A stretch of 64,000 bases of DNA, taken from Ignavibacteriales bacterium (lineage in GTDB: Bacteria > Bacteroidota > Ignavibacteria > UBA10030). A model generated the notes under the pieces. The model saw only the letters and a list, made by a program, of their open reading frames with translations, was not told where the DNA came from and did not search any database. The position numbers and the translations under genes are program-made. Positions 1-64,000 of the stretch are shown in pieces. How positions within the stretch are numbered: the stretch's first letter is position 1; the number at the start of each line of letters is the position of its first letter. The stretch is taken from positions 248,001 to 312,000 of the forward strand of contig JAPLFR010000009.1 of NCBI GenBank assembly GCA_026390575.1, in the 5' to 3' direction.

Positions 1-2
1 AT

Positions 3-1403
3 GTTAATGGACAAGCGCAGCAGCGTTATATTATTCTTGCTTCGATGGTGGGCACCGTAAAAAGTGGACGCTTTGAGCGTGGCGTGTCTATTTTTCCAGT
101 GGTTGATATGCCGGTGTTTTTTGCAGAAGATGCTGACCTTGCCGTGGCATTTGCAACATTTCAGCGCTATGGATTTTCGATCGGACAGATTTCGCTTTTC
201 GAGAATCAACGTGCTTTTCTTGATGCGAACAAGTTTTTTGGAAAGCATATTGCTGTGCTTGGCTCGAGCGGTTCCGGAAAATCGTGCGCTGTCGCCTCTA
301 TCTTACAGAAGGTGTCAAAGTATCCCGATACGAATATCATCATCCTAGATATTCACAACGAATATCATAAAGCGTTCGAGGGGAGCTGCAATCATCTCGA
401 CATTGGAGAATTTGAATTGCCTTATTGGTTGATGAACTTTGACGAATTGCGTGAAATGTTTATAGATGATAAGGACGAAAACGCCTCGAGCCAGATTACT
501 GTGCTCAAAGATCTCGTTATCATGTCAAAAAGAGGAAAAAATCCGGAGATGTCGACGATGATAACAATTGATACGCCGGTATATTATGACATCAGCGAGA
601 TCCGTGCAAAGCTGCAGTTTATGGACACCGAAAAAATAACGATGGGTGCGACAGTGAAGGAGGGACCTTTCTACGGCAAGTTTGCCAGATTCCTTGTCCG
701 GTTAGATGGTAAGTTGAACGATCCGCGATACGCGTTTATGTTTCGGTTAAAAAATTATATTCAATCTGCTGCCATTAACGATTTGCTCTCGAAGATACTG
801 GGTGCAGACGGCAGCGCGCAAGTGACAATTTTGGATATGAGCGGTGTGCCGTTCGATATCGTTAATACGATCGTATCGCTTCTGGCGCGCTTAATATTTG
901 ATTTCAATTTCTGGAATCCCAACAGGCGTGATTTTCCAATTCTCTTGGTGTTTGAGGAAGCGCATAATTATTTACCAAGCAGTGGCACTGCTACGGCCTC
1001 TGCTCGTAAAACTGTAGAGCGCATTGCAAAAGAAGGAAGAAAATACGGTGTCAGTTGTATGATCGTTAGCCAGCGTCCGTCGGAAGTTTCAGAAACAATC
1101 CTTTCGCAATGCAACAATTATGTTGTCCTGCGATTGACCAACCCGCTTGATCAGAATTATATTAGACGGCTGGTGCCAGATACATTTGCAAGTCTTACTG
1201 ATGTGTTGCCCTCACTGAGAACAGGAGAAGCACTCGTTGTGGGTGAAGCAATCTCGATGCCTTTGCGTGTGCAGATCGATTATCCTAATCCGGAACCGGA
1301 TAGCAGCGATATAAGGTTTTATGAGAAATGGAAACAGAGTGATGCCAAAACAAAGATTGCGGAAGTCGTCACGCGATGGTGGAAGCAAGAAAAGGTTAAG
1401 TGA
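3..1403 (+). CDS. HerA-type ATP-binding protein (DUF87), 5' end outside window
   Basis: The reading frame is open back to base 3, so the gene starts before the window. The first internal ATG at 45 is probably not the true start. Counting from that Met, a Walker A loop GSSGSGKS lies at residues 73-80 and a Walker B segment ending F-E-E-A-H at about 303-307, followed by an S-Q-R-P sensor-like motif. This is the HerA/FtsK-like ATPase architecture. HerA proteins form hexameric DNA translocases that work with NurA-type nucleases in end resection, or with defence effectors. The partner gene, if any, lies upstream and is not visible. Family assignment is strong; the pathway is inferred. Confidence 0.85.
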   Translation, partial: VNGQAQQRYIILASMVGTVKSGRFERGVSIFPVVDMPVFFAEDADLAVAFATFQRYGFSIGQISLFENQRAFLDANKFFGKHIAVLGSSGSGKSCAVASILQKVSKYPDTNIIILDIHNEYHKAFEGSCNHLDIGEFELPYWLMNFDELREMFIDDKDENASSQITVLKDLVIMSKRGKNPEMSTMITIDTPVYYDISEIRAKLQFMDTEKITMGATVKEGPFYGKFARFLVRLDGKLNDPRYAFMFRLKNYIQSAAINDLLSKILGADGSAQVTILDMSGVPFDIVNTIVSLLARLIFDFNFWNPNRRDFPILLVFEEAHNYLPSSGTATASARKTVERIAKEGRKYGVSCMIVSQRPSEVSETILSQCNNYVVLRLTNPLDQNYIRRLVPDTFASLTDVLPSLRTGEALVVGEAISMPLRVQIDYPNPEPDSSDIRFYEKWKQSDAKTKIAEVVTRWWKQEKVK

Positions 1404-1619
1404 ACTGGTGGGCATTGAATAGGATGTCCCTTGCACTCTATGCTTCCACCTCTTCTCTCTTTCTTGTTGTCAATGATTGTCCTTTGTGTGTGTGAGAAAA
1501 GCATTGCTGCCTTGACGGCAAGTTTTTAAGTACACCACTTGAATCCGACAATTTCCTTTTATACATTGGTGCAGATTGATTTAGCGTAATTTCCTTTGAA
1601 TGACAATCTTGGAGGTAAT

Positions 1620-2078
1620 ATGAAAGGATTTGTCAATCCTATTGCTCTATCTTTTTTTATTCTGGCCGGTTGTTCATCGCTCACGTTAAAACCAGGTGAT
1701 TTTGCTTGGCCTGTCGAGTCTGCCCTAAGCGTTGATGCTCAAGGTAATGTGCAAAGCGAACGTTACAGCTTTTCACTCAATGTCAAAAAACTCCTCTTTA
1801 TCGAAACACAAGACTCTGTCAATATAGCAAAAGTGACTTTGCGGATGATTCGCGATGTAAAGGGTTTTTACTTTATAACAGCGTCACAGTTTAAGAATGT
1901 CTATGTGTTTGAACAAACAGAGGGCGGTCTTAAACTTAAAAATAAAATTTTTGTGGCACAGAATGGACTGAGTGAACCGGCACTTAACCAGCGAGTACCG
2001 TACATCCAAATTGTGAATGGAAAAAATCCAACCATCTTAGTAACAGAAGATGGAGTTTTTGAAGGAGAAAAGAAATGA
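1620..2078 (+). CDS. Putative lipoprotein of unknown function
   Basis: A 152-residue product. The ATG at 1620 is chosen because GGAGG lies at 1611-1615 and a lipoprotein signal follows at once: a short hydrophobic stretch ending L-A-G-C, with the Cys about residue 18. An upstream in-frame TTG at 1596 would spoil the signal peptide. The mature part is polar with predicted beta character and no family was recognised. It overlaps the next gene by four bases (ATGA), so the two are probably co-translated. It is likely an outer-membrane or periplasmic lipoprotein. Confidence 0.65.
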   Translation: MKGFVNPIALSFFILAGCSSLTLKPGDFAWPVESALSVDAQGNVQSERYSFSLNVKKLLFIETQDSVNIAKVTLRMIRDVKGFYFITASQFKNVYVFEQTEGGLKLKNKIFVAQNGLSEPALNQRVPYIQIVNGKNPTILVTEDGVFEGEKK

Positions 2079-3355
2079 AGACCATGATACGGATTATTGC
2101 TTTGCTGGTGATGATGACCTTGACGCTTACCGCTCAGCAAAAATCGGATTATGTTATTGTTCAGCATTTTCAAACCATAACCAAATCCATTGCGAAAAAT
2201 ATTGATCAGGCAAAGACGGTGCAGGAGTGTGCCGAAGCCAATACTTCAATTGATGCGATTGAAAAAGAATTCAGTGAGGATAAAGCACTTATCAATAAAG
2301 CAAATTATCCGGATGGATATGATAAAACCGTAGAACAACTTCGAGGTAAACTACTCATTCGGCAAAGAGATCTTGGCGTCATTGAAAGTCAGATTGTACG
2401 TATTACAGAATTGGAAGTGAAAATCCGTGAACTGTCGGATCAGCTCATGAAGTTGACAAGCCAGAATGAATCATTGATGGCCGAAGTCAAGCAACTTTCC
2501 CTGAATGTAAAAAAACTTTCAGGCGATCTTTTTAATTCTGCCACACCAATAGATTCGCTCCGTAATATGATTGTAAGGCTACGCCAAGGATTGCAGGAAC
2601 GCGATGCTCTTATCTTCGCCCTGACAGATAGTCTTTTTATGCAATACGATAAAAATGTCAGTGATATGAAGGATATTGAAAAGCAGGGACTGTTAGGCAA
2701 GATCGATCGCCACGGTATCATTGGAAATGTCAAACGATCTATTATAGACAATGTAGCATTCCTCGAATCGACACAGCTTAAAGGAAGTGATCTTGTTACA
2801 ATTGTGCGGCAACAGAAACGGTTTCAGTCGCAATGGACTGGGTTAGCACCGAAACTTGCTTCACTCTATCTAAGCGGGAAATCGAAGAAGAGTGAAGTTG
2901 GCGTAGTCGATTCGATGCTGGCAATGTGGGGAGATAAGGTTGATGGTGCGATGTGGCGCTCGCTCAACACTCTTTTCAAAGAAAAAGGTTTTGTGGCCAA
3001 GGAGTTTTATAACGGTGATGAGTTTGTTGCAAACTTTATTGCCTTCCTTGATGAGCAAATTCAAAATCCGAATAAGGAAACCGATAACACACGATATAAA
3101 CTGTTTACAAACTTTAATGAAAGTCTATGGCAAACAGATTTGAATGCAACATGGCTGCCAGCTCTCACCGAACTGCGTAAGATTTCTGATACCCAGAAAA
3201 AAGATATAGAAGAAAAATTTGAAAAGTGGCATGCATCTGTTATGCCAGGTGCGACATGGCTGACGTATATATTGATCGTCTTAGGAGTTCTTCTTGTAGC
3301 GATTATTTGTGTATGGATTTTCCGTAAAGGACCCAAAACAAGTCAAAAAGAATAA
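2075..3355 (+). CDS. Exported coiled-coil protein with C-terminal membrane anchor, unknown function
   Basis: A 426-residue product. The N-terminus is a signal peptide with hydrophobic core I-I-A-L-L-V-M-M and A-Q-Q at the likely cleavage site. Residues about 85-150 are rich in E, L, K and Q with heptad-like spacing, suggesting a coiled coil. A single strong transmembrane helix lies near the C-terminus (about 396-416), followed by a basic tail, as in a periplasmic protein anchored in the inner membrane. No enzymatic motif was seen. It is translationally coupled to the preceding lipoprotein gene, so the two probably form an envelope complex; this is inference. Confidence 0.7.
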   Translation: MKTMIRIIALLVMMTLTLTAQQKSDYVIVQHFQTITKSIAKNIDQAKTVQECAEANTSIDAIEKEFSEDKALINKANYPDGYDKTVEQLRGKLLIRQRDLGVIESQIVRITELEVKIRELSDQLMKLTSQNESLMAEVKQLSLNVKKLSGDLFNSATPIDSLRNMIVRLRQGLQERDALIFALTDSLFMQYDKNVSDMKDIEKQGLLGKIDRHGIIGNVKRSIIDNVAFLESTQLKGSDLVTIVRQQKRFQSQWTGLAPKLASLYLSGKSKKSEVGVVDSMLAMWGDKVDGAMWRSLNTLFKEKGFVAKEFYNGDEFVANFIAFLDEQIQNPNKETDNTRYKLFTNFNESLWQTDLNATWLPALTELRKISDTQKKDIEEKFEKWHASVMPGATWLTYILIVLGVLLVAIICVWIFRKGPKTSQKE

Positions 3356-3618
3356 CTATTAAACGAAATTCGATTCGAGAATGGAAAAATATTGCATGTG
3401 AGAATAGGTTACTTCATGCGGTACTAAGAGCGAATAGTTCTTTTTGCGATATACTCTGTTGTAATCTTTTGTGTCGATAGATTGAATATGAATTACGAGT
3501 TTGCATGTTTTTTATGCGTGTGGATTTCGATAGTAAAAGGTTGCACATTTTAGAGGTTTCCGAATTATTAATAAAAATTTATTTTCATCATTAATCATTT
3601 TATTTTTTTGGAGTTTGC

Positions 3619-4023
3619 ATGAACGAACAATTGTTAAATGTTCTTATTGTAGATGATGAACCGACATATCGTATTGTTCTCACACAAACACTTAAAGGTT
3701 GCGGACACACAACCGAATCTTGTGACAGTGGAGATGACGCTATCAGCCTGCTTCAAAAAAACAAGTATGACGTGGTGCTGCTTGATTATAAAATGCCCGG
3801 AACAAGCGGTATCAATGTACTGCAATGGATGTACGGAATGAAGATGGATGTTCCAGTGATACTCATTACAGGCTATGGTTCGGAAGAGATTGCTCTTGAA
3901 GCGTGGAAGTGGGGAGCGAGGGACTATTTTGTAAAGGGAAAGTCAGATATGTCCCAACTACCGGAACTTGTTTTGAAAGTGTATAAACAGGTAATCTTGG
4001 AACGTCAACGCAGGTCAGAATAA
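3619..4023 (+). CDS. Single-domain response regulator (CheY-like)
   Basis: 134 residues consisting only of a receiver domain. Seen: the acidic pair in V-D-D-E (residues 11-13), phospho-acceptor D56 in L-L-D-Y-K-M-P-G, the Thr in L-I-T-G-Y-G and the Lys in Y-F-V-K-G. There is no DNA-binding or enzymatic output domain, so it must act by protein contact or as a phosphate shuttle. The start is supported by GGAG at 3609-3612. A close paralogue follows 178 bases downstream. The cognate kinase is unknown; the hybrid kinase at 11.4 kb is one candidate. Confidence 0.9.
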   Translation: MNEQLLNVLIVDDEPTYRIVLTQTLKGCGHTTESCDSGDDAISLLQKNKYDVVLLDYKMPGTSGINVLQWMYGMKMDVPVILITGYGSEEIALEAWKWGARDYFVKGKSDMSQLPELVLKVYKQVILERQRRSE

Positions 4024-4201
4024 ACCAGCCTGTACCTCGGTATATAATTTATTCGTTGTATTTTTGCTACTGAACCGATTCGTTGCACATTTGAATGTGG
4101 ACGAAGAGGTATTTTCAGGAAGTTGGATTGACTTCTTCCTTTGTTTGTTGTACACTTCTGTTGTAGATAAATACTGTTTACTTCTATTGTGCAACACAAT
4201 T

Positions 4202-4603
4202 ATGAATAAACAATCACTTCATGTCCTTGTGGCGGATGACGATCATCCTTATTGCGTTCTTTTAAAAAAGGCTCTTACTGGACATGGACATTCCGTTGTA
4301 GTTTGTAATTCAGCAGATGACGCGTTTCATCGTTTGCAAAAAGAACAATTCGATATTGCTCTCTTGGACTATAAAATGGAAGGCACCAGCGGTATTAATG
4401 TCCTGCAATGGATGTACGGGAAGAAAATGGATATTCCGGCGATTCTCATTACGGGTTATGGGTCTGAAGAAATTTATGAAGAAGCGTATAAATGGGGAGC
4501 ATCAGAGTACTTCGTAAAAGGGGAAATGGATACGGTACGAATTCCTGTTATGGTAGAACAAGTATACAGTAAACATCGAGCGCGAAAAGAAAGATTAAAA
4601 TAA
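4202..4603 (+). CDS. Single-domain response regulator, paralogue of the preceding gene
   Basis: 133 residues, receiver domain only. The open frame extends upstream to 4064, but homology to the neighbour and the standard receiver start (L-H-V-L-V-A-D-D-D) place the start at ATG 4202. D56 lies in L-L-D-Y-K-M-E-G. The usual Pro of the D-x-x-x-P loop is replaced by Glu here but kept in the neighbour. The T and K positions (L-I-T-G-Y-G, Y-F-V-K-G) are intact. The shared block around I-N-V-L-Q-W-M-Y-G shows a recent tandem duplication. Confidence 0.88.
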   Translation: MNKQSLHVLVADDDHPYCVLLKKALTGHGHSVVVCNSADDAFHRLQKEQFDIALLDYKMEGTSGINVLQWMYGKKMDIPAILITGYGSEEIYEEAYKWGASEYFVKGEMDTVRIPVMVEQVYSKHRARKERLK

Positions 4604-5098
4604 ATGAAGCAAGATTTTAGAAGATAGCTGATGTTGATCATTCGCTGCCGGTGGAAAGATCTTGCATTCATTGCAAACTGCTGAAAACCGCACGCAGCTG
4701 ATAACAGACATAATATATATTTCTTAACTACTTAGTAACATATTCAGTATTCTCAACATTTTATCAAATCCCTTCTCGTATCCTAATGCTTTTTCGGATT
4801 TTAAGTTCTCGTCTTCGGTTACTTCTAAATTCCTGTCTTTCCCGACGAGTCTGGACAAAAATAATAATTTATTTGAAAATGACAGAGGAATTATAAAATT
4901 TTCAATTGTAGAATCGGCAATATTTTCTAGTGTATGTTATATCGTTTTACAAAGGAAGTCCAATTTTGTTAAAAGCCACCCCATAATTTTGCAAAAACGA
5001 CAATTTCGATTAATCCCTTCACAGAATTTTCAGTGGTATAACTCTTGTTCCATATTGTAGTAATAAAAGCTGCTCATAAGGCTGAAGAAAGGTACAAT
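4604..5098. other. Gene-free AT-rich stretch
   Basis: About 495 bases between the second response regulator and a tiny membrane ORF. I see no open frame with a convincing ribosome-binding site, no strong terminator hairpin and no RNA gene. It probably holds the transcription end of the regulator pair. Confidence 0.5.
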
Positions 5099-5260
5099 AT
5101 GTCGATAGGGATCATACTAATAAGTTATTGCATCGGTGTTTTCCTGTTGGTTCGATTCTTACAGTCCATCCATCACTGGGATGAGGAAATCGAAGCGATG
5201 GAAAATCAAACAAGGTATACCAACAGGAAAAAAGTAGTTCACTATAGACCTGCATCATAA
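5099..5260 (+). CDS. Small membrane protein, unknown
   Basis: A 53-residue ORF starting at ATG 5099, about six bases after the purine-rich run GAAGAAAGG (5083-5091). An upstream in-frame start at 5045 is less likely. The product has one hydrophobic segment (I-G-I-I-L-I-S-Y-C-I-G-V-F-L-L-V) followed by a charged tail rich in E, R and K, as in single-pass microproteins. It converges on lptG. No homologue was recognised, so existence as a gene is only moderately supported. Confidence 0.4.
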   Translation: MSIGIILISYCIGVFLLVRFLQSIHHWDEEIEAMENQTRYTNRKKVVHYRPAS

Positions 5261-5278
5261 TGGTCTCTGAGATGAATG

Positions 5279-6382
5279 CTATTTTTGAACTCTCAAGAGA
5301 TTAACAATGCCAGCGATAAGAAAAATAATGTTGGCAAGCCATGCAGTAAAAAGCGGGTTAAGATCGCCGTTGTAGCCAAATACTTGACTCGCTTTCATAA
5401 AACCGAGATAAATGAAAGTAACGGCGGTAGCAATGCCGAATCCAAGCGCCGCGCCGGTGCGCGGTCTGCTCGCTGCAAATGGCACACCGAAGAGCACCAT
5501 AATAATACTTGCAAATGGGAATGCGAGCTTGAAATGATACTCCACTAACCAGCGGGCTATATCTTGTCCTGCACGTTGCTGATTAGCAATAAATTCACGC
5601 AATTCATAATAATCCATCTCATCAGGTGTCCGTTGCTTTTTTTCCATGTCAGATGGGGTTAATGAAAGCTTCCCCACCTTTAAGCTATCGAATGCCACAA
5701 GAGTTTGCGTAGAATCGAGGAAAGCGCGAGTGGTTCCGTGAAGCAGCACCCAGTTCCCTTTTTGTACATCATCTCCATTCTGTTGTACCCATTGCATTTG
5801 GAGTGCATCGTATCGATGCCGTAAAACGGTTATATCATTACTATCAAAATCCTGAATGCTGATTTGCCGAGCGCACTTGGCTTGTGTATCATAGTAACTG
5901 ATGGAAACGATGCGTGTTTTGCCTTCTTGAAAAAGAATATTATATCGAACAATTGGTTGGCTGGAACGGTTCAAGTGAGTGCGTTCTATATAGAATTTTT
6001 TTTGATTGGCATATGGAACTATCCAACCATTGAGATAGATGGACGCAAAACAGATGATGAATGTTACGATGAGAAAAGGTGCCATGATTCGATACAAACT
6101 GGTTCCGCTGGATTTGATGGCAGCGAGTTCGTTCTGACTGGAAAGCCGGCCGGTTACAAACAATGCCGAAAGCAGTACGGCAACAGGGATCATCAACTTG
6201 ACGATATCAGGGATTGAAGCAATGTAGTATTGCACAATGGTGCTTGTCGGTGCTTGCGCGTCTATGAAATCATCCAACTTCTCCATCATATCAATAATAA
6301 TAAAAATGGCAATGAAAGCGAGTAATCCGAAAATAAATACGATAAGAAACTGTCGAATGATGTAGCGGTCGAGTATTTTCAC
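5279..6382 (-). CDS. lptG: LptG-type lipopolysaccharide export permease
   Basis: 367 residues if the start is GTG at 6382, which overlaps the stop of the upstream gene as GTGA. The first residues then read V-K-I-L-D-R-Y-I-I-R-Q-F, the standard beginning of the YjgP/YjgQ family. The frame stays open further upstream to 6448, inside lptF. Six membrane helices are visible, three at each end, flanking a periplasmic beta-rich domain. LptF and LptG form the inner-membrane channel that, with LptB, extracts LPS for transport to the outer membrane. This gene is last in a two-gene operon. Assignment as G rather than F rests on gene order and N-terminal resemblance. Confidence 0.88.
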   Translation of the reverse strand: MKILDRYIIRQFLIVFIFGLLAFIAIFIIIDMMEKLDDFIDAQAPTSTIVQYYIASIPDIVKLMIPVAVLLSALFVTGRLSSQNELAAIKSSGTSLYRIMAPFLIVTFIICFASIYLNGWIVPYANQKKFYIERTHLNRSSQPIVRYNILFQEGKTRIVSISYYDTQAKCARQISIQDFDSNDITVLRHRYDALQMQWVQQNGDDVQKGNWVLLHGTTRAFLDSTQTLVAFDSLKVGKLSLTPSDMEKKQRTPDEMDYYELREFIANQQRAGQDIARWLVEYHFKLAFPFASIIMVLFGVPFAASRPRTGAALGFGIATAVTFIYLGFMKASQVFGYNGDLNPLFTAWLANIIFLIAGIVNLLRVQK

Positions 6383-7749
6383 GATTCCTCCGGCGAATGA
6401 GAATCCGAACGCCATGATTTTGGAATCAACCGGGCAAGGACCGACCAATCAATAGTGGGGTTCTCTCGAGCAGTTCGCACAGTCAAATACAATCCAATGG
6501 ATCCTAAAATAATATTCGCGATCCACATTCCGATCCAGGGATCAAAAAAACCACGATCTGCGAGATTCTCACCACCTTTCAGGCACGCCCAATAAAATAC
6601 AAAAAATCCCAAGCTAAGACTCGCGCCCATGCCGAATGTTCCACGCCTTGACATAATGCCAAGCGGTGCGCCAATAAATACGAAAACAATACATGCAAAT
6701 GGAATAGAAAATTTTTTATGAATCTCCACTAAATATGAGCGCACAGCCCGTTCATAATTATTGATCATAAAAAGATCAGAACGAATTGCCGCTTGTTGAG
6801 AAGGATCTGCTTTTATTCCTTTGAGGGGCGTTGTGTAAATCTCGGAGGGTTCAATGGATTTCTTAACATTGAAAATTTCATCCTGCTGTTTCCCCGTAAG
6901 TTCTTTTAGATGATGTTCGGTACTTGCTTGCAATGTTCGGATGCTGTCCACATTATGCGACATCCTTTGTACACTCATTTCACGATCACCACGAGAAATA
7001 TCGGTTTCGAGAGAGCGCTGGAAGTTGAATCCCTCGGCATCCATGACAATCCGATGTCTTTGAAATCGGATAACGCGGTACTGGCTTTTAAATTGATTAT
7101 TGACCTGATGTATTTCGCCATCCGATAAATCCATGACAAGCTTTCGATAATCTGTAGAGAATGAAATCGTTCCCCGGTGCGCTGTGATTGTGGAAGTCAT
7201 CATCGGTTTGGAATAGTCGAGGATGGTTACACCTTCGAGATCATTGGAATGTTCGAATGTTTTTCTCACTAAAATACTGTGTCCCTGCAGCAATTGAATG
7301 AACATTCCAGGCACCAAGGTTAAGGTTGGCTTTTTATGGGAAATATCGTTCATTAACACTTTCGTACGGTGATTAGCATCCGGCAATACATCGTTATTGA
7401 AGCTGATCAAAAGAAGACAGATCATTATGGATGCAGCGATCACCGGTGCAATCATTCGGTAGAGACTTACACCGCTTGCCCTCATTGAAGTAATTTCGTT
7501 TGTAGAAGCCAATCCGCCGAATGCCATCAGCGTCGCTACAAGGACGCCCATCGGTACAGCCAGCACAAGCATCCAGGCAAGATTGAGAGTAATCAATTCG
7601 GCAATAACTGCAGCACTTAATCCTTTCCCCGTCAACTGGTCGAGATACTTCATAAGGAATTGAAGGAGAAATATGCACATCATCAAAACAACGGAGAAGA
7701 TAAATGGTCCGATGTGCATACGGAGGATATGTCGCCAAAGAATATACAT
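6379..7749 (-). CDS. lptF: LptF-type lipopolysaccharide export permease
   Basis: 456 residues, longer than usual because of an extended central periplasmic region (about 230-310) rich in charged residues. It begins M-Y-I-L-W-R-H-I-L-R, followed by three membrane helices (about 12-120), a periplasmic beta domain and three C-terminal helices. The motif S-M-R-A-S-G-V-S-L near residue 90 is typical of the YjgP/YjgQ family. It is first in the lptF-lptG operon and diverges from the large PAS-domain gene. It would form the heterodimeric LPS extraction channel with LptG. Confidence 0.88.
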   Translation of the reverse strand: MYILWRHILRMHIGPFIFSVVLMMCIFLLQFLMKYLDQLTGKGLSAAVIAELITLNLAWMLVLAVPMGVLVATLMAFGGLASTNEITSMRASGVSLYRMIAPVIAASIMICLLLISFNNDVLPDANHRTKVLMNDISHKKPTLTLVPGMFIQLLQGHSILVRKTFEHSNDLEGVTILDYSKPMMTSTITAHRGTISFSTDYRKLVMDLSDGEIHQVNNQFKSQYRVIRFQRHRIVMDAEGFNFQRSLETDISRGDREMSVQRMSHNVDSIRTLQASTEHHLKELTGKQQDEIFNVKKSIEPSEIYTTPLKGIKADPSQQAAIRSDLFMINNYERAVRSYLVEIHKKFSIPFACIVFVFIGAPLGIMSRRGTFGMGASLSLGFFVFYWACLKGGENLADRGFFDPWIGMWIANIILGSIGLYLTVRTARENPTIDWSVLARLIPKSWRSDSHSPEES

Positions 7750-8098
7750 GTCATAGAAATATAACGAGAATGTCCGCTCTTTACAAGTTTCTGATATTGC
7801 CTTTGCCTGCGATCGTAAGTATATTTCACATAGAAAGGATAGACTGTGTCTTAGGAGTATTCCTTGCTCGCAAAGGAATTAAAATGATCGAAAGCCATGT
7901 TGACGCGTATGGAATTGCGCACTCGCGAGTTGCGCAATTGCAGCAAAGTAATGCGTCGTTCAATGGCGAGTGATGAGTTTGCTTCAGAACAATTTTGTCT
8001 CGGCAACGGATATGCAGACTATCGTACTTCGTGTGTATGATTAATTCTGAAAGATACTGAGATCGATGGGGAGCACTAGAAGAGGGACAGTAGAAACA
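7750..8098. other. Divergent promoter region between lptF and the PAS-domain gene
   Basis: About 350 bases separating divergent genes, so promoters for both must lie here. A plus-strand open frame (to 7973) crosses it, but it starts inside lptF antisense and lacks a convincing ribosome-binding site. I see no operator-like palindrome that I would defend. Confidence 0.45.
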
Positions 8099-11000
8099 AT
8101 GTTAAATCCAAAAATATTAATTGTCGAAGATGAAAACATTGTGGCGAAAGATCTTCAGAAACGACTGATGAATCTCGGATACGACATTGTGGGCATCGTT
8201 TCGACGGGCGAAGAAGCAATTAAGAAAGCGATTGCAACATTGCCCGATTTAGTATTAATGGATGTCCGCTTGAAGGGAGAGATGGATGGTATTGAAACAG
8301 CTTCAGCACTTCGGTTTCAGTATGGCATTGCTGTTGTGTTCCTGAGTGCATATGCGGATAACGATACACTCAAACGTGCTAGTAAAACGGAACCGTTCGG
8401 ATACATTCTCAAACCATTTGAAGAACGTGAACTTCATACGACTATCGAGATGGCCCTCTATAGAAGAGAACTGGAGCGAAGGTTCAAAGAGAATGAAACT
8501 TGGTATGGTACAACACTTCGAAGCATCGGCGAAGCTGTTATTTCTACCGATACGTTGGGTACTATCAAGTTTATGAATACCGCCGCGGAAAATCTTACGG
8601 GTTGGAAAATGAGCGAAGTGCTTGGGGAGGATTTGCTGAAAGTATTCCGAACCGTGGAAAAAACAATAAAACCTCACTTTACAAATCAGATCGAGCAAAT
8701 TTTAAAGAACAAAATTACAGCAGTATTGAAAAATCATGCCACGCTTGTTTCGCGCGAAGGAAAAGAAATTCCCATTGACGAAAGTGCATCGCCAATTAAA
8801 GATGAACTCGGAAATACCGTTGGAGTGGTGTTGGTTTTTCAGGATGTGTCGGATCGTAAGCGGGTTCAAGAAGCACTGAAAACCTCGCAGGAATATGCAC
8901 AGAACATCATCAATAGTTCGCTTGATATGATTATTGCCGTTGATAAAAATCTCAACATCATCGAGTTCAACAAAGAGGCTGAAGACACGTTCGGTTATAC
9001 TCGTAACGAACTCTTGGGAAAACATGTGAGTATCCTCTATGCTGATCCGGAGGAAAGCAATAAGGTACATAAAACGACAGTGGAACAAAGCCGCTATGTG
9101 CAGGAAGTGGTGAACAAACGAAAAAATGGCGAATTATTTCAGAGTTTACTATCATCATCTGTTCTGCGAAACGTAAAAGGTGAAATGATTGGTGTGATGG
9201 GAGTGTCTCGCGATATTACAGAAAAAAAATACGCTGATCAGGCGTTACGTGAAAGCGAGGAACGATACCGTGCGCTTGTCGAGCTCTCACCTGATCCGAT
9301 TGCTGTTCATATAGGCGGCACGTTAGTGTTTGTCAATACAGCCGCGGTGAAAATATTTGCCGCGAGGTCAGCTAACGATTTAATCGGACGGTCAGTCATA
9401 GAATTGGTTCATCCAGATTATCGTATTATTGTTAAAGATCGCATCCTGCAAATGTCACAGCAGGGAAAACGCGTACCAACTATTGAAGAGAAATTTATCC
9501 GGCTGGATGGCACAATATTTGAAGCAGAGGTCGCGGCAATGCCGTTTTTGTGGCAAGGGAAGCCCGCTATTCAAGTTGTTCTGCGCGATGTCACGGAGCG
9601 AATAAAAGCAGAACAAGCTATGCGTGGTTCAGAAGCGAAGTACCGATCGCTCGTTGAAAACGTGCTCGATGGCGTTTATCAAGCAACTCCGGATGGAGAA
9701 ATTTTAACGGCAAATCCAGCATTGGCTCGTATGCTTGGGTATGAATCTGAAACCGATTTGCTGCTTCTCAATGCTGAAAAGGAACTTTACATAAATTCGG
9801 AAGAACGGAGACAGTACTTAAGACTTCTTAATAAAGGAGAGCGAGCTAAGAACACGGAGTTTAAACTTCGACGAAAAGATGGTCAGATTATCGATGTGTT
9901 AGAAAATGCCAGAGTGGTTCGAAGCCGGCTTGGTGATATTCTCTATTATGAAGGAACGATTACAGATATCACAGAATTGAAGAATGTGCAGGAAGCATTG
10001 CGAATCAGCGAAGAACGCTTCCGTGCATTCATCGAACAAAGCGCCGAGGCAATTTGGTGTTTTGAATCTTCTGAACCAATGCCGATCAGTTTATCCGAAG
10101 AGAGACAAATTAAGTACTTAATGGAAGTTGGGTGCTTGAAAGAATGCAACGATACAATGGCGAGAATGTACGGTCTCGAATCTGCCGAGCAACTCCTAGG
10201 AGCGAAAGTGAAAGATTTGCTTGATCCGGCAGATCCGACAAATGTTGAATATCTACGCTCATTCATTCGCTCGAATTATCGGCTCGTCAATGCTGAGTCC
10301 CACGAAATTGATAAGAATGAAAAATCGAAGTATTTCTTGAATAATATGATTGGTGTTGTCGAAGGAGAAAAACTTGTGCGTGTGTGGGGCACACAGCGGG
10401 ATATTACGGTAGAGAAGCAAGCTGGATTGATGAAGGATGTTATTTTTCGAATTGCGCAGGTACAAGATACAAGTCAAACTTTGGATGATCTCTATTCGGA
10501 AGTTCACCGGTTAATCCAAGAAGTGATGCCGGCTAAAAATTTCTACATCGCTTTGTATGATAAGGAAAAAGATCTCTTAAGCTTTCCATACTTTGTGGAT
10601 GAAGTTGATAGACCGCATCCTCCACAGAAGTTAGGAAAAGGATTAACGGAGTATGTTTTAAAGACTGGTAAATCGCTGCTCTATACACCGGCAGTAGATG
10701 AGGAATTGACGAAGCGGGGTGAGATTGAGCTTGTGGGCGTGCAATCGAAAATATGGCTTGGTGTGCCGCTCATTATCGATGAACAAGTGGTGGGCGTCCT
10801 TGCTGTACAGGATTACTCCGATGTGAACCGACTCGGTCCAGAACAACAACATATGGTGGAATTCGTATCTATTCAGATTGCAAAAGCAATAGATCGAAAA
10901 AGTAATTTAACTGCACTGAAGAAAATTGAACAACGCTATCTGGGATTTCTAGAAGCGAATACCATCGGTCATTTTATCGCAAATGCAGATGGAATTGTAA

Positions 11001-11278
11001 TTGATTGCAATCTTGCATTCATGCATCTATTGAATTTTAGTACCCATGATGAACTGATCACTGCGCACATCGATATTATGGGCACTTCCAAGCGGGTAAA
11101 GGACAATCTGATGAAACGATTACAGAAAACATCAGAAGTAATGGATTTTGAAGTGAAACTGACAAGCGCATCAGGGAAAACTATTCCCGTTGTTGCAAAT
11201 TATATAAAAACTCAAGATAGCAGTGGTATGTTGGTGCGGATCAAAGGAGCAGTAATTCCTAAAAGGTTGAAGAAATAA
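8099..11278 (+). CDS. REC / multi-PAS / GAF sensory protein without a kinase domain
   Basis: 1059 residues from ATG 8099 (an in-frame ATG at 8066 is the alternative). The N-terminal receiver has E-D-E and phospho-acceptor D55 in L-M-D-V-R-L-K-G. PAS/PAC modules follow at about 130-260, 260-380, 385-500, 505-630 and 630-785. Each ends in a D-I-T-E/D-V-T-E type PAC motif. A GAF domain lies at about 795-930 and a last PAS at 940-1055. No HisKA, HATPase, GGDEF, EAL or DNA-binding domain is present, so the protein senses and receives but cannot signal enzymatically. It lies just upstream of a hybrid kinase and an HPt gene and probably acts as a scaffold or modulator of that kinase. Confidence 0.85.
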   Translation: MLNPKILIVEDENIVAKDLQKRLMNLGYDIVGIVSTGEEAIKKAIATLPDLVLMDVRLKGEMDGIETASALRFQYGIAVVFLSAYADNDTLKRASKTEPFGYILKPFEERELHTTIEMALYRRELERRFKENETWYGTTLRSIGEAVISTDTLGTIKFMNTAAENLTGWKMSEVLGEDLLKVFRTVEKTIKPHFTNQIEQILKNKITAVLKNHATLVSREGKEIPIDESASPIKDELGNTVGVVLVFQDVSDRKRVQEALKTSQEYAQNIINSSLDMIIAVDKNLNIIEFNKEAEDTFGYTRNELLGKHVSILYADPEESNKVHKTTVEQSRYVQEVVNKRKNGELFQSLLSSSVLRNVKGEMIGVMGVSRDITEKKYADQALRESEERYRALVELSPDPIAVHIGGTLVFVNTAAVKIFAARSANDLIGRSVIELVHPDYRIIVKDRILQMSQQGKRVPTIEEKFIRLDGTIFEAEVAAMPFLWQGKPAIQVVLRDVTERIKAEQAMRGSEAKYRSLVENVLDGVYQATPDGEILTANPALARMLGYESETDLLLLNAEKELYINSEERRQYLRLLNKGERAKNTEFKLRRKDGQIIDVLENARVVRSRLGDILYYEGTITDITELKNVQEALRISEERFRAFIEQSAEAIWCFESSEPMPISLSEERQIKYLMEVGCLKECNDTMARMYGLESAEQLLGAKVKDLLDPADPTNVEYLRSFIRSNYRLVNAESHEIDKNEKSKYFLNNMIGVVEGEKLVRVWGTQRDITVEKQAGLMKDVIFRIAQVQDTSQTLDDLYSEVHRLIQEVMPAKNFYIALYDKEKDLLSFPYFVDEVDRPHPPQKLGKGLTEYVLKTGKSLLYTPAVDEELTKRGEIELVGVQSKIWLGVPLIIDEQVVGVLAVQDYSDVNRLGPEQQHMVEFVSIQIAKAIDRKSNLTALKKIEQRYLGFLEANTIGHFIANADGIVIDCNLAFMHLLNFSTHDELITAHIDIMGTSKRVKDNLMKRLQKTSEVMDFEVKLTSASGKTIPVVANYIKTQDSSGMLVRIKGAVIPKRLKK

Positions 11279-11390
11279 AAAGAATGAGTATTGAATCAAT
11301 ATCACACACATGAAGAATATCAACGCTTAACACGTTATTATAGTAATCATTGTCGAGACATTGCAGGATGATAGAAAAAGAAATTATTGT

Positions 11391-14300
11391 ATGACAAAAG
11401 AAATAAACGAAAAAGAACGGCTTCAAGAACTTCACGAGTACGATATTCTTGATACTCAACCTGAGACTGAATTCGATGTGCTGACCTCCATAGCATCGCA
11501 GATTTGCGCTGTACCAATTGCACTTATCAATCTCGTGGATACGGAGAGAGTGTGGCTCAAATCGAAGGTGGGATTTGATGGACAAGAAATGCCGCGCAGT
11601 CAATCGTTCTGTACCGAAGCAATTAAACAAAAAGAATTACTTGTCGTTGAAGATACAGAAAAAGATGCTCGGTTCTCGTCTTTGCCGGTTGTAAAGCACG
11701 GTCCAAAGTTTCGTTTCTATGCCGGAGCACCGCTCATAAGTCCACAAGGACATGTACTTGGCACACTTTGTATCTTGGATACAAAACCCCGCACCTTGAC
11801 AGAAAAACAACGATCTGCTCTTCAAGAATTGAGTCAGCTTGTGGTCTCACAGCTTGAGATGCGCCGTATTGTTCGACGGTTGAAAACAACATTGACTGAA
11901 AAAGAACGCGTAGAGCAGGAGTTGAGGAACAGCCAGCAAGAATATAAACGCATTTTCGACTCGGCAAACGAACTCATTTATCGAACGGATGAGAACGGCT
12001 TCATTACTTTCTTTAATCCAGCTGCAACCCAATTGTTAAAATATCAGCAAAATGAACTCGTTGGACATCATTACCGGGAATTAATTCAACCGTCGTACCG
12101 TAAGTCTGTTGAAAAATTTTATGGGGTACAGTTTCTCAAGAGAATACCGGTCACCTCTCGTGAAGTGCCGGCTCTGGCAAAAGATGGCACTATTGTGTGG
12201 CTTGGGCAGAATGTGCAACTGTTGTTTCAAAAAGAAAAGATCATAGGATTTTCTGTCGTTGCTCGTGATATCACCGAAAAAAAACGTATCGATGATCGTG
12301 TCGCAGAAAGTGAACGCAGATTATTGAGTATTGTCAATACGGTGAATGAGGGAATCACTTTGAGCGATGAAAGTGGATTCTTCGAAGTATTTAATCCTCG
12401 TATGGAAGAACTCACCGGCTATTCCTTGAACGAAGCAAACGACCATCCTGATTTCAACAGATTACTTACTTCAACTGAAAATGAATATCAAAGGATTCTT
12501 TCAACACAGAAGGAATTATGGAGCACAGGCAGAGTAAAGGAATCTGAAATAACAATTCGTACAAAATTCGACGAAAAGAAAATTCTTTTGATGTCTTCTT
12601 CATTGGTGAACTATAATGGCCGAAAGATGGTGTTGAGTGCCTACCGTGATATTACGGAGTACAGGAAAGCGGAGCAGGCAATACAAATAAGTTCCAAACG
12701 ATTCCGCATATTCTTTGAAAACAATCCTATCCCTACGTGGGTGTTCGACCTTGAATCCTGCCAATTTCTCGAGGTGAACAACGCGGCTGTCAATCACTAT
12801 GGATATTCAAAAGAAGAATTTCTCGCAATGAACATTATGGATCTTCGTCCTCCCGAAGATACCGAGAGCGTAAAAGAGGAGCTTGAAATAATTAAAACGA
12901 GAGATTCCAGTACGATACAGGGCAAACATTGCCTCAAGGATGGCGCTGTCATTGACGTACACCTTTCTTGGCATAATTTGGATTATGACAATCACCGAGC
13001 TGTGCTGGTTGTTGCGCAAGATATTACTGAATCCAAACGGGCACAAGAAGAACTTCGACAAGCGAAGGAAGCGGCGGAAATCGCGAATAAAGCAAAAAGC
13101 GAATTTCTTGCCAATATGAGTCACGAAATACGAACACCGATGAATGGCGTCATCGGAACGATCAGTCTCCTGGCTGAAACTCAATTAACAGCTGAACAAC
13201 AAGAGTATGTAGAAACCATACGATTGAGCGGAGATGCATTGTTAAATGTCATAAACGATATTCTTGATTTATCGAAAATCGAATCGAATGAAATCGAATT
13301 GGAAGAACATCCGTTCCGCATCGAAACTTGTATCGAGGAAACCTTCGACCTCTTTGCCGTTCAAGCAGATCAAAAAAACATTGACCTTGTCTATTGGATT
13401 GATGATAAAGTGCCGCAGGTGGTGATGGTAGATGCCACACGTTTACGACAGGTACTCGTGAATCTTGTCAGTAATGCTATCAAATTTACTGACCACGGCG
13501 AAATACATATCATCGTATCGAAAGCATCTGAGAAAAACGGCAAATTTGAACTTCTATTTTCTGTACGAGATACGGGCATTGGTATCCCTTCCGATCGAAT
13601 TCATAAACTATTCAAACCGTTTTCGCAAGTCGATACGTCTTCCACGAGAAGATATGGCGGATCGGGTCTTGGACTTGCTATTTGTGCACGAGCTGTCGCC
13701 TTGCTCGATGGACATATCTGGGTTGAAAGTAATTCCGCAGAAGGGAGCACATTCAAATTTACGATTACTGTCTCTGAGCTTCTTATTGATTTTCAGGGAC
13801 AGAATTTGTGTCCACCTTTGATCAATAAAACAATGAAAGCGTTAGTGATTGATGATAATAAGACATGCCGTCAAATAATAGAGAACTTATTGGTGGATTG
13901 GGGACTCATTGTACGTTCTGCCGCAACGGCAGAAGAATCTCTTGCTTTCATGAAAGATAATGAGCCGTTTGATGTCGTGGTAGCAGAGCAAGCACCGACC
14001 GATTATAGCGGGAAGCTTGTAAAAGAAAAAATACGAAAAGCAAACGGGAAGCCAGATGTTGCGTTCATTATTGTAGCTATTCGATCGAAACGCGACCAAA
14101 TCGTCAGGACGAATAATGAAATTCTTCAGGTCGTTCTAAAACCCGTTCGGCATCGCGTATTGTACGATTCACTTGCTGTCTCCTTGAAACAATTAAAGGG
14201 TGTGCCATTGTCATCATCTTCTGTTAGTATATCGCCAGAGAAGCGCCTTACTCTGCCGCCAATGAATATCTTGATCGCGGAAGACAATGCGATTAACCAA

Positions 14301-14642
14301 AAACTCATTGTACGTGTTTTGAAGATTCTTGGTGAGGAAGTAGATATCGCAAATAATGGATTGGAAGCATTGAATGCAGTACATAAGAAAAAATACGATA
14401 TTGTATTAATGGATATCCAAATGCCTGAGATGGATGGTTATGATGCTGCGCAGCGTATTCGCACCGAGGTATCCAAGGATCATCAGCCGATTATCATTGC
14501 AATGACGGCGAATGCTTTGCAGGGCGATCGCGAAAAATGCCTGGAAGTCGGAATGAACGACTATATGAGCAAACCAATAATGATCGATGAAGTCAGACGC
14601 ATTATTAAGAAATGGTACGAAACAATTCACGGTACATTCTAA
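11391..14642 (+). CDS. Hybrid histidine kinase: GAF-PAS-PAS-PAS-HisKA-HATPase-REC-REC
   Basis: 1083 residues from ATG 11391; a TTG upstream at 11361 is less likely. Domain order: GAF (about 20-160), three PAS/PAC modules (about 180-560), HisKA with H578 in N-M-S-H-E-I-R-T-P, HATPase_c with G-T-G-I-G-I and the G-G-S-G-L-G-L box, a degenerate receiver, then a canonical receiver with D1008 in L-M-D-I-Q-M-P. In the first receiver the phospho-acceptor position is E866 (V-V-A-E-Q-A-P), so it cannot be phosphorylated normally and may mimic the phosphorylated state. The HPt gene begins 12 bases downstream. Expected flow: H578 to D1008 to HPt H63 to a response regulator. No membrane helices are seen, so it is cytoplasmic. 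Confidence 0.93.
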   Translation: MTKEINEKERLQELHEYDILDTQPETEFDVLTSIASQICAVPIALINLVDTERVWLKSKVGFDGQEMPRSQSFCTEAIKQKELLVVEDTEKDARFSSLPVVKHGPKFRFYAGAPLISPQGHVLGTLCILDTKPRTLTEKQRSALQELSQLVVSQLEMRRIVRRLKTTLTEKERVEQELRNSQQEYKRIFDSANELIYRTDENGFITFFNPAATQLLKYQQNELVGHHYRELIQPSYRKSVEKFYGVQFLKRIPVTSREVPALAKDGTIVWLGQNVQLLFQKEKIIGFSVVARDITEKKRIDDRVAESERRLLSIVNTVNEGITLSDESGFFEVFNPRMEELTGYSLNEANDHPDFNRLLTSTENEYQRILSTQKELWSTGRVKESEITIRTKFDEKKILLMSSSLVNYNGRKMVLSAYRDITEYRKAEQAIQISSKRFRIFFENNPIPTWVFDLESCQFLEVNNAAVNHYGYSKEEFLAMNIMDLRPPEDTESVKEELEIIKTRDSSTIQGKHCLKDGAVIDVHLSWHNLDYDNHRAVLVVAQDITESKRAQEELRQAKEAAEIANKAKSEFLANMSHEIRTPMNGVIGTISLLAETQLTAEQQEYVETIRLSGDALLNVINDILDLSKIESNEIELEEHPFRIETCIEETFDLFAVQADQKNIDLVYWIDDKVPQVVMVDATRLRQVLVNLVSNAIKFTDHGEIHIIVSKASEKNGKFELLFSVRDTGIGIPSDRIHKLFKPFSQVDTSSTRRYGGSGLGLAICARAVALLDGHIWVESNSAEGSTFKFTITVSELLIDFQGQNLCPPLINKTMKALVIDDNKTCRQIIENLLVDWGLIVRSAATAEESLAFMKDNEPFDVVVAEQAPTDYSGKLVKEKIRKANGKPDVAFIIVAIRSKRDQIVRTNNEILQVVLKPVRHRVLYDSLAVSLKQLKGVPLSSSSVSISPEKRLTLPPMNILIAEDNAINQKLIVRVLKILGEEVDIANNGLEALNAVHKKKYDIVLMDIQMPEMDGYDAAQRIRTEVSKDHQPIIIAMTANALQGDREKCLEVGMNDYMSKPIMIDEVRRIIKKWYETIHGTF

Positions 14643-14654
14643 CGAAAGAATACT

Positions 14655-15017
14655 ATGCCAACGACAGACACAACATTTTTGAATCCCCTTCTTACACGGC
14701 TGCAGGAATTAGAACAGGAAACAGATCGCGAATTTGTTATCGAATTGATCGATATTTATCTCAATGAGACACCGAAACAAATTCAAGCAATAAATGCAGC
14801 GTTGACGGCACAGATCTTTCCTGCATTGATGATTGCCGCGCACACGCTCAAAGGAAGCAGTTTGAATCTTGGTGCCAAACAACTTGGCGCACGTTGTCTG
14901 AAATTAGAAGAATTAGGACGCGCGGGCAAGTCGATCCCAGAAAACACAAGCACTGCGGAAATAGAAGAAGAATATGAGAATGTCAAAACAATGCTGCTTG
15001 CTTATAAACAAAAATGA
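14655..15017 (+). CDS. Histidine-containing phosphotransfer (HPt) protein
   Basis: 120 residues, an all-helical HPt domain with phospho-acceptor H63 in A-A-H-T-L-K-G-S-S, the canonical H-x-L-K-G motif. It starts 12 bases after the hybrid kinase and is surely co-transcribed with it. It should shuttle phosphate from the kinase's C-terminal receiver (D1008) to a terminal regulator. Stand-alone receivers exist at 3.6 and 4.2 kb, and PorX lies 7 kb downstream; which of them is the target cannot be read from sequence. Confidence 0.92.
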   Translation: MPTTDTTFLNPLLTRLQELEQETDREFVIELIDIYLNETPKQIQAINAALTAQIFPALMIAAHTLKGSSLNLGAKQLGARCLKLEELGRAGKSIPENTSTAEIEEEYENVKTMLLAYKQK

Positions 15018-15243
15018 TGTGCTGCAATTTTGTTTTTTGACGATGCTTGCAATTTCGACTTCTTTTCACTAAGTTTTTTAAGTCAAAAGTATGTTTATGA
15101 GAAAAGGCAATTAGCAAGATGAACGTTGTTTATTGTATAAATCCCCATCCAAAATCCTTCCGGAGCCATATCGAACGGTTGCGACCATTCTAAACTGGCT
15201 GTTAAATAGTATTATCAATTAATTGAACGATTAACGAGCGCTC

Positions 15244-18200
15244 GTGATTCCGCATAAATTTATTATTCGGATAGGAAGTGTCTGGTGGAGTAGTGCGTTG
15301 TTCGCTCTGGCTTTTTTCTACCAGATGCCGATCGAAGCATCAGATCACTTATTCGCAACGAATGACGTACCCTATCTATTCGTTGCCGGGTCGGATTCGA
15401 CGCTGACACAACAGCAACAGTCAACGGGCAAACTCTCTCGGCGCGCCAAAGCGGCACTGCGACGCAGTTCCACCAGCACTGCAAGTATTGTCACTCGCGA
15501 TACTTCGCGAATGACGTTGGAAGCAATACGTGCACTTCCCCGGGATTCTTCTGCACGGCTTGCACAATTCCAATATGTGCGCAGAGACAAACCGGTGGTA
15601 GACGGCACGTATCATAAAAATCATCCACTGTTCCTCTCAGACCCGCTCATTGTCAAACGTCAAGCAGTTTTGGATTCTACGAAATGGGTATACCGCCTGC
15701 GTAAAACTGTTGGTGATCTAGATACACGCATATCAACCGAAGTACCATTGGATGAATATTCCTCGCTTCGGTTGAAGCAAACCGTGCGGCAAAACTGGGA
15801 ATCGATGGCACAATTCTACCAGCTTCAGGGTGAAACGAAAACCACGTTGGGAGATGTACTTGGCAAGATCACAAAAATTGAAATTCCGGTACCGAAGAAC
15901 CCGATTTTCAGCATTTTCGGGCCAAGTAGAATATCAATGATCATCAATGGTGCAATTGATATCCATGCCGGATTTCGCAACACAAAATCAGATCTTTATA
16001 CATCCAGTGCATTGGGGCAGAGCCAAAGCACTCCTGATTTCAAACAAGAAATTCAAGTGAATGTCAAAGGCGAAATTGGAGATAAGTTGAAGATTGATGC
16101 CGATTGGAATACTCAACGTACATTCGAGTATGAAAACCAGCTCCATGTCAAGTACCAAGGGTACGAAGATGAACTTGTACAAAGTGTGGAAGCAGGCAAC
16201 GTATCACTACCTACCAATTCGTCATTTATTTCTGGCGGTTCGGCATTGTTTGGTATCATGGCAAAATTTCAGATCGGACCATTGCGCCTGACGACGGTCA
16301 CTACCCAGAAGAAAGGACAGATCAAAGAGCTGTCCATTTCCGGCGGCGGACAATCTACGCCGGCAGAAATACGTCCGCCCAATTATTCCAGGTGCCACTT
16401 TTTTATCGATACATCGTACATCAATTTTTATGAAAACGTGTATCAACCTGACCCGTTCATTAACGCGGATATGTCGAGGATGCATATTCATGAAATTGAA
16501 GTATGGATTTCTACAAAAACGGAGATGGATCCAGCAAAATATAGAAATGTTCTTGCGTTGATGGATCAAAACGAAGTTGAAAATATAGTTAAAAATAACG
16601 ATAAAGCTTCCAGAGTCCCAGGTGCAATGACTCCGAATCAGGGAGAAATTGAAGAAGCAAAATTCATTAAACTTGATCCCAATAATGATTATGATGTGAA
16701 TGCCTATGCAGGCATTATTTCACTTCGGACCCAGCCGCAAGATGACCAGGCAGTTGCGGTCTGTTATTCGATGGATAATAATAATTCTATCAGAGTTATA
16801 GGTCAGTCGAGCCAGACCCCAAAAGACTCTCTCAACGGACAAGCGTTGAATCTTGTCATGAAACTTGTCCGTCCATCCCAGCTTGGTCCAACCATGAAGA
16901 CCGCATGGCGTATGATGCTGAAGAACCGGTATTCTCTTGGCGGAACCGGTATAGATAAATCGAGTTTTGAATTCCATATAGACTATCAATTATCAGGTCA
17001 AACACCGATAACGGATGTCACGCAGCAGAATGTCGGGGTGATGGAAATGCTTGGATTAGATCGCTATAGCACCGATGGTTCAAAAAAGCCTGATAAGCTG
17101 TTTGATTATTTTTCCGGAATTACTATTAACGAATTGCGCGGGGAAATTATTTTCCCGACGGTGGAACCATTTAGTGCATCGAGTATGTATAAATATTTTA
17201 TACTGCACGGTGGCATTGATGATGCCACTGCACGACAGTATGCAGATTCATTCGCTTATGGCGCAATTTATACCAAGGACATCATTGACGCGACGAATGA
17301 CCCGCACAACTTATATTATATGCGCAGTACGGTGAAAACAGCACAGAGGGCAAGTTACTCGCTTGGTTTTAATATTGTTGAAGGAAGCGTGCAAGTCATT
17401 GTCGATGGTCAGGTAACAACGCCGGGCGTTGATTACACGGTTGATTATATCTCCAGCCAGGTCGTTATCAAGAATCAAGCATATCTTAGTCCGGGACGCA
17501 ACGTCCAAATCAAGTATGAAGCGAACGACATGTTCCAGCTTGCTTCAAAATCGCTGCTTGGTGCGCGTGGTGAATTTAATTTAGATAAAAACTCTGCACT
17601 TGGTTTTACACTTATGAATTACAGCCAGCAATCGTTAAGTGACAAAGTGCGGCTTGGTGAAGAACCTATCAGCAACTTTATTATGGGAATTGATGGCGGT
17701 ACCACGCTGAATGCAAACTGGCTGACTGATGCGTTGAATTATATACCCGGCATAAAAACAACGGCATTATCACAAATTTCTGTCCGCGGCGAAGTGGCAT
17801 ATATGGTGCCAAATCCAAACACGCGCACCAGTCCTATTTCTAGTGATGGCGGTAAAGGCGTAGCTTATATCGATGACTTTGAAGGTGCCCGCCAAAGCAT
17901 TCCTCTTGGCGTTTCGTATGCGGGATGGAGAGATGCGAGCGCACCGTGGTTCATGAAAAATTTGGATTCCTATGTGCCTGGATCCGACACGATCAATGGT
18001 CCCGATTATATTCCGACACCAAATGATCCATATTCAATTGGCATTAAAGCAGATACAGAAAAGATGTATTATAAGGGAAAGGCTTGCTGGTTCAATGTCA
18101 TCCCCAGCGATGTTACGAATGGCACGATCTGGGGGGATCGTAAATCGCTAGCGATTAGGAATGAACCAGTGACGTCCTTAGATTTCCTTTTTCATCCGGA

Positions 18201-21200
18201 ATTACGTGGCGAGTTTAACTATTCTTCAGATCTTGAAAATACAATCGGATATAAATCAGAAGTTAATTCTCATCTACAATCATGGGCGGGTATTCAGCAT
18301 GTTCTTGGTACAAGCTCTACTAACCTCATAGAACAAAACGTCGCATTCATAGAACTCTGGATCAATATTGTTTCACCGATAACTGATAATACCTCTGCGA
18401 AACTTAGTGTCGATCTTGGCTATATATGTGAAGATGTAATTCCGAATAAAAAACTCGATACGGAAGATGGTTTGGATAATCCACTCCATACCCCAAGAGG
18501 AATCATGAATAAAGATTATGATTGGGGGCTTGATGCAATGAGTAATGCGACGGAACAAGAATACTGTAAAGTACATTATGAAAATTTTTGGAACAAGTAT
18601 CCTGAATATCATTCAGATCCATCAGGTGATGATTGGTCCCGCCTGCCAATCGGTGGTGGAATGAAACTGAATATGGTACTCGCTGAGCAATATCAAGGAG
18701 TGAATGGCACGGAGGGTAACTTTGCCAGTGAAGATGGGCATTTCCCGGATACAGAAGACTTGAATAGAAATGGAAAAGTAGATCGATATAATGATTATTT
18801 TGAATATGAAATTCCTCTCGATACAACCAGCACTCGATTTCAACAATTAATCATAGGAAGAGGCCTTGACAATTGGAAACAAATTCGTATTCCGCTCGCT
18901 GAATATAATAGAAAAATAGGAGCTCCAACCTTTACAAATGTGGAAGGGGTGCGTCTATGGGTTACGGGTGCTGGAAAACCTGTGCTGTTTCGCGTTGCTG
19001 AATTTAATCTTGTCGGCAATCAATGGGAAAAGCGTGTAAAGACGGATCCTTCATTTGAATTGAGTGTCGTGAACTACGAAGATAATCCTCTCTATCAGCC
19101 GCCGGTGGATGGCCTTCGCACGAGAGATCTTACACAACCGGATAAAGAAATTCTTAGTAATGAACAATCGCTGAATTTGATAGTGAAGAATCTGCAATCC
19201 GGCCATTCTCAAGAAGCGGTGAAGTATAGTATAGAACGTCCAATTGACATGTTTAACTATCGGACGTTAAAGATGTTTGTTCACGGCCAAAAGGGCCACG
19301 ATATGGCTAAACAGTATGACGAATTTGCGTATAAAGATACAAACAGCTATGATGCAGAAATGTTTCTGCATTTTGGCGATGATACATTAAATTACTATGA
19401 ATATCGTGCCCCTGTCCGTCCAGATTGGGGGGGAAATGATGTTCTCATCTCATTTTCTGACCTCACTGGCCTTAAAGCTTTATTAGATAGCGCACATAAT
19501 GAAGTCAGTAAAGAAATATCAGGTGGACCACCAGGTGCGAAGTATAAGGTTCGAGGAAATCCGCGGTTAGATAGAATCCAATATATTTCCATTGGAATTC
19601 AAAATTCTGGAAAGGGTGCTCCAGTTCTTAACGGTGAATTATGGGTCGATGAGCTCCGCCTCACCGATGTGGATGATACGCGCGGTTGGGCGTATAAAGT
19701 AGACGCCAGCGTCAAACTTGCAGACATCGGGAGTATCGCCTTCTCGTTAAGTCAACGCGATCCGTATTTCCACGGATTGGAAGATCGATTCGGCACACGC
19801 AACACAAGCCGGGCTTGGAGCATTTCCACTTCCTTCGCTTTTGAGCGGCTTCTACCGGAGACATGGAACGGTTCTATTTTAAACTTCAGTTATTCTCATT
19901 CGGAATCAACTAACAAACCGCTCTATATTCCAGGCAAAGATATTTTAGTGGAAAAGGCGGCGGAGCGTGTTGCAGCGGATACATCCACCAATCCAAATCG
20001 CCAATATAAAAATGCAGATGATGTGCGGGCGCAATCGGAGGATCTAAGTATTACGGATTCTTACTCCTTGCCGACATTGAAGCTCAACATTCCAGCGAAA
20101 ACCTGGCTTGTAACAGAAACGATCAATAAAATGTCGTTTGGTTATAGCTATACAACATCGTACCAACGCAATCCATCAACGGAATATGCAAATGCGTGGA
20201 GTTGGAGCGCAAATTTCAGATATGGAACGCAGTTCAATCCGAATAATTATCTTTCATTAGGAGGATTAAAATTCTTTTTCACGCCCCAGTCGATGAATTT
20301 TGGCGCAACGCTGAGCCGGAGTCAATCACAGGCAAAGTTGCGTACCCAGGCAAATCCAAATGATGTTCAGCGTAATTTAAGTGCGCAGCGGTCAATGGAT
20401 TTCAGCTGGCAATTCTTTCAGGGCGGATTGTTTGATCTTGGCGTTGCATATAATGTTAATGTCTCAAGTACTCTTCTGCATTTGGAAACAGATCAGTACT
20501 CACACCAGCGTACGTTTATGGCAATCCTCAGCGATATATTTTTCAGCGATCGATTAATCGACTTCGGCATTGACCAATCCTATGGCCAGGGAATTACATT
20601 GAATACAAAAGTCACAGCGCCGCAAATACTGATGCTCGATAAGATTTTCACGCCAAACCTGCGTTATGCTGTGAACTATAATTGGACAAACAATATTCAG
20701 GCAGCTGATCGCGGCCGCAGCGCCGGTTGGAGCGGTGGGCCTTCATTCTCGCTTGATGTCAATTTAAAACCACTCACAGAAGCCATTTGGTCGACGACGC
20801 TGGCACCAATTCCAGTACCGGCACCAACTCAAGCACCAACACCAACACCAACTCCAGCACCACTATCTGCGGATACTACCAAAAAGAAGGAGAGTTCAAT
20901 CAATCATCTGCTGAAGCAGTTTGGTCAGATATCGTTTGATAATATATCACGCATCTTATTCAAGAATACGTTATTTGATTTTGAGAAGTTCAATTTCAGT
21001 TTCTCACAGTCAAACTCGTCACAAAACAACGGCGTACGCGGCAGTACAGGATTTGCGAACATATTTGCACGAGCTCCGTTTTTTCAATCTTCGTTGGACG
21101 AAAATGGTCCAAAGTTTTTGTACCAATTTGGGTTAATATCTGATCCAAATGGCGAGTTGGTGATAAAGACGAAACCAACATTTCCGTTCTTCACCGGTTC

Positions 21201-22278
21201 CACGATACCGGGTATTCGCGCTGCAAATGCAAATATTGCTGATGCATATTCGCAAAATAATCAGATTGCCATGCATACCTCAAGACCATTATGGGAGGGG
21301 GCAACTCTTCAGTTGGATTGGAAAGTCGGCTGGACGTATAGCGAGAACAGGACCACCAATACAGATTCGCTCGGTTATATTATTGATAGCACGGTAAGCA
21401 GGATGGTCACCGGAGATGTGGGGCGTTCGTATATATCACTGCCATTTAAATTTGTGAAAACGAATCTTGACAATGTAAATGAAAAATATATTGCGTTGAA
21501 ACAAGATGTGAATGATACACGGACTGACGCTGCAAAGTTATCACAAGCGTTTGAGCAGGGATTAGAGGCGCTTCCATGGTTGTCAAAAATAGTAGGTTCG
21601 CTTGCACCACGTGCCAACTGGTCTATCCATTGGGATGGATTGGAGAAGTTTAGCATTTTAAGTAGTTTTGCGTCACGCATCTCGCTCGATCATGCTTATA
21701 CGTCAGATTATAAACGGCGCTGGCAAATGACATCCGCTAATGATCCGGTTAGGGGGATTACCAGCATGACTGAGGTTACAACAAGCCAAACGGTTACGTA
21801 TGGATTTTCTCCATTAATTGGTGTGAATATAACATTTAAAGAATTTATCAAAGGAAGTATGAGCGCCACATTCAGGTACGGGACGACAACATCATTTGAT
21901 CTTGCCCCGTCTACTCAAGATGTATCGCAATCATCGACCACAGATATGTCGATTACAGGAACTTACAGCAGGCAGGGATTTGAAATTCCTCTTTTCGGTT
22001 TGTCGCTTATGAATAATATCGACATTTCTTTCACCTACGGCTATTCACATAACGCCCGCTTGCTCTACAGTTTCAGCAATTTCCAAAGTGGTGGTACTCC
22101 TATGGAAGGTTCGGGTCGCACAACACTAGAACCGCGTATCCGCTACACATTGAGTGAGCGTGTAACAGCTTCTGTCTATTATCGATACACAAGACTTGCT
22201 CCGGATGATGGCGGATCGCAAATTCCCGGATCCACAACCAATGAAGGCGGGGTAGATGTTCACGTCCTTATTCAATAA
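15244..22278 (+). CDS. sprA: SprA/Sov-type T9SS outer-membrane translocon
   Basis: 2344 residues, in the usual 2300-2500 range for SprA. The start is GTG 15244 with a weak ribosome-binding site, followed by a signal-like hydrophobic segment (A-L-F-A-L-A-F-F). The family landmark G-K-G-V-A-Y-I-D-D-F-E-G is seen near residue 875, together with many alternating beta strands and aromatic residues of a giant barrel. A proline/threonine/alanine-rich linker at about 1858-1880 interrupts the late region. SprA forms the very large outer-membrane pore through which T9SS cargo is exported. porX follows 57 bases downstream, and a T9SS-tagged protein is encoded at 42.7 kb. A G7 run lies at 19427-19433 inside the gene. 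Confidence 0.93.
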   Translation: MIPHKFIIRIGSVWWSSALFALAFFYQMPIEASDHLFATNDVPYLFVAGSDSTLTQQQQSTGKLSRRAKAALRRSSTSTASIVTRDTSRMTLEAIRALPRDSSARLAQFQYVRRDKPVVDGTYHKNHPLFLSDPLIVKRQAVLDSTKWVYRLRKTVGDLDTRISTEVPLDEYSSLRLKQTVRQNWESMAQFYQLQGETKTTLGDVLGKITKIEIPVPKNPIFSIFGPSRISMIINGAIDIHAGFRNTKSDLYTSSALGQSQSTPDFKQEIQVNVKGEIGDKLKIDADWNTQRTFEYENQLHVKYQGYEDELVQSVEAGNVSLPTNSSFISGGSALFGIMAKFQIGPLRLTTVTTQKKGQIKELSISGGGQSTPAEIRPPNYSRCHFFIDTSYINFYENVYQPDPFINADMSRMHIHEIEVWISTKTEMDPAKYRNVLALMDQNEVENIVKNNDKASRVPGAMTPNQGEIEEAKFIKLDPNNDYDVNAYAGIISLRTQPQDDQAVAVCYSMDNNNSIRVIGQSSQTPKDSLNGQALNLVMKLVRPSQLGPTMKTAWRMMLKNRYSLGGTGIDKSSFEFHIDYQLSGQTPITDVTQQNVGVMEMLGLDRYSTDGSKKPDKLFDYFSGITINELRGEIIFPTVEPFSASSMYKYFILHGGIDDATARQYADSFAYGAIYTKDIIDATNDPHNLYYMRSTVKTAQRASYSLGFNIVEGSVQVIVDGQVTTPGVDYTVDYISSQVVIKNQAYLSPGRNVQIKYEANDMFQLASKSLLGARGEFNLDKNSALGFTLMNYSQQSLSDKVRLGEEPISNFIMGIDGGTTLNANWLTDALNYIPGIKTTALSQISVRGEVAYMVPNPNTRTSPISSDGGKGVAYIDDFEGARQSIPLGVSYAGWRDASAPWFMKNLDSYVPGSDTINGPDYIPTPNDPYSIGIKADTEKMYYKGKACWFNVIPSDVTNGTIWGDRKSLAIRNEPVTSLDFLFHPELRGEFNYSSDLENTIGYKSEVNSHLQSWAGIQHVLGTSSTNLIEQNVAFIELWINIVSPITDNTSAKLSVDLGYICEDVIPNKKLDTEDGLDNPLHTPRGIMNKDYDWGLDAMSNATEQEYCKVHYENFWNKYPEYHSDPSGDDWSRLPIGGGMKLNMVLAEQYQGVNGTEGNFASEDGHFPDTEDLNRNGKVDRYNDYFEYEIPLDTTSTRFQQLIIGRGLDNWKQIRIPLAEYNRKIGAPTFTNVEGVRLWVTGAGKPVLFRVAEFNLVGNQWEKRVKTDPSFELSVVNYEDNPLYQPPVDGLRTRDLTQPDKEILSNEQSLNLIVKNLQSGHSQEAVKYSIERPIDMFNYRTLKMFVHGQKGHDMAKQYDEFAYKDTNSYDAEMFLHFGDDTLNYYEYRAPVRPDWGGNDVLISFSDLTGLKALLDSAHNEVSKEISGGPPGAKYKVRGNPRLDRIQYISIGIQNSGKGAPVLNGELWVDELRLTDVDDTRGWAYKVDASVKLADIGSIAFSLSQRDPYFHGLEDRFGTRNTSRAWSISTSFAFERLLPETWNGSILNFSYSHSESTNKPLYIPGKDILVEKAAERVAADTSTNPNRQYKNADDVRAQSEDLSITDSYSLPTLKLNIPAKTWLVTETINKMSFGYSYTTSYQRNPSTEYANAWSWSANFRYGTQFNPNNYLSLGGLKFFFTPQSMNFGATLSRSQSQAKLRTQANPNDVQRNLSAQRSMDFSWQFFQGGLFDLGVAYNVNVSSTLLHLETDQYSHQRTFMAILSDIFFSDRLIDFGIDQSYGQGITLNTKVTAPQILMLDKIFTPNLRYAVNYNWTNNIQAADRGRSAGWSGGPSFSLDVNLKPLTEAIWSTTLAPIPVPAPTQAPTPTPTPAPLSADTTKKKESSINHLLKQFGQISFDNISRILFKNTLFDFEKFNFSFSQSNSSQNNGVRGSTGFANIFARAPFFQSSLDENGPKFLYQFGLISDPNGELVIKTKPTFPFFTGSTIPGIRAANANIADAYSQNNQIAMHTSRPLWEGATLQLDWKVGWTYSENRTTNTDSLGYIIDSTVSRMVTGDVGRSYISLPFKFVKTNLDNVNEKYIALKQDVNDTRTDAAKLSQAFEQGLEALPWLSKIVGSLAPRANWSIHWDGLEKFSILSSFASRISLDHAYTSDYKRRWQMTSANDPVRGITSMTEVTTSQTVTYGFSPLIGVNITFKEFIKGSMSATFRYGTTTSFDLAPSTQDVSQSSTTDMSITGTYSRQGFEIPLFGLSLMNNIDISFTYGYSHNARLLYSFSNFQSGGTPMEGSGRTTLEPRIRYTLSERVTASVYYRYTRLAPDDGGSQIPGSTTNEGGVDVHVLIQ

Positions 22279-22335
22279 TCCATTTTCTCGCGTTGATTCT
22301 CGCGTGTGGAAATAGTAATTTACTTAAGGTTTTTC

Positions 22336-23901
22336 ATGGAAACTCCTAAAAAAATACTTTGGGTCGATGACGAAATCGACTTATTACGTCCTCATCTGCG
22401 GTTATTGGAACAGAAGGGATATCAAGTCGATACGGCGGCTAATGGCGAGGATGCCATCGAATCAGTGAAGAAGAAGGGCTATGACCTTGTTTTTCTTGAT
22501 GAGATGATGCCCGGTTTAGGCGGCTTACAAACTCTTTCGGCGATGAAAGACATCTCACCAACTCTTCCGGTAGTCATGGTGACTAAGAGCGAAGCGGAGA
22601 GTTTGATGGAAGAGGCCATCGGTAGTAAAATCACGGATTATTTGGTGAAGCCGGTAAATCCCAGCCAGATTCTTATGGCATGTAAGAAAATATTTGAATC
22701 GAAAAAGATATCCGGTGAACACGTTTCCCGAGACTATATTAAGGAGTTTCAAAATATCAGTCTCACGTTGAATAATTCTCTTGCGGAAGAAGAATGGATC
22801 GATCTGTATCTCAAACTCACAAACTGGGATATGGAATTGGATGCCCATCCGGAATTGGGATTGCGGCAGACACTTCAGGATCAAAAACGTGAATGCAACG
22901 CCGAGTTTGGAAAATTTGTCGAACGGAACTATCGCAAGTGGATTTCGGATGAACAACGTTCGATTATGCTTTCGCCCGACGTTATGGAACGCTGTGTACT
23001 CCCTGAACTGAATAACCGCACTTCAGTCTTTTTCTTCGTTATCGATTGCCTGCGGCTTGACCAGTGGCTGATTTTAGAAGAACTGTTATCAGAATATTAC
23101 ACATTCGAAAAGCAATATTACTTCAGCATTTTGCCGACTGCAACGCCATACTCACGAAACGCAATTTTCAGCGGGCACTTTCCTATAGACATAGAAAAAC
23201 GATTCCCTGAAATCTGGTCTTCCGAAGATGACGACGACGAAAACAGCCGCAATCGGTACGAGCACCAATTGATGGACAAACTCTTAGAACGCAAGCGCAT
23301 CGTTTTAAAACCGGAATCAAAGTATGTGAAAATATTGGATTCGGATTTCGGCAGACAATTCGAGGGAAACATCATTTCTTACACACAAAGCCGCCTCACG
23401 GCTGTTGTGGTGAATTTTATCGATATGCTCGCGCACGGGCGTTCGGACTCTCCTCTCCTAAAAGAAATTGCTCCTGATGAAGCAGCGTATCGTTCGCTGA
23501 CACGATCCTGGTTTCAGCATTCATCGCTTTTTGGAATGCTCAAAACACTTGCTCTGCAGAAAAATGTCAAGATTATTTTAACTACAGACCACGGAAGTGT
23601 CCGATGCATGCGCGGATCGAAAGTTGTTGGAGATCGAGAAGCATCAACAAATCTGCGTTATAAATTTGGCAGAAATCTTAAAGTGGACGAAAAACAAGCG
23701 GTCTTTATCAAGAGTCCGGTTGATTATAAACTGCCGCGAGGTAGTGTTACGACAAATTATATCATGGCGAAAGAAGATTATTATTTTGTCTACCCGACAG
23801 AATATCATAAATATCTCAACCAGTACCACGATAGCTTCCAGCACGGCGGTATTTCAATGCAGGAGATGATTCTTCCCATTGTGAAACTTCAACCAAAATG
23901 A
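22336..23901 (+). CDS. porX: PorX-type response regulator with PglZ/alkaline-phosphatase-like domain
   Basis: 521 residues from ATG 22336 (an upstream in-frame start at 22306 is less likely). The N-terminal receiver has D11-D12-E13, phospho-acceptor D55 in F-L-D-E-M-M-P-G and a conserved K near 105. The C-terminal PglZ domain has I-D-C-L-R-L-D-Q-W (metal-binding Asp), T-A-T-P-Y-S-R (nucleophile region) and T-T-D-H-G-S (metal-binding Asp-His). PorX regulates T9SS genes with kinase PorY and sigma factor SigP in Porphyromonas, and its PglZ domain degrades oligonucleotides in characterised homologues. Position directly after sprA, and followed by tsaE, fits the group. The porY kinase is not visible here. 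Confidence 0.94.
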   Translation: METPKKILWVDDEIDLLRPHLRLLEQKGYQVDTAANGEDAIESVKKKGYDLVFLDEMMPGLGGLQTLSAMKDISPTLPVVMVTKSEAESLMEEAIGSKITDYLVKPVNPSQILMACKKIFESKKISGEHVSRDYIKEFQNISLTLNNSLAEEEWIDLYLKLTNWDMELDAHPELGLRQTLQDQKRECNAEFGKFVERNYRKWISDEQRSIMLSPDVMERCVLPELNNRTSVFFFVIDCLRLDQWLILEELLSEYYTFEKQYYFSILPTATPYSRNAIFSGHFPIDIEKRFPEIWSSEDDDDENSRNRYEHQLMDKLLERKRIVLKPESKYVKILDSDFGRQFEGNIISYTQSRLTAVVVNFIDMLAHGRSDSPLLKEIAPDEAAYRSLTRSWFQHSSLFGMLKTLALQKNVKIILTTDHGSVRCMRGSKVVGDREASTNLRYKFGRNLKVDEKQAVFIKSPVDYKLPRGSVTTNYIMAKEDYYFVYPTEYHKYLNQYHDSFQHGGISMQEMILPIVKLQPK

Positions 23902-24347
23902 ACGAAACGCGTACAACGACATCATCGGAAGAAACGATTGCATTTGCGAGTACGTTCGCTGGAAGATTACAGCGGGGAAATGTTGTCACACTCTTTGGTG
24001 ATCTGGGCAGTGGGAAGACACAGTTTGTGAAAGGTATATGTCAGGCATTCAAGACGCGCACGCCTGCAACAAGCCCTTCGTTCGTCATCCTCAATAGGTA
24101 TAATGGCATAGATGAGCACAAAAACGAAATATTATTATATCATTTCGATCTCTATCGTGTAAAGTCGCTCACAGAAATATACGATCTTGGTTACGAAGAA
24201 TTTCTTCAGGGCGATGGTGTCTGCCTTATCGAGTGGGCGGAGATGCTTGGGGAATTATTGCCGAAGCAAAGGTACGACGTTCGGTTTTCTTTAGGCGCAG
24301 GTGAGAACGAACGCTATATTGAAATTTCTGGAGTTCATACGTCATGA
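23898..24347 (+). CDS. tsaE: tRNA threonylcarbamoyladenosine biosynthesis ATPase TsaE
   Basis: 149 residues, full length for TsaE. Walker A G-D-L-G-S-G-K-T lies at about residues 36-43, the T-S-P-S-F motif at about 60, and H-F-D-L-Y-R followed by I-E-W-A-E. TsaE is the ATPase that resets the TsaB-TsaD complex making t6A at position 37 of ANN-decoding tRNAs. The start overlaps the porX stop as ATGA and its own stop overlaps tsaB the same way, so all three genes are translationally coupled. Confidence 0.95.
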   Translation: MNETRTTTSSEETIAFASTFAGRLQRGNVVTLFGDLGSGKTQFVKGICQAFKTRTPATSPSFVILNRYNGIDEHKNEILLYHFDLYRVKSLTEIYDLGYEEFLQGDGVCLIEWAEMLGELLPKQRYDVRFSLGAGENERYIEISGVHTS

Positions 24348-25027
24348 CGATTCTCGGCATCGAGACATCAACGGCGGTGTGTTCTGTAGGATTGGCAGAC
24401 GAATGTGGATTGCAGTCGGAACGATCGCTCGTTGAATCACATATTCATTCAGAAAAACTGTTAACGCTGATTCAAGAATTGTGCGATGAACAAAAAATGA
24501 AGCTCTCTCGGTTGGATGGTGTGGCGGTTTCCATAGGTCCCGGTTCTTTTACCGGACTTCGCATCGGATTAAGCACCGCAAAAGGATTGTGCTTCGCGCT
24601 TGAAAAACCGCTTATTGCAGTGCCGACGTTCGCATCTATCGCACACAGTGTAGCAGGTTCGCATCCGGATTGTGCGCGGGTTATTGTATGCATTGATGCG
24701 AAGCAGAGAGAGTATTATATTGGGGTGTACAAACACGACAATGGAACTATCTGCGAGGTACTGCCTGTGCACATTGGAAGTATAGCGTCGGCCATTGCTG
24801 CAGCCTCTGTGAGAACCCTTATAGTCACAGATCGTACCGACGAAGTGAGAACAGAATCTCGTGATTCCATCCTTGTTCAGGATGTGTTCCCTTATTGCCG
24901 CGGAGATGTTATTGCACATAGGGCATTAGAGAGATGGGCGCCTGAGGAAAGCAGTGTTTGGGCACAACGAGAACCGATGTATTTGAAAGACTTCGTTGTT
25001 CGGACACAGATGAAATTGGCAAAATGA
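24344..25027 (+). CDS. tsaB: tRNA threonylcarbamoyladenosine complex subunit TsaB
   Basis: 227 residues of the ASKHA fold, beginning I-L-G-I-E-T-S-T and containing [11 protein letters not shown] near residue 65, both TsaB hallmarks. TsaB is the inactive paralogue that scaffolds TsaD and binds TsaE in t6A synthesis. Overlap with tsaE (ATGA) places it in the porX-tsaE-tsaB operon. accD begins 25 bases later and may be co-transcribed. Confidence 0.94.
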
Positions 25028-25052
25028 TTCACGGCAGGTAAAGGAGATTACA

Positions 25053-25895
25053 ATGGCTTGGTTCAAGCGGTCACAAGAAAATATTTCGTCGGATGGTCAG
25101 AAGAAGGACATTCCCGATGGTATGTGGACGAAGTGCAGCGGGTGCAGCGAGATCATTCATAAGAAGGAGTTAGATAAAAATCTTTTCACATGCCCAAAGT
25201 GTAACTTCCATTTCCGTATTGGCAGCAAAGAGTATTTCGAAATACTGCTTGACAACGGTACATTCAAAGAGATGAACAAGAAAATGCGCTCTGTGGATCC
25301 CCTGAAGTTCACCGACACAAAATCGTATGCAAGCCGTGTGGAGACGACCATAAAAAAAACCGGTCTCTATGATGCTGTGAGGACCGGCGAAGGAATGATG
25401 AATGGAATTCCAGTGGTCATCGCCTGCATGGATTTCGCTTTTATCGGAGGAAGCATGGGCTCTGTTGTAGGAGAAAAAATATCACGTGCAACAGACGTTG
25501 CTCGTAAAAAGAGACAACCGATGATCATTGTTTCTTCCACAGGCGGTGCAAGGATGATGGAAGGCGCAATGTCATTGATGCAGATGGCTAAGATGAGCGC
25601 AAAACTTGCACAACTTTCCGATGCAGGTGTGCCGTACATTTCCATCCTTACAGATCCAACAACAGGCGGTGTGACTGCAAGTTTTGCAATGTTAGGCGAT
25701 ATACACATTGCGGAACCTGCCGCGCTTATCGGATTTGCAGGTCCGCGTGTTATTAAGCAGACAATTGGAAAAGATTTGCCTCAAGGATTTCAGCGATCAG
25801 AGTTTTTGATGGATAAAGGATTCGTCGACCTCGTTGTTCATCGGAAAGAACTCAAAGAAACAACTACGAAAGTAATTCGGAGTCTTGTAGGATAA
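25053..25895 (+). CDS. accD: Acetyl-CoA carboxylase carboxyltransferase beta subunit
   Basis: 280 residues, usual AccD length. An N-terminal four-cysteine zinc finger is formed by C28, C31, C47 and C50 (C-S-G-C ... C-P-K-C). The crotonase-like carboxyltransferase core carries [11 protein letters not shown] and [12 protein letters not shown]. With AccA, AccB and AccC it makes malonyl-CoA for fatty-acid synthesis in the cytoplasm. The start follows AAAGGAG at 25039-25045. accA is not in the window. Confidence 0.96.
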
Positions 25896-25908
25896 CGAAA
25901 AGGTTCAG

Positions 25909-26766
25909 GTGTCTATCCAGATAGTTAAAACGATCCGTGAGATGCAGGATATTGCTGAACGGTTTCGGTGCGGGGGTAAGATCGTTAGCGTGGTTCCGAC
26001 AATGGGATATCTGCACCGCGGACACGCACGTTTGATTGAAATTGCACGTTCTCGTGCAGATGTTGTCATTACCACAATATTTGTTAATCCTACTCAGTTT
26101 GCTCCAAACGAAGACTTCAATCGTTATCCTCGAGACCTTGAACACGACAAAATAATTGCCCAGGATGCGGGCTCAGATTTCATCTTCTTTCCAGAGGTCG
26201 CAGAAATGTATCCAGAGGATTTTAATAGTACGGTAGAAGTTGAGAGGGCATCAAAAATATTGGAGGGTGCTTTCCGTCCAGTTCACTTTCGAGGTGTCAC
26301 GACGGTCGTAGCAAAACTTTTTCATATCACAAAACCACATATCGCCGTCTTTGGACAGAAGGATGCACAGCAGGCTTTCATCGTCCAAAAGATGGCGAAA
26401 GATCTGAATTTCGATATAGATATTATCATTGCACCCATTGTTCGAGAAGAAGATGGACTGGCGTTGAGTTCGCGCAATGTATATCTCAACGAAACTGAAC
26501 GAAAGAATGCGCTGGTGCTTTATCGTTCACTTCAGCACGCTGCTCAACGCATTAGGGATGGGGCAAAAAAGGCAGCAGACATTCGTGTTGAAATAGAAAA
26601 AATAATTAAAAGTGGAAATCCAAGTCAAATCGATTACATCGCAATTGTCAATCCGGAAATATTTAAGGAAGTGGAAATAATTGAATCGCCGGAAGTGCTC
26701 GTAGCGATAGCTGTACGTTTCGGTTCGACGCGGCTTATTGATAATATTTGCATTCAGTTACAATGA
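25909..26766 (+). CDS. panC: Pantothenate synthetase
   Basis: 285 residues from a GTG start at 25909, 13 bases after accD with a purine-rich site (AAAAGG) ahead. Motifs: P-T-M-G-Y-L-H-R-G-H near residue 30 (the nucleotide-binding H-x-G-H), V-F-G-Q-K-D-A-Q-Q and R-E-E-D-G-L-A-L-S-S-R-N. It condenses pantoate with beta-alanine using ATP, giving pantothenate for coenzyme A. Location beside accD links it to acyl-CoA metabolism. panB and panD are not present in the window. Confidence 0.95.
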   Translation: MSIQIVKTIREMQDIAERFRCGGKIVSVVPTMGYLHRGHARLIEIARSRADVVITTIFVNPTQFAPNEDFNRYPRDLEHDKIIAQDAGSDFIFFPEVAEMYPEDFNSTVEVERASKILEGAFRPVHFRGVTTVVAKLFHITKPHIAVFGQKDAQQAFIVQKMAKDLNFDIDIIIAPIVREEDGLALSSRNVYLNETERKNALVLYRSLQHAAQRIRDGAKKAADIRVEIEKIIKSGNPSQIDYIAIVNPEIFKEVEIIESPEVLVAIAVRFGSTRLIDNICIQLQ

Positions 26767-26776
26767 GGAAACAATA

Positions 26777-27544
26777 TTGAAAACAGAAAAGAAGCGCGGT
26801 TTAGCTGTAGTGATTATGGCGGCCGGTAAGGGAACACGCATGAAGGATCCATCCAAGGTGAAGGTAATGTATAAAGTCCTTGGTAAACCGATGATTCATT
26901 ATGTTGTTGACCTTGCATTTAATCTAAAAGCGGACCGTGTCATTGCAATTGTTGGACATCAACGAGATGTGGTAATGAATCACATTTGCAAATCGCATCC
27001 CAATATTGAGATTGCCGTCCAAGCTGAACAGCTTGGCACTGGTCATGCCGTAATGCAAACGGAGAATGCGCTAAAAGATTTTTATGGAGATGTGATCGTG
27101 CTTTCTGGTGATGTTCCGCTATTAACAGTTGCAAGCATACAACAACTTATTGAACATCACTTTCAGACACAGGCGGTTGCCACCATCCTTACTGCACATT
27201 TTAATGATCCAACCGGTTATGGCCGTATTATACGAAACGATGATAATTCGGTGAAGAAAATCATCGAGCATAAGGATGCAACAGAAGAAGAGCGTCAAGT
27301 GAAGGAGATTAATTCAGGTATATATATCTTTGACAAACAGAAGCTATTCGATGGTTTGCAGCATATAACGCCACATAATGTTCAAAAGGAATATTACCTA
27401 ACGGATGTCTTTGAATATTTCTGGAAACATCATTGGAGAGTCTCTGCCTTAAAGGCAACTTATGTTGACGAGATTCGTGGTATTAACACAATAGAACAGC
27501 TGAAAGAGGCGGAGACTATCAAACAAAAACGGATGCAATCTTGA
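26777..27544 (+). CDS. GlmU-like sugar-nucleotidyltransferase (N-terminal domain only)
   Basis: 255 residues from a TTG start at 26777, chosen because GAGGAA lies at 26765-26770. The open frame continues upstream to another TTG at 26738 inside panC. The pyrophosphorylase signature M-A-A-G-K-G-T-R-M-K and a later L-S-G-D-V-P-L-L (metal-binding Asp) match the N-terminal uridylyltransferase domain of GlmU. The left-handed beta-helix acetyltransferase domain of about 200 residues is absent. The protein therefore probably makes UDP-GlcNAc or another NDP-sugar from a ready sugar phosphate. Substrate is inferred. A perfect hairpin follows the stop. Confidence 0.85.
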   Translation: MKTEKKRGLAVVIMAAGKGTRMKDPSKVKVMYKVLGKPMIHYVVDLAFNLKADRVIAIVGHQRDVVMNHICKSHPNIEIAVQAEQLGTGHAVMQTENALKDFYGDVIVLSGDVPLLTVASIQQLIEHHFQTQAVATILTAHFNDPTGYGRIIRNDDNSVKKIIEHKDATEEERQVKEINSGIYIFDKQKLFDGLQHITPHNVQKEYYLTDVFEYFWKHHWRVSALKATYVDEIRGINTIEQLKEAETIKQKRMQS

Positions 27545-27546
27545 AC

Positions 27547-27579
27547 AACCTTGTCAAAGTTTCAAACTTTGACAAGGTT
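27547..27579. terminator. Perfect 16-bp-arm palindrome between convergent genes, likely bidirectional terminator / repeat
   Basis: Two perfectly complementary 16-base arms (27547-27562 and 27564-27579) flank a single base, directly between the convergent GlmU-like gene and dapA. It has the same C-C-T-T-G ... C-A-A-G-G ends and central T-T-(C)C-A-A-A-C as the two hairpins around the RAYT transposase at 37.7-38.4 kb, so it is probably a member of that repeat family used as a terminator. Confidence 0.75.
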
Positions 27580-27589
27580 CGTGCGCTCC

Positions 27590-28483
27590 TTATATCAATT
27601 TTAAATCTTCCAGCACTTTCCTTAACTTTGCGCGGCTTGGCTCTGTAATAGGTACCAAAGGCAGGCGGAAAGATTCTTCAATCATTCCCATCATCGTGAG
27701 TGCAGTCTTTACCGGAATCGGGCTGGACTCTATAAAATTGATGTTCATAAGGGGTAGCAAGCGAAAGTGAAGTTGAAGGGCCTTCGTCCATTCACCCTTC
27801 AAGCATAAACGCATGAGGTGAGAATATTCTTTTGGCACTTCGTTTGAAACAACCGAAATACATCCATCGCCGCCGAGGGCGATTATGGAATAGGCAAGTG
27901 CGTCATCGCCAGAGAGAAGTGAAAAATTCTTCGGTTTGTTGCGTGCGATTTCCATCACCTGCGCCATATTGCAGGAAGCTTCTTTTACCATGACAACATT
28001 CGGTATCTCTTCAGCCATTTTCAGCACAGTCGCAGCTTCGATATTTCCGCTTGTTCGTCCCGGAACATTATAAACGATAATGGGAATATCGACCGCATCG
28101 GCAACTGCTTTGAAATGCTGAAAATATCCGTTCTGTGTCGGCTTATTATAATAGGGACCAACAATAAGTGCCGCATCCGCACCTGCTTGTTTGGCGAAGC
28201 GCGCTTTTTCAATCACTTCGGCCGTGTTGTTGCTTCCTGCACCGGCAAAGATTTTTACACGCCCATTTGCCTGTTCGATCACAATTTCAATGACGCGTTG
28301 CTGTTCTTTCATACTGAGCGTTGAATACTCGCCGGTTGTTCCCAACGGTACAAGCGCTTCAACGCTGCCCTTGATTTGAAAATCTACAAAACGCCTCAAT
28401 GCAGTTTCATCGATCGAACCGTCTTTCGTAAAAGGAGTGATGATCGCTGTAGCTGTTCCTCGAAATTTTGTCTGTGCTGCCAT
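27590..28483 (-). CDS. dapA: 4-hydroxy-tetrahydrodipicolinate synthase
   Basis: 297 residues, full-length TIM-barrel DapA. Motifs: P-L-G-T-T-G-E-Y near residue 45, Y-N-V-P-G-R-T-S near 140 and the Schiff-base lysine in V-M-V-K-E-A near 165. It condenses pyruvate with aspartate semialdehyde, the first step committed to lysine and diaminopimelate. It is last in the asd-lysC-dapB-dapA operon, 14 bases after dapB, with AAGGA ahead of its ATG. Confidence 0.96.
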   Translation of the reverse strand: MAAQTKFRGTATAIITPFTKDGSIDETALRRFVDFQIKGSVEALVPLGTTGEYSTLSMKEQQRVIEIVIEQANGRVKIFAGAGSNNTAEVIEKARFAKQAGADAALIVGPYYNKPTQNGYFQHFKAVADAVDIPIIVYNVPGRTSGNIEAATVLKMAEEIPNVVMVKEASCNMAQVMEIARNKPKNFSLLSGDDALAYSIIALGGDGCISVVSNEVPKEYSHLMRLCLKGEWTKALQLHFRLLPLMNINFIESSPIPVKTALTMMGMIEESFRLPLVPITEPSRAKLRKVLEDLKLI

Positions 28484-28497
28484 GACGAACGGTTTCC

Positions 28498-29229
28498 TTA
28501 TTTGAAGATATCTTGAAATGCATCATCCATAGTGAAAAGCCCTTTTTTATTTCGAATCCATTCCGCGGCAAACAACGCACCGAACGCTAAGCCGGACCGG
28601 TCTTTTGCAGTATGTTTCAGTTCAATCGTATCTGCGGCAGAGTCGAACGCGAGTGTATGTGTACCGACAATTGTGCCGCTTCGTGTGGAAGAGACATGAA
28701 GCTGTTCGGGCCGTATCTTATCGTGCGATGTTTCGCTCAATAATTCTTTTTTCCTTCGCATGTGCTCAAGAACAATATGTCCCATCGTGAGCGCAGTTCC
28801 GCTCGGGCTATCGATTTTATTTTTATGATGAATTTCTTGAATGAAAGCATCGTACTCTGAAAATTTATCCATCATTTGTGCCGCAGTCTTAACGAGGTGG
28901 AAGAAAATATTCACACCCAGCGAAAAATTTGACGCATAAATGAGACCAATCTGATTCTTACTAACGAGTGCTTCTATACTGGGCAATTGATCTTGCCAGC
29001 CGGTTGTTCCGACAACAATTGGTTTATGCGCTTTAGCCCACGGTGTCAGATCGTTGATAATGCTCTTGGCGGTTGCAAAATGGATCACAACATCTACATT
29101 CTCACGCTGCGCCTTCGTGACAGGCGGTGTATCGATATCGACATGGAGTTCAACACTCCACCCGCGTTCATGTGCGAGGCGTTCAATCTCTTTGCCCATC
29201 TTTCCGTATCCAACAAGTGCTAAACGCAT
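28498..29229 (-). CDS. dapB: 4-hydroxy-tetrahydrodipicolinate reductase
   Basis: 243 residues, somewhat short for DapB (usually 240-275). The N-terminal dinucleotide site is L-V-G-Y-G-K-M-G, and the catalytic block E-I-H-H-K-N-K-I-D-S-P-S-G-T-A lies near residue 135. It reduces the DapA product with NAD(P)H. It follows lysC by five bases and precedes dapA by 14, so the operon carries the first steps from aspartate to diaminopimelate. Confidence 0.95.
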   Translation of the reverse strand: MRLALVGYGKMGKEIERLAHERGWSVELHVDIDTPPVTKAQRENVDVVIHFATAKSIINDLTPWAKAHKPIVVGTTGWQDQLPSIEALVSKNQIGLIYASNFSLGVNIFFHLVKTAAQMMDKFSEYDAFIQEIHHKNKIDSPSGTALTMGHIVLEHMRRKKELLSETSHDKIRPEQLHVSSTRSGTIVGTHTLAFDSAADTIELKHTAKDRSGLAFGALFAAEWIRNKKGLFTMDDAFQDIFK

Positions 29230-29234
29230 TGGAG

Positions 29235-30629
29235 TTATTTGCCTCCAACTGGTTCAAACATATCAGTGTCAGGAATGGACTCAAAAAATTGCTTGTGCAG
29301 CCGTCGCACAGCTTCATCTACCTGTGTTTCATCGATCACTAAACTCATATTGATTTCCGATGCTCCTTGCGTGATCATGACCAGGTTCACTTCCTTGAGT
29401 GCGCTGAAAATCTGATCTGCAACACCAGCAGTGGAGCGCATTTGATCGCCAACCACGCAAATAATTCCTTGGTGTTCTAAGATCGAAACTTCAGCAAATT
29501 CAGAAAGCTCTGCAACAATCTTATCAAGTGTCGCTGTAGAATCGATGGTGAGTGAAACGGCCACTTCAGAAGTGCTGACGAGATCAACCGGTGTCTGATA
29601 CTTATTGAAGACAGAAAAAATTGATTCAAGGAAACCATAAGCCATCAACATACGCAGTGATTGCACATTCACGACTGTGATACCGCGTTTGCATGCGATG
29701 GATTTTACCGGAATGTGTGTTTTCGGTGGATGGGAAACGATCCGTGTACCGCTGTTTTCCGGGCGCTTTGAATTTAACACAACCACAGGAATATCTTTCT
29801 TTACTGCGGGAAAGATCGTGCTGGGGTGCAAAACTTTTGCCCCGAAATAGGCAAGCTCTGCTGCTTCGCGGAATGAGATCATTCTGAGTTTCTGTGCCCC
29901 AGGAGCGATGCGCGGGTCTGCTGTCAGCACTCCATCGACATCTGTCCAGATTTGGATTTCCTCGGCATCCAATGCTGCACCAATAATTGAAGCAGAATAA
30001 TCCGAACCTCCGCGGCCTAAGGTTGTGGTCGTGCCTTTGGCATTCGATCCAATGAATCCTTGTGTAATAATAATCTTTCCGGCAGATATGAGCGGAGAGA
30101 GAATTTCCTTTGCTTTAATATCTATCTGATCAAATTGAGGTACCGCCGAAGCAAATTGATTATCAGTGATCATAAATGAACGGGCATCAATCCATTGCGC
30201 CGGGAGTCCTTGTGCACGGATTGCTTCGCTCAGAATTTGTGAGGAGAGGAGTTCACCGACAGAAGCAATGGCATCTAACGAACGATTTGTCAACTCGCCA
30301 AGAATAGCAATGCCGCGGCATAGATTTCGAAGTTCTTCAAACCGCTGCTTAAAAGAAGCGATAAGCTGCTGAACCGTCTGGCGATGATCGATAAGATTTT
30401 CCATCACTGTGACATGACGATCAAAGAGTTCATTTAAAAGAAGGATTGCGTCTTCGAGTTTACCTTCCTGTGCAGTTCGTGCGGATTTTAAAAGTATGTT
30501 GGTTGCCCCGGAAATGGCAGAGAGCACCACAATGGGTGTCTGTGCACGTTCCTTTCGTACAATTTCGATTACCGTGCGCATCGATTTGGCATCTTCGACA
30601 GAAGTGCCGCCGAATTTCATTACAATCAT
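29235..30629 (-). CDS. lysC: Aspartate kinase with two C-terminal ACT domains
   Basis: 464 residues. The N-terminus carries the aspartokinase signature M-K-F-G-G-T-S-V, and the kinase core contains G-R-G-G-S-D-Y-S-A and W-T-D-V-D-G-V. About 150 C-terminal residues form tandem ACT domains typical of end-product-inhibited monofunctional aspartokinases. No homoserine dehydrogenase is fused. It phosphorylates aspartate, supplying Asd. GAGGT lies about eight bases before the ATG. It is second in the operon, about 160 bases after asd. Confidence 0.95.
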   Translation of the reverse strand: MIVMKFGGTSVEDAKSMRTVIEIVRKERAQTPIVVLSAISGATNILLKSARTAQEGKLEDAILLLNELFDRHVTVMENLIDHRQTVQQLIASFKQRFEELRNLCRGIAILGELTNRSLDAIASVGELLSSQILSEAIRAQGLPAQWIDARSFMITDNQFASAVPQFDQIDIKAKEILSPLISAGKIIITQGFIGSNAKGTTTTLGRGGSDYSASIIGAALDAEEIQIWTDVDGVLTADPRIAPGAQKLRMISFREAAELAYFGAKVLHPSTIFPAVKKDIPVVVLNSKRPENSGTRIVSHPPKTHIPVKSIACKRGITVVNVQSLRMLMAYGFLESIFSVFNKYQTPVDLVSTSEVAVSLTIDSTATLDKIVAELSEFAEVSILEHQGIICVVGDQMRSTAGVADQIFSALKEVNLVMITQGASEINMSLVIDETQVDEAVRRLHKQFFESIPDTDMFEPVGGK

Positions 30630-30788
30630 GTATCAGACCTCATTCTATAGCTTCATAGTAAATAACAATTTTCAAAAAACAAAAATCAAATAAATTTCAA
30701 AAATAAAATCTCAAACTATATTTAAATGATTGGGATTTGGAAATTATTTGCTATTTGAATATTTGATAATTGTGAATTATCCTTGTCT

Positions 30789-31787
30789 TTATTCCATTCG
30801 CGAAGTAAGTAATTCCGCAATTTGCACTGCATTTGTTGCGGCGCCTTTCCGGATATTGTCTGAGACGATCCAGAGATTGATGCCATGCGCAACGCTAAAA
30901 TCTTTTCGGATACGCCCGACGAAAACCTCGTTTTTTCCGAATGCATTGATAGGCATCGGATAGATGTTCTTTGACGGATCGTCTTCCACGATGACACCCG
31001 GTGCATGATTCAGAATTGTACGCACTTCTTCCGGTGTACACGGCCGCTCAAATTCAATGTTTACTGCTTCACTATGTCCGCCGAACACAGGCACACGTAC
31101 CGTGGTCGCTGTGAGGGGAATATCTGCGCCCATTATTTTTTTCGTCTCCAAAATCATCTTTTGTTCTTCCTTCGTATAGCCATCCGGAAGGAAGACATCA
31201 ATATGTGGCAGAATGTTGAACGCGATTGGATGGGGAAATTTTTTCTCACGCAACGGTCGTTTTGCTATTTCATCTTCCAGCTGATTGACGCCTTTCTTGC
31301 CGGCGCCTGTAACAGACTGATAGGTAGAAACCACGACGCGCTTGATACCGAACACATCGTGCAGCGGTTTCAAGACTACTACCATCTGAATAGTCGAGCA
31401 ATTTGGATTGGCAATAATGCCATGATGTTTGAAGGCATCTTCAGGATTTACTTCTGGCACAACAAGTGGAACATCCGGATCCATCCGAAATGCACTGCTG
31501 TTATCAATGACAACTGTGCCATGTGTAACGGCTTTAGGCGAAAATTCTTTGCTGGTGTTTGCACCTGCAGAAAAAAGCGCGAAGTCTACTCCAGAAAAAC
31601 TATCACCGGTAAGTGTTTGCACTTTCACAGGTTTACCTTGAAAGAGTACTTCCATACCCGCAGAACGCGCAGAAGCAAGTGGAACAAAACGCGCCACGGG
31701 GAAATTTTGTTCTTCCAATACTGTCGTCATGGTACGTCCAACTAAACCAGTCGCTCCTGCGACCGCAACTGTATATGATTTTCTCAT
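30789..31787 (-). CDS. asd: Aspartate-semialdehyde dehydrogenase
   Basis: 332 residues. The N-terminal NADP site is G-A-T-G-L-V-G-R-T, the catalytic cysteine lies in N-P-N-C-S-T near residue 130 and the substrate His in G-G-H-S-E-A-V-N. It reduces aspartyl phosphate to the semialdehyde used for lysine, threonine and methionine. First gene of the aspartate-family operon, divergent from the ABC transporter genes. An open frame of 246 codons on the opposite strand is a shadow. Confidence 0.96.
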   Translation of the reverse strand: MRKSYTVAVAGATGLVGRTMTTVLEEQNFPVARFVPLASARSAGMEVLFQGKPVKVQTLTGDSFSGVDFALFSAGANTSKEFSPKAVTHGTVVIDNSSAFRMDPDVPLVVPEVNPEDAFKHHGIIANPNCSTIQMVVVLKPLHDVFGIKRVVVSTYQSVTGAGKKGVNQLEDEIAKRPLREKKFPHPIAFNILPHIDVFLPDGYTKEEQKMILETKKIMGADIPLTATTVRVPVFGGHSEAVNIEFERPCTPEEVRTILNHAPGVIVEDDPSKNIYPMPINAFGKNEVFVGRIRKDFSVAHGINLWIVSDNIRKGAATNAVQIAELLTSRME

Positions 31788-31958
31788 TATGTCACTTTAT
31801 TATATTGATGAAAGACTACTTTACCTTAGTTAAGATACAGATTCCAACGCTCTTCTTCAAATAAATTCTTCCATAACATGTAAAATATTTTATATTGAAC
31901 GAGAATGAAGAGCTTGGTATATTGGCTATGGAAATAATATTCTCAGAACGAATTTGAT

Positions 31959-32885
31959 ATGAACGAATATATTTTACAAACGCGTCAGCTTGGAAAGCGG
32001 TACGGAAAACGCTGGGCTGTCAAGAATCTTAATCTTGAAGTTCTTCGCGGTGATGTGTTTGGTTTTCTGGGACCGAACGGGGCAGGAAAAAGCACTACTA
32101 TCCGAATGATATTATCGCTTATTAAACCAACAACAGGTGAAACCGAACTTTTCGGTTGTTCGCTCAAGTCTCGGCGATCGGATGCACTACGACGTGTCGG
32201 AGGAATTGTCGAGAAGCCCGATTTCTATTTATACCTCTCCGCGTATAAAAATCTAGAAATCATTGGGGCACTTACCGGCGGTGTAGAACGGAAGAGAATT
32301 CTAGAAGTACTGGATCTGGTGGGCTTAACAAGTCGTGCTGCCGACAATGTAAAGGCCTATTCGCACGGGATGAAACAGCGGCTGGGCATTGCACAGGCAT
32401 TGCTCTCCGATCCTGAACTTGTGATCCTCGACGAACCTACGAACGGACTCGATCCGCAGGGAATGAAAGAAGTGCGGGATCTCATTGTGCATCTTTCGCG
32501 CGAACGAAAGAAAACAATTATTCTTTCTTCTCACCTGCTCAATGAAATTGAATTAGTCGCCAATCGTATGGTGATCATTAACAACGGTGAATTAGTTATA
32601 CAAGGAGATGTGAGCACACTCTTAGATGAAGGGGAGAAATATGTTGTGATTCAAGCTCAACCACAGAAGAAAGTTGAGTCCGTTTTGCGGAGGCTAAAAA
32701 AAATAATCGGAGCATACGACGTACAACAAGAGATGTTTAAAGTGAGAATGGACTTTGCCGACATTCCTGAGTTAAACAAATCACTTGTGCAAGCCGGAGT
32801 TCGCGTGCAGGCATTAATTCCGAAACGCTCGCTCGAAGATTTATTTCTTTCTATGACCGAACAGTCAAACAAGGTGGACACGTGA
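31959..32885 (+). CDS. ABC transporter ATP-binding protein (ABC-2 exporter type)
   Basis: 308 residues. Walker A G-P-N-G-A-G-K-S-T lies near residue 40, the signature Y-S-H-G-M-K-Q-R-L near 133, Walker B L-V-I-L-D-E-P-T-N-G-L-D-P near 155, and the switch His in S-S-H-L-L. A C-terminal domain of about 90 residues follows, as in CcmA/NatA-type exporters. The stop overlaps the next gene's GTG start (GTGA), so the ATPase and permease are made together. Substrate unknown. Confidence 0.95.
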   Translation: MNEYILQTRQLGKRYGKRWAVKNLNLEVLRGDVFGFLGPNGAGKSTTIRMILSLIKPTTGETELFGCSLKSRRSDALRRVGGIVEKPDFYLYLSAYKNLEIIGALTGGVERKRILEVLDLVGLTSRAADNVKAYSHGMKQRLGIAQALLSDPELVILDEPTNGLDPQGMKEVRDLIVHLSRERKKTIILSSHLLNEIELVANRMVIINNGELVIQGDVSTLLDEGEKYVVIQAQPQKKVESVLRRLKKIIGAYDVQQEMFKVRMDFADIPELNKSLVQAGVRVQALIPKRSLEDLFLSMTEQSNKVDT

Positions 32886-33718
32886 TTCGGCTTATTTATT
32901 ACGAACTCATAAAAATATTCATGAAGAAGCGCACGTATCTCGGCTTCGGAATTGTACTGGTGATTGTTCCGCTCGTGGAAGTGGCGATGAAGTTAGAAGG
33001 CGGCCGCTTTTTGACGATGGCAATGCGCGGATTGTCAAGAGATTTTCTATTCTTTGGGAATATTTTTAATGGCTGGTTTGTCGCTCATCAGATTATGAAC
33101 AGTCTCTGGTTGCATATCCCGTTACTCATTTCATTTGTTGCTGGAGATCAGCTTGCCGGCGAAGCGACAGCAGGCACCTACCGTCTCATCCTCATTCGGC
33201 CAGTTTCACGTACGCGTATTTTTATTTCGAAATATATCACAACACTTATTTACACCGTTATTTTTGTTTTCTTCTTAGCGGCTTTAAGTATCGGTTTGGC
33301 TCTGACGTTGCTTGGTCGTGGTGATCTCGTTATTATAACTCGCAATATTCTTCTTCTTCCTGAATCGGAAGTTGCGTGGCGGTTTTTCATCGCCTATCTT
33401 CTTGCCACTTGGACTATGATTACCATTGCATCGATTTCATTTTTCTTCTCATCGTTTGTCGAGAATGCAATCGGCCCCATTGTCGCTACGATGGGATTGC
33501 TGATTGTGTGCACAGTGATAACTCTTATGCCGGTAGAGATGTTTGAAATTCCAAAGAAATTCCTTTTTACCCGGTATCTCGACATGTGGCAAAAAATATT
33601 TATGGATCCTATTCCATGGAATGAGGTTAAGATGGGAATGTTGTTTATGGGCTCATGGACATTAGCGGCAGTACTGGGAGCGTGGAGTGTGTTTGTGAAG
33701 AAGGATATTCTTTCATAA
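32882..33718 (+). CDS. ABC-2 type transporter permease
   Basis: 278 residues from a GTG overlapping the ATPase stop. Six hydrophobic helices are visible, with the typical ABC-2 motif A-G-E-A-T-A-G-T-Y-R-L-I-L-I-R-P-V-S-R between helices two and three, a region that contacts the ATPase. It forms the membrane part of an exporter in the inner membrane. The substrate cannot be read from sequence. Confidence 0.92.
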   Translation: MIRLIYYELIKIFMKKRTYLGFGIVLVIVPLVEVAMKLEGGRFLTMAMRGLSRDFLFFGNIFNGWFVAHQIMNSLWLHIPLLISFVAGDQLAGEATAGTYRLILIRPVSRTRIFISKYITTLIYTVIFVFFLAALSIGLALTLLGRGDLVIITRNILLLPESEVAWRFFIAYLLATWTMITIASISFFFSSFVENAIGPIVATMGLLIVCTVITLMPVEMFEIPKKFLFTRYLDMWQKIFMDPIPWNEVKMGMLFMGSWTLAAVLGAWSVFVKKDILS

Positions 33719-33751
33719 AATAATTGAATTGTCACAAAGCGAGGAGAATGC

Positions 33752-35023
33752 GTGGATATTAAAGCAAGGGTGCAGGAGATAAGGAATGGATTCCATCCAA
33801 CGTTTTGGGTAGCAAACGGGATGGAATTGTTTGAGCGGCTGGCGTATTATGGTCAGCAAATTGTTTTCATGATTTATCTCCGTAACAAACTCGGTTTTAC
33901 GGAAACAGAGGCAGGGCAGCTTTCCGGTATCTTTGGCGGTTTGATTTATTTACTGCCAATTCTTGGCGGCACGCTCGCTGATAAATGGGGATTCCGCCGT
34001 GCATTCAACATTGCATTCACAATTCTTGCTCTTGGATATTTCTTGATTGGCTCAGTTGGAATGGCTGCATTTGCCGGTGTGTATAGTAACTTCAATCTTT
34101 ATTGGCTTTTGATGATATTTCTTATCTTTACAGCGTTTGGCGGTTCGTTTATCAAACCTTCTGTTCTGGGAACAGTTGCGGTTACTTCCAAAGAAGAAAC
34201 CAAGTCGCTTGGTTTTGCTGTCTATTACTGGTTAGTCAATGTTGGAGCAATGTTAGGGCCTACGATTGCTTATTTTGTACGGGATAGCTTCGGCAACGAG
34301 TTTGTTTATATGGTATCGTCTCTCAGCTGCCTTGCAATGCTTGTCGTGAATTTAATCCTTTACAAAGAAGTGAAGAGCACGCGGACAGTTGTTGTGGAAT
34401 CTTTTGGAAAGAAAATTGCCAACCTCTTTGTCGTTCTGGCAAATGTGAAGTTCATGATTTTTCTCCTTATCTATTCACTCTATTGGATTATTTTCTGGCA
34501 GGAATTTATTATTGTACCATATTACGTAACAGATTATATCAATGCGAACGCCCCTTATGAAATTCTTCAGTCGTGGGCAGGGGCTGGTGCAATTATTCTG
34601 TTTCAGATTCCGCTCAACCGTCTTACGAAGAATATCCCGACGCGCAGCGCTATTGTTCTCGGTTTTGCGATTTCCAGTCTCATCTGGCTGATTATCGGTA
34701 TCTATCCAAGTATTCCAACAATTGCGGCGGGAATCGTTGCATTTGCAATTGGTGAAATGATTCAAGCACCGCGGTATTACGAATACATTTCAGAAATAGC
34801 GCCTCCGGGGCAGCAAGGATTATTTCAGGGGTATGCTTTTCTGCCGATTGCGATTGCAAGATTTGTCGGCGATCCAATAGGCGGGTGGCTATATCAAACG
34901 TCGAAGGCAAGCGGCAAGCCGGAATTAGTCTGGTTTGCACTCATAGGCATTGGAGCGCTTGGTACTATCTTGATGCTGCTTTACAATAAAATCGTCAAGG
35001 CACAAGAAACTAAAACAGTTTAG
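33752..35023 (+). CDS. POT/PTR-type major-facilitator transporter
   Basis: 423 residues from a GTG start, preceded by GAGGAG at 33741-33746. About twelve membrane helices are seen. The E-x-x-E-R motif of proton-coupled oligopeptide transporters is present at E25-L-F-E28-R29 in helix one, followed by Y-Y-G. This supports a POT-family symporter importing di- or tripeptides with protons. It is shorter than typical POT proteins (450-500), so the substrate range is uncertain. Confidence 0.82.
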   Translation: MDIKARVQEIRNGFHPTFWVANGMELFERLAYYGQQIVFMIYLRNKLGFTETEAGQLSGIFGGLIYLLPILGGTLADKWGFRRAFNIAFTILALGYFLIGSVGMAAFAGVYSNFNLYWLLMIFLIFTAFGGSFIKPSVLGTVAVTSKEETKSLGFAVYYWLVNVGAMLGPTIAYFVRDSFGNEFVYMVSSLSCLAMLVVNLILYKEVKSTRTVVVESFGKKIANLFVVLANVKFMIFLLIYSLYWIIFWQEFIIVPYYVTDYINANAPYEILQSWAGAGAIILFQIPLNRLTKNIPTRSAIVLGFAISSLIWLIIGIYPSIPTIAAGIVAFAIGEMIQAPRYYEYISEIAPPGQQGLFQGYAFLPIAIARFVGDPIGGWLYQTSKASGKPELVWFALIGIGALGTILMLLYNKIVKAQETKTV

Positions 35024-35087
35024 ACGGCATTATAAAGAAATACGAAACAGGATATCGTCCAGTCTTGTGAAAGAGAAAGGGATGATT

Positions 35088-35795
35088 ATGAAAATTTTGG
35101 AAATAGTATTGATAAGCGCATTGATCATGTGCCATGCGTTTGCTCAACGGGTACTGAAAATTAGTGATGCAGATGAAATATTAACGAAGATCGATAAAAG
35201 GTTTGAAGAAGTAAAGGATTTCTCCGCTGTTATCGATGCCGAAATTAATATGGAACGCGTACAAATTCCCAAAATGCATGCTGAATTGTTCTTCAAGAAA
35301 CCGGATAAAATTCATTTCTCATCGCAGAGTTTTCTTCTTGTGCCGCGTGAAGGCCTTGCGTTGAATCCATCGGTATTCAAAGAACATTATCTCGCAACTT
35401 CGGTAGTGCGCGAAACTGTCGGTGGAATAAAATTGATCAAACTCCTTCTTGCCGCCAAAGATGCGAAAACTCGTCTCCGTGCGCTTTCCATGTGGGTGAA
35501 TCCAATGTTTTGGACTATCACGAAGATAGAAACCATCCCGTATGAGGGACGCACGCTCTCCATGACATTCACTTATGAATACCAACAACAGAAATATTGG
35601 CTTCCATCAAAGTTGGTTGTATCATTCGCGTCAGATTCGGATAAGATGCAGAAAGATTCTACGCCATCACTCGACAGTCAATTGGAAGGTGCTCAGCGTT
35701 CCATGCCGCGAAGCGGTACGGTGACAGTCGTTTATTCAAATTACAAAATCAATATCGGGCTCTCGGATGAACTTTTTGAGAAGAAAGAAAAGTGA
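35088..35795 (+). CDS. LolA-like outer-membrane lipoprotein carrier
   Basis: 235 residues from ATG 35088, preceded by AAAGGG; in-frame GTG 35067 and ATG 35082 are alternatives. The signal peptide is I-V-L-I-S-A-L-I-M-C-H-A-F-A with cleavage after A-F-A. The mature part has an early helix (D-E-I-L-T-K-I-D-K-R-F) and alternating strands with F-F-K-K-P-D-K-I, the pattern of LolA/LolB-like half barrels. Such proteins bind lipoprotein acyl chains in the periplasm. The link to the flanking transporters is unclear. Confidence 0.65.
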   Translation: MKILEIVLISALIMCHAFAQRVLKISDADEILTKIDKRFEEVKDFSAVIDAEINMERVQIPKMHAELFFKKPDKIHFSSQSFLLVPREGLALNPSVFKEHYLATSVVRETVGGIKLIKLLLAAKDAKTRLRALSMWVNPMFWTITKIETIPYEGRTLSMTFTYEYQQQKYWLPSKLVVSFASDSDKMQKDSTPSLDSQLEGAQRSMPRSGTVTVVYSNYKINIGLSDELFEKKEK

Positions 35796-35844
35796 TGAAG
35801 CCTCAGGTATCAGCGCTCGGCATTCAGTGTAAGAAATCAAAGGA

Positions 35845-37710
35845 ATGAAAAACAGCCAAACATCCGTCTCGCTTTCTGAAGTGCATGGCTCTGTGAACAT
35901 TTCCAAAAATTACGGGATGATCAAGCGGTTTCTTGCCTTTGCCGGCCCTGCGTATCTAATCAGTGTTGGTTATATGGATCCAGGAAACTGGGCAACAGAC
36001 ATCGAAGGCGGTTCGCGGTTTGGGTATCAACTGCTTTGGGTCATTTTGATGTCGAATATGATGGCGGTGCTTTTACAGACGCTTTCAGCTCGTCTTGGCA
36101 TTGTGACAGGCCGCGATCTTGCGCAAGCGTGCCGTGATGAATATCCGAAACCGGTCGTATTCGTTTTATGGATTCTCTGCGAGGTTGCAATTGCAGCATG
36201 TGATCTTGCCGAATTACTCGGTACAGCTATTGGATTAAATCTTCTATTCGGGCTACCGCTTCTTATCGGCGTTTTGGTCACCGGTTTCGACACCATGCTT
36301 TTTCTCGTGATCCAGAATTTTGGAATCAGGAAGATGGAGTTTTTTATTATCATGCTCGTGTCTGTTATGGGCGTGTGCTTTGGAATTGAGATGCTGCTTT
36401 CAAAGCCGGTTCTGAGTGAAGTTGCGAATGGTTTTCTTCCACGATTAAATTCCGAGAGCTTATTTGTCGCTATTGGAATTCTCGGTGCAACTGTGATGCC
36501 GCATAATTTGTATCTGCACTCGGCACTCGTTCAGACACGATTAGTCGAACAGACGGAACAGGGAAAACGGCAAGCATGCAAATTTAATCTCATTGATACA
36601 TCGATCGCGCTGAACGCTGCATTCTTAGTGAATGCCGCAATCCTGATTGTTTCTTCCTCGGTGTTCTTTAAGAATGGTCTGGTTGTGACAGAAATCCAGC
36701 AGGCACATTCGCTTTTAGCGCCACTGCTTGGAACAACGCTGGCAAGCACTCTATTTGCAGGTGCATTATTGGCTTCTGGACAAAGCTCAACATTGACGGG
36801 AACCTATGCAGGTCAAATTGTCATGGAAGGATTTTTACATTTTAAAATGCGTCCGGTCCTTCGCCGATTTATTACGCGCGCTATTGCCATAGTTCCGGCA
36901 ATCGCCGTCATTTATTTCCGCGGGGATCAAGGGTCGTATGAGTTGTTGATTCTCAGTCAGGTTGTTTTAAGTATGCAACTGCCGTTTGCCATTATTCCTT
37001 TGATTAACTTCACAAGCGACAAAGAACGAATGGGCGTGTTTGTCAATAAGCCATGGGTGAAGTCTCTTGCTTGGATTGCAGCGATCATCATTGTAGGATT
37101 AAATGCCCGTTTGGTATTTGGGACTATCACTGATTGGATTAAGGGAGCAGGGAGCATGTCGATAATTATTTGGATGACATTTGTTCCAATAATTGTCGGA
37201 TTATTTTTATTCCTCATATATATTACATTGCCGAAAACATGGCGCAGGAGAGAACTCGCAATGCCTTCAGAAATTGAACAACTCGAATTGGTTTCGCACC
37301 CATTCACAAATATCGGTGTCGCGCTTGATCTCAGCGGAATGGATTCTAAGGTACTTTCGCAAGCTAAGACACTGGCACAGCAAAATGGCGCACGTCTTGT
37401 GCTCATGCATGTTGTTGAAGGAGTCGGGGGACAATTATTTGGCGTGAACGCAAACGATGACGAAGCGCGTGATGACCGAGCACATTTAGAGAACCATGCA
37501 GAACAACTCCGAGCCACAGGATTAGAAGTCCAAGCTGTGCTCGGTTTCGGCCGTATACCAAAAGAAATTATCCGTCTCTCAATTGAGCAGAAGATCGATT
37601 TACTGGTGATGGGCGGGCATGGTCATCGCGGCATCAAGGACATCATCTTTGGAACTTCCATCTCGAAAGTGCGGCATGGCCTGAAAGTACCTGTCCTTGT
37701 TGTGCAATAA
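35845..37710 (+). CDS. Nramp divalent-metal transporter fused to a universal stress protein domain
   Basis: 621 residues. Residues about 25-465 form an Nramp transporter with about eleven helices. The metal site is visible as D45-P-G-N48 in helix one and M218-P-H-N221 in helix six. The Met favours transition metals such as Mn or Fe over Mg. Residues about 485-621 are a UspA domain ending in the ATP-binding pattern G-x-x-G-x9-G-T (from G-G-H-G-H-R-G near 590). The cytoplasmic USP domain could gate uptake in response to nucleotide or stress; that is inference. No frameshift was noted, so the fusion is real in this sequence. Confidence 0.92.
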   Translation: MKNSQTSVSLSEVHGSVNISKNYGMIKRFLAFAGPAYLISVGYMDPGNWATDIEGGSRFGYQLLWVILMSNMMAVLLQTLSARLGIVTGRDLAQACRDEYPKPVVFVLWILCEVAIAACDLAELLGTAIGLNLLFGLPLLIGVLVTGFDTMLFLVIQNFGIRKMEFFIIMLVSVMGVCFGIEMLLSKPVLSEVANGFLPRLNSESLFVAIGILGATVMPHNLYLHSALVQTRLVEQTEQGKRQACKFNLIDTSIALNAAFLVNAAILIVSSSVFFKNGLVVTEIQQAHSLLAPLLGTTLASTLFAGALLASGQSSTLTGTYAGQIVMEGFLHFKMRPVLRRFITRAIAIVPAIAVIYFRGDQGSYELLILSQVVLSMQLPFAIIPLINFTSDKERMGVFVNKPWVKSLAWIAAIIIVGLNARLVFGTITDWIKGAGSMSIIIWMTFVPIIVGLFLFLIYITLPKTWRRRELAMPSEIEQLELVSHPFTNIGVALDLSGMDSKVLSQAKTLAQQNGARLVLMHVVEGVGGQLFGVNANDDEARDDRAHLENHAEQLRATGLEVQAVLGFGRIPKEIIRLSIEQKIDLLVMGGHGHRGIKDIIFGTSISKVRHGLKVPVLVVQ

Positions 37711-37738
37711 AACGTGACTGTCACCATCTCTCACAAAA

Positions 37739-37768
37739 CCTTGCGAAGGTTCCAAACCCTTCGCAAGG
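37739..37768. repeat. Upstream hairpin flanking the RAYT transposase
   Basis: Perfect 11-bp arms (37739-37749 and 37758-37768) with an eight-base loop TTCCAAAC, just before the transposase start. It matches the hairpin at 38350-38379 in the same orientation and, more loosely, the palindrome at 27547-27579. Such REP-like hairpins are the substrates of RAYT enzymes. Confidence 0.85.
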
Positions 37769-37779
37769 ATTCGTTAATT

Positions 37780-38340
37780 ATGAAATACGAATCAGAAAAA
37801 TACTACCACGTCTTTAACAGAGGCGCGAACAAAGAAAAATTATTTCTCTCACACGAAAATTACCGCTATTGCTTGCGGCTTTTGTACAAATACGCAATCG
37901 AGGATAAAACTTCCATTCTTGCATATTGTCTCATGCCCAATCATTACCACTTCCTGCTCCAGCAGTCGTTAGAGGGTTCCATTCAACGCTGTATCCAGAC
38001 CATGTTCAATGCATACACACAGGCCTTCAATAAACAACAGCAGAGGTCAGGAACACTTTTCGAAGGCAGAGCGAAAGCTCGCGAGGTAGACAACGATCTC
38101 TATGCAGTTCAGTTATGTGCCTACATTCATCTTAATCCTGTTTCAGCTCAATTAGTCAATACACCAGAAGAGTGGGAGTTTTCTGACTACAAGGAATGGA
38201 TAGATGTTCGACAATCAGATCTTACCGATCTATCTCTTAGAAATTCCTTTTTTGAAAATGGGAAACAATACCACGATTTTATAGAGTTGCAACGATATGC
38301 TCGCGTTGAAGAAAAGCTTGATCGTTTTATGCTTGATTAG
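37780..38340 (+). mobile_element. RAYT: REP-associated tyrosine (Y1) transposase
   Basis: 186 residues from ATG 37780, with the frame open further upstream to 37714 across the left hairpin. The N-terminus Y-H-V-F-N-R-G and the HUH motif M-P-N-H-Y-H-F near residue 55 are typical of the IS200-like/TnpA_REP family. A candidate catalytic tyrosine lies in Y-I-H-L-N-P near 125. These enzymes nick single-stranded hairpin DNA next to REP sequences. Two near-identical hairpins bracket the gene, so the whole unit at 37739-38379 could be a self-contained element. The gene appears intact. Confidence 0.88.
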
Positions 38341-38349
38341 TATACAAAA

Positions 38350-38379
38350 CCTTGCGAAGGTTCCAAACTCTTCGCAAGG
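38350..38379. repeat. Downstream hairpin flanking the RAYT transposase
   Basis: Arms at 38350-38360 and 38369-38379 around loop TTCCAAAC, with one mismatch in the stem. Apart from that base it is the same 30-base sequence as the upstream copy at 37739-37768, in the same orientation. It may also act as a terminator for the transposase. Confidence 0.85.
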
Positions 38380-38403
38380 GTAGGTACTGTTAATGGGTCA
38401 CTT

Positions 38404-39987
38404 TTATTTATCCTCAATTCCTTCTTGCAGGGATTTTTCGTACTTCATTTTATAATCTTTAATTCCTCGGAAGAGAGCATCAGCAATCCGATCCTGACCG
38501 TTTTCACTGCGCAAGAACTGTTCTTCATTCCTGTTAGAAAGATAACCTAATTCGACAAGAACGTTTGGCATTGAGGCACCGACGAGAACTTGGAATCCAG
38601 CTTGCTTCACTCCGCTGTTTTTGATACGCAGGCGCTTTGCCATCGAACCAACAGCACTCTCGGCAAATTGTTCGCTCTGTTTCATGTATGCGCTTTGCGC
38701 CATCGTGACAATAATGAATTTCTCTTCCGTTAAATTTTGATAGCGCTCTTTGTATCCTTCTTCAAGTTGAATAACAGCGTTTTCGCGTGAAGCAACAGTT
38801 ACAGCATCTTCGGTGCGGCCGGGGCGCAACAGATAAATTTCGAACCCGTTCATGCGTGAAGGTTTATGCGTTAGAGAATTGCAATGAATACTAATGAATA
38901 ATTTTCCGCCTGTCTCATTGGCAATCTGTGTACGCTTGTATAATTCGACAAACTTGTCGCTCGATCGCGTATAGACAACTTTTACACCTCTGAGATTCGT
39001 TTCAATGATGTGGCCGAGTTTTAGTCCTACATCAAGTGTGATATTTTTTTCGCGTGTTCCAACGACGCCAATGCATCCGGGATCTTTTCCGCCATGTCCC
39101 GCATCAATCACAATAACGTCTAATTTCCATCGATCACGCCCGTTGGTTAATTGTTGCTTTTTAGCTTCCTGTTTCTTCTTTTTCAGCTCTTCCTTTTCTG
39201 AAGTTGATAGAGTCCGGAGGGAGATGTGAATATCGTTGGAAGCAGGATCGTTCACGGTCTCTGCCTGAACGACATCTGGAGTTACCTGGAATGTTAATTG
39301 AAGCGATGCAGGTGATTGAAATGTCAGCACTTTTCGCACTGCGCCAAATGGTTTTGTGGCATTGATTGCAATGGTATCTGCATCCGCACCCATAATAGTA
39401 ACGAAAAGCCAGCCATCCGGCTTCAACCAACTTTCAACATCTCCCAATTTAGTATTAGCATGAATGGTAATGAGAGAACCGTTGATTTTTTTTTCGATTT
39501 CGATTCCTGCAACCGAGTACTGTAAACGGCGGAAAGTTTCCAATGACAGCGTGTTGTGCTGTGCATCGATCGATAAGCGCTGTTCGGTGAGTCGTTCATA
39601 TAATTGAATAAAAGTGTTTGCCGGTACAAAAAACTCTCCGCGCCTGCGAATAACATTGCCGGACATTTGGTACATCGTTGCAGTATTGCTCGTTCGTTCC
39701 GTGATAACGACAAACGGATTACGATCCGTAAAACGCACGAGCTGCAGTGCAATGAGGCATTCGATCTTTCCGGTACTGTCATTCACCGATGCCGGCAGCT
39801 GCAACGATTTTAAAAAATCATTGAGAGAAAAGAACAGAACGCCGGCACTATCGATACGGCCGATAACTGTTGTATCCCCAGATGCAAGTCGAAAGGTGAG
39901 AGATGTTTTATTTTCCGTTGTTTGGGCTTGGCACAGCGAAAACACGAGAGCAAAAAGAATGACTTTTAAGAAGCAGGCGAGTCTCAT
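38404..39987 (-). CDS. N-acetylmuramoyl-L-alanine amidase (AmiC-type, Amidase_3)
   Basis: 527 residues with a signal peptide (L-F-A-L-V-F-S-L-C-Q-A). The first about 290 residues are a beta-rich region with two stretches resembling copper-amine-oxidase-N/AMIN-like modules. The C-terminal catalytic domain has V-I-D-A-G-H-G-G-K-D-P-G, F-I-S-I-H-C-N-S and V-E-L-G-Y-L-S-N, supplying the zinc His residues and catalytic Glu of Amidase_3. It cleaves the amide between MurNAc and the stem peptide in the periplasm, mainly for daughter-cell separation. The start directly abuts the yajQ stop. Confidence 0.93.
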   Translation of the reverse strand: MRLACFLKVILFALVFSLCQAQTTENKTSLTFRLASGDTTVIGRIDSAGVLFFSLNDFLKSLQLPASVNDSTGKIECLIALQLVRFTDRNPFVVITERTSNTATMYQMSGNVIRRRGEFFVPANTFIQLYERLTEQRLSIDAQHNTLSLETFRRLQYSVAGIEIEKKINGSLITIHANTKLGDVESWLKPDGWLFVTIMGADADTIAINATKPFGAVRKVLTFQSPASLQLTFQVTPDVVQAETVNDPASNDIHISLRTLSTSEKEELKKKKQEAKKQQLTNGRDRWKLDVIVIDAGHGGKDPGCIGVVGTREKNITLDVGLKLGHIIETNLRGVKVVYTRSSDKFVELYKRTQIANETGGKLFISIHCNSLTHKPSRMNGFEIYLLRPGRTEDAVTVASRENAVIQLEEGYKERYQNLTEEKFIIVTMAQSAYMKQSEQFAESAVGSMAKRLRIKNSGVKQAGFQVLVGASMPNVLVELGYLSNRNEEQFLRSENGQDRIADALFRGIKDYKMKYEKSLQEGIEDK

Positions 39988-40485
39988 CTATCTGTAATTC
40001 ACGAATTGCAATGCGAACGAAAACTCATGGCCCCGAATCAGTGCCATAACAGCTTGCAGGTCGTCTTTGTTTTTCCCGCTCACCCGCACTTGATCTTCCA
40101 TGATTTGTGTTTGCACCTTCAATTTTGAATCTTTCACAAGTTTTGTTATAACTTTTGCATCTTCCTTCGCTATACCAACCTGCAAGGTAACTGTCTGCCG
40201 CACGGAACTGCCGGCTGCTTGTTCAATGGTCCCGTAACGGAGTGCCTTTATCGGAACACCGCGTTTGATCAACTTCGATTGTAATATATCAACGACGCTC
40301 TTCAGATGAAATTCATCACCTGTGAGAAGGATGATTTTCTTTTCTTTCTGGTCCAATTCGATGGAAGTACGAATTCCTTTAAAGTCATAACGCTGGATAA
40401 TTTCTTTTTGCGCCTGGTTTACTGCATTATCGACTTCTTGGAGATTTACTTCGGAGACAATGTCAAATGAGTTCTGTTGTGCCAT
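39988..40485 (-). CDS. yajQ: YajQ-family nucleotide-binding protein
   Basis: 165 residues, the usual length. It begins with the family pattern [12 protein letters not shown] and contains Q-R-Y-D-F-K-G, both diagnostic of YajQ. Members bind c-di-GMP or nucleic acid and act as regulators in some bacteria; the role here is unknown. It sits between the DNA-repair genes and the amidase, immediately abutting the latter. Confidence 0.92.
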
Positions 40486-40597
40486 GAGACCAATTCTTGT
40501 TATTATTTTAGACTGAAATACTTTTATTGCTGGTTTAATATTGTCACTTTCACGCTAAAAGTCAATGAGAGGTCTCAACGCTGAGATGTGAGATTTA

Positions 40598-41245
40598 TTA
40601 TTTCCTAATTTCGCCGGTCTCCGCACTCCAGAAAACAAGATCAAGTTCATCTAAGGTGATTCCTATTTCAACTGCAAACTTTGAGAAACGCTGTTCTATG
40701 ACCAAATAATATTTTCGGCTTAAAGATTTCGGGATTGATTGAATCACTCCAAGTCGTTTCAAATTACGCAGAATATGTCTATCGAGTATTGCAAGACCGT
40801 CATTCCTACCAATGTTGCGTAAAAAATGTGTCGCTTCTTTATATCCTAATCCGAGGACAAATTTTACAAGCCATTCGCGCAGCTCAAAAGCCACTACAGG
40901 TTCCGATAATTTCTGAGCTATCGCAGGAAATTGATCTTTCATCCGGAGAAGATGCCGGGATTTTGTTTTGTGAAAACGAATATAGCATTCCTTTCGCCGA
41001 AGAAATGGTTCTGGATCTACATCTTTATTATGGAATCCGGCAGTATAAAGCAGCGACACGACTCGTTCCGCATTCTTCGCGCTCGATTGCGGAGTAAGAA
41101 GACAATAGACAAGCTCGTAGAAATAATCTGCGGGCTGTCGAGCGGCAAACTCTGATAAGCGGGCGCGTATCGCAACCTGACGTGACCTATAACAATGTAC
41201 TGTCTTTTCGAGCTCAGGGTTTCGATGAAGGTGATTTATTTTCAT
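40598..41245 (-). CDS. Ogg2-type N-glycosylase/DNA lyase (8-oxoguanine)
   Basis: 215 residues. The helix-hairpin-helix region is G-L-G-Y-K-E-A-T-H-F-L-R-N, carrying the candidate catalytic lysine, followed by A-I-L-D-R-H-I with the conserved aspartate. This is the compact Ogg2 pattern best known from archaea and Thermotoga-like bacteria. It removes 8-oxoguanine opposite C and cleaves the abasic strand. Its start overlaps the mutY stop by four bases, tying it to the repair operon mutT-mutY-ogg. Confidence 0.88.
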   Translation of the reverse strand: MKINHLHRNPELEKTVHCYRSRQVAIRARLSEFAARQPADYFYELVYCLLTPQSSAKNAERVVSLLYTAGFHNKDVDPEPFLRRKECYIRFHKTKSRHLLRMKDQFPAIAQKLSEPVVAFELREWLVKFVLGLGYKEATHFLRNIGRNDGLAILDRHILRNLKRLGVIQSIPKSLSRKYYLVIEQRFSKFAVEIGITLDELDLVFWSAETGEIRK

Positions 41246-42144
41246 CGCGGCAGAGAAAGGTAGATCTTCTTGTTGCGGGAATGAATGTGAATCAAGCCAT
41301 CACGCTGAAGCCCGTTGAACAGTTTGTCCAGCCATTTCTTTTGCCGAATTGAGTAGTCCGGTTTTACCAATTTTGCCAGCTGATTCGCTTCAATTGATCG
41401 GTGGTGGGCAACCATGCGCAGTACTTCAATGACTCGTCCGCGATATATTCTGTTTGGAATCGTAGTCTGAGATTTTCTCTTTAACGGCCTTCTTTTCTTC
41501 ATGGTGGAAAATGCACTCGGACAATACGGTGTAAGCGGGCATTTAGAACATTGCGGATTGGCTGCAGTACAAATAATGCCGCCAAGTTCCATAAGCGCTT
41601 GGTTCCAATCAAATGCTTTTCCCTTGGGAAGCATCCGCTCAGCAAGTTTCCATATGTCGGCAGATTGAGCGTGCTGCGGGAAAAGTCTTGAAAGCACTCG
41701 CTGCTCATTGATATCAACAGCCGCTGTCTGTTGCCCGAATGCGAAACAAGCAACGGCATTGGCTGTGTAACGTCCGATGCCGGGAAGCTGCTGGAGCGTT
41801 TCAACATTTTGCGGCAGCCGTCCTCCGTATTCATCGATGACACGTCGAGCAATTTGATGGAGGCGCAATGCACGATTGTTGTAACCCATTCCCGACCATG
41901 CGCGGATAACATCGGCTGTGCGAGCTTGTGCGAGAGATGCGAAGTTGGGAAATTGACGCAGAAACTCAGGGTACTTCAATTGCACCCGGCTTAATTGCGT
42001 TTGTTGAAGCATGATCTCGGAAAGAAGTATTCGGTACGGATTCTTTGTTTTACGCCAGGGAAGAGGGCGTGCGTTCTTCCGATACCACGCCAAAAGATGT
42101 TTTTGGATTTTCAATTTTCGATTGAGGATGAACGAAGGAGGCAT
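41242..42144 (-). CDS. mutY: A/G-specific adenine glycosylase MutY with winged-helix-like tail
   Basis: 300 residues. The glycosylase core has P-L-P-W-R and S-E-I-M-L-Q-Q-T (catalytic Glu), the hairpin L-P-G-I-G-R-Y-T-A, A-V-D-I-N-E (catalytic Asp near 144), and a 4Fe-4S loop C-x6-C-x2-C-x5-C near 191-207. It removes A mispaired with 8-oxoguanine. The C-terminal about 80 residues do not resemble the usual Nudix-like 8-oxoG reader. They look like a small winged helix (R-V-I-E-V-L-R-M-V ... L-A-K-L-V). The gene starts eight bases after mutT. Confidence 0.92.
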   Translation of the reverse strand: MPPSFILNRKLKIQKHLLAWYRKNARPLPWRKTKNPYRILLSEIMLQQTQLSRVQLKYPEFLRQFPNFASLAQARTADVIRAWSGMGYNNRALRLHQIARRVIDEYGGRLPQNVETLQQLPGIGRYTANAVACFAFGQQTAAVDINEQRVLSRLFPQHAQSADIWKLAERMLPKGKAFDWNQALMELGGIICTAANPQCSKCPLTPYCPSAFSTMKKRRPLKRKSQTTIPNRIYRGRVIEVLRMVAHHRSIEANQLAKLVKPDYSIRQKKWLDKLFNGLQRDGLIHIHSRNKKIYLSLPR

Positions 42145-42152
42145 CGTGAGAT

Positions 42153-42536
42153 TTATGTCAGATTTTTCACAAAGGGTTTGTTACCTTCAAGCAAATCCAT
42201 TTGTTTCAATTCATTCGTTGTCACCCAGCGGATTTGTTCGAAGATATTATTATGCGGCTCACCGTTGAATCCTGAGACGAAGCAGTACGCGACATTGAAC
42301 ATTCCCCCGTCTTCGTAATATGCAGCATGTGTTTCACTATATTCGATGGATTGAATTTCTATGGAAAGTTCTTCGCGTAATTCACGGCGGAGACATTGTT
42401 CGATTGTTTCACCCGGTTCAAGTTTCCCACCGGGAAATTCCCATTTTAGTGCGTACCTGCCGCCAAGCTTCCGCTGGCAGATGAGTATTTTTTTATCTTT
42501 CCTCAATATTGCTACTGCCACTTCTGTCATCTTCAT
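42153..42536 (-). CDS. mutT: MutT-type Nudix hydrolase (8-oxo-dGTP diphosphatase)
   Basis: 127 residues. The Nudix box G-x5-E-x7-R-E-x-x-E-E is complete (G-G-K-L-E-P-G-E ... R-R-E-L-R-E-E-L), and the N-terminus V-A-V-A-I-L-R-K matches MutT/CTP pyrophosphohydrolases. It cleans oxidised dGTP from the pool. It is the first gene of the mutT-mutY-ogg repair operon, which supports the 8-oxo-dGTP role over other Nudix substrates. Confidence 0.9.
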   Translation of the reverse strand: MKMTEVAVAILRKDKKILICQRKLGGRYALKWEFPGGKLEPGETIEQCLRRELREELSIEIQSIEYSETHAAYYEDGGMFNVAYCFVSGFNGEPHNNIFEQIRWVTTNELKQMDLLEGNKPFVKNLT

Positions 42537-42668
42537 CCTTTTCTAAAATATATCGAAACCGAATTAGATTTCCAATTGTGATGTAATCGTTTGTGGTATG
42601 AAGGAGAAATTGGTTATATTGGAATCAAATAATATACATTCATAATTTTATTAGTACGGGGTACAATA

Positions 42669-45600
42669 ATGAAATATCGTATGCTTTTGGTTGTGGTAAT
42701 GATTTTTTCTATTGGTATAATTCTTTCCGCACAACAAGCAAATCATATAGTTATCAGTGAAGTCTATGGCGGCGGTGGTAATTCAAGCGCCACACTGAAA
42801 AATGATTTTATTGAACTCTATAATCCTACTGATGCTGTTGTATCACTTGAGGGTTGGTCTGTGCATTACATGTCTTCATCAGCCACTGCGTTTCCTTCGA
42901 CAGTCGGAACGATTTTGAGCGGTTCGATTGCCCCCAAAGGTTACTATCTTATCCAGGAAGCGAAAGGTGCAGGAGGTACTCAAAATTTACCTACACCGGA
43001 TGCAACAGGCGGACTTGCGTTGGGAGCGAGTGCTGGAAAAGTTTTGTTAGCGAGAGCATCCGTTCCTATTATATCTTTGACTGATCCCAATTTAGTTGAT
43101 TTTGTTGGCTATGGCGGAGGTACGTTATTTGAAGGAACTGGTCCTGCTCCTGCACCATCAAACACGAAAAGCGTTGAACGTATAGCATCTGCTACATCAA
43201 CTGCCATAACGATGGGAATAGGGGGCTCAGAAGAATTTGCCGGGAACGGATATGATTCTAATAATAATTCCGCTGATTTTATCACACGCACACCCCAGCC
43301 GCAAAACTCAGCCAGTCCTACAGAACCAGTATCTACTACAGGAGATATTATTCCCCCCTGGGTCGTTTCGATGAAATCGCTTTCGAACACTCAAATAGAG
43401 ATACTTTTTAGCGAACCGCTTGACTTACTCGCTGCATCAACGCTATCGAATTATCTTATTTCTAAATCAATTAATGTCCTGCAAGCGAATCGTGACCTTA
43501 CAAACCTTGCAAAGGTCGTTTTAACGACTTCATTGATGGCGAATGATACGTACTCGCTCACGATTCAAAATATTAAAGATACAACAGGGAATACCATGCC
43601 TTCGCGTGTGATGGCATTTAGTGTTGGTGTTCTCACCATTGCGCAAGCGCGTGCTGTTGGTGCCGGATTATCGATGCGTGTCCGCGGTATTATTACAGCG
43701 GGGAATATTGAATTCTCAGGACCGCCGGCATATATGCAAGACAGCACTGGAGGATTGGCTGTCTTTAGCTATAACTTAACCGCCAAGGTAGGCGATATTT
43801 GGGAAGTTAGCGGTACGCTCAAAGATTATAATGGTCTATTAGAAATCGATCCGCTCACGGATTCTATCAAGATCAGTTCCAATAATCCACTCCCTGTGCC
43901 TATACAAACAAACTCTACGTTTCTGAATGAATCGGTGGAATCACAATTGATTCGTGTGAACAAAGTGAAGTTTGATGCTGTTGGGCGGTTTGCTACAGCT
44001 GTCGATAGCGTTTATACGGCTGGTGATGCATTTGGTCCGCTGACCGTATATGTCAGCAGAGGATCCAATATTGTCGGAACTGATATCCCGACAGATTCCG
44101 TAAATCTTATCGGTATTGTCAATGAGCGCAATGGTGTTTATCGTTTGCTTCCCAGAACACTTGCGGATATTAATGTTATCGATCCGCCATCATCTCAAAC
44201 TTGGTTGGATATTAATATTGCCCGCTCACAAGCGACCGGAGCTATGGTGAAAGTGCGTGGAGTTGTCACGTACGCACAACCTTCTAAATTAACGGCAAAG
44301 ACAATCTTCATTCAGGATTTCTCTGGTGGAATTTGTGCGTACGATCAGAAAACTGATACGCTCCAACTGGGTGATTCAGTTGAAGTGAAAGGTGTGTTGA
44401 CACCATACAACGGTTTGTTAGAATTACAGCCAGTCGATTCTGTTAAGCTTTTTGCACGCGGGCTTCCATTGCCGGCATCGAAGGTTATTACACTTGCTCA
44501 AGCATCAGAGGCATACGAATCACAGTTTATAAAAATAAATGGCGTGCGTTTTGTGGAATCCGGTAACTTCTCCGGCGGCACTTCAGGCACCACCTATAAT
44601 GTCACCGACGGAACAACACAATTGAATGTACGAATTCCTTTTGGTTCCGCGCTCGATGGAAAACTCATTCCGCTTGGATTACTTGATGTCGTCGGTGTAT
44701 TAGGGCAGTTCAATACGGCGTATCAACTCACGCCTCGAACCTTAGAGGACTTAATTGTCTATCCGGGACCGCAAATTACATCTTTACCGGCTATCACTTC
44801 CTTGACTGATTCGAGTTTTACGATTAGTTGGTCGACATTCTTTAATGGCAACTCAATCGTGTATTACGGACCGACAAAGAATTTGGGAGACTCGGTGGTA
44901 AATGTCACTCAGACAACCAGCCATTCTGTAACTGTGTCGCGATTGAAGTCAGGTCGAATCTATTATTATCAGGTCTTTTCGGCAGATTCATTGGGCACCG
45001 CTGCGTCATTTATCGCTGCTCAGGTGACGACATCTTCTGCAAGTTCCGGACAGATGAATGTCTATTTCAATTACTCTATTGATGCCAGTTTAGGTCTCGT
45101 ACCTCTCGCAAATGGAAATGCGGATTTACTTGGTAAGCTGCTGGAACGAATTTCTAACACAAAAAATACTATTGATCTTGCAGTTTATTCATTTGATGAT
45201 TTTGGAGGCGGACCCCCATGGGTGGCAAATAGAATCGCCGATTCTCTCATTGCCGCACACCACCGTGGTGTGAAAGTGCGCGTGGTTTTTGATAATAAGA
45301 GTTCATCTCCGATGAGCCGCCTGGAAGCAGATGGCATCAATGTGATGAAACGGAGCGTGCCGGGTATCGATGGCGGTATTATGCACAATAAATATTTTGT
45401 GTTTGATGGGAGAGATACAACCGACGCAACCGATGATTGGGTGATTACCGGATCATGGAATGTTACAAATAGCGGCACGTTGGAAGATGCACAGAATGCA
45501 GTATTTATTCAGGATCAATCGCTTGCCCGCATTTATACAGTTGAATTCGAAGAAATGTTTGGCAGTTCAACAGAGACAAAGAATCCTGTTCAAGCCCATT

Positions 45601-46409
45601 TTGGTCCCTACAAAACAGATAATACACCGCACGTGACATTTATTAAAGGTACGAAGGTGGAAAGTTACTTCAGCCCTTCGGACCATACCACTTCCGGCAT
45701 TATTCGTGCACTCTCCTCTGCAGATAAAGATATTTTCTTCGGGGTGATGGCGTTTACACGATCTGATATTGCACAAACCTTGATCACAAAAAAGAATGTA
45801 GGAATAAAAGTACGCGGAATTATTAATGATCAATCGGGAAGTGTTCTGAGTACCTTACAGGCGGCAGGCGTCGATGCATTCGTGGCAAATCACAATACCG
45901 TCAAAGGGATTTTCCATCATAAATATGGGGTGATCGATCCGTTCAATGACGAAAGCGATCCCATGGTCATTACAGGCAGCCATAACTGGTCAACCAATGC
46001 TGAATCGGATAATGATGAAAATACACTCATAATTCATTCAGGAGCAATTGCCCGTCAGTACGCACAGGAATTTGCAAAACGATATAAAGAAAGCGGAGGC
46101 ACCGGTGTCATTGTGGGAGTAGAAGAAACAAAGGGGAGTTTACCGGTACAATTTACTCTCTCGCAAAACTATCCGAATCCGTTTAACCCAACAACAACAT
46201 TCCAATTCCAGATTCCTTTTTCCGGATTAGTTTCTATCAAAGTGTTTGATATTCTCGGTCGTGAAATTGTCGTTCTTATGAACGGAGTGAAATCTGCCGG
46301 TATATATCAGGTCACATGGAATGCATCAACATTGCCGAGCGGGATTTATTTCTATCGAGTGCAAGCGGGAACCAACATAGCAGTGAAGAAAGCGATATTG
46401 CTCAAGTAA
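42669..46409 (+). CDS. Secreted lamin-tail / OB-like / double phospholipase-D protein with T9SS sorting domain
   Basis: 1246 residues. Signal peptide at 1-21; lamin-tail domain at about 25-200 (I-S-E-V-Y-G-G-G-G, F-I-E-L-Y-N-P); a Big_5-like domain at about 235-320 (I-P-P-W-V-V, I-L-F-S-E-P). Three OB-like repeats follow at about 325-700, each opening A-x-A-x-x-x-G-x-M/L-x-R/K-V-R-G or similar. An FN3 domain lies at about 705-785. Two PLD catalytic domains carry H906-N-K908 and H1083-H-K1085, each H-x-K-x4-D followed by I-T-G-S. The C-terminus holds N-Y-P-N-P-F-N-P and G-I-Y-F-Y-R-V, a type A T9SS sorting domain. Likely a surface or secreted phosphodiesterase, probably a nuclease or phospholipase; the substrate is inferred. 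Confidence 0.9.
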   Translation: MKYRMLLVVVMIFSIGIILSAQQANHIVISEVYGGGGNSSATLKNDFIELYNPTDAVVSLEGWSVHYMSSSATAFPSTVGTILSGSIAPKGYYLIQEAKGAGGTQNLPTPDATGGLALGASAGKVLLARASVPIISLTDPNLVDFVGYGGGTLFEGTGPAPAPSNTKSVERIASATSTAITMGIGGSEEFAGNGYDSNNNSADFITRTPQPQNSASPTEPVSTTGDIIPPWVVSMKSLSNTQIEILFSEPLDLLAASTLSNYLISKSINVLQANRDLTNLAKVVLTTSLMANDTYSLTIQNIKDTTGNTMPSRVMAFSVGVLTIAQARAVGAGLSMRVRGIITAGNIEFSGPPAYMQDSTGGLAVFSYNLTAKVGDIWEVSGTLKDYNGLLEIDPLTDSIKISSNNPLPVPIQTNSTFLNESVESQLIRVNKVKFDAVGRFATAVDSVYTAGDAFGPLTVYVSRGSNIVGTDIPTDSVNLIGIVNERNGVYRLLPRTLADINVIDPPSSQTWLDINIARSQATGAMVKVRGVVTYAQPSKLTAKTIFIQDFSGGICAYDQKTDTLQLGDSVEVKGVLTPYNGLLELQPVDSVKLFARGLPLPASKVITLAQASEAYESQFIKINGVRFVESGNFSGGTSGTTYNVTDGTTQLNVRIPFGSALDGKLIPLGLLDVVGVLGQFNTAYQLTPRTLEDLIVYPGPQITSLPAITSLTDSSFTISWSTFFNGNSIVYYGPTKNLGDSVVNVTQTTSHSVTVSRLKSGRIYYYQVFSADSLGTAASFIAAQVTTSSASSGQMNVYFNYSIDASLGLVPLANGNADLLGKLLERISNTKNTIDLAVYSFDDFGGGPPWVANRIADSLIAAHHRGVKVRVVFDNKSSSPMSRLEADGINVMKRSVPGIDGGIMHNKYFVFDGRDTTDATDDWVITGSWNVTNSGTLEDAQNAVFIQDQSLARIYTVEFEEMFGSSTETKNPVQAHFGPYKTDNTPHVTFIKGTKVESYFSPSDHTTSGIIRALSSADKDIFFGVMAFTRSDIAQTLITKKNVGIKVRGIINDQSGSVLSTLQAAGVDAFVANHNTVKGIFHHKYGVIDPFNDESDPMVITGSHNWSTNAESDNDENTLIIHSGAIARQYAQEFAKRYKESGGTGVIVGVEETKGSLPVQFTLSQNYPNPFNPTTTFQFQIPFSGLVSIKVFDILGREIVVLMNGVKSAGIYQVTWNASTLPSGIYFYRVQAGTNIAVKKAILLK

Positions 46410-46430
46410 GAATTAGTATCGTTTATTTCG

Positions 46431-46468
46431 AAGCCCAATCAGTGTTCAATTGATTGGGCTTTTCTTTT
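46431..46468 (+). terminator. Rho-independent terminator of the PLD protein gene
   Basis: Perfect 11-bp arms (46431-46441 and 46451-46461) around a nine-base loop, followed by TTCTTTT. It lies 21 bases after the stop codon. Confidence 0.9.
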
Positions 46469-46537
46469 GTATCTGATGTTCCATTATTTTAGATTTTTAT
46501 TGATTTTCATTTCAGAAATAATATCTCAGGAGGTTGT

Positions 46538-46657
46538 ATGAAAAAGTACCAACTCGTAACCCTCGTATCTGTAGTATTGCTTACGTTAATCAATACATTT
46601 ACTTATGCAAGCTATACTAATTGTACCGATACTCATTCGGCCAGTTTGAACAATTGA
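46538..46657 (+). CDS. 39-residue secreted peptide with signal sequence
   Basis: A very short ORF with an unusually good ribosome-binding site (CAGGAGGT at 46527-46534, spacing about four bases). It begins M-K-K-Y-Q-L and has a hydrophobic core V-T-L-V-S-V-V-L-L-T-L and a T-Y-A-S cleavage region. Only about 15 residues would remain after processing, including one Cys. It is either a genuine exported micropeptide or the surviving head of a broken secreted-protein gene; no continuation was found in the other frames just downstream. Confidence 0.5.
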   Translation: MKKYQLVTLVSVVLLTLINTFTYASYTNCTDTHSASLNN

Positions 46658-46690
46658 TTAGCTGATAGCAGAGTATTTGAATACTATTTA

Positions 46691-47326
46691 TCAATGGTTA
46701 TAAATAATTCCAAGTCGTAATGAGATAGTATTCGAAAAATATTTTGAATAAATACGATGATCATAACCAGAATATCGATAATCTTGCACTCGATTATAGT
46801 AAAGGCCGATAGGTAATGAAATAGAACTCGAAATTTTAATTGGATAACTCAATCCAAACAAAGAATAAAAATCAAAAAATGAACGGATTCCTGATTCTGA
46901 TATGATATCGCTATCTCTATAGCGAGTGATAATATTATCTTGATGAGCGTAATAAGCTCCACAACCCAAGTAAAGAATTTGGAAAATCGAGCCCACTGCA
47001 TACACAGCAATATCGTATCGTTTATCGGATGTTGTGATACTGGAAAGAGCGTCTGGAGGATCGAATTTGTAATATGTTAATTCCAGGAAGCCGTAAAGTT
47101 GAAAAATGGTGTAAGATTTTCCAATTCCTAAGCGTAAATTATAAATAGGTTCAAAATCACCACTATGAGATCCAAGAACACCATATATACCTGTGTCTAA
47201 CCAAATATGGCATGCACTCTGATTTGAAAGAGTGTCTTTATTGCTCAACGTAGTAGTCTCTTGTGAAATAGATCTATTCAAAGTGGCTACACTAAAAATT
47301 ATAAAAAACATTATTATTTTTAACAT
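46691..47326 (-). CDS. Putative outer-membrane beta-barrel protein, unknown
   Basis: 211 residues from ATG 47326, eight bases after AAGGA. An upstream in-frame ATG at 47365 would overlap the preceding gene and spoil the signal peptide. The signal peptide has core I-I-M-F-F-I-I-F-S-V-A. The mature part alternates aromatic and polar residues (Y-N-L-R-L-G-I-G, I-S-L-R-L-G-I-I-Y) and ends with a strand-like segment, as in small outer-membrane barrels. Codon use is more AT-rich than the neighbours. It is probably co-transcribed with the upstream lipoprotein gene. Confidence 0.65.
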   Translation of the reverse strand: MLKIIMFFIIFSVATLNRSISQETTTLSNKDTLSNQSACHIWLDTGIYGVLGSHSGDFEPIYNLRLGIGKSYTIFQLYGFLELTYYKFDPPDALSSITTSDKRYDIAVYAVGSIFQILYLGCGAYYAHQDNIITRYRDSDIISESGIRSFFDFYSLFGLSYPIKISSSISLPIGLYYNRVQDYRYSGYDHRIYSKYFSNTISLRLGIIYNH

Positions 47327-47355
47327 GGTTTGTTTCCTTACTATATCATCTGATT

Positions 47356-48411
47356 TTATTGCCATTGGGTATTACCAGTGTAATGCCAGGATTTCAAGCC
47401 GCATTCACTTGGCTGATAATCTATAGTGAAACAACACCATTGCTGCAATACTTCTTTCGCAAATTGTTGTGACCAATAAGCATACCATCCATCCCAAATT
47501 GCTGATTCAACTCCTGCGTAAGTTGATCCATCTGTTTGATAAGGAAAGAGTAAAACCTGATTTATGCCGAGATTATTTGCATGTCCAAAAAGAGCAGCCA
47601 TATCATCAGTACTTTGACTAGTATTGATAATTACCATTTTGAAAAGATTTGGCACCCTGCTCATTATATACGACCATTGATCACGAGGATCAATATAGTG
47701 GCAGTAATGCCCGCCCCCCCTTTCAAAACGTGTATGGCAACAAACAAACGGCGAAGGAGTAGTTGCTAAGGCTAAATCGACCATAGCTCCAATATCTCCT
47801 TTGTCACCATATAGATACCAGTCGCAATCATGAAAATCAGATTCGGTAATTGTAAGCGTGCCCCCCCGACTAGCTATGTAAGGAGCAGATGCAAGTACAA
47901 GCCACTGTAAACTATTATATATTGGCTCATCAATATAAAACCGTTTTACGCCGTGTGAGACTGCACTATCGATTGTCTGTTGCCATCCGTCCGGATGCAA
48001 GCTAACAATAATACTATCTAAGGAATAACCATATGAATGTAATTGGCTGATTGATGCTGGGTTTCTAGTATGTATCATCCTACAACCATACTGGTTATAA
48101 TAATTTTGATTTCTGTTCATATTGTCGTCGTACATCACGCCAATGTATTTTCCATTGAGTGGTCGAAATAAATTTTGTGACTGCCAATAATTCCTGAATA
48201 CCAAATAACGTCCATCTTCACAATATGCTCTCATCGGAATTGGTTTGAGCAAAGGTTGTTTTTCTGCGTTCTGCGATGTATCTTTTTGAGAAGCTATGAC
48301 GCTAGATGTTGGTGTTCCTCTGTCTTCTTTTTCGCAACACATTATAAGAAGACAAAGTAAGATAATGAAAGATAGTTTTAATACCTTTAGTTTCGTAGAA
48401 TAAGTATTCAT
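47356..48411 (-). CDS. Lipoprotein with possible glycosidase-like fold, unknown
   Basis: 351 residues. The N-terminus is a lipoprotein signal, L-L-C-L-L-I-M-C-C, with Cys at 25 or 26. The mature part contains motifs reminiscent of TIM-barrel glycan hydrolases (V-K-R-F-Y-I-D-E-P; I-T-E-S-D-F-H-D-C-D-W), but no family was recognised. Two runs of seven G on the coding strand (C runs at 47714-47720 and 47861-47867) lie in this otherwise AT-rich gene and could allow slipped-strand frameshifting. It overlaps in transcription with the barrel-like gene downstream. Signs of transfer: lower GC than neighbours and no core-genome partners. Confidence 0.65.
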   Translation of the reverse strand: MNTYSTKLKVLKLSFIILLCLLIMCCEKEDRGTPTSSVIASQKDTSQNAEKQPLLKPIPMRAYCEDGRYLVFRNYWQSQNLFRPLNGKYIGVMYDDNMNRNQNYYNQYGCRMIHTRNPASISQLHSYGYSLDSIIVSLHPDGWQQTIDSAVSHGVKRFYIDEPIYNSLQWLVLASAPYIASRGGTLTITESDFHDCDWYLYGDKGDIGAMVDLALATTPSPFVCCHTRFERGGGHYCHYIDPRDQWSYIMSRVPNLFKMVIINTSQSTDDMAALFGHANNLGINQVLLFPYQTDGSTYAGVESAIWDGWYAYWSQQFAKEVLQQWCCFTIDYQPSECGLKSWHYTGNTQWQ

Positions 48412-48873
48412 AGTTTGATTCCCCCTAATTGAATGGATAATATTTTTACATCAATAATTAATAATTCAAAGATATATTCGATGCAATTGATAGTGCAATC
48501 ATAACTTGTCATATTTTAATAAATGGTCTGTCATCATTAAAGAATAGAATTCAAAGCATCGGCCTCTCGTGTGATAACCTCCAATTGCCACACTCTCTGC
48601 TCGAGAGATTAATGAAAGTTATTCTTTCTATCAAGATTTATTATACCATTTTTTATGTCGTATTTTAACAAGTGATCTGTCACAGATTTAGCTACAGGGA
48701 TTAGCATTTATTTTCGGACTAAAGATATCAGAGTTATTCTTCGTTTTAGAGACAGGGACTGTGTTTCTTTTATAGTATGGCACTCCAATAAACCAATCCT
48801 AGATACATTTCATAAATTTTATCAATTAAATAAAAATATGATGATCTTAAAGAGAGGGTGAAATGAAAGAAAG
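48412..48873. other. Gene-free AT-rich stretch upstream of the VOC gene
   Basis: About 460 bases between divergent genes. It must hold promoters for both. No open frame with ribosome-binding site, no RNA gene and no strong palindrome were seen. The phrase TCTGTCA recurs twice (48527 and 48675 regions), each after a T-A-rich run (TTTTAA-CAAGTGA- or TTTTAATAAATGG-like), suggesting a weak internal duplication. Confidence 0.4.
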
Positions 48874-49311
48874 ATGGATCCGAAGAATCCTAAAGATCAA
48901 TCCACTCTACGAAAGATAGAACCTCGACTCGAGCATATTGCATTGAATATATCTGATCCCATGGCGGCTGCAAAATGGTATTGTGAACGCTTGGGAATGA
49001 AGGTGATGAGAAAGGGGCCACCGCCGGTGAATGCACATTTTATCAGTGATTCTGCTGGCAATATGATTCTTGAGTTATACAGCAATACAACCGCCCCGGT
49101 CATTGATTATGCGTCTCTCAATCCGCTTTGTCTTCACATTGCTTTTATTGCAAACGATCTGAAAGTTATTCGCGATACACTCGTTATCGATGGTGCAAAA
49201 GTGGTCGATGACATTGAAACCATTCCTAATGGCGATCAAATTTTAATGATGCGCGATCCTTGGGGACTTTCTCTTCAGTTTGTTAAACGCGCTGAACCGA
49301 TGTTGAAGTAA
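48874..49311 (+). CDS. VOC / glyoxalase-family protein
   Basis: 145 residues with the two beta-alpha-beta-beta-beta modules of the vicinal-oxygen-chelate fold. Seen: H-I-A-L-N-I-S-D-P near 22 (likely metal His), W-Y-C-E-R-L-G-M, L-E-L-Y near 67, L-H-I-A-F near 87 and D-P-W-G-L-S-L-Q-F at the end. These are glyoxalase I/dioxygenase-like. The metal set H, E, H and D/Q positions look present. Substrate unknown. A good terminator follows. Confidence 0.85.
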   Translation: MDPKNPKDQSTLRKIEPRLEHIALNISDPMAAAKWYCERLGMKVMRKGPPPVNAHFISDSAGNMILELYSNTTAPVIDYASLNPLCLHIAFIANDLKVIRDTLVIDGAKVVDDIETIPNGDQILMMRDPWGLSLQFVKRAEPMLK

Positions 49312-49334
49312 CAAAGTGAAATAGGTGAAAAACG

Positions 49335-49369
49335 AACGCCAGATTCTAACAAGAACCTGGCGTTTTTTT
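49335..49369 (+). terminator. Rho-independent terminator after the VOC gene
   Basis: Eight-base arms AACGCCAG and CTGGCGTT (49335-49342, 49357-49364) followed by a T run. It lies 23 bases after the stop. Confidence 0.88.
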
Positions 49370-49430
49370 AACGAGAATGAGGGCAATATTCGGTAGTGAC
49401 TCAGTTTAATACAATTGATTATGATGCCAG

Positions 49431-49455
49431 TCCCGACTGCTTTAAGCAGTCGGGA
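49431..49455. repeat. Intergenic palindrome
   Basis: Perfect 12-bp arms (49431-49442, 49444-49455) around one base, with TCCCGAC at the outside. The same TCCCGAC ... GTCGGGA core recurs at 55584-55600, so this is a dispersed intergenic repeat rather than a gene-specific signal. Confidence 0.7.
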
Positions 49456-49578
49456 TTCCTGACATTCAATAATATCGGTCATGACAGCCGGAGGCCTCTG
49501 AATAATGCAAGCGTTAGCTTGCAACAATATTCTTGTCATTCCCTCCTGACCGCACAAAATTGAGCCGCTATCCAATAT

Positions 49579-50154
49579 TCAATCTATCTGTTCCCATTCC
49601 TCAAAATATGCTTCGGGATGCTGGCATGCCGGACAATTTACAGGAGGAGTTTTCCCTTCATGAATGTAACCGCAGTTCCGGCATTTCCATCGAACGACTT
49701 TTTCTCTTTTAAAGACAGTTCCGCTTTCCACTTGTTTATGCAGCTTTCGGTACCGTGCTTCATGATGTTTTTCGACAAGTGCGATCGTACGGAACGCAAC
49801 AGCAATCTCAGAAAATCCTTCTTTTTTTGCGACTTCGGCAAAATGCGGATACAGTTTTGTGTGTTCTTCTTGCTCTCCATCCGCCGCCGCTTTTAGATTA
49901 TCTTTCGTTGTACCGATGACACCCGCCGGATACGATGCAGTGATTTCGACTTCGCCACCTTCAAGAAATTTAAAGAATCTTTTGGCATGCTCTTTCTCGT
50001 TATCAGCGGTCTCTAAAAAGATTGCGGCGATCTGTTCGTAACCCTCTTTTTTTGCAGCAGAAGCGAAAAAAGTGTAGCGATTTCGTGCTTGAGATTCTCC
50101 GGCGAATGCCGCCAAGAGATTCTTTTCTGTTTGTGTTCCATGTAGACTTGGCAT
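49579..50154 (-). CDS. rbr: Rubrerythrin
   Basis: 191 residues. An N-terminal four-helix di-iron domain has E-S-Q-A-R-N-R-Y (residue about 18), E-K-E-H near 53 and E-K-H-H-E-A-R-Y near 128, supplying the iron ligands. A C-terminal rubredoxin-like knot carries C-R-N-C-G and C-P-A-C. Rubrerythrins reduce hydrogen peroxide in anaerobes and microaerophiles. This suggests a low-oxygen lifestyle, consistent with the oxidative DNA-repair operon at 40-42 kb. A clear purine-rich site precedes the ATG. Confidence 0.95.
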   Translation of the reverse strand: MPSLHGTQTEKNLLAAFAGESQARNRYTFFASAAKKEGYEQIAAIFLETADNEKEHAKRFFKFLEGGEVEITASYPAGVIGTTKDNLKAAADGEQEEHTKLYPHFAEVAKKEGFSEIAVAFRTIALVEKHHEARYRKLHKQVESGTVFKREKVVRWKCRNCGYIHEGKTPPVNCPACQHPEAYFEEWEQID

Positions 50155-50415
50155 TTAATATCTCCTTTCAATTAATTGATAGTCATAATGTGTCATTCGT
50201 GTTACGTCTAACACAGGAAATATTGCCACGACCTTTGGCAACGCCATCCCTTCGGGACAGATCGTGGAATTAATATCTCAATAAAATCTAGGCTTTAGCC
50301 AAAACGATTCTCTATGTGGCTAAAGCCATTAAATGGTTCGCTCTAAACCACGACGTAAACATCGTGGCTATAAATAAATATACTTTACAGATGAACGGTT
50401 AATTTCCCAATTACA
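50155..50415. repeat. Intergenic stem-loop repeats between rubrerythrin and ychF
   Basis: Two inverted repeats are seen: GGCTTTAGCC at 50291-50300 with GGCTAAAGCC at 50318-50327, and CCACGA at 50348-50353 with TCGTGG at 50362-50367. A third, looser pair (CCACGA near 50226 and TCGTGG near 50271) encloses CTTTGG. No ORF was seen. This mosaic is the usual intergenic repeat material of the group. Confidence 0.65.
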
Positions 50416-51501
50416 TCAGCTATGCCGAATGGACAGTATATCCCCATCTTTTACAATATATTCTTTTCCTTCAAGCCGCCATTGTCCGAGTTCTCTTGTC
50501 TTTGCAAAAGAACCTCCGGCGGCGATGAAGTGCTCATAGGAGACAACTTCCGCACGTATAAATTTTGCAAAAAAGTCGGAATGGATTACGCCGGCCGCTT
50601 CCTGTGCTGTCATTCCTTTTTTGATGGTCCATGCCCTGCATTCATCTTCGCCAACCGTAAAGAAGGATTGAAGTCCAAGTAAAGCGTACGCTTCGCGAAT
50701 TAACGTGTTGAGTGCGGATTCTTTTATTCCGTATTCTTCCATGAAAACTTTTGCTTCATCATCCGCCAGCTCGGACATTTCCATTTCAATCTTACCGAAG
50801 AAAGAAACCACTTTCGTATTCTTTCCTTCTTTCTTTTCGGCAACTTGCTTGACGAGAGAATCCATTTCGTTCCGCTGAGTTTCATCTAAGTTTAACGCGA
50901 TAAGCATAGGTTTCATGGAAAGAAGCTGGTAGGTTTTGAGCAGGTGCAGTTCATCCTTCGTGAATGCGGTTTCGCGTAATGGTTTCTCTGATTCAAGTAT
51001 CTGCTTGCATTTCTCTAATACCGGCAGTTCACGCTTGGCAAGTTCATCCTGCATTTTCATAAGTTGTTTCTTGATGCGTTCGATACGCGTTTCGACAAGG
51101 GAAAGATCAGAAAGAATAAACTCTGTTTCAAACACATCGAGATCCCGCAGAACGTTGATGGAACTGTCGGGATGCGGGACAGCCTCGTTTGCAAATAAGC
51201 GAACAACCTGCACCAGTGCATCGTTTGTTTTTACATTGGAGAGAAAATTGGTAGAAAACTGCGTTGAACCGGACTCGCCCTTTTTCAATCCTACCACATC
51301 GACAAATTCGATCGTAGCATGCACGGTGCTTTTTGGAAGGAAAATTTCAGAACATTTGTCCAGCCGGATGTCAGGAATTTTCACAACAGCGTGATGCGCT
51401 TCTGCCTTAGCAAGGGCCGTCGGGTCAATATGAGTTTTTGTGATGGTTTGAAACAATGTGGATTTCCCGCAGAACGGAATGCCAACAATTCCTATTTGCA
51501 T
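50416..51501 (-). CDS. ychF: Redox-regulated ribosome-binding ATPase YchF (Obg family)
   Basis: 361 residues, normal length. Walker A is G-I-P-F-C-G-K-S-T, with D-V-V-G-L (G3) near 68 and A-L-N-L-D-E (the NxxE-type G4 that favours ATP) near 202. A TGS domain closes the C-terminus, ending I-V-K-D-G-D-I-L. YchF binds ribosomes and affects stress responses. The coiled-coil insert with many E and K lies at about 125-175. Confidence 0.95.
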   Translation of the reverse strand: MQIGIVGIPFCGKSTLFQTITKTHIDPTALAKAEAHHAVVKIPDIRLDKCSEIFLPKSTVHATIEFVDVVGLKKGESGSTQFSTNFLSNVKTNDALVQVVRLFANEAVPHPDSSINVLRDLDVFETEFILSDLSLVETRIERIKKQLMKMQDELAKRELPVLEKCKQILESEKPLRETAFTKDELHLLKTYQLLSMKPMLIALNLDETQRNEMDSLVKQVAEKKEGKNTKVVSFFGKIEMEMSELADDEAKVFMEEYGIKESALNTLIREAYALLGLQSFFTVGEDECRAWTIKKGMTAQEAAGVIHSDFFAKFIRAEVVSYEHFIAAGGSFAKTRELGQWRLEGKEYIVKDGDILSIRHS

Positions 51502-51859
51502 AAGAGGACTTTCAAAGTGTTTAAAATGGTTGGAATAATATACGATAAAATTTGAAAGGAGAAAGCAAATGAATTACACGAATTTACGCATCATCCTAGT
51601 GCTGTCAGGACTTTCGTCCTGACAGATAGAAATCATCTAGTAAGTGCAGGATTTAATATCTCTTGTAATGTCAGGAGGGAACTCCTGACATCACCTGGAA
51701 CAATTTCTTCATGTTCTTCTGTAGAATGGGTGAAATTGTGATGAGTTATTGTGATTGGAATTCCCAATGACTATATTTTTGGTAAATAACACGGAATTCA
51801 ATATCTGCCATTACAACGGACACTATGAGGGATTTGAATAAGAAGGAAACAGCAAGCTC
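51502..51859. repeat. Gene-free stretch with two hairpins of one family
   Basis: Hairpin one has arms 51602-51611 and 51616-51625 (CTGTCAGGAC). Hairpin two has arms 51669-51677 and 51682-51690 (TGTCAGGAG). Both share the TGTCAGGA core and four-base loops. No ORF with a ribosome-binding site was seen otherwise. Confidence 0.6.
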
Positions 51860-52018
51860 ATGAAAGATGATAAGCCGCTTCTGGTACGATGTCCCAATTG
51901 CAAACAAATGCGCGAACCGGATTTTAATGAAACCACGCGCCGTTATGTATGTCCTCTATGCTCCGCTCCGCTCGATGCTCAAGTCATTATCGAAAAAAAG
52001 AAACGCGGGTTGAAGTGA
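51860..52018 (+). CDS. Zinc-ribbon miniprotein, unknown
   Basis: A 52-residue ORF starting at ATG 51860. Two knuckles C-P-N-C (residues 11-14) and C-P-L-C (31-34) are 16 residues apart, the spacing of a small zinc ribbon. The tail is strongly basic (E-K-K-K-R-G-L-K). A weak purine-rich site GAAGGA lies at 51842-51847. The tight Cys pairing argues it is real. Partner unknown; such proteins often bind RNA or regulate transcription. A fragment of its 3' end is copied at about 52359-52382. Confidence 0.65.
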   Translation: MKDDKPLLVRCPNCKQMREPDFNETTRRYVCPLCSAPLDAQVIIEKKKRGLK

Positions 52019-52258
52019 CTATTTGGAAGGAATTCAAAGTATAAAAGCGTAGAGTCCGATGATCACATCGGACAAAACAATACATACACAATCCGATAAG
52101 TGATCGGATTCTACGTTATTTAATCCCTGCTACTTGTTGGCTTCGATTTATGCTCGGAGAAATATCCGACATCTTTCTACGTTTCAACTCAGGTAGATGT
52201 CGGATATTTGCCTACTCGCGATTACTCCGCCAACGGATAGCCAAGTGCTTCATGTGTT
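52019..52258. repeat. Intergenic hairpin cluster
   Basis: Three hairpins lie in 240 bases: arms GTCCGATG/CATCGGAC at 52054-52061 and 52066-52073; AATCCGAT/ATCGGATT at 52090-52097 and 52103-52110; and a long inverted repeat AAATATCCGACATCT ... AGATGTCGGATATTT at about 52160-52200. All centre on CCGA/TCGG, suggesting related palindromes. Confidence 0.65.
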
Positions 52259-52351
52259 ACCTCTCCGACCGCTTATAGCGATCGGAGAGGTTCATGGTGA
52301 GAACCTTATGTCTTTTTAAACTCTGCAACCAATTGCTGTAAAACATTCTTC
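52259..52351 (-). pseudogene. Duplicated fragment of the pntB 3' end
   Basis: This 93-base block is repeated at 52410-52502 with two mismatches. The second copy contains the last 46 bases of pntB plus the CCTCTCC...GGAGAGG hairpin just beyond. The first copy therefore carries a broken pntB tail at 52306-52351 that abruptly ends. The 58 bases between copies include a near-copy of the zinc-ribbon gene's last codons. It is a local duplication scar. Confidence 0.85.
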
Positions 52352-52456
52352 ACACATCAAGAAAAAGAAGCGCGGGTTGAAGGAATGAATGAAGTAGAAA
52401 GAGAATATCACCTCTCCGACCGCTTACAGCGATCGGAGAGGTTCATGGTGAGAACC

Positions 52457-53833
52457 TTATGTCTTTTTAAACTCTGCAACCAACTGCTGTAAAACATTCT
52501 TCGCATCACCGAATAACATCTTGGTATTTTCTTGATAGAAGAGCGGATTTTCGATACCGGCAAATCCGGTTGCCATCGAACGCTTCATCACAATAACTGT
52601 CCGCGCTTTATCGACATCAATAATCGGCATGCCGTAGATCGGGCTCCCTTTATCTGTGCGCGCCGCAGGATTGACGACGTCGTTTGCACCAATCACAATG
52701 GCAACATCGACCGTGTCCATCGTGGGATTGATCACTTCCATTTCCTGCAATTGATCGTAGGATACATTTGCTTCAGCAAGCAATACATTCATGTGTCCAG
52801 GCATGCGTCCTGCGACCGGGTGAATAGCATACTCAACTTTCGTTCCGCGTTTTTCCAGTTCATCACTGAGTTCGCGAACTGCATGCTGCGCTTGCGCCAC
52901 TGCCATGCCATATCCCGGAACGATGACCACACGGTCTGCTTGTTCAAGAATAAACTTTGCATCTTCCACATTTATTTTTGTTATAGGCCGGTCTTCATGG
53001 AGTGTCGAAGTGTCGACTTGTACAGTACCAACCGCACCAAAGAGTATGTTCGCGAACGACCGGTTCATCGCTTTGCTCATAATGATGGAAAGAATAAATC
53101 CTGATGAGCCATCCAATGAACCGGCGATGATAAGCACTTTATTATTGATGGCAAATCCCGTCGCAGCGGCAGCAAGTCCTGCATACGAATTCATCAGCGA
53201 TAAAACCACCGGCATATCTGCTCCTCCAATGGGCATGACAATAAAAATGCCGATGAGAAACGAGAGTGCAATCATTAAGCCGAACACAAGAGCATTTTGG
53301 GGGAAGAAAACGAGATAGACAAACATTCCAATCGTAACAAAAAAGAGCAAAATGTTGACGAAGTTCTGTCCTTTGTATGTCATAGGTTCGCTTCGCAACA
53401 CTCCTTGCAGCTTTCCGAATGCCATCAAACTTCCCGTAACCGTAAGCGAACCGAAGAGCACTTCAAATCCTAACGCTCCCATAAGTCCGCTGGTAATTTC
53501 CGATCCCTTTACGACGAATTCATTGATACCGACAAGCACAGCGGCAAGTGCACCGAATGCATGCGAAATTGCAATTCGCTGTGGCATTGCCGTCATCGGC
53601 ATGAAGATTGCCATCGCAGTGCCGATCGCGGAACCAATCACAAGACCGATGAGAATCCATTGCCATGTCACAATATTTTGACCGAGCAGTGTTCCGACGA
53701 CTGCCATCAGCATACCAATTTCTGCATAATGCATACCACGGCGCGCTGATTCTGGATGGCCGAGTCCCTTCAATCCCATGATAAAGAGGACGGAGGCGAT
53801 GATGTACGTTATTTCGAGCGGGTAGTTAATCAT
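52457..53833 (-). CDS. pntB: NAD(P) transhydrogenase subunit beta
   Basis: 458 residues. About eight or nine membrane helices at 1-260 are followed by the NADP-binding domain III with V-I-V-P-G-Y-G-M-A-V-A-Q and I-G-A-N-D-V-V-N-P-A. PntB, with PntAA and PntAB, couples proton entry to hydride transfer from NADH to NADP. The start overlaps the pntAB stop (ATGA). The 3' end, with the following hairpin, is duplicated just downstream. Confidence 0.96.
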   Translation of the reverse strand: MINYPLEITYIIASVLFIMGLKGLGHPESARRGMHYAEIGMLMAVVGTLLGQNIVTWQWILIGLVIGSAIGTAMAIFMPMTAMPQRIAISHAFGALAAVLVGINEFVVKGSEITSGLMGALGFEVLFGSLTVTGSLMAFGKLQGVLRSEPMTYKGQNFVNILLFFVTIGMFVYLVFFPQNALVFGLMIALSFLIGIFIVMPIGGADMPVVLSLMNSYAGLAAAATGFAINNKVLIIAGSLDGSSGFILSIIMSKAMNRSFANILFGAVGTVQVDTSTLHEDRPITKINVEDAKFILEQADRVVIVPGYGMAVAQAQHAVRELSDELEKRGTKVEYAIHPVAGRMPGHMNVLLAEANVSYDQLQEMEVINPTMDTVDVAIVIGANDVVNPAARTDKGSPIYGMPIIDVDKARTVIVMKRSMATGFAGIENPLFYQENTKMLFGDAKNVLQQLVAEFKKT

Positions 53834-54120
53834 TGCTGTTTCCGCTCCTTCCGTTTGAACATTTTCAACATTCGTTCGGTAATCATAAATCCGCCGACGA
53901 CATTGATCGTAGCGGCTGTCACGGCGACGAGTCCGAGCATTTGACTGACGAACTGATCGCTTCCAGCGGCGACGAGTGAACCGACAAGCGAAATTCCGGA
54001 GATCGCATTGGTTGCGGACATCAACGGAGTGTGCAGTGTTGGTGTCACGCGTTTGATAACCTCAAAGCCAACAAACCCGGCGAGGATGAGTATATAAAAT
54101 GATTCAATGAGGGGGAACAT
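53830..54120 (-). CDS. pntAB: NAD(P) transhydrogenase subunit alpha, membrane part
   Basis: 96 residues with three membrane helices. It matches the C-terminal membrane part of PntA (T-P-L-M-S-A-T-N-A-I-S-G), here encoded as a separate gene as in Rhodospirillum. It starts six bases after pntAA and overlaps pntB by four. The tail is strongly basic. Confidence 0.93.
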   Translation of the reverse strand: MFPLIESFYILILAGFVGFEVIKRVTPTLHTPLMSATNAISGISLVGSLVAAGSDQFVSQMLGLVAVTAATINVVGGFMITERMLKMFKRKERKQQ

Positions 54121-54126
54121 ATCGCA

Positions 54127-55278
54127 TTATCCTTTTTGAGATTTCTTTTCTTCCGTGTGCGGTGCAAAGGTGGGATGTACGATAGCGCCGCCGTGTGTAA
54201 TCAAACATCCTTTGATGATATCGTCGTCGAGCTTTAGTTCAAATTCCTTTTTCTCTTTATTCCAAAATTCTTCAAAGAGATTGGTGAGATTGTTGGCATA
54301 CATTTGACTGGCGTTCATAGCCACACGAGCAGGCATATTTGCCATACCGATAATCTTGACGCCGTTCTTATCGATGATCTTGCCTAGAACTGCGCCTTCA
54401 ACGTTCCCGCCTGTTTCAATGGCGAGATCGATAACAACGGAACCCGGCTTCATTGCGGCAATCATATCTTTCGTCACGATGACTGGAGCTTTGCGTCCGA
54501 AGACTTGTGCTGTCGTAATGACGATATCGGCCTGTGCGCAATATTGTTTCATAACATCTCGCTGTTTTTTCAACTGCTCTTCCGTTAACGCTTTCGCATA
54601 TCCTTGAGCAGTTTGTCCGGTTTCACCGAGGTCGACTTCAACAAATTTAGCCCCGAGCGAAAGAACATCGTTTTTTGCAATGGGGCGGGTGTCGAATGCA
54701 TCTACTTTTGCACCGAGACGCCGCGCAGTTGCAATCGCTTGCAGTCCTGCAACGCCCGCGCCGATGATAAACACTTTCGACGGCTGTAATGTGCCAGCAG
54801 GTGTCATCATCATTGGAAAAATTTTGTGCAGATGATCTGCTGCGAGAATCACTGCGGCATATCCCGCAAGACTTGCCTGCGAACTCAACGCATCCATTTT
54901 CTGCGCGCGTGTCACGCGCGGAATCATTTCCATCGATATTGCTGAAATTTTCTGTTTCGCAAGAGCTGCAAGTAGTTTGGGTTCGTTAAATGGATCGAGA
55001 TAACTGACTTGAATCGCTCCCTTTTTCAGAGAGGATACTTCCTTTACATCCGGTTTACGCAAGCGTAAAATGATATCTCCCGACGCAAGAAGTTTTTTAC
55101 GGTTCTTCTCGATGGAGGCACCGGCTTTTTTATAGTCTTCATCTGCAATGCCGAGTGCGGTGCCGAGTCCAGATTCGATGATAATCTTTGCGCCTTTTTT
55201 AACAAGCTTATCGACGTTCTGCGGCAGCATTGCAACGCGCAGCTCGGATGAAGCTTCTTTTGGAATTATTATCTTCAT
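54127..55278 (-). CDS. pntAA: NAD(P) transhydrogenase subunit alpha, soluble NAD-binding part
   Basis: 383 residues of the alanine-dehydrogenase/PNT fold. It opens I-I-I-P-K-E, and the NAD site is I-G-A-G-V-A-G-L-Q near residue 172. It is domain I of the proton-pumping transhydrogenase and lies in the cytoplasm. First of the three-gene operon pntAA-pntAB-pntB. Confidence 0.95.
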   Translation of the reverse strand: MKIIIPKEASSELRVAMLPQNVDKLVKKGAKIIIESGLGTALGIADEDYKKAGASIEKNRKKLLASGDIILRLRKPDVKEVSSLKKGAIQVSYLDPFNEPKLLAALAKQKISAISMEMIPRVTRAQKMDALSSQASLAGYAAVILAADHLHKIFPMMMTPAGTLQPSKVFIIGAGVAGLQAIATARRLGAKVDAFDTRPIAKNDVLSLGAKFVEVDLGETGQTAQGYAKALTEEQLKKQRDVMKQYCAQADIVITTAQVFGRKAPVIVTKDMIAAMKPGSVVIDLAIETGGNVEGAVLGKIIDKNGVKIIGMANMPARVAMNASQMYANNLTNLFEEFWNKEKKEFELKLDDDIIKGCLITHGGAIVHPTFAPHTEEKKSQKG

Positions 55279-55771
55279 AGGTTATTCTTCTTTAATTTTT
55301 CGATATAGCAAATTCCGAATATTTTGTTTGAATATCTACTGCTTTAGCCAATGCGCTGAGAATGAACGTAATTGATAAGGGCAAACGAGTAATATTAAAG
55401 ATCATCAAAGTTTTGAACAGGTAAAGAGTGATGATGAAAAAAACTTCCTTTATTACTATTGAGAACCTTGGTTTGAGTCATTTCGAATAGGGAATATTGC
55501 ATTTTATGGAATGGGTTGTATGTATATTATTTTACGACCCCACCTTTATGAGGCTGTCTAAAAAGTCCGGAGTTGTCATGCTGTCCCGACTTTGTCGGGA
55601 TCACCATCTGTTTTTTATGTAAATATTTAGACCCCAAAACACTTGCCTGCGTGCCGATGCACTTCGGCAGGCAGGAGTTCGGGGTGACATTTTCTTTCTT
55701 TTTGAACAACCCCAAATTAAATCTTAGGAGGGGGGCATAATACAATATCTTTTTTTGGAAATGGTACCAGA
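55279..55771. repeat. Gene-free stretch with dispersed hairpins
   Basis: About 490 bases. TCCCGAC/GTCGGGA hairpin at 55584-55600 (same core as 49431-49455), and a longer hairpin with arms 55645-55657 and 55664-55675 built on TGCCGA/TCGGCA with one mismatch. The latter sits inside an outer pair ACCCCAAA ... TTCGGGGT. No gene was seen; the pntAA promoter must lie near 55290-55400. Confidence 0.6.
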
Positions 55772-56308
55772 TTATCGCATCCTCCAAAGTCTTGCAAGTT
55801 CAAATACTGCAATTCCGTATGCCACTGCTACATTCAACGATTGCTTGATGCCATACATCGGAATCTCTATCGCCAGATCACAAAGCTCAATAACTTCTTT
55901 TGATACGCCGCTAATCTCGTTGCCAATAACAAGACAAAGTGGAAAATCGGCTGTCTTGATATCGTTGTAATGAATACTTTTATCAGTTAACTCTAAACAA
56001 CAAATTTTGTAACCGCGTTCCTTCAAACTTATAATAGTTTCAATGGGATGCTTAGTGTATTCCCAAGGAATACTCTTCGTAGAACCAAGCGCTGTCTTTT
56101 CGATTTCCTTACGCGGTGGATGCGGTGTGTAACCGGCAAGTATGAGCTTCTCAATCATTGCGCCATCAGATGTTCGGAAGATAGAACCGACATTGTATAA
56201 ACTTCGAACATTATCTACCAGAACAATCAATGGAATGCGTGAGGCACTTTCGACTTGATTCTCCGGTACACGTTTCGTAGAAATTTCTGCATGCGTGAGT
56301 TTTCTCAT
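55772..56308 (-). CDS. TrmH/SpoU-family RNA 2'-O-methyltransferase
   Basis: 178 residues if started at ATG 56308 (M-R-K-L-T-H); a longer frame reaches 56365. SPOUT motifs: N-V-G-S-I-F-R-T-S-D (motif 1), L-V-I-G-N-E-I-S-G-V (motif 2) and I-P-M-Y-G-I-K-Q-S-L-N-V-A-V-A (motif 3, knot). It transfers methyl from SAM to a ribose 2'-OH in tRNA or rRNA; the exact target is not readable. No good Shine-Dalgarno is seen for either start. Confidence 0.88.
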   Translation of the reverse strand: MRKLTHAEISTKRVPENQVESASRIPLIVLVDNVRSLYNVGSIFRTSDGAMIEKLILAGYTPHPPRKEIEKTALGSTKSIPWEYTKHPIETIISLKERGYKICCLELTDKSIHYNDIKTADFPLCLVIGNEISGVSKEVIELCDLAIEIPMYGIKQSLNVAVAYGIAVFELARLWRMR

Positions 56309-56394
56309 AATAAAAGATAGGCAAAAAAGGAGGGAAATGAAAAAAGCACAGTGGTTTTTCCACATAGTTAATTATCAAAATAATAGATTCCCGA

Positions 56395-56462
56395 CAGGAA
56401 CATTCGGGAATGACAAAACGAAAAATGAGTGTCATTCCCGCGGATTGTAAGCGGGAATCCAA
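56395..56462. repeat. Inverted intergenic repeats with CATTCCCG/CGGGAATG cores
   Basis: A hairpin at about 56389-56412 (TTCCCGA ... TCGGGAA) is followed by CATTCCCGC ... GCGGGAATCC at about 56432-56461. These are dispersed repeats seen in many genomes of this group. They lie in the 274-base gap before the exported-protein gene. Confidence 0.6.
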
Positions 56463-56582
56463 AACGGCCAACTACGAAAAAAGAGGTGTTGATATTTCTC
56501 AATGCAATTTCTTTTAAAATTCCCTATACTCCCATCAGTGTGGTTGTAGAGAAGTTCTTGAACAAGGAGAAATCTCAAATCC

Positions 56583-57215
56583 ATGATCAAGCACTTAGTG
56601 ATTCTCGGTATCCTTATATTTCTTTTTTTGGCAAGCATCTTGAGTTCAGCAGAGGTTACGGCTGTCTTCGAGGCAGTGTGGGATGGTCCGTTTTTCACCA
56701 CCATGTTGGGAAAATTAGGAGGATATCTCCCCGATCAATTCTTTTTCAGTGAATCGACATGGAAGAATAGGAGAGGGCAGGAAGAATTCTTCATAGCGCT
56801 TGATGATAATGGAGGAAAAGCATGGGCTCGCATTCACTCCGACACGTCGAAAGCATCGGCAGTGTGGCTTCCCAGAAAATCTGTAGAGATTTTGAATAAC
56901 GATGTCGTCCGGTTTGTGAGAACACTTCGAATTATGTTTAAGGATTCTTCGCGTCATGCAATGCGTGGAATGTTTATTTTCGGCAAGAGAAAGCTCGCTG
57001 CAGAAGCTGCGGAGTTCAAACTTTCACAAGATGAAGAACTGAAATTCGGACATGCGCGTGCCTTCAATGTCCTCACATTTGACACAACAGGAACCCCCGA
57101 TATCAGAGGGCGAGTGGTGACAGATTATGATGGCGCTCTTTATTATCGAAAGGTGTCAATCCATCTCCCGGATGACGAAATAGAAGTCACGCTAGAGGAA
57201 CAAAAAGAAAAATAA
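56583..57215 (+). CDS. Exported protein of unknown function
   Basis: 210 residues. A signal peptide (V-I-L-G-I-L-I-F-L-F-L-A-S-I-L-S-S-A) is followed by a beta-rich mature domain that repeatedly shows patterns like F-F-I-A-L-D-D and Y-Y-R-K-V-S-I-H. This is loosely reminiscent of DUF3108-like periplasmic proteins, but I do not claim that family. AAGGAG lies at 56564-56569. Its stop TAA shares a base with the ATG of the patatin gene (TAATG), so the two are coupled. Confidence 0.7.
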   Translation: MIKHLVILGILIFLFLASILSSAEVTAVFEAVWDGPFFTTMLGKLGGYLPDQFFFSESTWKNRRGQEEFFIALDDNGGKAWARIHSDTSKASAVWLPRKSVEILNNDVVRFVRTLRIMFKDSSRHAMRGMFIFGKRKLAAEAAEFKLSQDEELKFGHARAFNVLTFDTTGTPDIRGRVVTDYDGALYYRKVSIHLPDDEIEVTLEEQKEK

Positions 57216-58156
57216 TGCAGCGAAATCCAGTACATACTAAGGTTCATCCTTTCACACTGGTTCTGGGTGGAGGAGGGGCGCGCGGGTTGGCACATATTGG
57301 AATTCTCAAAGCTCTTGAGAAAATCGGGTTCGTGCCATCATTGATTGTCGGTACCAGCATGGGAGCTGTGGTGGGCGGCATGTACGCACAACTAAAAAGT
57401 GCAGATGCCGTGGAAAAGAAATTCAGAAAATTCCTGGAAGGATCTTTCTATAAACGGATCGGATTGGAACAATTTTCAGACACAGATACCAAAAGTTCTC
57501 GCTCGGTGTGGGAGAGATTTGCCACGCACTTGCGTCAAAGATATTTCATATCAAAGTCCGCATTGGGTAACGGGAAGTTTGCACAAACAACATTAATTCA
57601 ATCGTTGAACTTTCTTCTTGAAGAAGGAGATATCAGCGGCCTGTCTCTTCGTTTTGCCGCTGTGGCAAGCGATATAGCATCCGGTAAAGAGTATGTGTTC
57701 TCCTCCGGTTCCATCATCACTGCTGTTGCAGCAAGTTCTGCAATCCCCGGTATTATCGCACCACTTGAGATAGATCATCGCCAATTCGTTGATGGTAAAG
57801 TCACGAGTACGATTCCTGTGCCGGCTGCTCGTTCGTTGTCGAAGGATCCCATCATTGCTGTTGATGTCCGGCAATCTCTAGGCAGGTATGAGAACCATCA
57901 ACATGGATATGAGATTGTCATGCGAGCAAGTGAAGTCACGAATAACAAGCTTGATGACATCCAGCTGCAGCACGCTGATATTATTCTCAAACCGGACGTA
58001 GAGATAATCACCTGGAATGAATTTCACCGCATCGATCAATGTATTCTTGCAGGGGAACAAACCGTCGAAGAGAATCTTCAGCGAATAAAGTATAGATTTG
58101 TGGGAAGTAAATTCCAAATTGCCTTGAGAAGATTTATGAGCCCTCGTAGTAAGTGA
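57215..58156 (+). CDS. Patatin-like phospholipase
   Basis: 313 residues. The oxyanion loop G-G-G-G-A-R-G lies near residue 13, the nucleophile elbow G-T-S48-M-G near 46-50 and the dyad Asp D193 in V-D-G-K. Bacterial members hydrolyse acyl lipids. No signal peptide is seen, so it is probably cytoplasmic or translocated otherwise. It overlaps the upstream exported-protein gene. Confidence 0.92.
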   Translation: MQRNPVHTKVHPFTLVLGGGGARGLAHIGILKALEKIGFVPSLIVGTSMGAVVGGMYAQLKSADAVEKKFRKFLEGSFYKRIGLEQFSDTDTKSSRSVWERFATHLRQRYFISKSALGNGKFAQTTLIQSLNFLLEEGDISGLSLRFAAVASDIASGKEYVFSSGSIITAVAASSAIPGIIAPLEIDHRQFVDGKVTSTIPVPAARSLSKDPIIAVDVRQSLGRYENHQHGYEIVMRASEVTNNKLDDIQLQHADIILKPDVEIITWNEFHRIDQCILAGEQTVEENLQRIKYRFVGSKFQIALRRFMSPRSK

Positions 58157-58158
58157 GA

Positions 58159-58830
58159 TAACCTCGTTCCCAAACTCCGTTTGGGAACGGACGGCAAGAT
58201 CGACTTGGGAGTACGAGTGGAAGCGGAGCTTCTGCAATTGCGATCCCAAGCAGAGCTTCGGATCGAGAATACGGGATGAAGCTTCCGCGCTGTTCTTGAC
58301 ACTGTTTTAACCTCGTTCCCAAACTCCGTTTGGGAACTGACAGCATTGAAGATCGACTTGGGAGTAAGCGTGGAAGCGGAGCTTCCGGCAGTTGCGATCC
58401 CAAGCAGAGCTTGGGATCGAGAATAAAGAAATTAACTTCGTTCCCAAACTCCGCTTGGGAACGGACGGCATTGAAGATCGACTTGGGAGTACGAGTGGAA
58501 GCGGAGCTTCTGCAATTGCGATCCCAAGCAGAGCTTCGGATCGAGAATAAAGAAATTAACCTCGTTCCCAAACTCCGTTTGGGAACGGACAGCATAGAAG
58601 ATCGACTTGGGAGTACGAGTGGAAGCGGAGCTTCTGCAATTGCGATCCCAAGCAGAGCTTGGGATCGAGAATAAAGAAATTAACCTCGTTCCCAAACTCC
58701 GTTTGGGAACAGACGGCAAGATCGACTTGGGAGTACGAGTGGAAGCGGAGCTTCTGCAATTGCGATCCCAAGCAGAGCTTCGGATCGAGAATACGGGATG
58801 AAGATTGCGGGCTGTTCTTGACACTGTTTA
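58159..58830. repeat. Five-unit tandem array of hairpin-rich repeats
   Basis: Units start at 58159, 58308, 58433, 58557 and 58681; lengths are 149, 125, 124, 124 and 150. Each opens with T-A-A-C-(C/T)-T-C-G and holds three hairpins: GTTCCCAAAC/GTTTGGGAAC around TCC, a shorter GAAGC/GCTTC around GGA, and GATCCCAAGC/GCTTGGGATC around AGA, in some copies with GG changed to CG. First and last units alone share a longer 3' part (ACGGGATGAAG ... CACTGTTT), so the array grew by internal duplication. Open frames inside are coincidental. It lies between the patatin and M16 genes. Confidence 0.93.
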
Positions 58831-58892
58831 AAGTATTATCTACATTCTTTCGCTCTTCCATCACGATCAAATCAATTAAGGAGGAAACCCGC

Positions 58893-60239
58893 ATGTCAAA
58901 GAAGAAAATAATTCTTATTTGTTGGGGGATATTATTCCTTGCGCCCGCGCTCCTCTTCGCACAAAAGTATCATATCTACTCGACAAAACTTTCAAATGGC
59001 CTGGAAGTTATTGCTATAGAAAACCCTGTTGTCCCTCTTGTGACCATTGAGTTGGATGTTCGAAACGGCTCGTATACCGAATCACCGGAGTATAACGGTC
59101 TTTCGCATCTCTACGAACACATGTTTTTCAAGGCGAATGCTGCGATCCCCACCCAGGAGAAATACCTCGAGCGTATGCAGGAACTGGGCATGGAATGGAA
59201 CGGCACAACAGGCGAGGAGCGCGTCAACTACTTCTTTACTTTCGGAAAAGACAATCTGAAAGAAGGATTCGAGTTTATGAAAGCCGCCGCGATGACGCCG
59301 TTATTCCTTCAGCCGGAACTGGAGCGTGAGCGCGCGGTCGTCATAGGGGAATATGACCGCAATGAGGCAAGCCCGTACTATTATTTGTACCGTGATATGA
59401 ATAAGAAATTATGGTATAAATATTACAGCAGAAAAAATCCGCTCGGCGAGCGCGAGGTTATTTTAAATTGCGACCAGAAGAAAATGCAAACGATCCAGAA
59501 TCGGTATTATATTCCCAACAATTCCGCGTTGCTGCTTGCAGGGGCTGTTCGTCATGAAGAAATCTTCAAGCTCGCGGAACAATATTTTGGAGAATGGAAA
59601 AAGGGAGATGATCCGTTCAAGTTATATCCGATTCCCGATCATCCACCTCTTATGAAAACCGATACGTTCATCGTGGAAAAGCCGGTGAACGCCATTATGA
59701 TACAAATCGGATGGCACGGCCCCTCCATAACGAAAGACATCAAATCGACGTATGCAGCCGATGTGATGAGTTTTATTCTCGGCCAGCGGGATTCTCAATT
59801 TCAGAAGCGGCTGATTGAAAGCGGCTTGTGTATGTTTGCCGGACTGTCGTATTATTCTCTCGACCATACGGGACCGATCACCGTTCAGGCACAAACGACG
59901 GTCGACAAATACGCCGAAGCTGAAAAAGCGCTGTTCGGCGAGATCGGCAAATTAACGCAACCCGATTATTACACGGATGAACAGTTAGCGAACGCAAAGA
60001 CTCAATTGGAAATTAGTGAGATGTATTCCCACGAGCGTCCATCGGCATTCGTTCATACGGTAGGATTCTGGTGGTCGGTCGCTCACGGGTTGGATTATTA
60101 TCTGGATTATGTCGATAATTTGCGAAAGGTCTCGCGAAGCGACATCAATGAGTACGTAAAAAAGTACATTCAGAACGCTCCGTACATCAAGGGCCTGCTG
60201 ATGTCTTCGGAAGATAGGAAAAAAGTGTTTCCACAGTAA
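58893..60239 (+). CDS. M16-family zinc peptidase, catalytic subunit
   Basis: 448 residues from ATG 58893, nine bases after AAGGAGG (58878-58884). An open frame continues upstream into the repeat array and is not real. The signal peptide core is I-L-I-C-W-G-I-L-F-L-A-P-A-L-L-F-A. The inverted zinc motif H72-L-Y-E75-H76 is intact, and E-R-A-V-V-I-G-E-Y follows about 75 residues later, supplying the third ligand. Such peptidases act in the periplasm as a pair with an inactive partner, which is encoded next. Confidence 0.93.
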   Translation: MSKKKIILICWGILFLAPALLFAQKYHIYSTKLSNGLEVIAIENPVVPLVTIELDVRNGSYTESPEYNGLSHLYEHMFFKANAAIPTQEKYLERMQELGMEWNGTTGEERVNYFFTFGKDNLKEGFEFMKAAAMTPLFLQPELERERAVVIGEYDRNEASPYYYLYRDMNKKLWYKYYSRKNPLGEREVILNCDQKKMQTIQNRYYIPNNSALLLAGAVRHEEIFKLAEQYFGEWKKGDDPFKLYPIPDHPPLMKTDTFIVEKPVNAIMIQIGWHGPSITKDIKSTYAADVMSFILGQRDSQFQKRLIESGLCMFAGLSYYSLDHTGPITVQAQTTVDKYAEAEKALFGEIGKLTQPDYYTDEQLANAKTQLEISEMYSHERPSAFVHTVGFWWSVAHGLDYYLDYVDNLRKVSRSDINEYVKKYIQNAPYIKGLLMSSEDRKKVFPQ

Positions 60240-60278
60240 AACGGTCAATGCAATAAAGTATAATCAAGGAGTGTATGT

Positions 60279-61589
60279 ATGAGAACATATCGATTCCTCA
60301 CAGCGGCCGTTGTTTCTCTGACGTTCCTCATGCTTGCGGCTTCTTCTGCGGCGGCACAATCGCCGGAAGAATTCTCCGTCAACGGCCTCAAAGTAATTTT
60401 AAAAGCAAATCCGGCGAACGATATCATTTCAGCACAGTTGTATCTGCGCGGCGGTGTCCTCAATATCAGTGACTCGACGCAGGGTATTGAACCGCTCATT
60501 TTTGAGATTGCAGAAAAAGGGAGTAAAAAATATCCGAAAGAAGCACTCTTTCAAATTCTTGACCGGACGGCGGCAAGTATCACAAACACGTCGACACACG
60601 ATTACAGCTCCATCTCGCTGCGTTGTCTCAAACGTCAGTTCGATGAACTGTGGGATGTCTTTGCCGATGTGGTGATGAATCCTGCATTCAAAGAAGAGGA
60701 TGTAAAGCTTGTGAGAGATACAAAACTTGTTAATATCCGGCAGCGCAAGGATAATCCGGATAATTATCTCAGGGAACTGTCCAATGAATTTTTCTACCAG
60801 GGACATGCATACCGGTTAAATCCTGATGGGATAGAATCATCTGTTTCAGCCATAAGCGTTGAACAAATGAAGAACCATCTGCGCGATAATTTGAACACGT
60901 CGAAGCTGTTGCTGGTGGTTGTCGGAAATACGACAAAAGAAGAATTGACTGCGAAGTTGAAGGCCACATTCGGCAAACTTCCTCAGGGAGAGTATACCGC
61001 ACCTGTGATTTCTCCGGTTCAGCATTCGTCTGCAGGTTTGAAAGTGGTAGAGCAGAAAATGCCGACCAATTATATCCGCGGAACTTTTTCTGTGCCGAAT
61101 CAGTCCGACCCGGAGTATTATGCGATGAGAGTTGCTATAAATGTATTGGACTTTCGGTTGTTCGAAGAGGTGCGGACAAAAAGGAACCTTTCCTATGCGC
61201 CATACTCCGTGATAGCGAACGAAATGGTCAATCGGGCATTCATTTATGTCACAACGGTACAACCTGATACGACAATAAAAGTGATGTTCGCAGAGATGAA
61301 GAAATTGCAGACGGAACCTCTTACGGCAAAAGTACTGAAAGATCGGGTTGCATTGTTTTTGACGGAGTATTATACGGGCAACGAAACAAATAGTGCCCAG
61401 GCAGATTTTCTCGCAAGCTGTGAAATTATCGGGAAAGGATGGAAAATGGGGGAATCATTTATCGAACAAATTCAACGCGTCACTGCCGCGGATATTCAAC
61501 AAGTTGCCAACAAATATTTCCGCAACATTCAAATGGTCGTCATCGGTGATCCAAAGGTTATAGACACAAAGATATTCACTTCGATGTGA
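60279..61589 (+). CDS. M16-family peptidase homologue, non-catalytic subunit
   Basis: 436 residues. Signal peptide core V-V-S-L-T-F-L-M-L-A-A-S-S-A-A-A. At the position of H-x-x-E-H it reads E-P-L-I-F-E-I-A, so the zinc ligands are lost. The C-terminal half keeps the M16 fold (F-E-E-V-R-T-K-R-N-L-S-Y). It begins 39 bases after the active subunit and should form an M16B heterodimer. A terminator follows the stop. Confidence 0.92.
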   Translation: MRTYRFLTAAVVSLTFLMLAASSAAAQSPEEFSVNGLKVILKANPANDIISAQLYLRGGVLNISDSTQGIEPLIFEIAEKGSKKYPKEALFQILDRTAASITNTSTHDYSSISLRCLKRQFDELWDVFADVVMNPAFKEEDVKLVRDTKLVNIRQRKDNPDNYLRELSNEFFYQGHAYRLNPDGIESSVSAISVEQMKNHLRDNLNTSKLLLVVVGNTTKEELTAKLKATFGKLPQGEYTAPVISPVQHSSAGLKVVEQKMPTNYIRGTFSVPNQSDPEYYAMRVAINVLDFRLFEEVRTKRNLSYAPYSVIANEMVNRAFIYVTTVQPDTTIKVMFAEMKKLQTEPLTAKVLKDRVALFLTEYYTGNETNSAQADFLASCEIIGKGWKMGESFIEQIQRVTAADIQQVANKYFRNIQMVVIGDPKVIDTKIFTSM

Positions 61590-61612
61590 TCGGAATTAAT
61601 CGTGTACGCATG

Positions 61613-61643
61613 AAAACGCCTGGTACTCCACCGGGCGTTTTTT
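61613..61643 (+). terminator. Rho-independent terminator of the M16 operon
   Basis: Stem AAACGCCTGG / CCGGGCGTTT (one mismatch, 61614-61640 region) followed by a T run, about 25 bases after the M16 stop. Confidence 0.85.
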
Positions 61644-61715
61644 TATGATAGGCAGTGAAGTTCGTGTTAGTCCATGTATCATGGAGACAGTAAAGTTGTA
61701 TTCATTAAAGGAGTT

Positions 61716-61759
61716 TGTCGATGGCATTGTTGAGCAATTGCGGGAATGGATTGAAGCTC
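61716..61759 (+). pseudogene. Fragment of a DUF559 endonuclease gene
   Basis: These 44 bases are identical to 63229-63272, the 3' part of the intact DUF559 gene. The preceding bases and the following ACACAG do not match, so only a tail has survived. It stands just left of the empty element at 61785-61934. Confidence 0.85.
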
Positions 61760-61784
61760 ATGTGACACAGCAAAAAGACTAACT

Positions 61785-61934
61785 GTCCCCTCTTGAGAGG
61801 GGACCGCAGGGGTGTGTGGTTGATGATTGCTGGAAAAAATATGGCGCGACAAAAGATGACACACCCCTTCCGCCCAACAAGACGGCGGACGAGAAATCCC
61901 CTCTCGGCTGGATTACTTCTTATGTGAGAGGGGA
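61785..61934. mobile_element. Empty, MITE-like copy of the DUF559 element
   Basis: Left end GTCCCCTCT-TGAGAGGGG-AC ... AGGGGTGTGTG at 61785-61818 and right end ACACACCCC ... TCCCCTCTC ... GAGAGGGGAC at 61859-61934 correspond in order and orientation to the ends of the gene-carrying element at 62869-63329. The interior between the ends is about 40 bases and has no gene. Its relation to the full element is that of a MITE to its parent. Confidence 0.75.
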
Positions 61935-61981
61935 CTTTTATGTGATTTTTGCCGGCGGGATGTAGAGTTGACATTGAAAAA

Positions 61982-62563
61982 ATGACGATTAGCAATGGCG
62001 AAATGACATCTGCTAAAGTTGGAAAGTTATCTGACACTGGCGAAAAGTAATTTGGTGTTGTAGTAATTTCAATAGTCAAGTGCGAAAAGTACTTTGACAG
62101 TCCTGAAAAGTAGTTTGACATCGGCGGGAAGCAATCTAACGTTGACGCGATGCCACCTATCATCGACGCGAAGACATCTGACAACGATGCGAAGCTACCT
62201 GACATTAACGCGAAGCCATCTGATGATGGCGCGGAGTAGTTTGACGTTGCCGCGGAGTAGTCTGACTGTGCCGCGAAGCAGTTTGACATCTGTGCGGAGT
62301 GGTTTGACGAGGAAGAAATGTCAGGTTACGATGACGCGAAGTCAGTTTACATCGGCGCGAACCTGTCTGACGTTGTAACAATTTCAAAATTGAATTGTGA
62401 AAAGCACTTTGTCAGTCGCGAAAAGCAGTTTTGCACAAGCGAAAAGTAGTTTGCAGTTGTTGCGAAGCAGTTTGACGTTTCCGCGGAGTGGTTTGGCGAT
62501 GGTGCGGAGCAGTTTGAGGAGAAAGAAATGGTGAGTACAGCAGGAAAATTGTTATTTGAATAA
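61982..62563 (+). repeat. 21-bp minisatellite (degenerate heptad-coding repeat)
   Basis: Successive 21-base units such as those at 62231-62293 share G-(A/C)-(A/G)-G-x-x-(T/C)-T-G-A. One plus frame running from ATG 61982 to TAA 62563 has a clear heptapeptide pattern (A-K-Q-F-D-I-C, A-E-W-F-D). It is interrupted by a TAA at codon 23 and TAG at codons 44, 86, 93 and 156. All five stops fall on the same variable third codon of the unit, which elsewhere is CAG, TGG, CAC, CTA and others. Longer partial repeats (TAACAATTTC-like then GAAAAGCACTTT) recur. The region is probably non-coding, or a decayed coding minisatellite. Confidence 0.7.
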
Positions 62564-62868
62564 CCGGTGAAGGTTTTTTCTTTTTGAGCTTTTGTAGGGA
62601 CGTTTAATTAAACGTCCCTACCGAGTATGTCTCTACTTGATTCTCACCCGATAACTCGCTACCATTTTCACGAGAAGCGTGTTGGGGAAACATCGCTTAC
62701 AATCCGCTATCGTCAGATTTCAAATCAGATTCCTAATATTGATTTCAACGCGATTCCATTTCTATGCTGATGTACAAAACGTTGGCTTGTTTATTGTAAT
62801 TTATACTAACGGGATGGATGTGAAGAATAAATAAATGCAAATGCATTTTTTCATATGTAAGATCAAAT
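62564..62868. other. Spacer with a 28-bp perfect palindrome
   Basis: A loopless perfect palindrome occupies 62594-62621 (arms GTAGGGACGTTTAA). No gene or ribosome-binding site was seen otherwise. It joins the minisatellite and the DUF559 element. Confidence 0.7.
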
Positions 62869-63329
62869 GTCCCCTCTCCAGAGGGGACTACAGGGGTGTG
62901 TGACAAAGGTTTGTATGGAAGATCGATGGATTCGATATAGTCCGAGATTAAAACAGATAGCCCGAACATTGCGGAAGAATATGACGTTGTCGGAAATTCT
63001 TCTCTGGCAGCAGATTAAGGGTAAGCAATTATTGGGATATGATTTTCACAGGCAGAAACCGATTGATGAATATGTGGTAGATTTCTACTGTCCGCGATTG
63101 AAATTAGTTCTTGAAATAGACGGTGATTCTCATGATGGAAAGGAAGAGGCAGACAAGATAAGACAAGAAAAACTGGAATCATTGGGATTGACGGTGATGC
63201 GATTCTGGGATTCAGATGTTAAGAGCAATGTCGATGGCATTGTTGAGCAATTGCGGGAATGGATTGAAGCTCGAAGAACACACCCCTAAATCCCCTCTCG
63301 GCTCGGTTAATTCTTATGTGAGAGGGGAC
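62869..63329. mobile_element. 461-bp element carrying a DUF559 endonuclease, with inverted terminal hairpins
   Basis: The left end (62869-62902) reads a CCCCTCT/AGAGGGG hairpin followed by AGGGGTGTGTG. The right end (63278-63329) reads ACACACCCCT followed by a CCCCTCTC ... GAGAGGGG hairpin with a longer loop. The ends are thus inverted copies of one another. The gene fills the interior and its last codons and stop lie inside the right end. A similar empty copy lies at 61785-61934. Confidence 0.78.
62915..63289 (+). CDS. DUF559 endonuclease-fold protein
   Basis: 124 residues from ATG 62915; the frame runs upstream into the left repeat. Seen: L-R-K-N-M-T-L-S-E-I-L-L-W near residue 20, F-H-R-Q-K-P-I near 45, then D-E-Y-V-V-D-F-Y-C and L-V-L-E-I-D-G-D-S-H. 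Together these are the D ... E-x-D-type site of the restriction-endonuclease-like (Vsr/DUF559) fold. It ends in R-T-H-P encoded within the right terminal repeat. Function unknown; nicking or repair roles are inferred from fold only. Confidence 0.88.
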   Translation: MEDRWIRYSPRLKQIARTLRKNMTLSEILLWQQIKGKQLLGYDFHRQKPIDEYVVDFYCPRLKLVLEIDGDSHDGKEEADKIRQEKLESLGLTVMRFWDSDVKSNVDGIVEQLREWIEARRTHP

Positions 63330-63481
63330 TTTTAGGGGATTTTTGTCGGCATGATGGATGTGAGAGTTGAAGGTTTATAATTAGTACTCCACAAATGAAG
63401 AATACCGATCTTTGATATTGCAAAATGCAACTTCAAAGAAGGGTCGTGACGGAGTGGATGTGAAGAAGAAGGATAATTAAA

Positions 63482-64000
63482 ATGAATGAGAACACAATTA
63501 TCCCGAGCGAAGTGATTGAAAAAAGGATATTTCTTTTGCGGGGACAGAAAGTAATGCTGGATACTCATCTCGCTGAATTATATAATGTTCCCACAAAATC
63601 TCTTAATCTTGCTGTGAAGCGAAACAGTGACAGATTCCCAGCAGATTTTATGTTTCAGCTAAGTGATGAAGAATATTCATTGATATCCAGCCATTTGAGG
63701 TTGCAGAATGAAACCTCAAAGGAATCCAGAAGAGGCGGAAGGCGATACTTACCATATGCTTTTTCGGAACAAGGTGTTGCAATGCTTTCCAGTGTTTTAA
63801 GAAGTCGAAGAGCTGTTCAGGTCAACATTGAAATCATGAGGGCATTTGTTAAATTACGTGAATTGTTAACTTCAAATAAAGATTTGGCACATAAATTATT
63901 GAAACTTGAAAAGAGGTATGATTCGCAGTTTAAAATTGTTTTTGACGCTATTCGTCAGTTAATGGCACCGCCTGAATATCCCAAGAAAGAAATCGGTTTC
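63482..64000 (+). CDS. ORF6N-domain protein, 3' end outside window
   Basis: ATG 63482 opens a frame of 173 codons that continues past the window end. Its start [14 protein letters not shown] and later [27 protein letters not shown] are diagnostic of the ORF6N domain, frequent in phages and accessory regions. A coiled-coil region begins at about 135. A modest purine-rich site (AGAAGAAGGA) lies 5' at 63463-63472. Probably a DNA-binding accessory protein; the function is not established. Confidence 0.88.

Follow-up and report, generated by a model that had tools for sequence, protein, structure and literature searches.

DUF559 nuclease genes between matched hairpins: candidate homing-type mobile elements in Ignavibacteriales and other bacteria

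The EDxHD homing endonuclease I-Bth0305I, from a family described in PMC3943268, is encoded in a phage group I intron and uses extra DNA-binding regions on a long target. In yeast, WHO elements home into FBA1: the 3' end of the gene is replaced each time, fragments are left behind and clusters build up. The WHO nucleases are of the LAGLIDADG type and derive from inteins (PMC7282813). REPtrons and TIRtrons depend on an HUH tyrosine transposase (RAYT or TIRYT), and their REPs carry GTAG at one end (PMC3733652). A DUF559 gene has already been placed in the EDxHD family (PMC9403480), so this assignment is not new. In a search of mostly open-access literature, we found no paper linking DUF559 with flanking palindromes.

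The DUF559 locus described here lies in a window of 64,000 nucleotides (the whole stretch of DNA analyzed) from a 3.82-Mb Ignavibacteriales genome (G000). With I-Bth0305I it shares the fold, the order of catalytic residues and a significant profile match, and both appear as small selfish nucleases at conserved genes; the DUF559 gene, however, is free-standing, about 125 codons long, free of intron or intein, bounded by hairpin ends, and found on bacterial chromosomes and plasmids. The likeness to WHO elements lies in the apparent replacement of host-gene ends, a chimeric gene, leftover gene-end fragments and clusters suggestive of repeated rounds, whereas DUF559 elements differ in nuclease fold, have many target genes, occupy gene starts in addition to gene ends, and carry paired palindromes. 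Since the fold is that of Vsr and no LAGLIDADG or intein-derived protein is involved, we say that the element 'works like' a WHO element, not that it 'is a' WHO element, and we take the resemblance as analogy, not kinship. As in REPtrons, a gene stands between palindromic repeats of which solitary examples are found elsewhere in the genome, but here a Vsr-fold nuclease is the sole gene and there is no HUH tyrosine transposase; no GTAG (or CGTC) tag is present at the ends of the window copy as read. Inverted terminal repeats, seen in the window and, at about 58 bp, in Deinococcus, recall insertion sequences and MITEs.

The first-pass annotation had described a DUF559 gene between inverted ends, each made of a C-run/G-run hairpin and a motif, and we confirm this arrangement at 62,871-63,327, between M16-type peptidase genes (a label given by inspection of the sequence) and an ORF6N gene (identified, like DUF559, through gene and Pfam analysis). 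The left border sequence TTTTTTCATATGTAAGATCAAATG, outside the hairpin (62,848-62,870, plus strand), is conserved in an alignment of five close copies. It is followed by the left terminal hairpin CCCCTCTCCAGAGGGG (62,871-62,886, from hairpin analysis) and the left inner motif AGGGGTGTGT (62,892-62,901, plus strand), recovered by motif search and in the five-copy alignment. The nuclease gene occupies 62,915-63,289 on the plus strand and is supported by its open reading frame, Pfam match (E = 2.3e-35), alignment, profile and structure; its ATG at 62,915 is common to all five close copies, and the open frame begins at 62,867, within the left hairpin. The right inner motif, AGGGGTGTGT on the minus strand and thus ACACACCCCT on the plus strand (63,278-63,287), overlaps the last codons and stop (63,289) of the gene. 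The right terminal hairpin, CCCCTCTC(loop)GAGAGGGG, spans 63,292-63,327 (hairpin analysis), and a partly conserved right border, ACTTTT...TTTTTGTCGGCATGATGGATGT, extends over 63,328-63,360 (plus strand) in the five-copy alignment. DUF559 is the only gene of the unit and ends in the right terminal repeat, as had been annotated. Some details need amendment. The ends had been called near-identical, an overstatement: the stem and the 10-bp motif are alike, in inverted orientation, but the loops are unequal (2 nt versus about 20 nt). Likewise, conserved sequence continues beyond the proposed 62,869-63,329, to about 62,848 on the left and 63,360 on the right.

The AlphaFold model of the window protein is confident (pLDDT 92). 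Its nearest solved structure is NGO0050 of Neisseria gonorrhoeae (PDB 3HRL; DUF559 profile 6.7e-32, fold 7.5e-8), followed by the catalytic domain of I-Bth0305I (PDB 3R3P; profile 6.6e-6, fold 4e-4); PvuRts1I and Vsr rank after these two. Across 31 diverse members, residues E23, D52, E63, H69 and D76 do not vary, and their order is that of the EDxHD motif. By predicted fold and conserved catalytic-type residues, the protein is an EDxHD / Vsr-fold (PD-(D/E)XK) nuclease. PADLOC matched it weakly to a methyl-directed enzyme of type II (E = 4.9e-7). Vsr (PDB 1VSR) and NGO0050 share this fold but lack matched ends; Vsr is a mismatch-repair enzyme and is not known to be mobile.

The AGGGGTGTGT motif matches four times in the window, versus 0.02 expected from shuffles, and seven times in the 3.82-Mb genome, versus four for a reversed-pattern control. 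These seven motifs belong to the window copy, a complete copy on another contig (C4), a mini-copy and one solitary site. The complete copy on C4 provides the second unit with the same boundaries that had been sought, its protein 93% identical to that of the window. The gene-less mini-copy (61,787-61,933, plus strand), 1.1 kb upstream of the window element, has the same ends: hairpin at 61,787-61,802, AGGGGTGTGT at 61,808-61,817, 41 nt, ACACACCCCT at 61,859-61,868 and hairpin at 61,898-61,933. Sequence comparison also identifies 22 codons from the C-terminal part of an older DUF559 gene at 61,702-61,767 (plus strand); with these two relatives nearby, the window locus is a small cluster. Three close copies with the same ends occur in sister genomes (G001, G003 and G005), on contigs named as Ignavibacteriae MAGs, and G003 also has a gene-less mini-copy. 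Beyond the borders, the flanks of the five copies are mostly unrelated, with the exception of the right flank shared by G001 and G003 and of various repeats. The window unit is very probably a real mobile element with matched ends. The earlier suggestion of a self-contained mobile unit is well supported by the second copy, the three sister copies, the mini-copies, ends that track the nuclease clade and palindromes that hardly exceed background in genomes without DUF559.

Target-site duplications had also been proposed for inspection. No short exact duplication was seen at the elements examined; the direct repeats found there are long, diverged and of variable length, and what some elements have beside them instead is a diverged piece of the end of the neighboring gene. 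A 22-bp direct repeat (62,809-62,830 and 63,449-63,470) was rejected as a candidate: the same GGGATGGATGTGA follows the right hairpins of other copies, so the repeat more plausibly represents remnants of the right ends of elements. An Rfam search gave no match near any gathering cut-off. A diverged repeat array of 21-bp period without obvious gene lies at 61,998-62,551, and a similar array (79% over 207 bp) adjoins the C4 copy. ORF6N genes recur beside such elements (window 63,482-64,000; L183:4143-4511; L101:2067-2432; L185:6942-8213; L184:4380-4592; L077): as tandem copies behind the window element, close to the copy on C4, and in G001 and G004. At L077 a direct repeat of ORF6N, about 429 bp and 75% identical, surrounds the DUF559 gene. 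ORF6N genes may serve as a target of these elements or be mobile themselves alongside them.

Hairpins are a general companion of DUF559 genes. All seven DUF559 genes of G000 adjoin C-run/G-run hairpins, which belong to different sequence families. DUF559 is present in 46 of 80 genomes of the same order (one genome per species), with patchy copies at several places per genome. We extracted about 95 loci from these genomes and scored hairpins within 200 bp: 53 of 89 loci have one upstream, 50 of 89 downstream and 33 of 89 on both sides, compared with 1.9%, 1.9% and 0.05% in control windows of the same loci, and with 5.7% of stretches downstream of other genes. A further 80 loci came from publicly available genomes and plasmids, almost all belonging to groups outside the order (Bacteroidota, Cyanobacteriota, Deinococcota, Nitrospirota, Chloroflexota, Patescibacteria, Pseudomonadota and more), and gave 45, 59 and 32 of 80, respectively (controls 3.0%, 2.1% and 0.1%). 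Of the pooled 169 loci, either side taken alone has a hairpin in more than half, and both sides have one in 38%, versus 2-6% and 0.1% in controls. Examples include units between paaD and paaZ in Deinococcus psychrotolerans and between sufB and sufC in Sphingomonas parapaucimobilis.

The ends are also coupled to the nuclease. Within an element, the left and right ends score a mean match of 10.6, compared with 8.2 for shuffled pairs (permutation sd 0.19), and end similarity tracks nuclease similarity (Mantel 0.166, permutation sd 0.029, kinship ignored). On a tree of 95 nucleases, built by a quick method from one short domain, the end motif changes 37 times versus 65.9 in shuffles, none of 200 being as low. 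A single clade of 21 nucleases (SH-aLRT 99), drawn from four families, contains all 18 elements of the GGGGTGTGT type; of the 12 elements whose ends are of the GATGAGT type, 10 group in another clade. That the ends follow the nuclease clade suggests that they are recognized and bound by the nuclease.

At the genome level, the pattern CCCCTCY..RGAGGGG occurs 595 times in the 46 genomes with DUF559, versus 90 for its reversed control, and 138 times in the 34 genomes without, versus 191. With kinship ignored throughout, the excess of palindromes correlates with DUF559 copies (rank correlation 0.72; partial correlation 0.59 after correction for Y1 transposases) and with Y1 transposases (0.55; partial 0.22); tested as mover of the palindromes, Y1 is the weaker candidate. 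Nine genomes with at least four Y1 genes and no DUF559 have few palindromes above control. Across the genomes analyzed, the hairpins found beside Y1 genes differ in kind from those of DUF559. Four genomes are exceptions, with palindromes and no DUF559 (G019, G038, G041 and G078). In G038 and G078, where no DUF559 gene was found, small palindrome pairs occur, CCCCTCTCAAGAGGGG beside CCCCTCCTTGGAGGGG about 10 bp apart; these are perhaps relics.

At about 13 loci, the gene adjoining one side of the element is represented on the far side by a fragment of its start or end, here called a stub. Named from recognized sequence motifs, these genes are Ser/Thr kinases (L059, L076), clpB (L002, L049), uvrA (L034), a small gene starting MADST (L074, L091), sodC (L082) and serS (L068), with other genes at L019, L051, L064 and L077. 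The same search in 190 control windows gave nine matches, all repetitive or paralogous coding stretches. Between stub and full gene, 90 of 131 changes are at third codon positions (111 of 158 with later cases). As the differences are mainly synonymous, the stub is a second allele, not a target-site duplication, and their concentration at third positions makes local duplication and decay an unlikely source; the codon pattern is what two alleles, each formerly under selection, would give. The MADST stubs of G001 and G003 have an identical end junction, and the full gene of G001 appears chimeric: its first 115 nt side with G004 (12 discordant sites versus 4) and the remainder with G003 (35 versus 9; Fisher p = 1.7e-4), as would be expected from an insertion importing a foreign gene end. 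The same test gave no signal for sodC (G028), and for uvrA no close ortholog was found in the sister genome for comparison. The window copy has no recognizable stub, nor do most DUF559 loci; L068, L064 and L034, from the clade of the window nuclease, are the best guide to its target.

Occupied and empty versions of several sites can be compared. In the window's own nuclease clade, the serS end is empty in G000, G043 and G048, where the stop is followed by an apparent ABC transporter gene. In G052, serS is followed by a hairpin, AGGGGTGTGT, DUF559 and right-hand ends; next come two serS stubs with a toxin-antitoxin-like pair between them. As relics, G033 and G064 retain only a hairpin and GGGGTGGGT a few nucleotides past the stop. 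The sodC end is empty in G013 and holds DUF559 in G025, G028, G029 and G030, the next gene being common to G013 and G029. At the clpB start, stubs and palindromes, with or without DUF559, occur in G000, G001, G002 and G005 and are absent from G006, G007, G011, G012, G015, G017 and G027; the two consecutive stubs in G000 fit repeated rounds. The clpB start, sodC end, serS end and MADST gene thus recur as insertion places in several genomes, through putatively independent events. Downstream of serS, stubs also follow toxin-antitoxin-like pairs without DUF559 (L303 in G052, L307 in G058), so the stub-forming process may be broader than the DUF559 nuclease. By eye, we also noted a PD-(D/E)XK-like reading frame directly after serS (L306 in G067, L308 in G055) and an HNH-type frame directly before clpB (L131 in G003), both possible nucleases.

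We lean towards reading the unit as a small homing-type mobile element, WHO-like in mechanism with hairpin ends in addition; homing is proposed because the stubs, chimera and clusters match features of the yeast elements. The family's nuclease would cut a conserved host gene close to its start or end, and an element-bearing copy would serve as repair template, with homologous recombination on the gene side. Repair would import hairpin, nuclease gene and hairpin together with the donor version of the gene end. The host gene would stay whole yet chimeric, and the gene end that the recipient had before would persist as a stub beyond the element. Repeated rounds would give rise to clusters in which elements, stubs and palindrome copies lacking the gene lie together. 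The hairpins need their own explanation, since WHO elements have none; they may be what the nuclease recognizes. The first-pass annotation had offered the nuclease as mobilizing enzyme or as cargo: the genome-level correlation, the coupling of motif and clade and the kinship with a homing endonuclease point to a mobilizing role.

A REP/RAYT-like alternative, possible though unlikely, makes DUF559 a dedicated transposase that recognizes hairpin and motif, perhaps single-stranded, excises or copies the unit and inserts it at another place, with mini-copies as non-autonomous MITEs and stubs as a by-product. Matched ends bound to nuclease clade, gene-less mini-copies, many solo palindromes and the stub-free intergenic insertions in Deinococcus and Sphingomonas would all suit it, but transposition does not predict synonymously diverged stubs, a chimeric gene or reuse of the same gene ends; short exact target-site duplications are not seen, and the closest characterized mobile relative is a homing endonuclease. 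Homing-type recombination is favored over transposition because some elements are flanked by diverged gene-end fragments and not by target-site duplications. Could DUF559 instead be a passenger between palindromes spread by recombination or by other enzymes, such as Y1/RAYT-type transposases, with stubs left by homology-facilitated illegitimate recombination of incoming DNA? The Y1 correlation, the stubs beside toxin-antitoxin-like pairs and the genomes with palindromes and no DUF559 speak for this, but the partial correlations, the Y1-rich genomes poor in palindromes, the other hairpins beside Y1 genes and an end motif that follows the nuclease clade render it quite improbable. Finally, the protein could be a standard chromosomal nuclease of the repair or restriction type, the hairpins nearby being terminators or there by chance. 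The PADLOC match, PvuRts1I and Vsr as fold neighbors and the single fixed place of ycjD in E. coli would be in keeping with this; it is already disfavored by two-sided hairpins with a matched motif, ten to thirty times as frequent as at other positions, by patchy copies at several places per genome and by gene-less copies, and we hold it to be highly improbable.

Extending the homing-type reading, we see an evenly balanced case for DUF559 as an undescribed, bacteria-wide mobile class: homing nucleases of Vsr fold, encoded by free-standing genes between hairpins specific to their clade, which replace the ends of host genes and from which a large part of the orphan C-run/G-run palindromes in bacterial genomes derives. 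If so, the ends of serS, clpB and sodC would be standing battlegrounds of successive nuclease types and toxin-antitoxin pairs. A function would be found for DUF559, a common gene in the order and in many phyla, and families of orphan palindromes would be explained. Bacteria would gain a mode described in yeast, in which a selfish nuclease spares its target gene by replacing its end. Natural nuclease-target pairs would also be supplied, making the spread of small palindromic repeats, an old question, directly testable.

Some loci deserve separate mention. In the E. coli sapF-fabI interval (L269-L273), ycjD (DUF559) and palindromes are present in most genomes, and other genomes checked have a two-gene efflux cluster instead. 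We considered ycjD as a strain-level empty site and rejected it, because most of the region is covered at one place in 3,362 of 5,426 genomes, whereas the others checked hold the efflux operon, leaving no clean empty site. At L023, L024 and L030, DUF559 and its palindromes are read through in frame within open frames of 800-1020 aa; L023 and L024 are apparently the same place in two genomes, and in-frame insertion into proteins is possible. The DUF559 gene at L007:1501-1848 contains, in frame, a small palindrome of another kind, CCTGCCTCGCCGGCAGGCGGGC, which adds PASPAGG to the protein.
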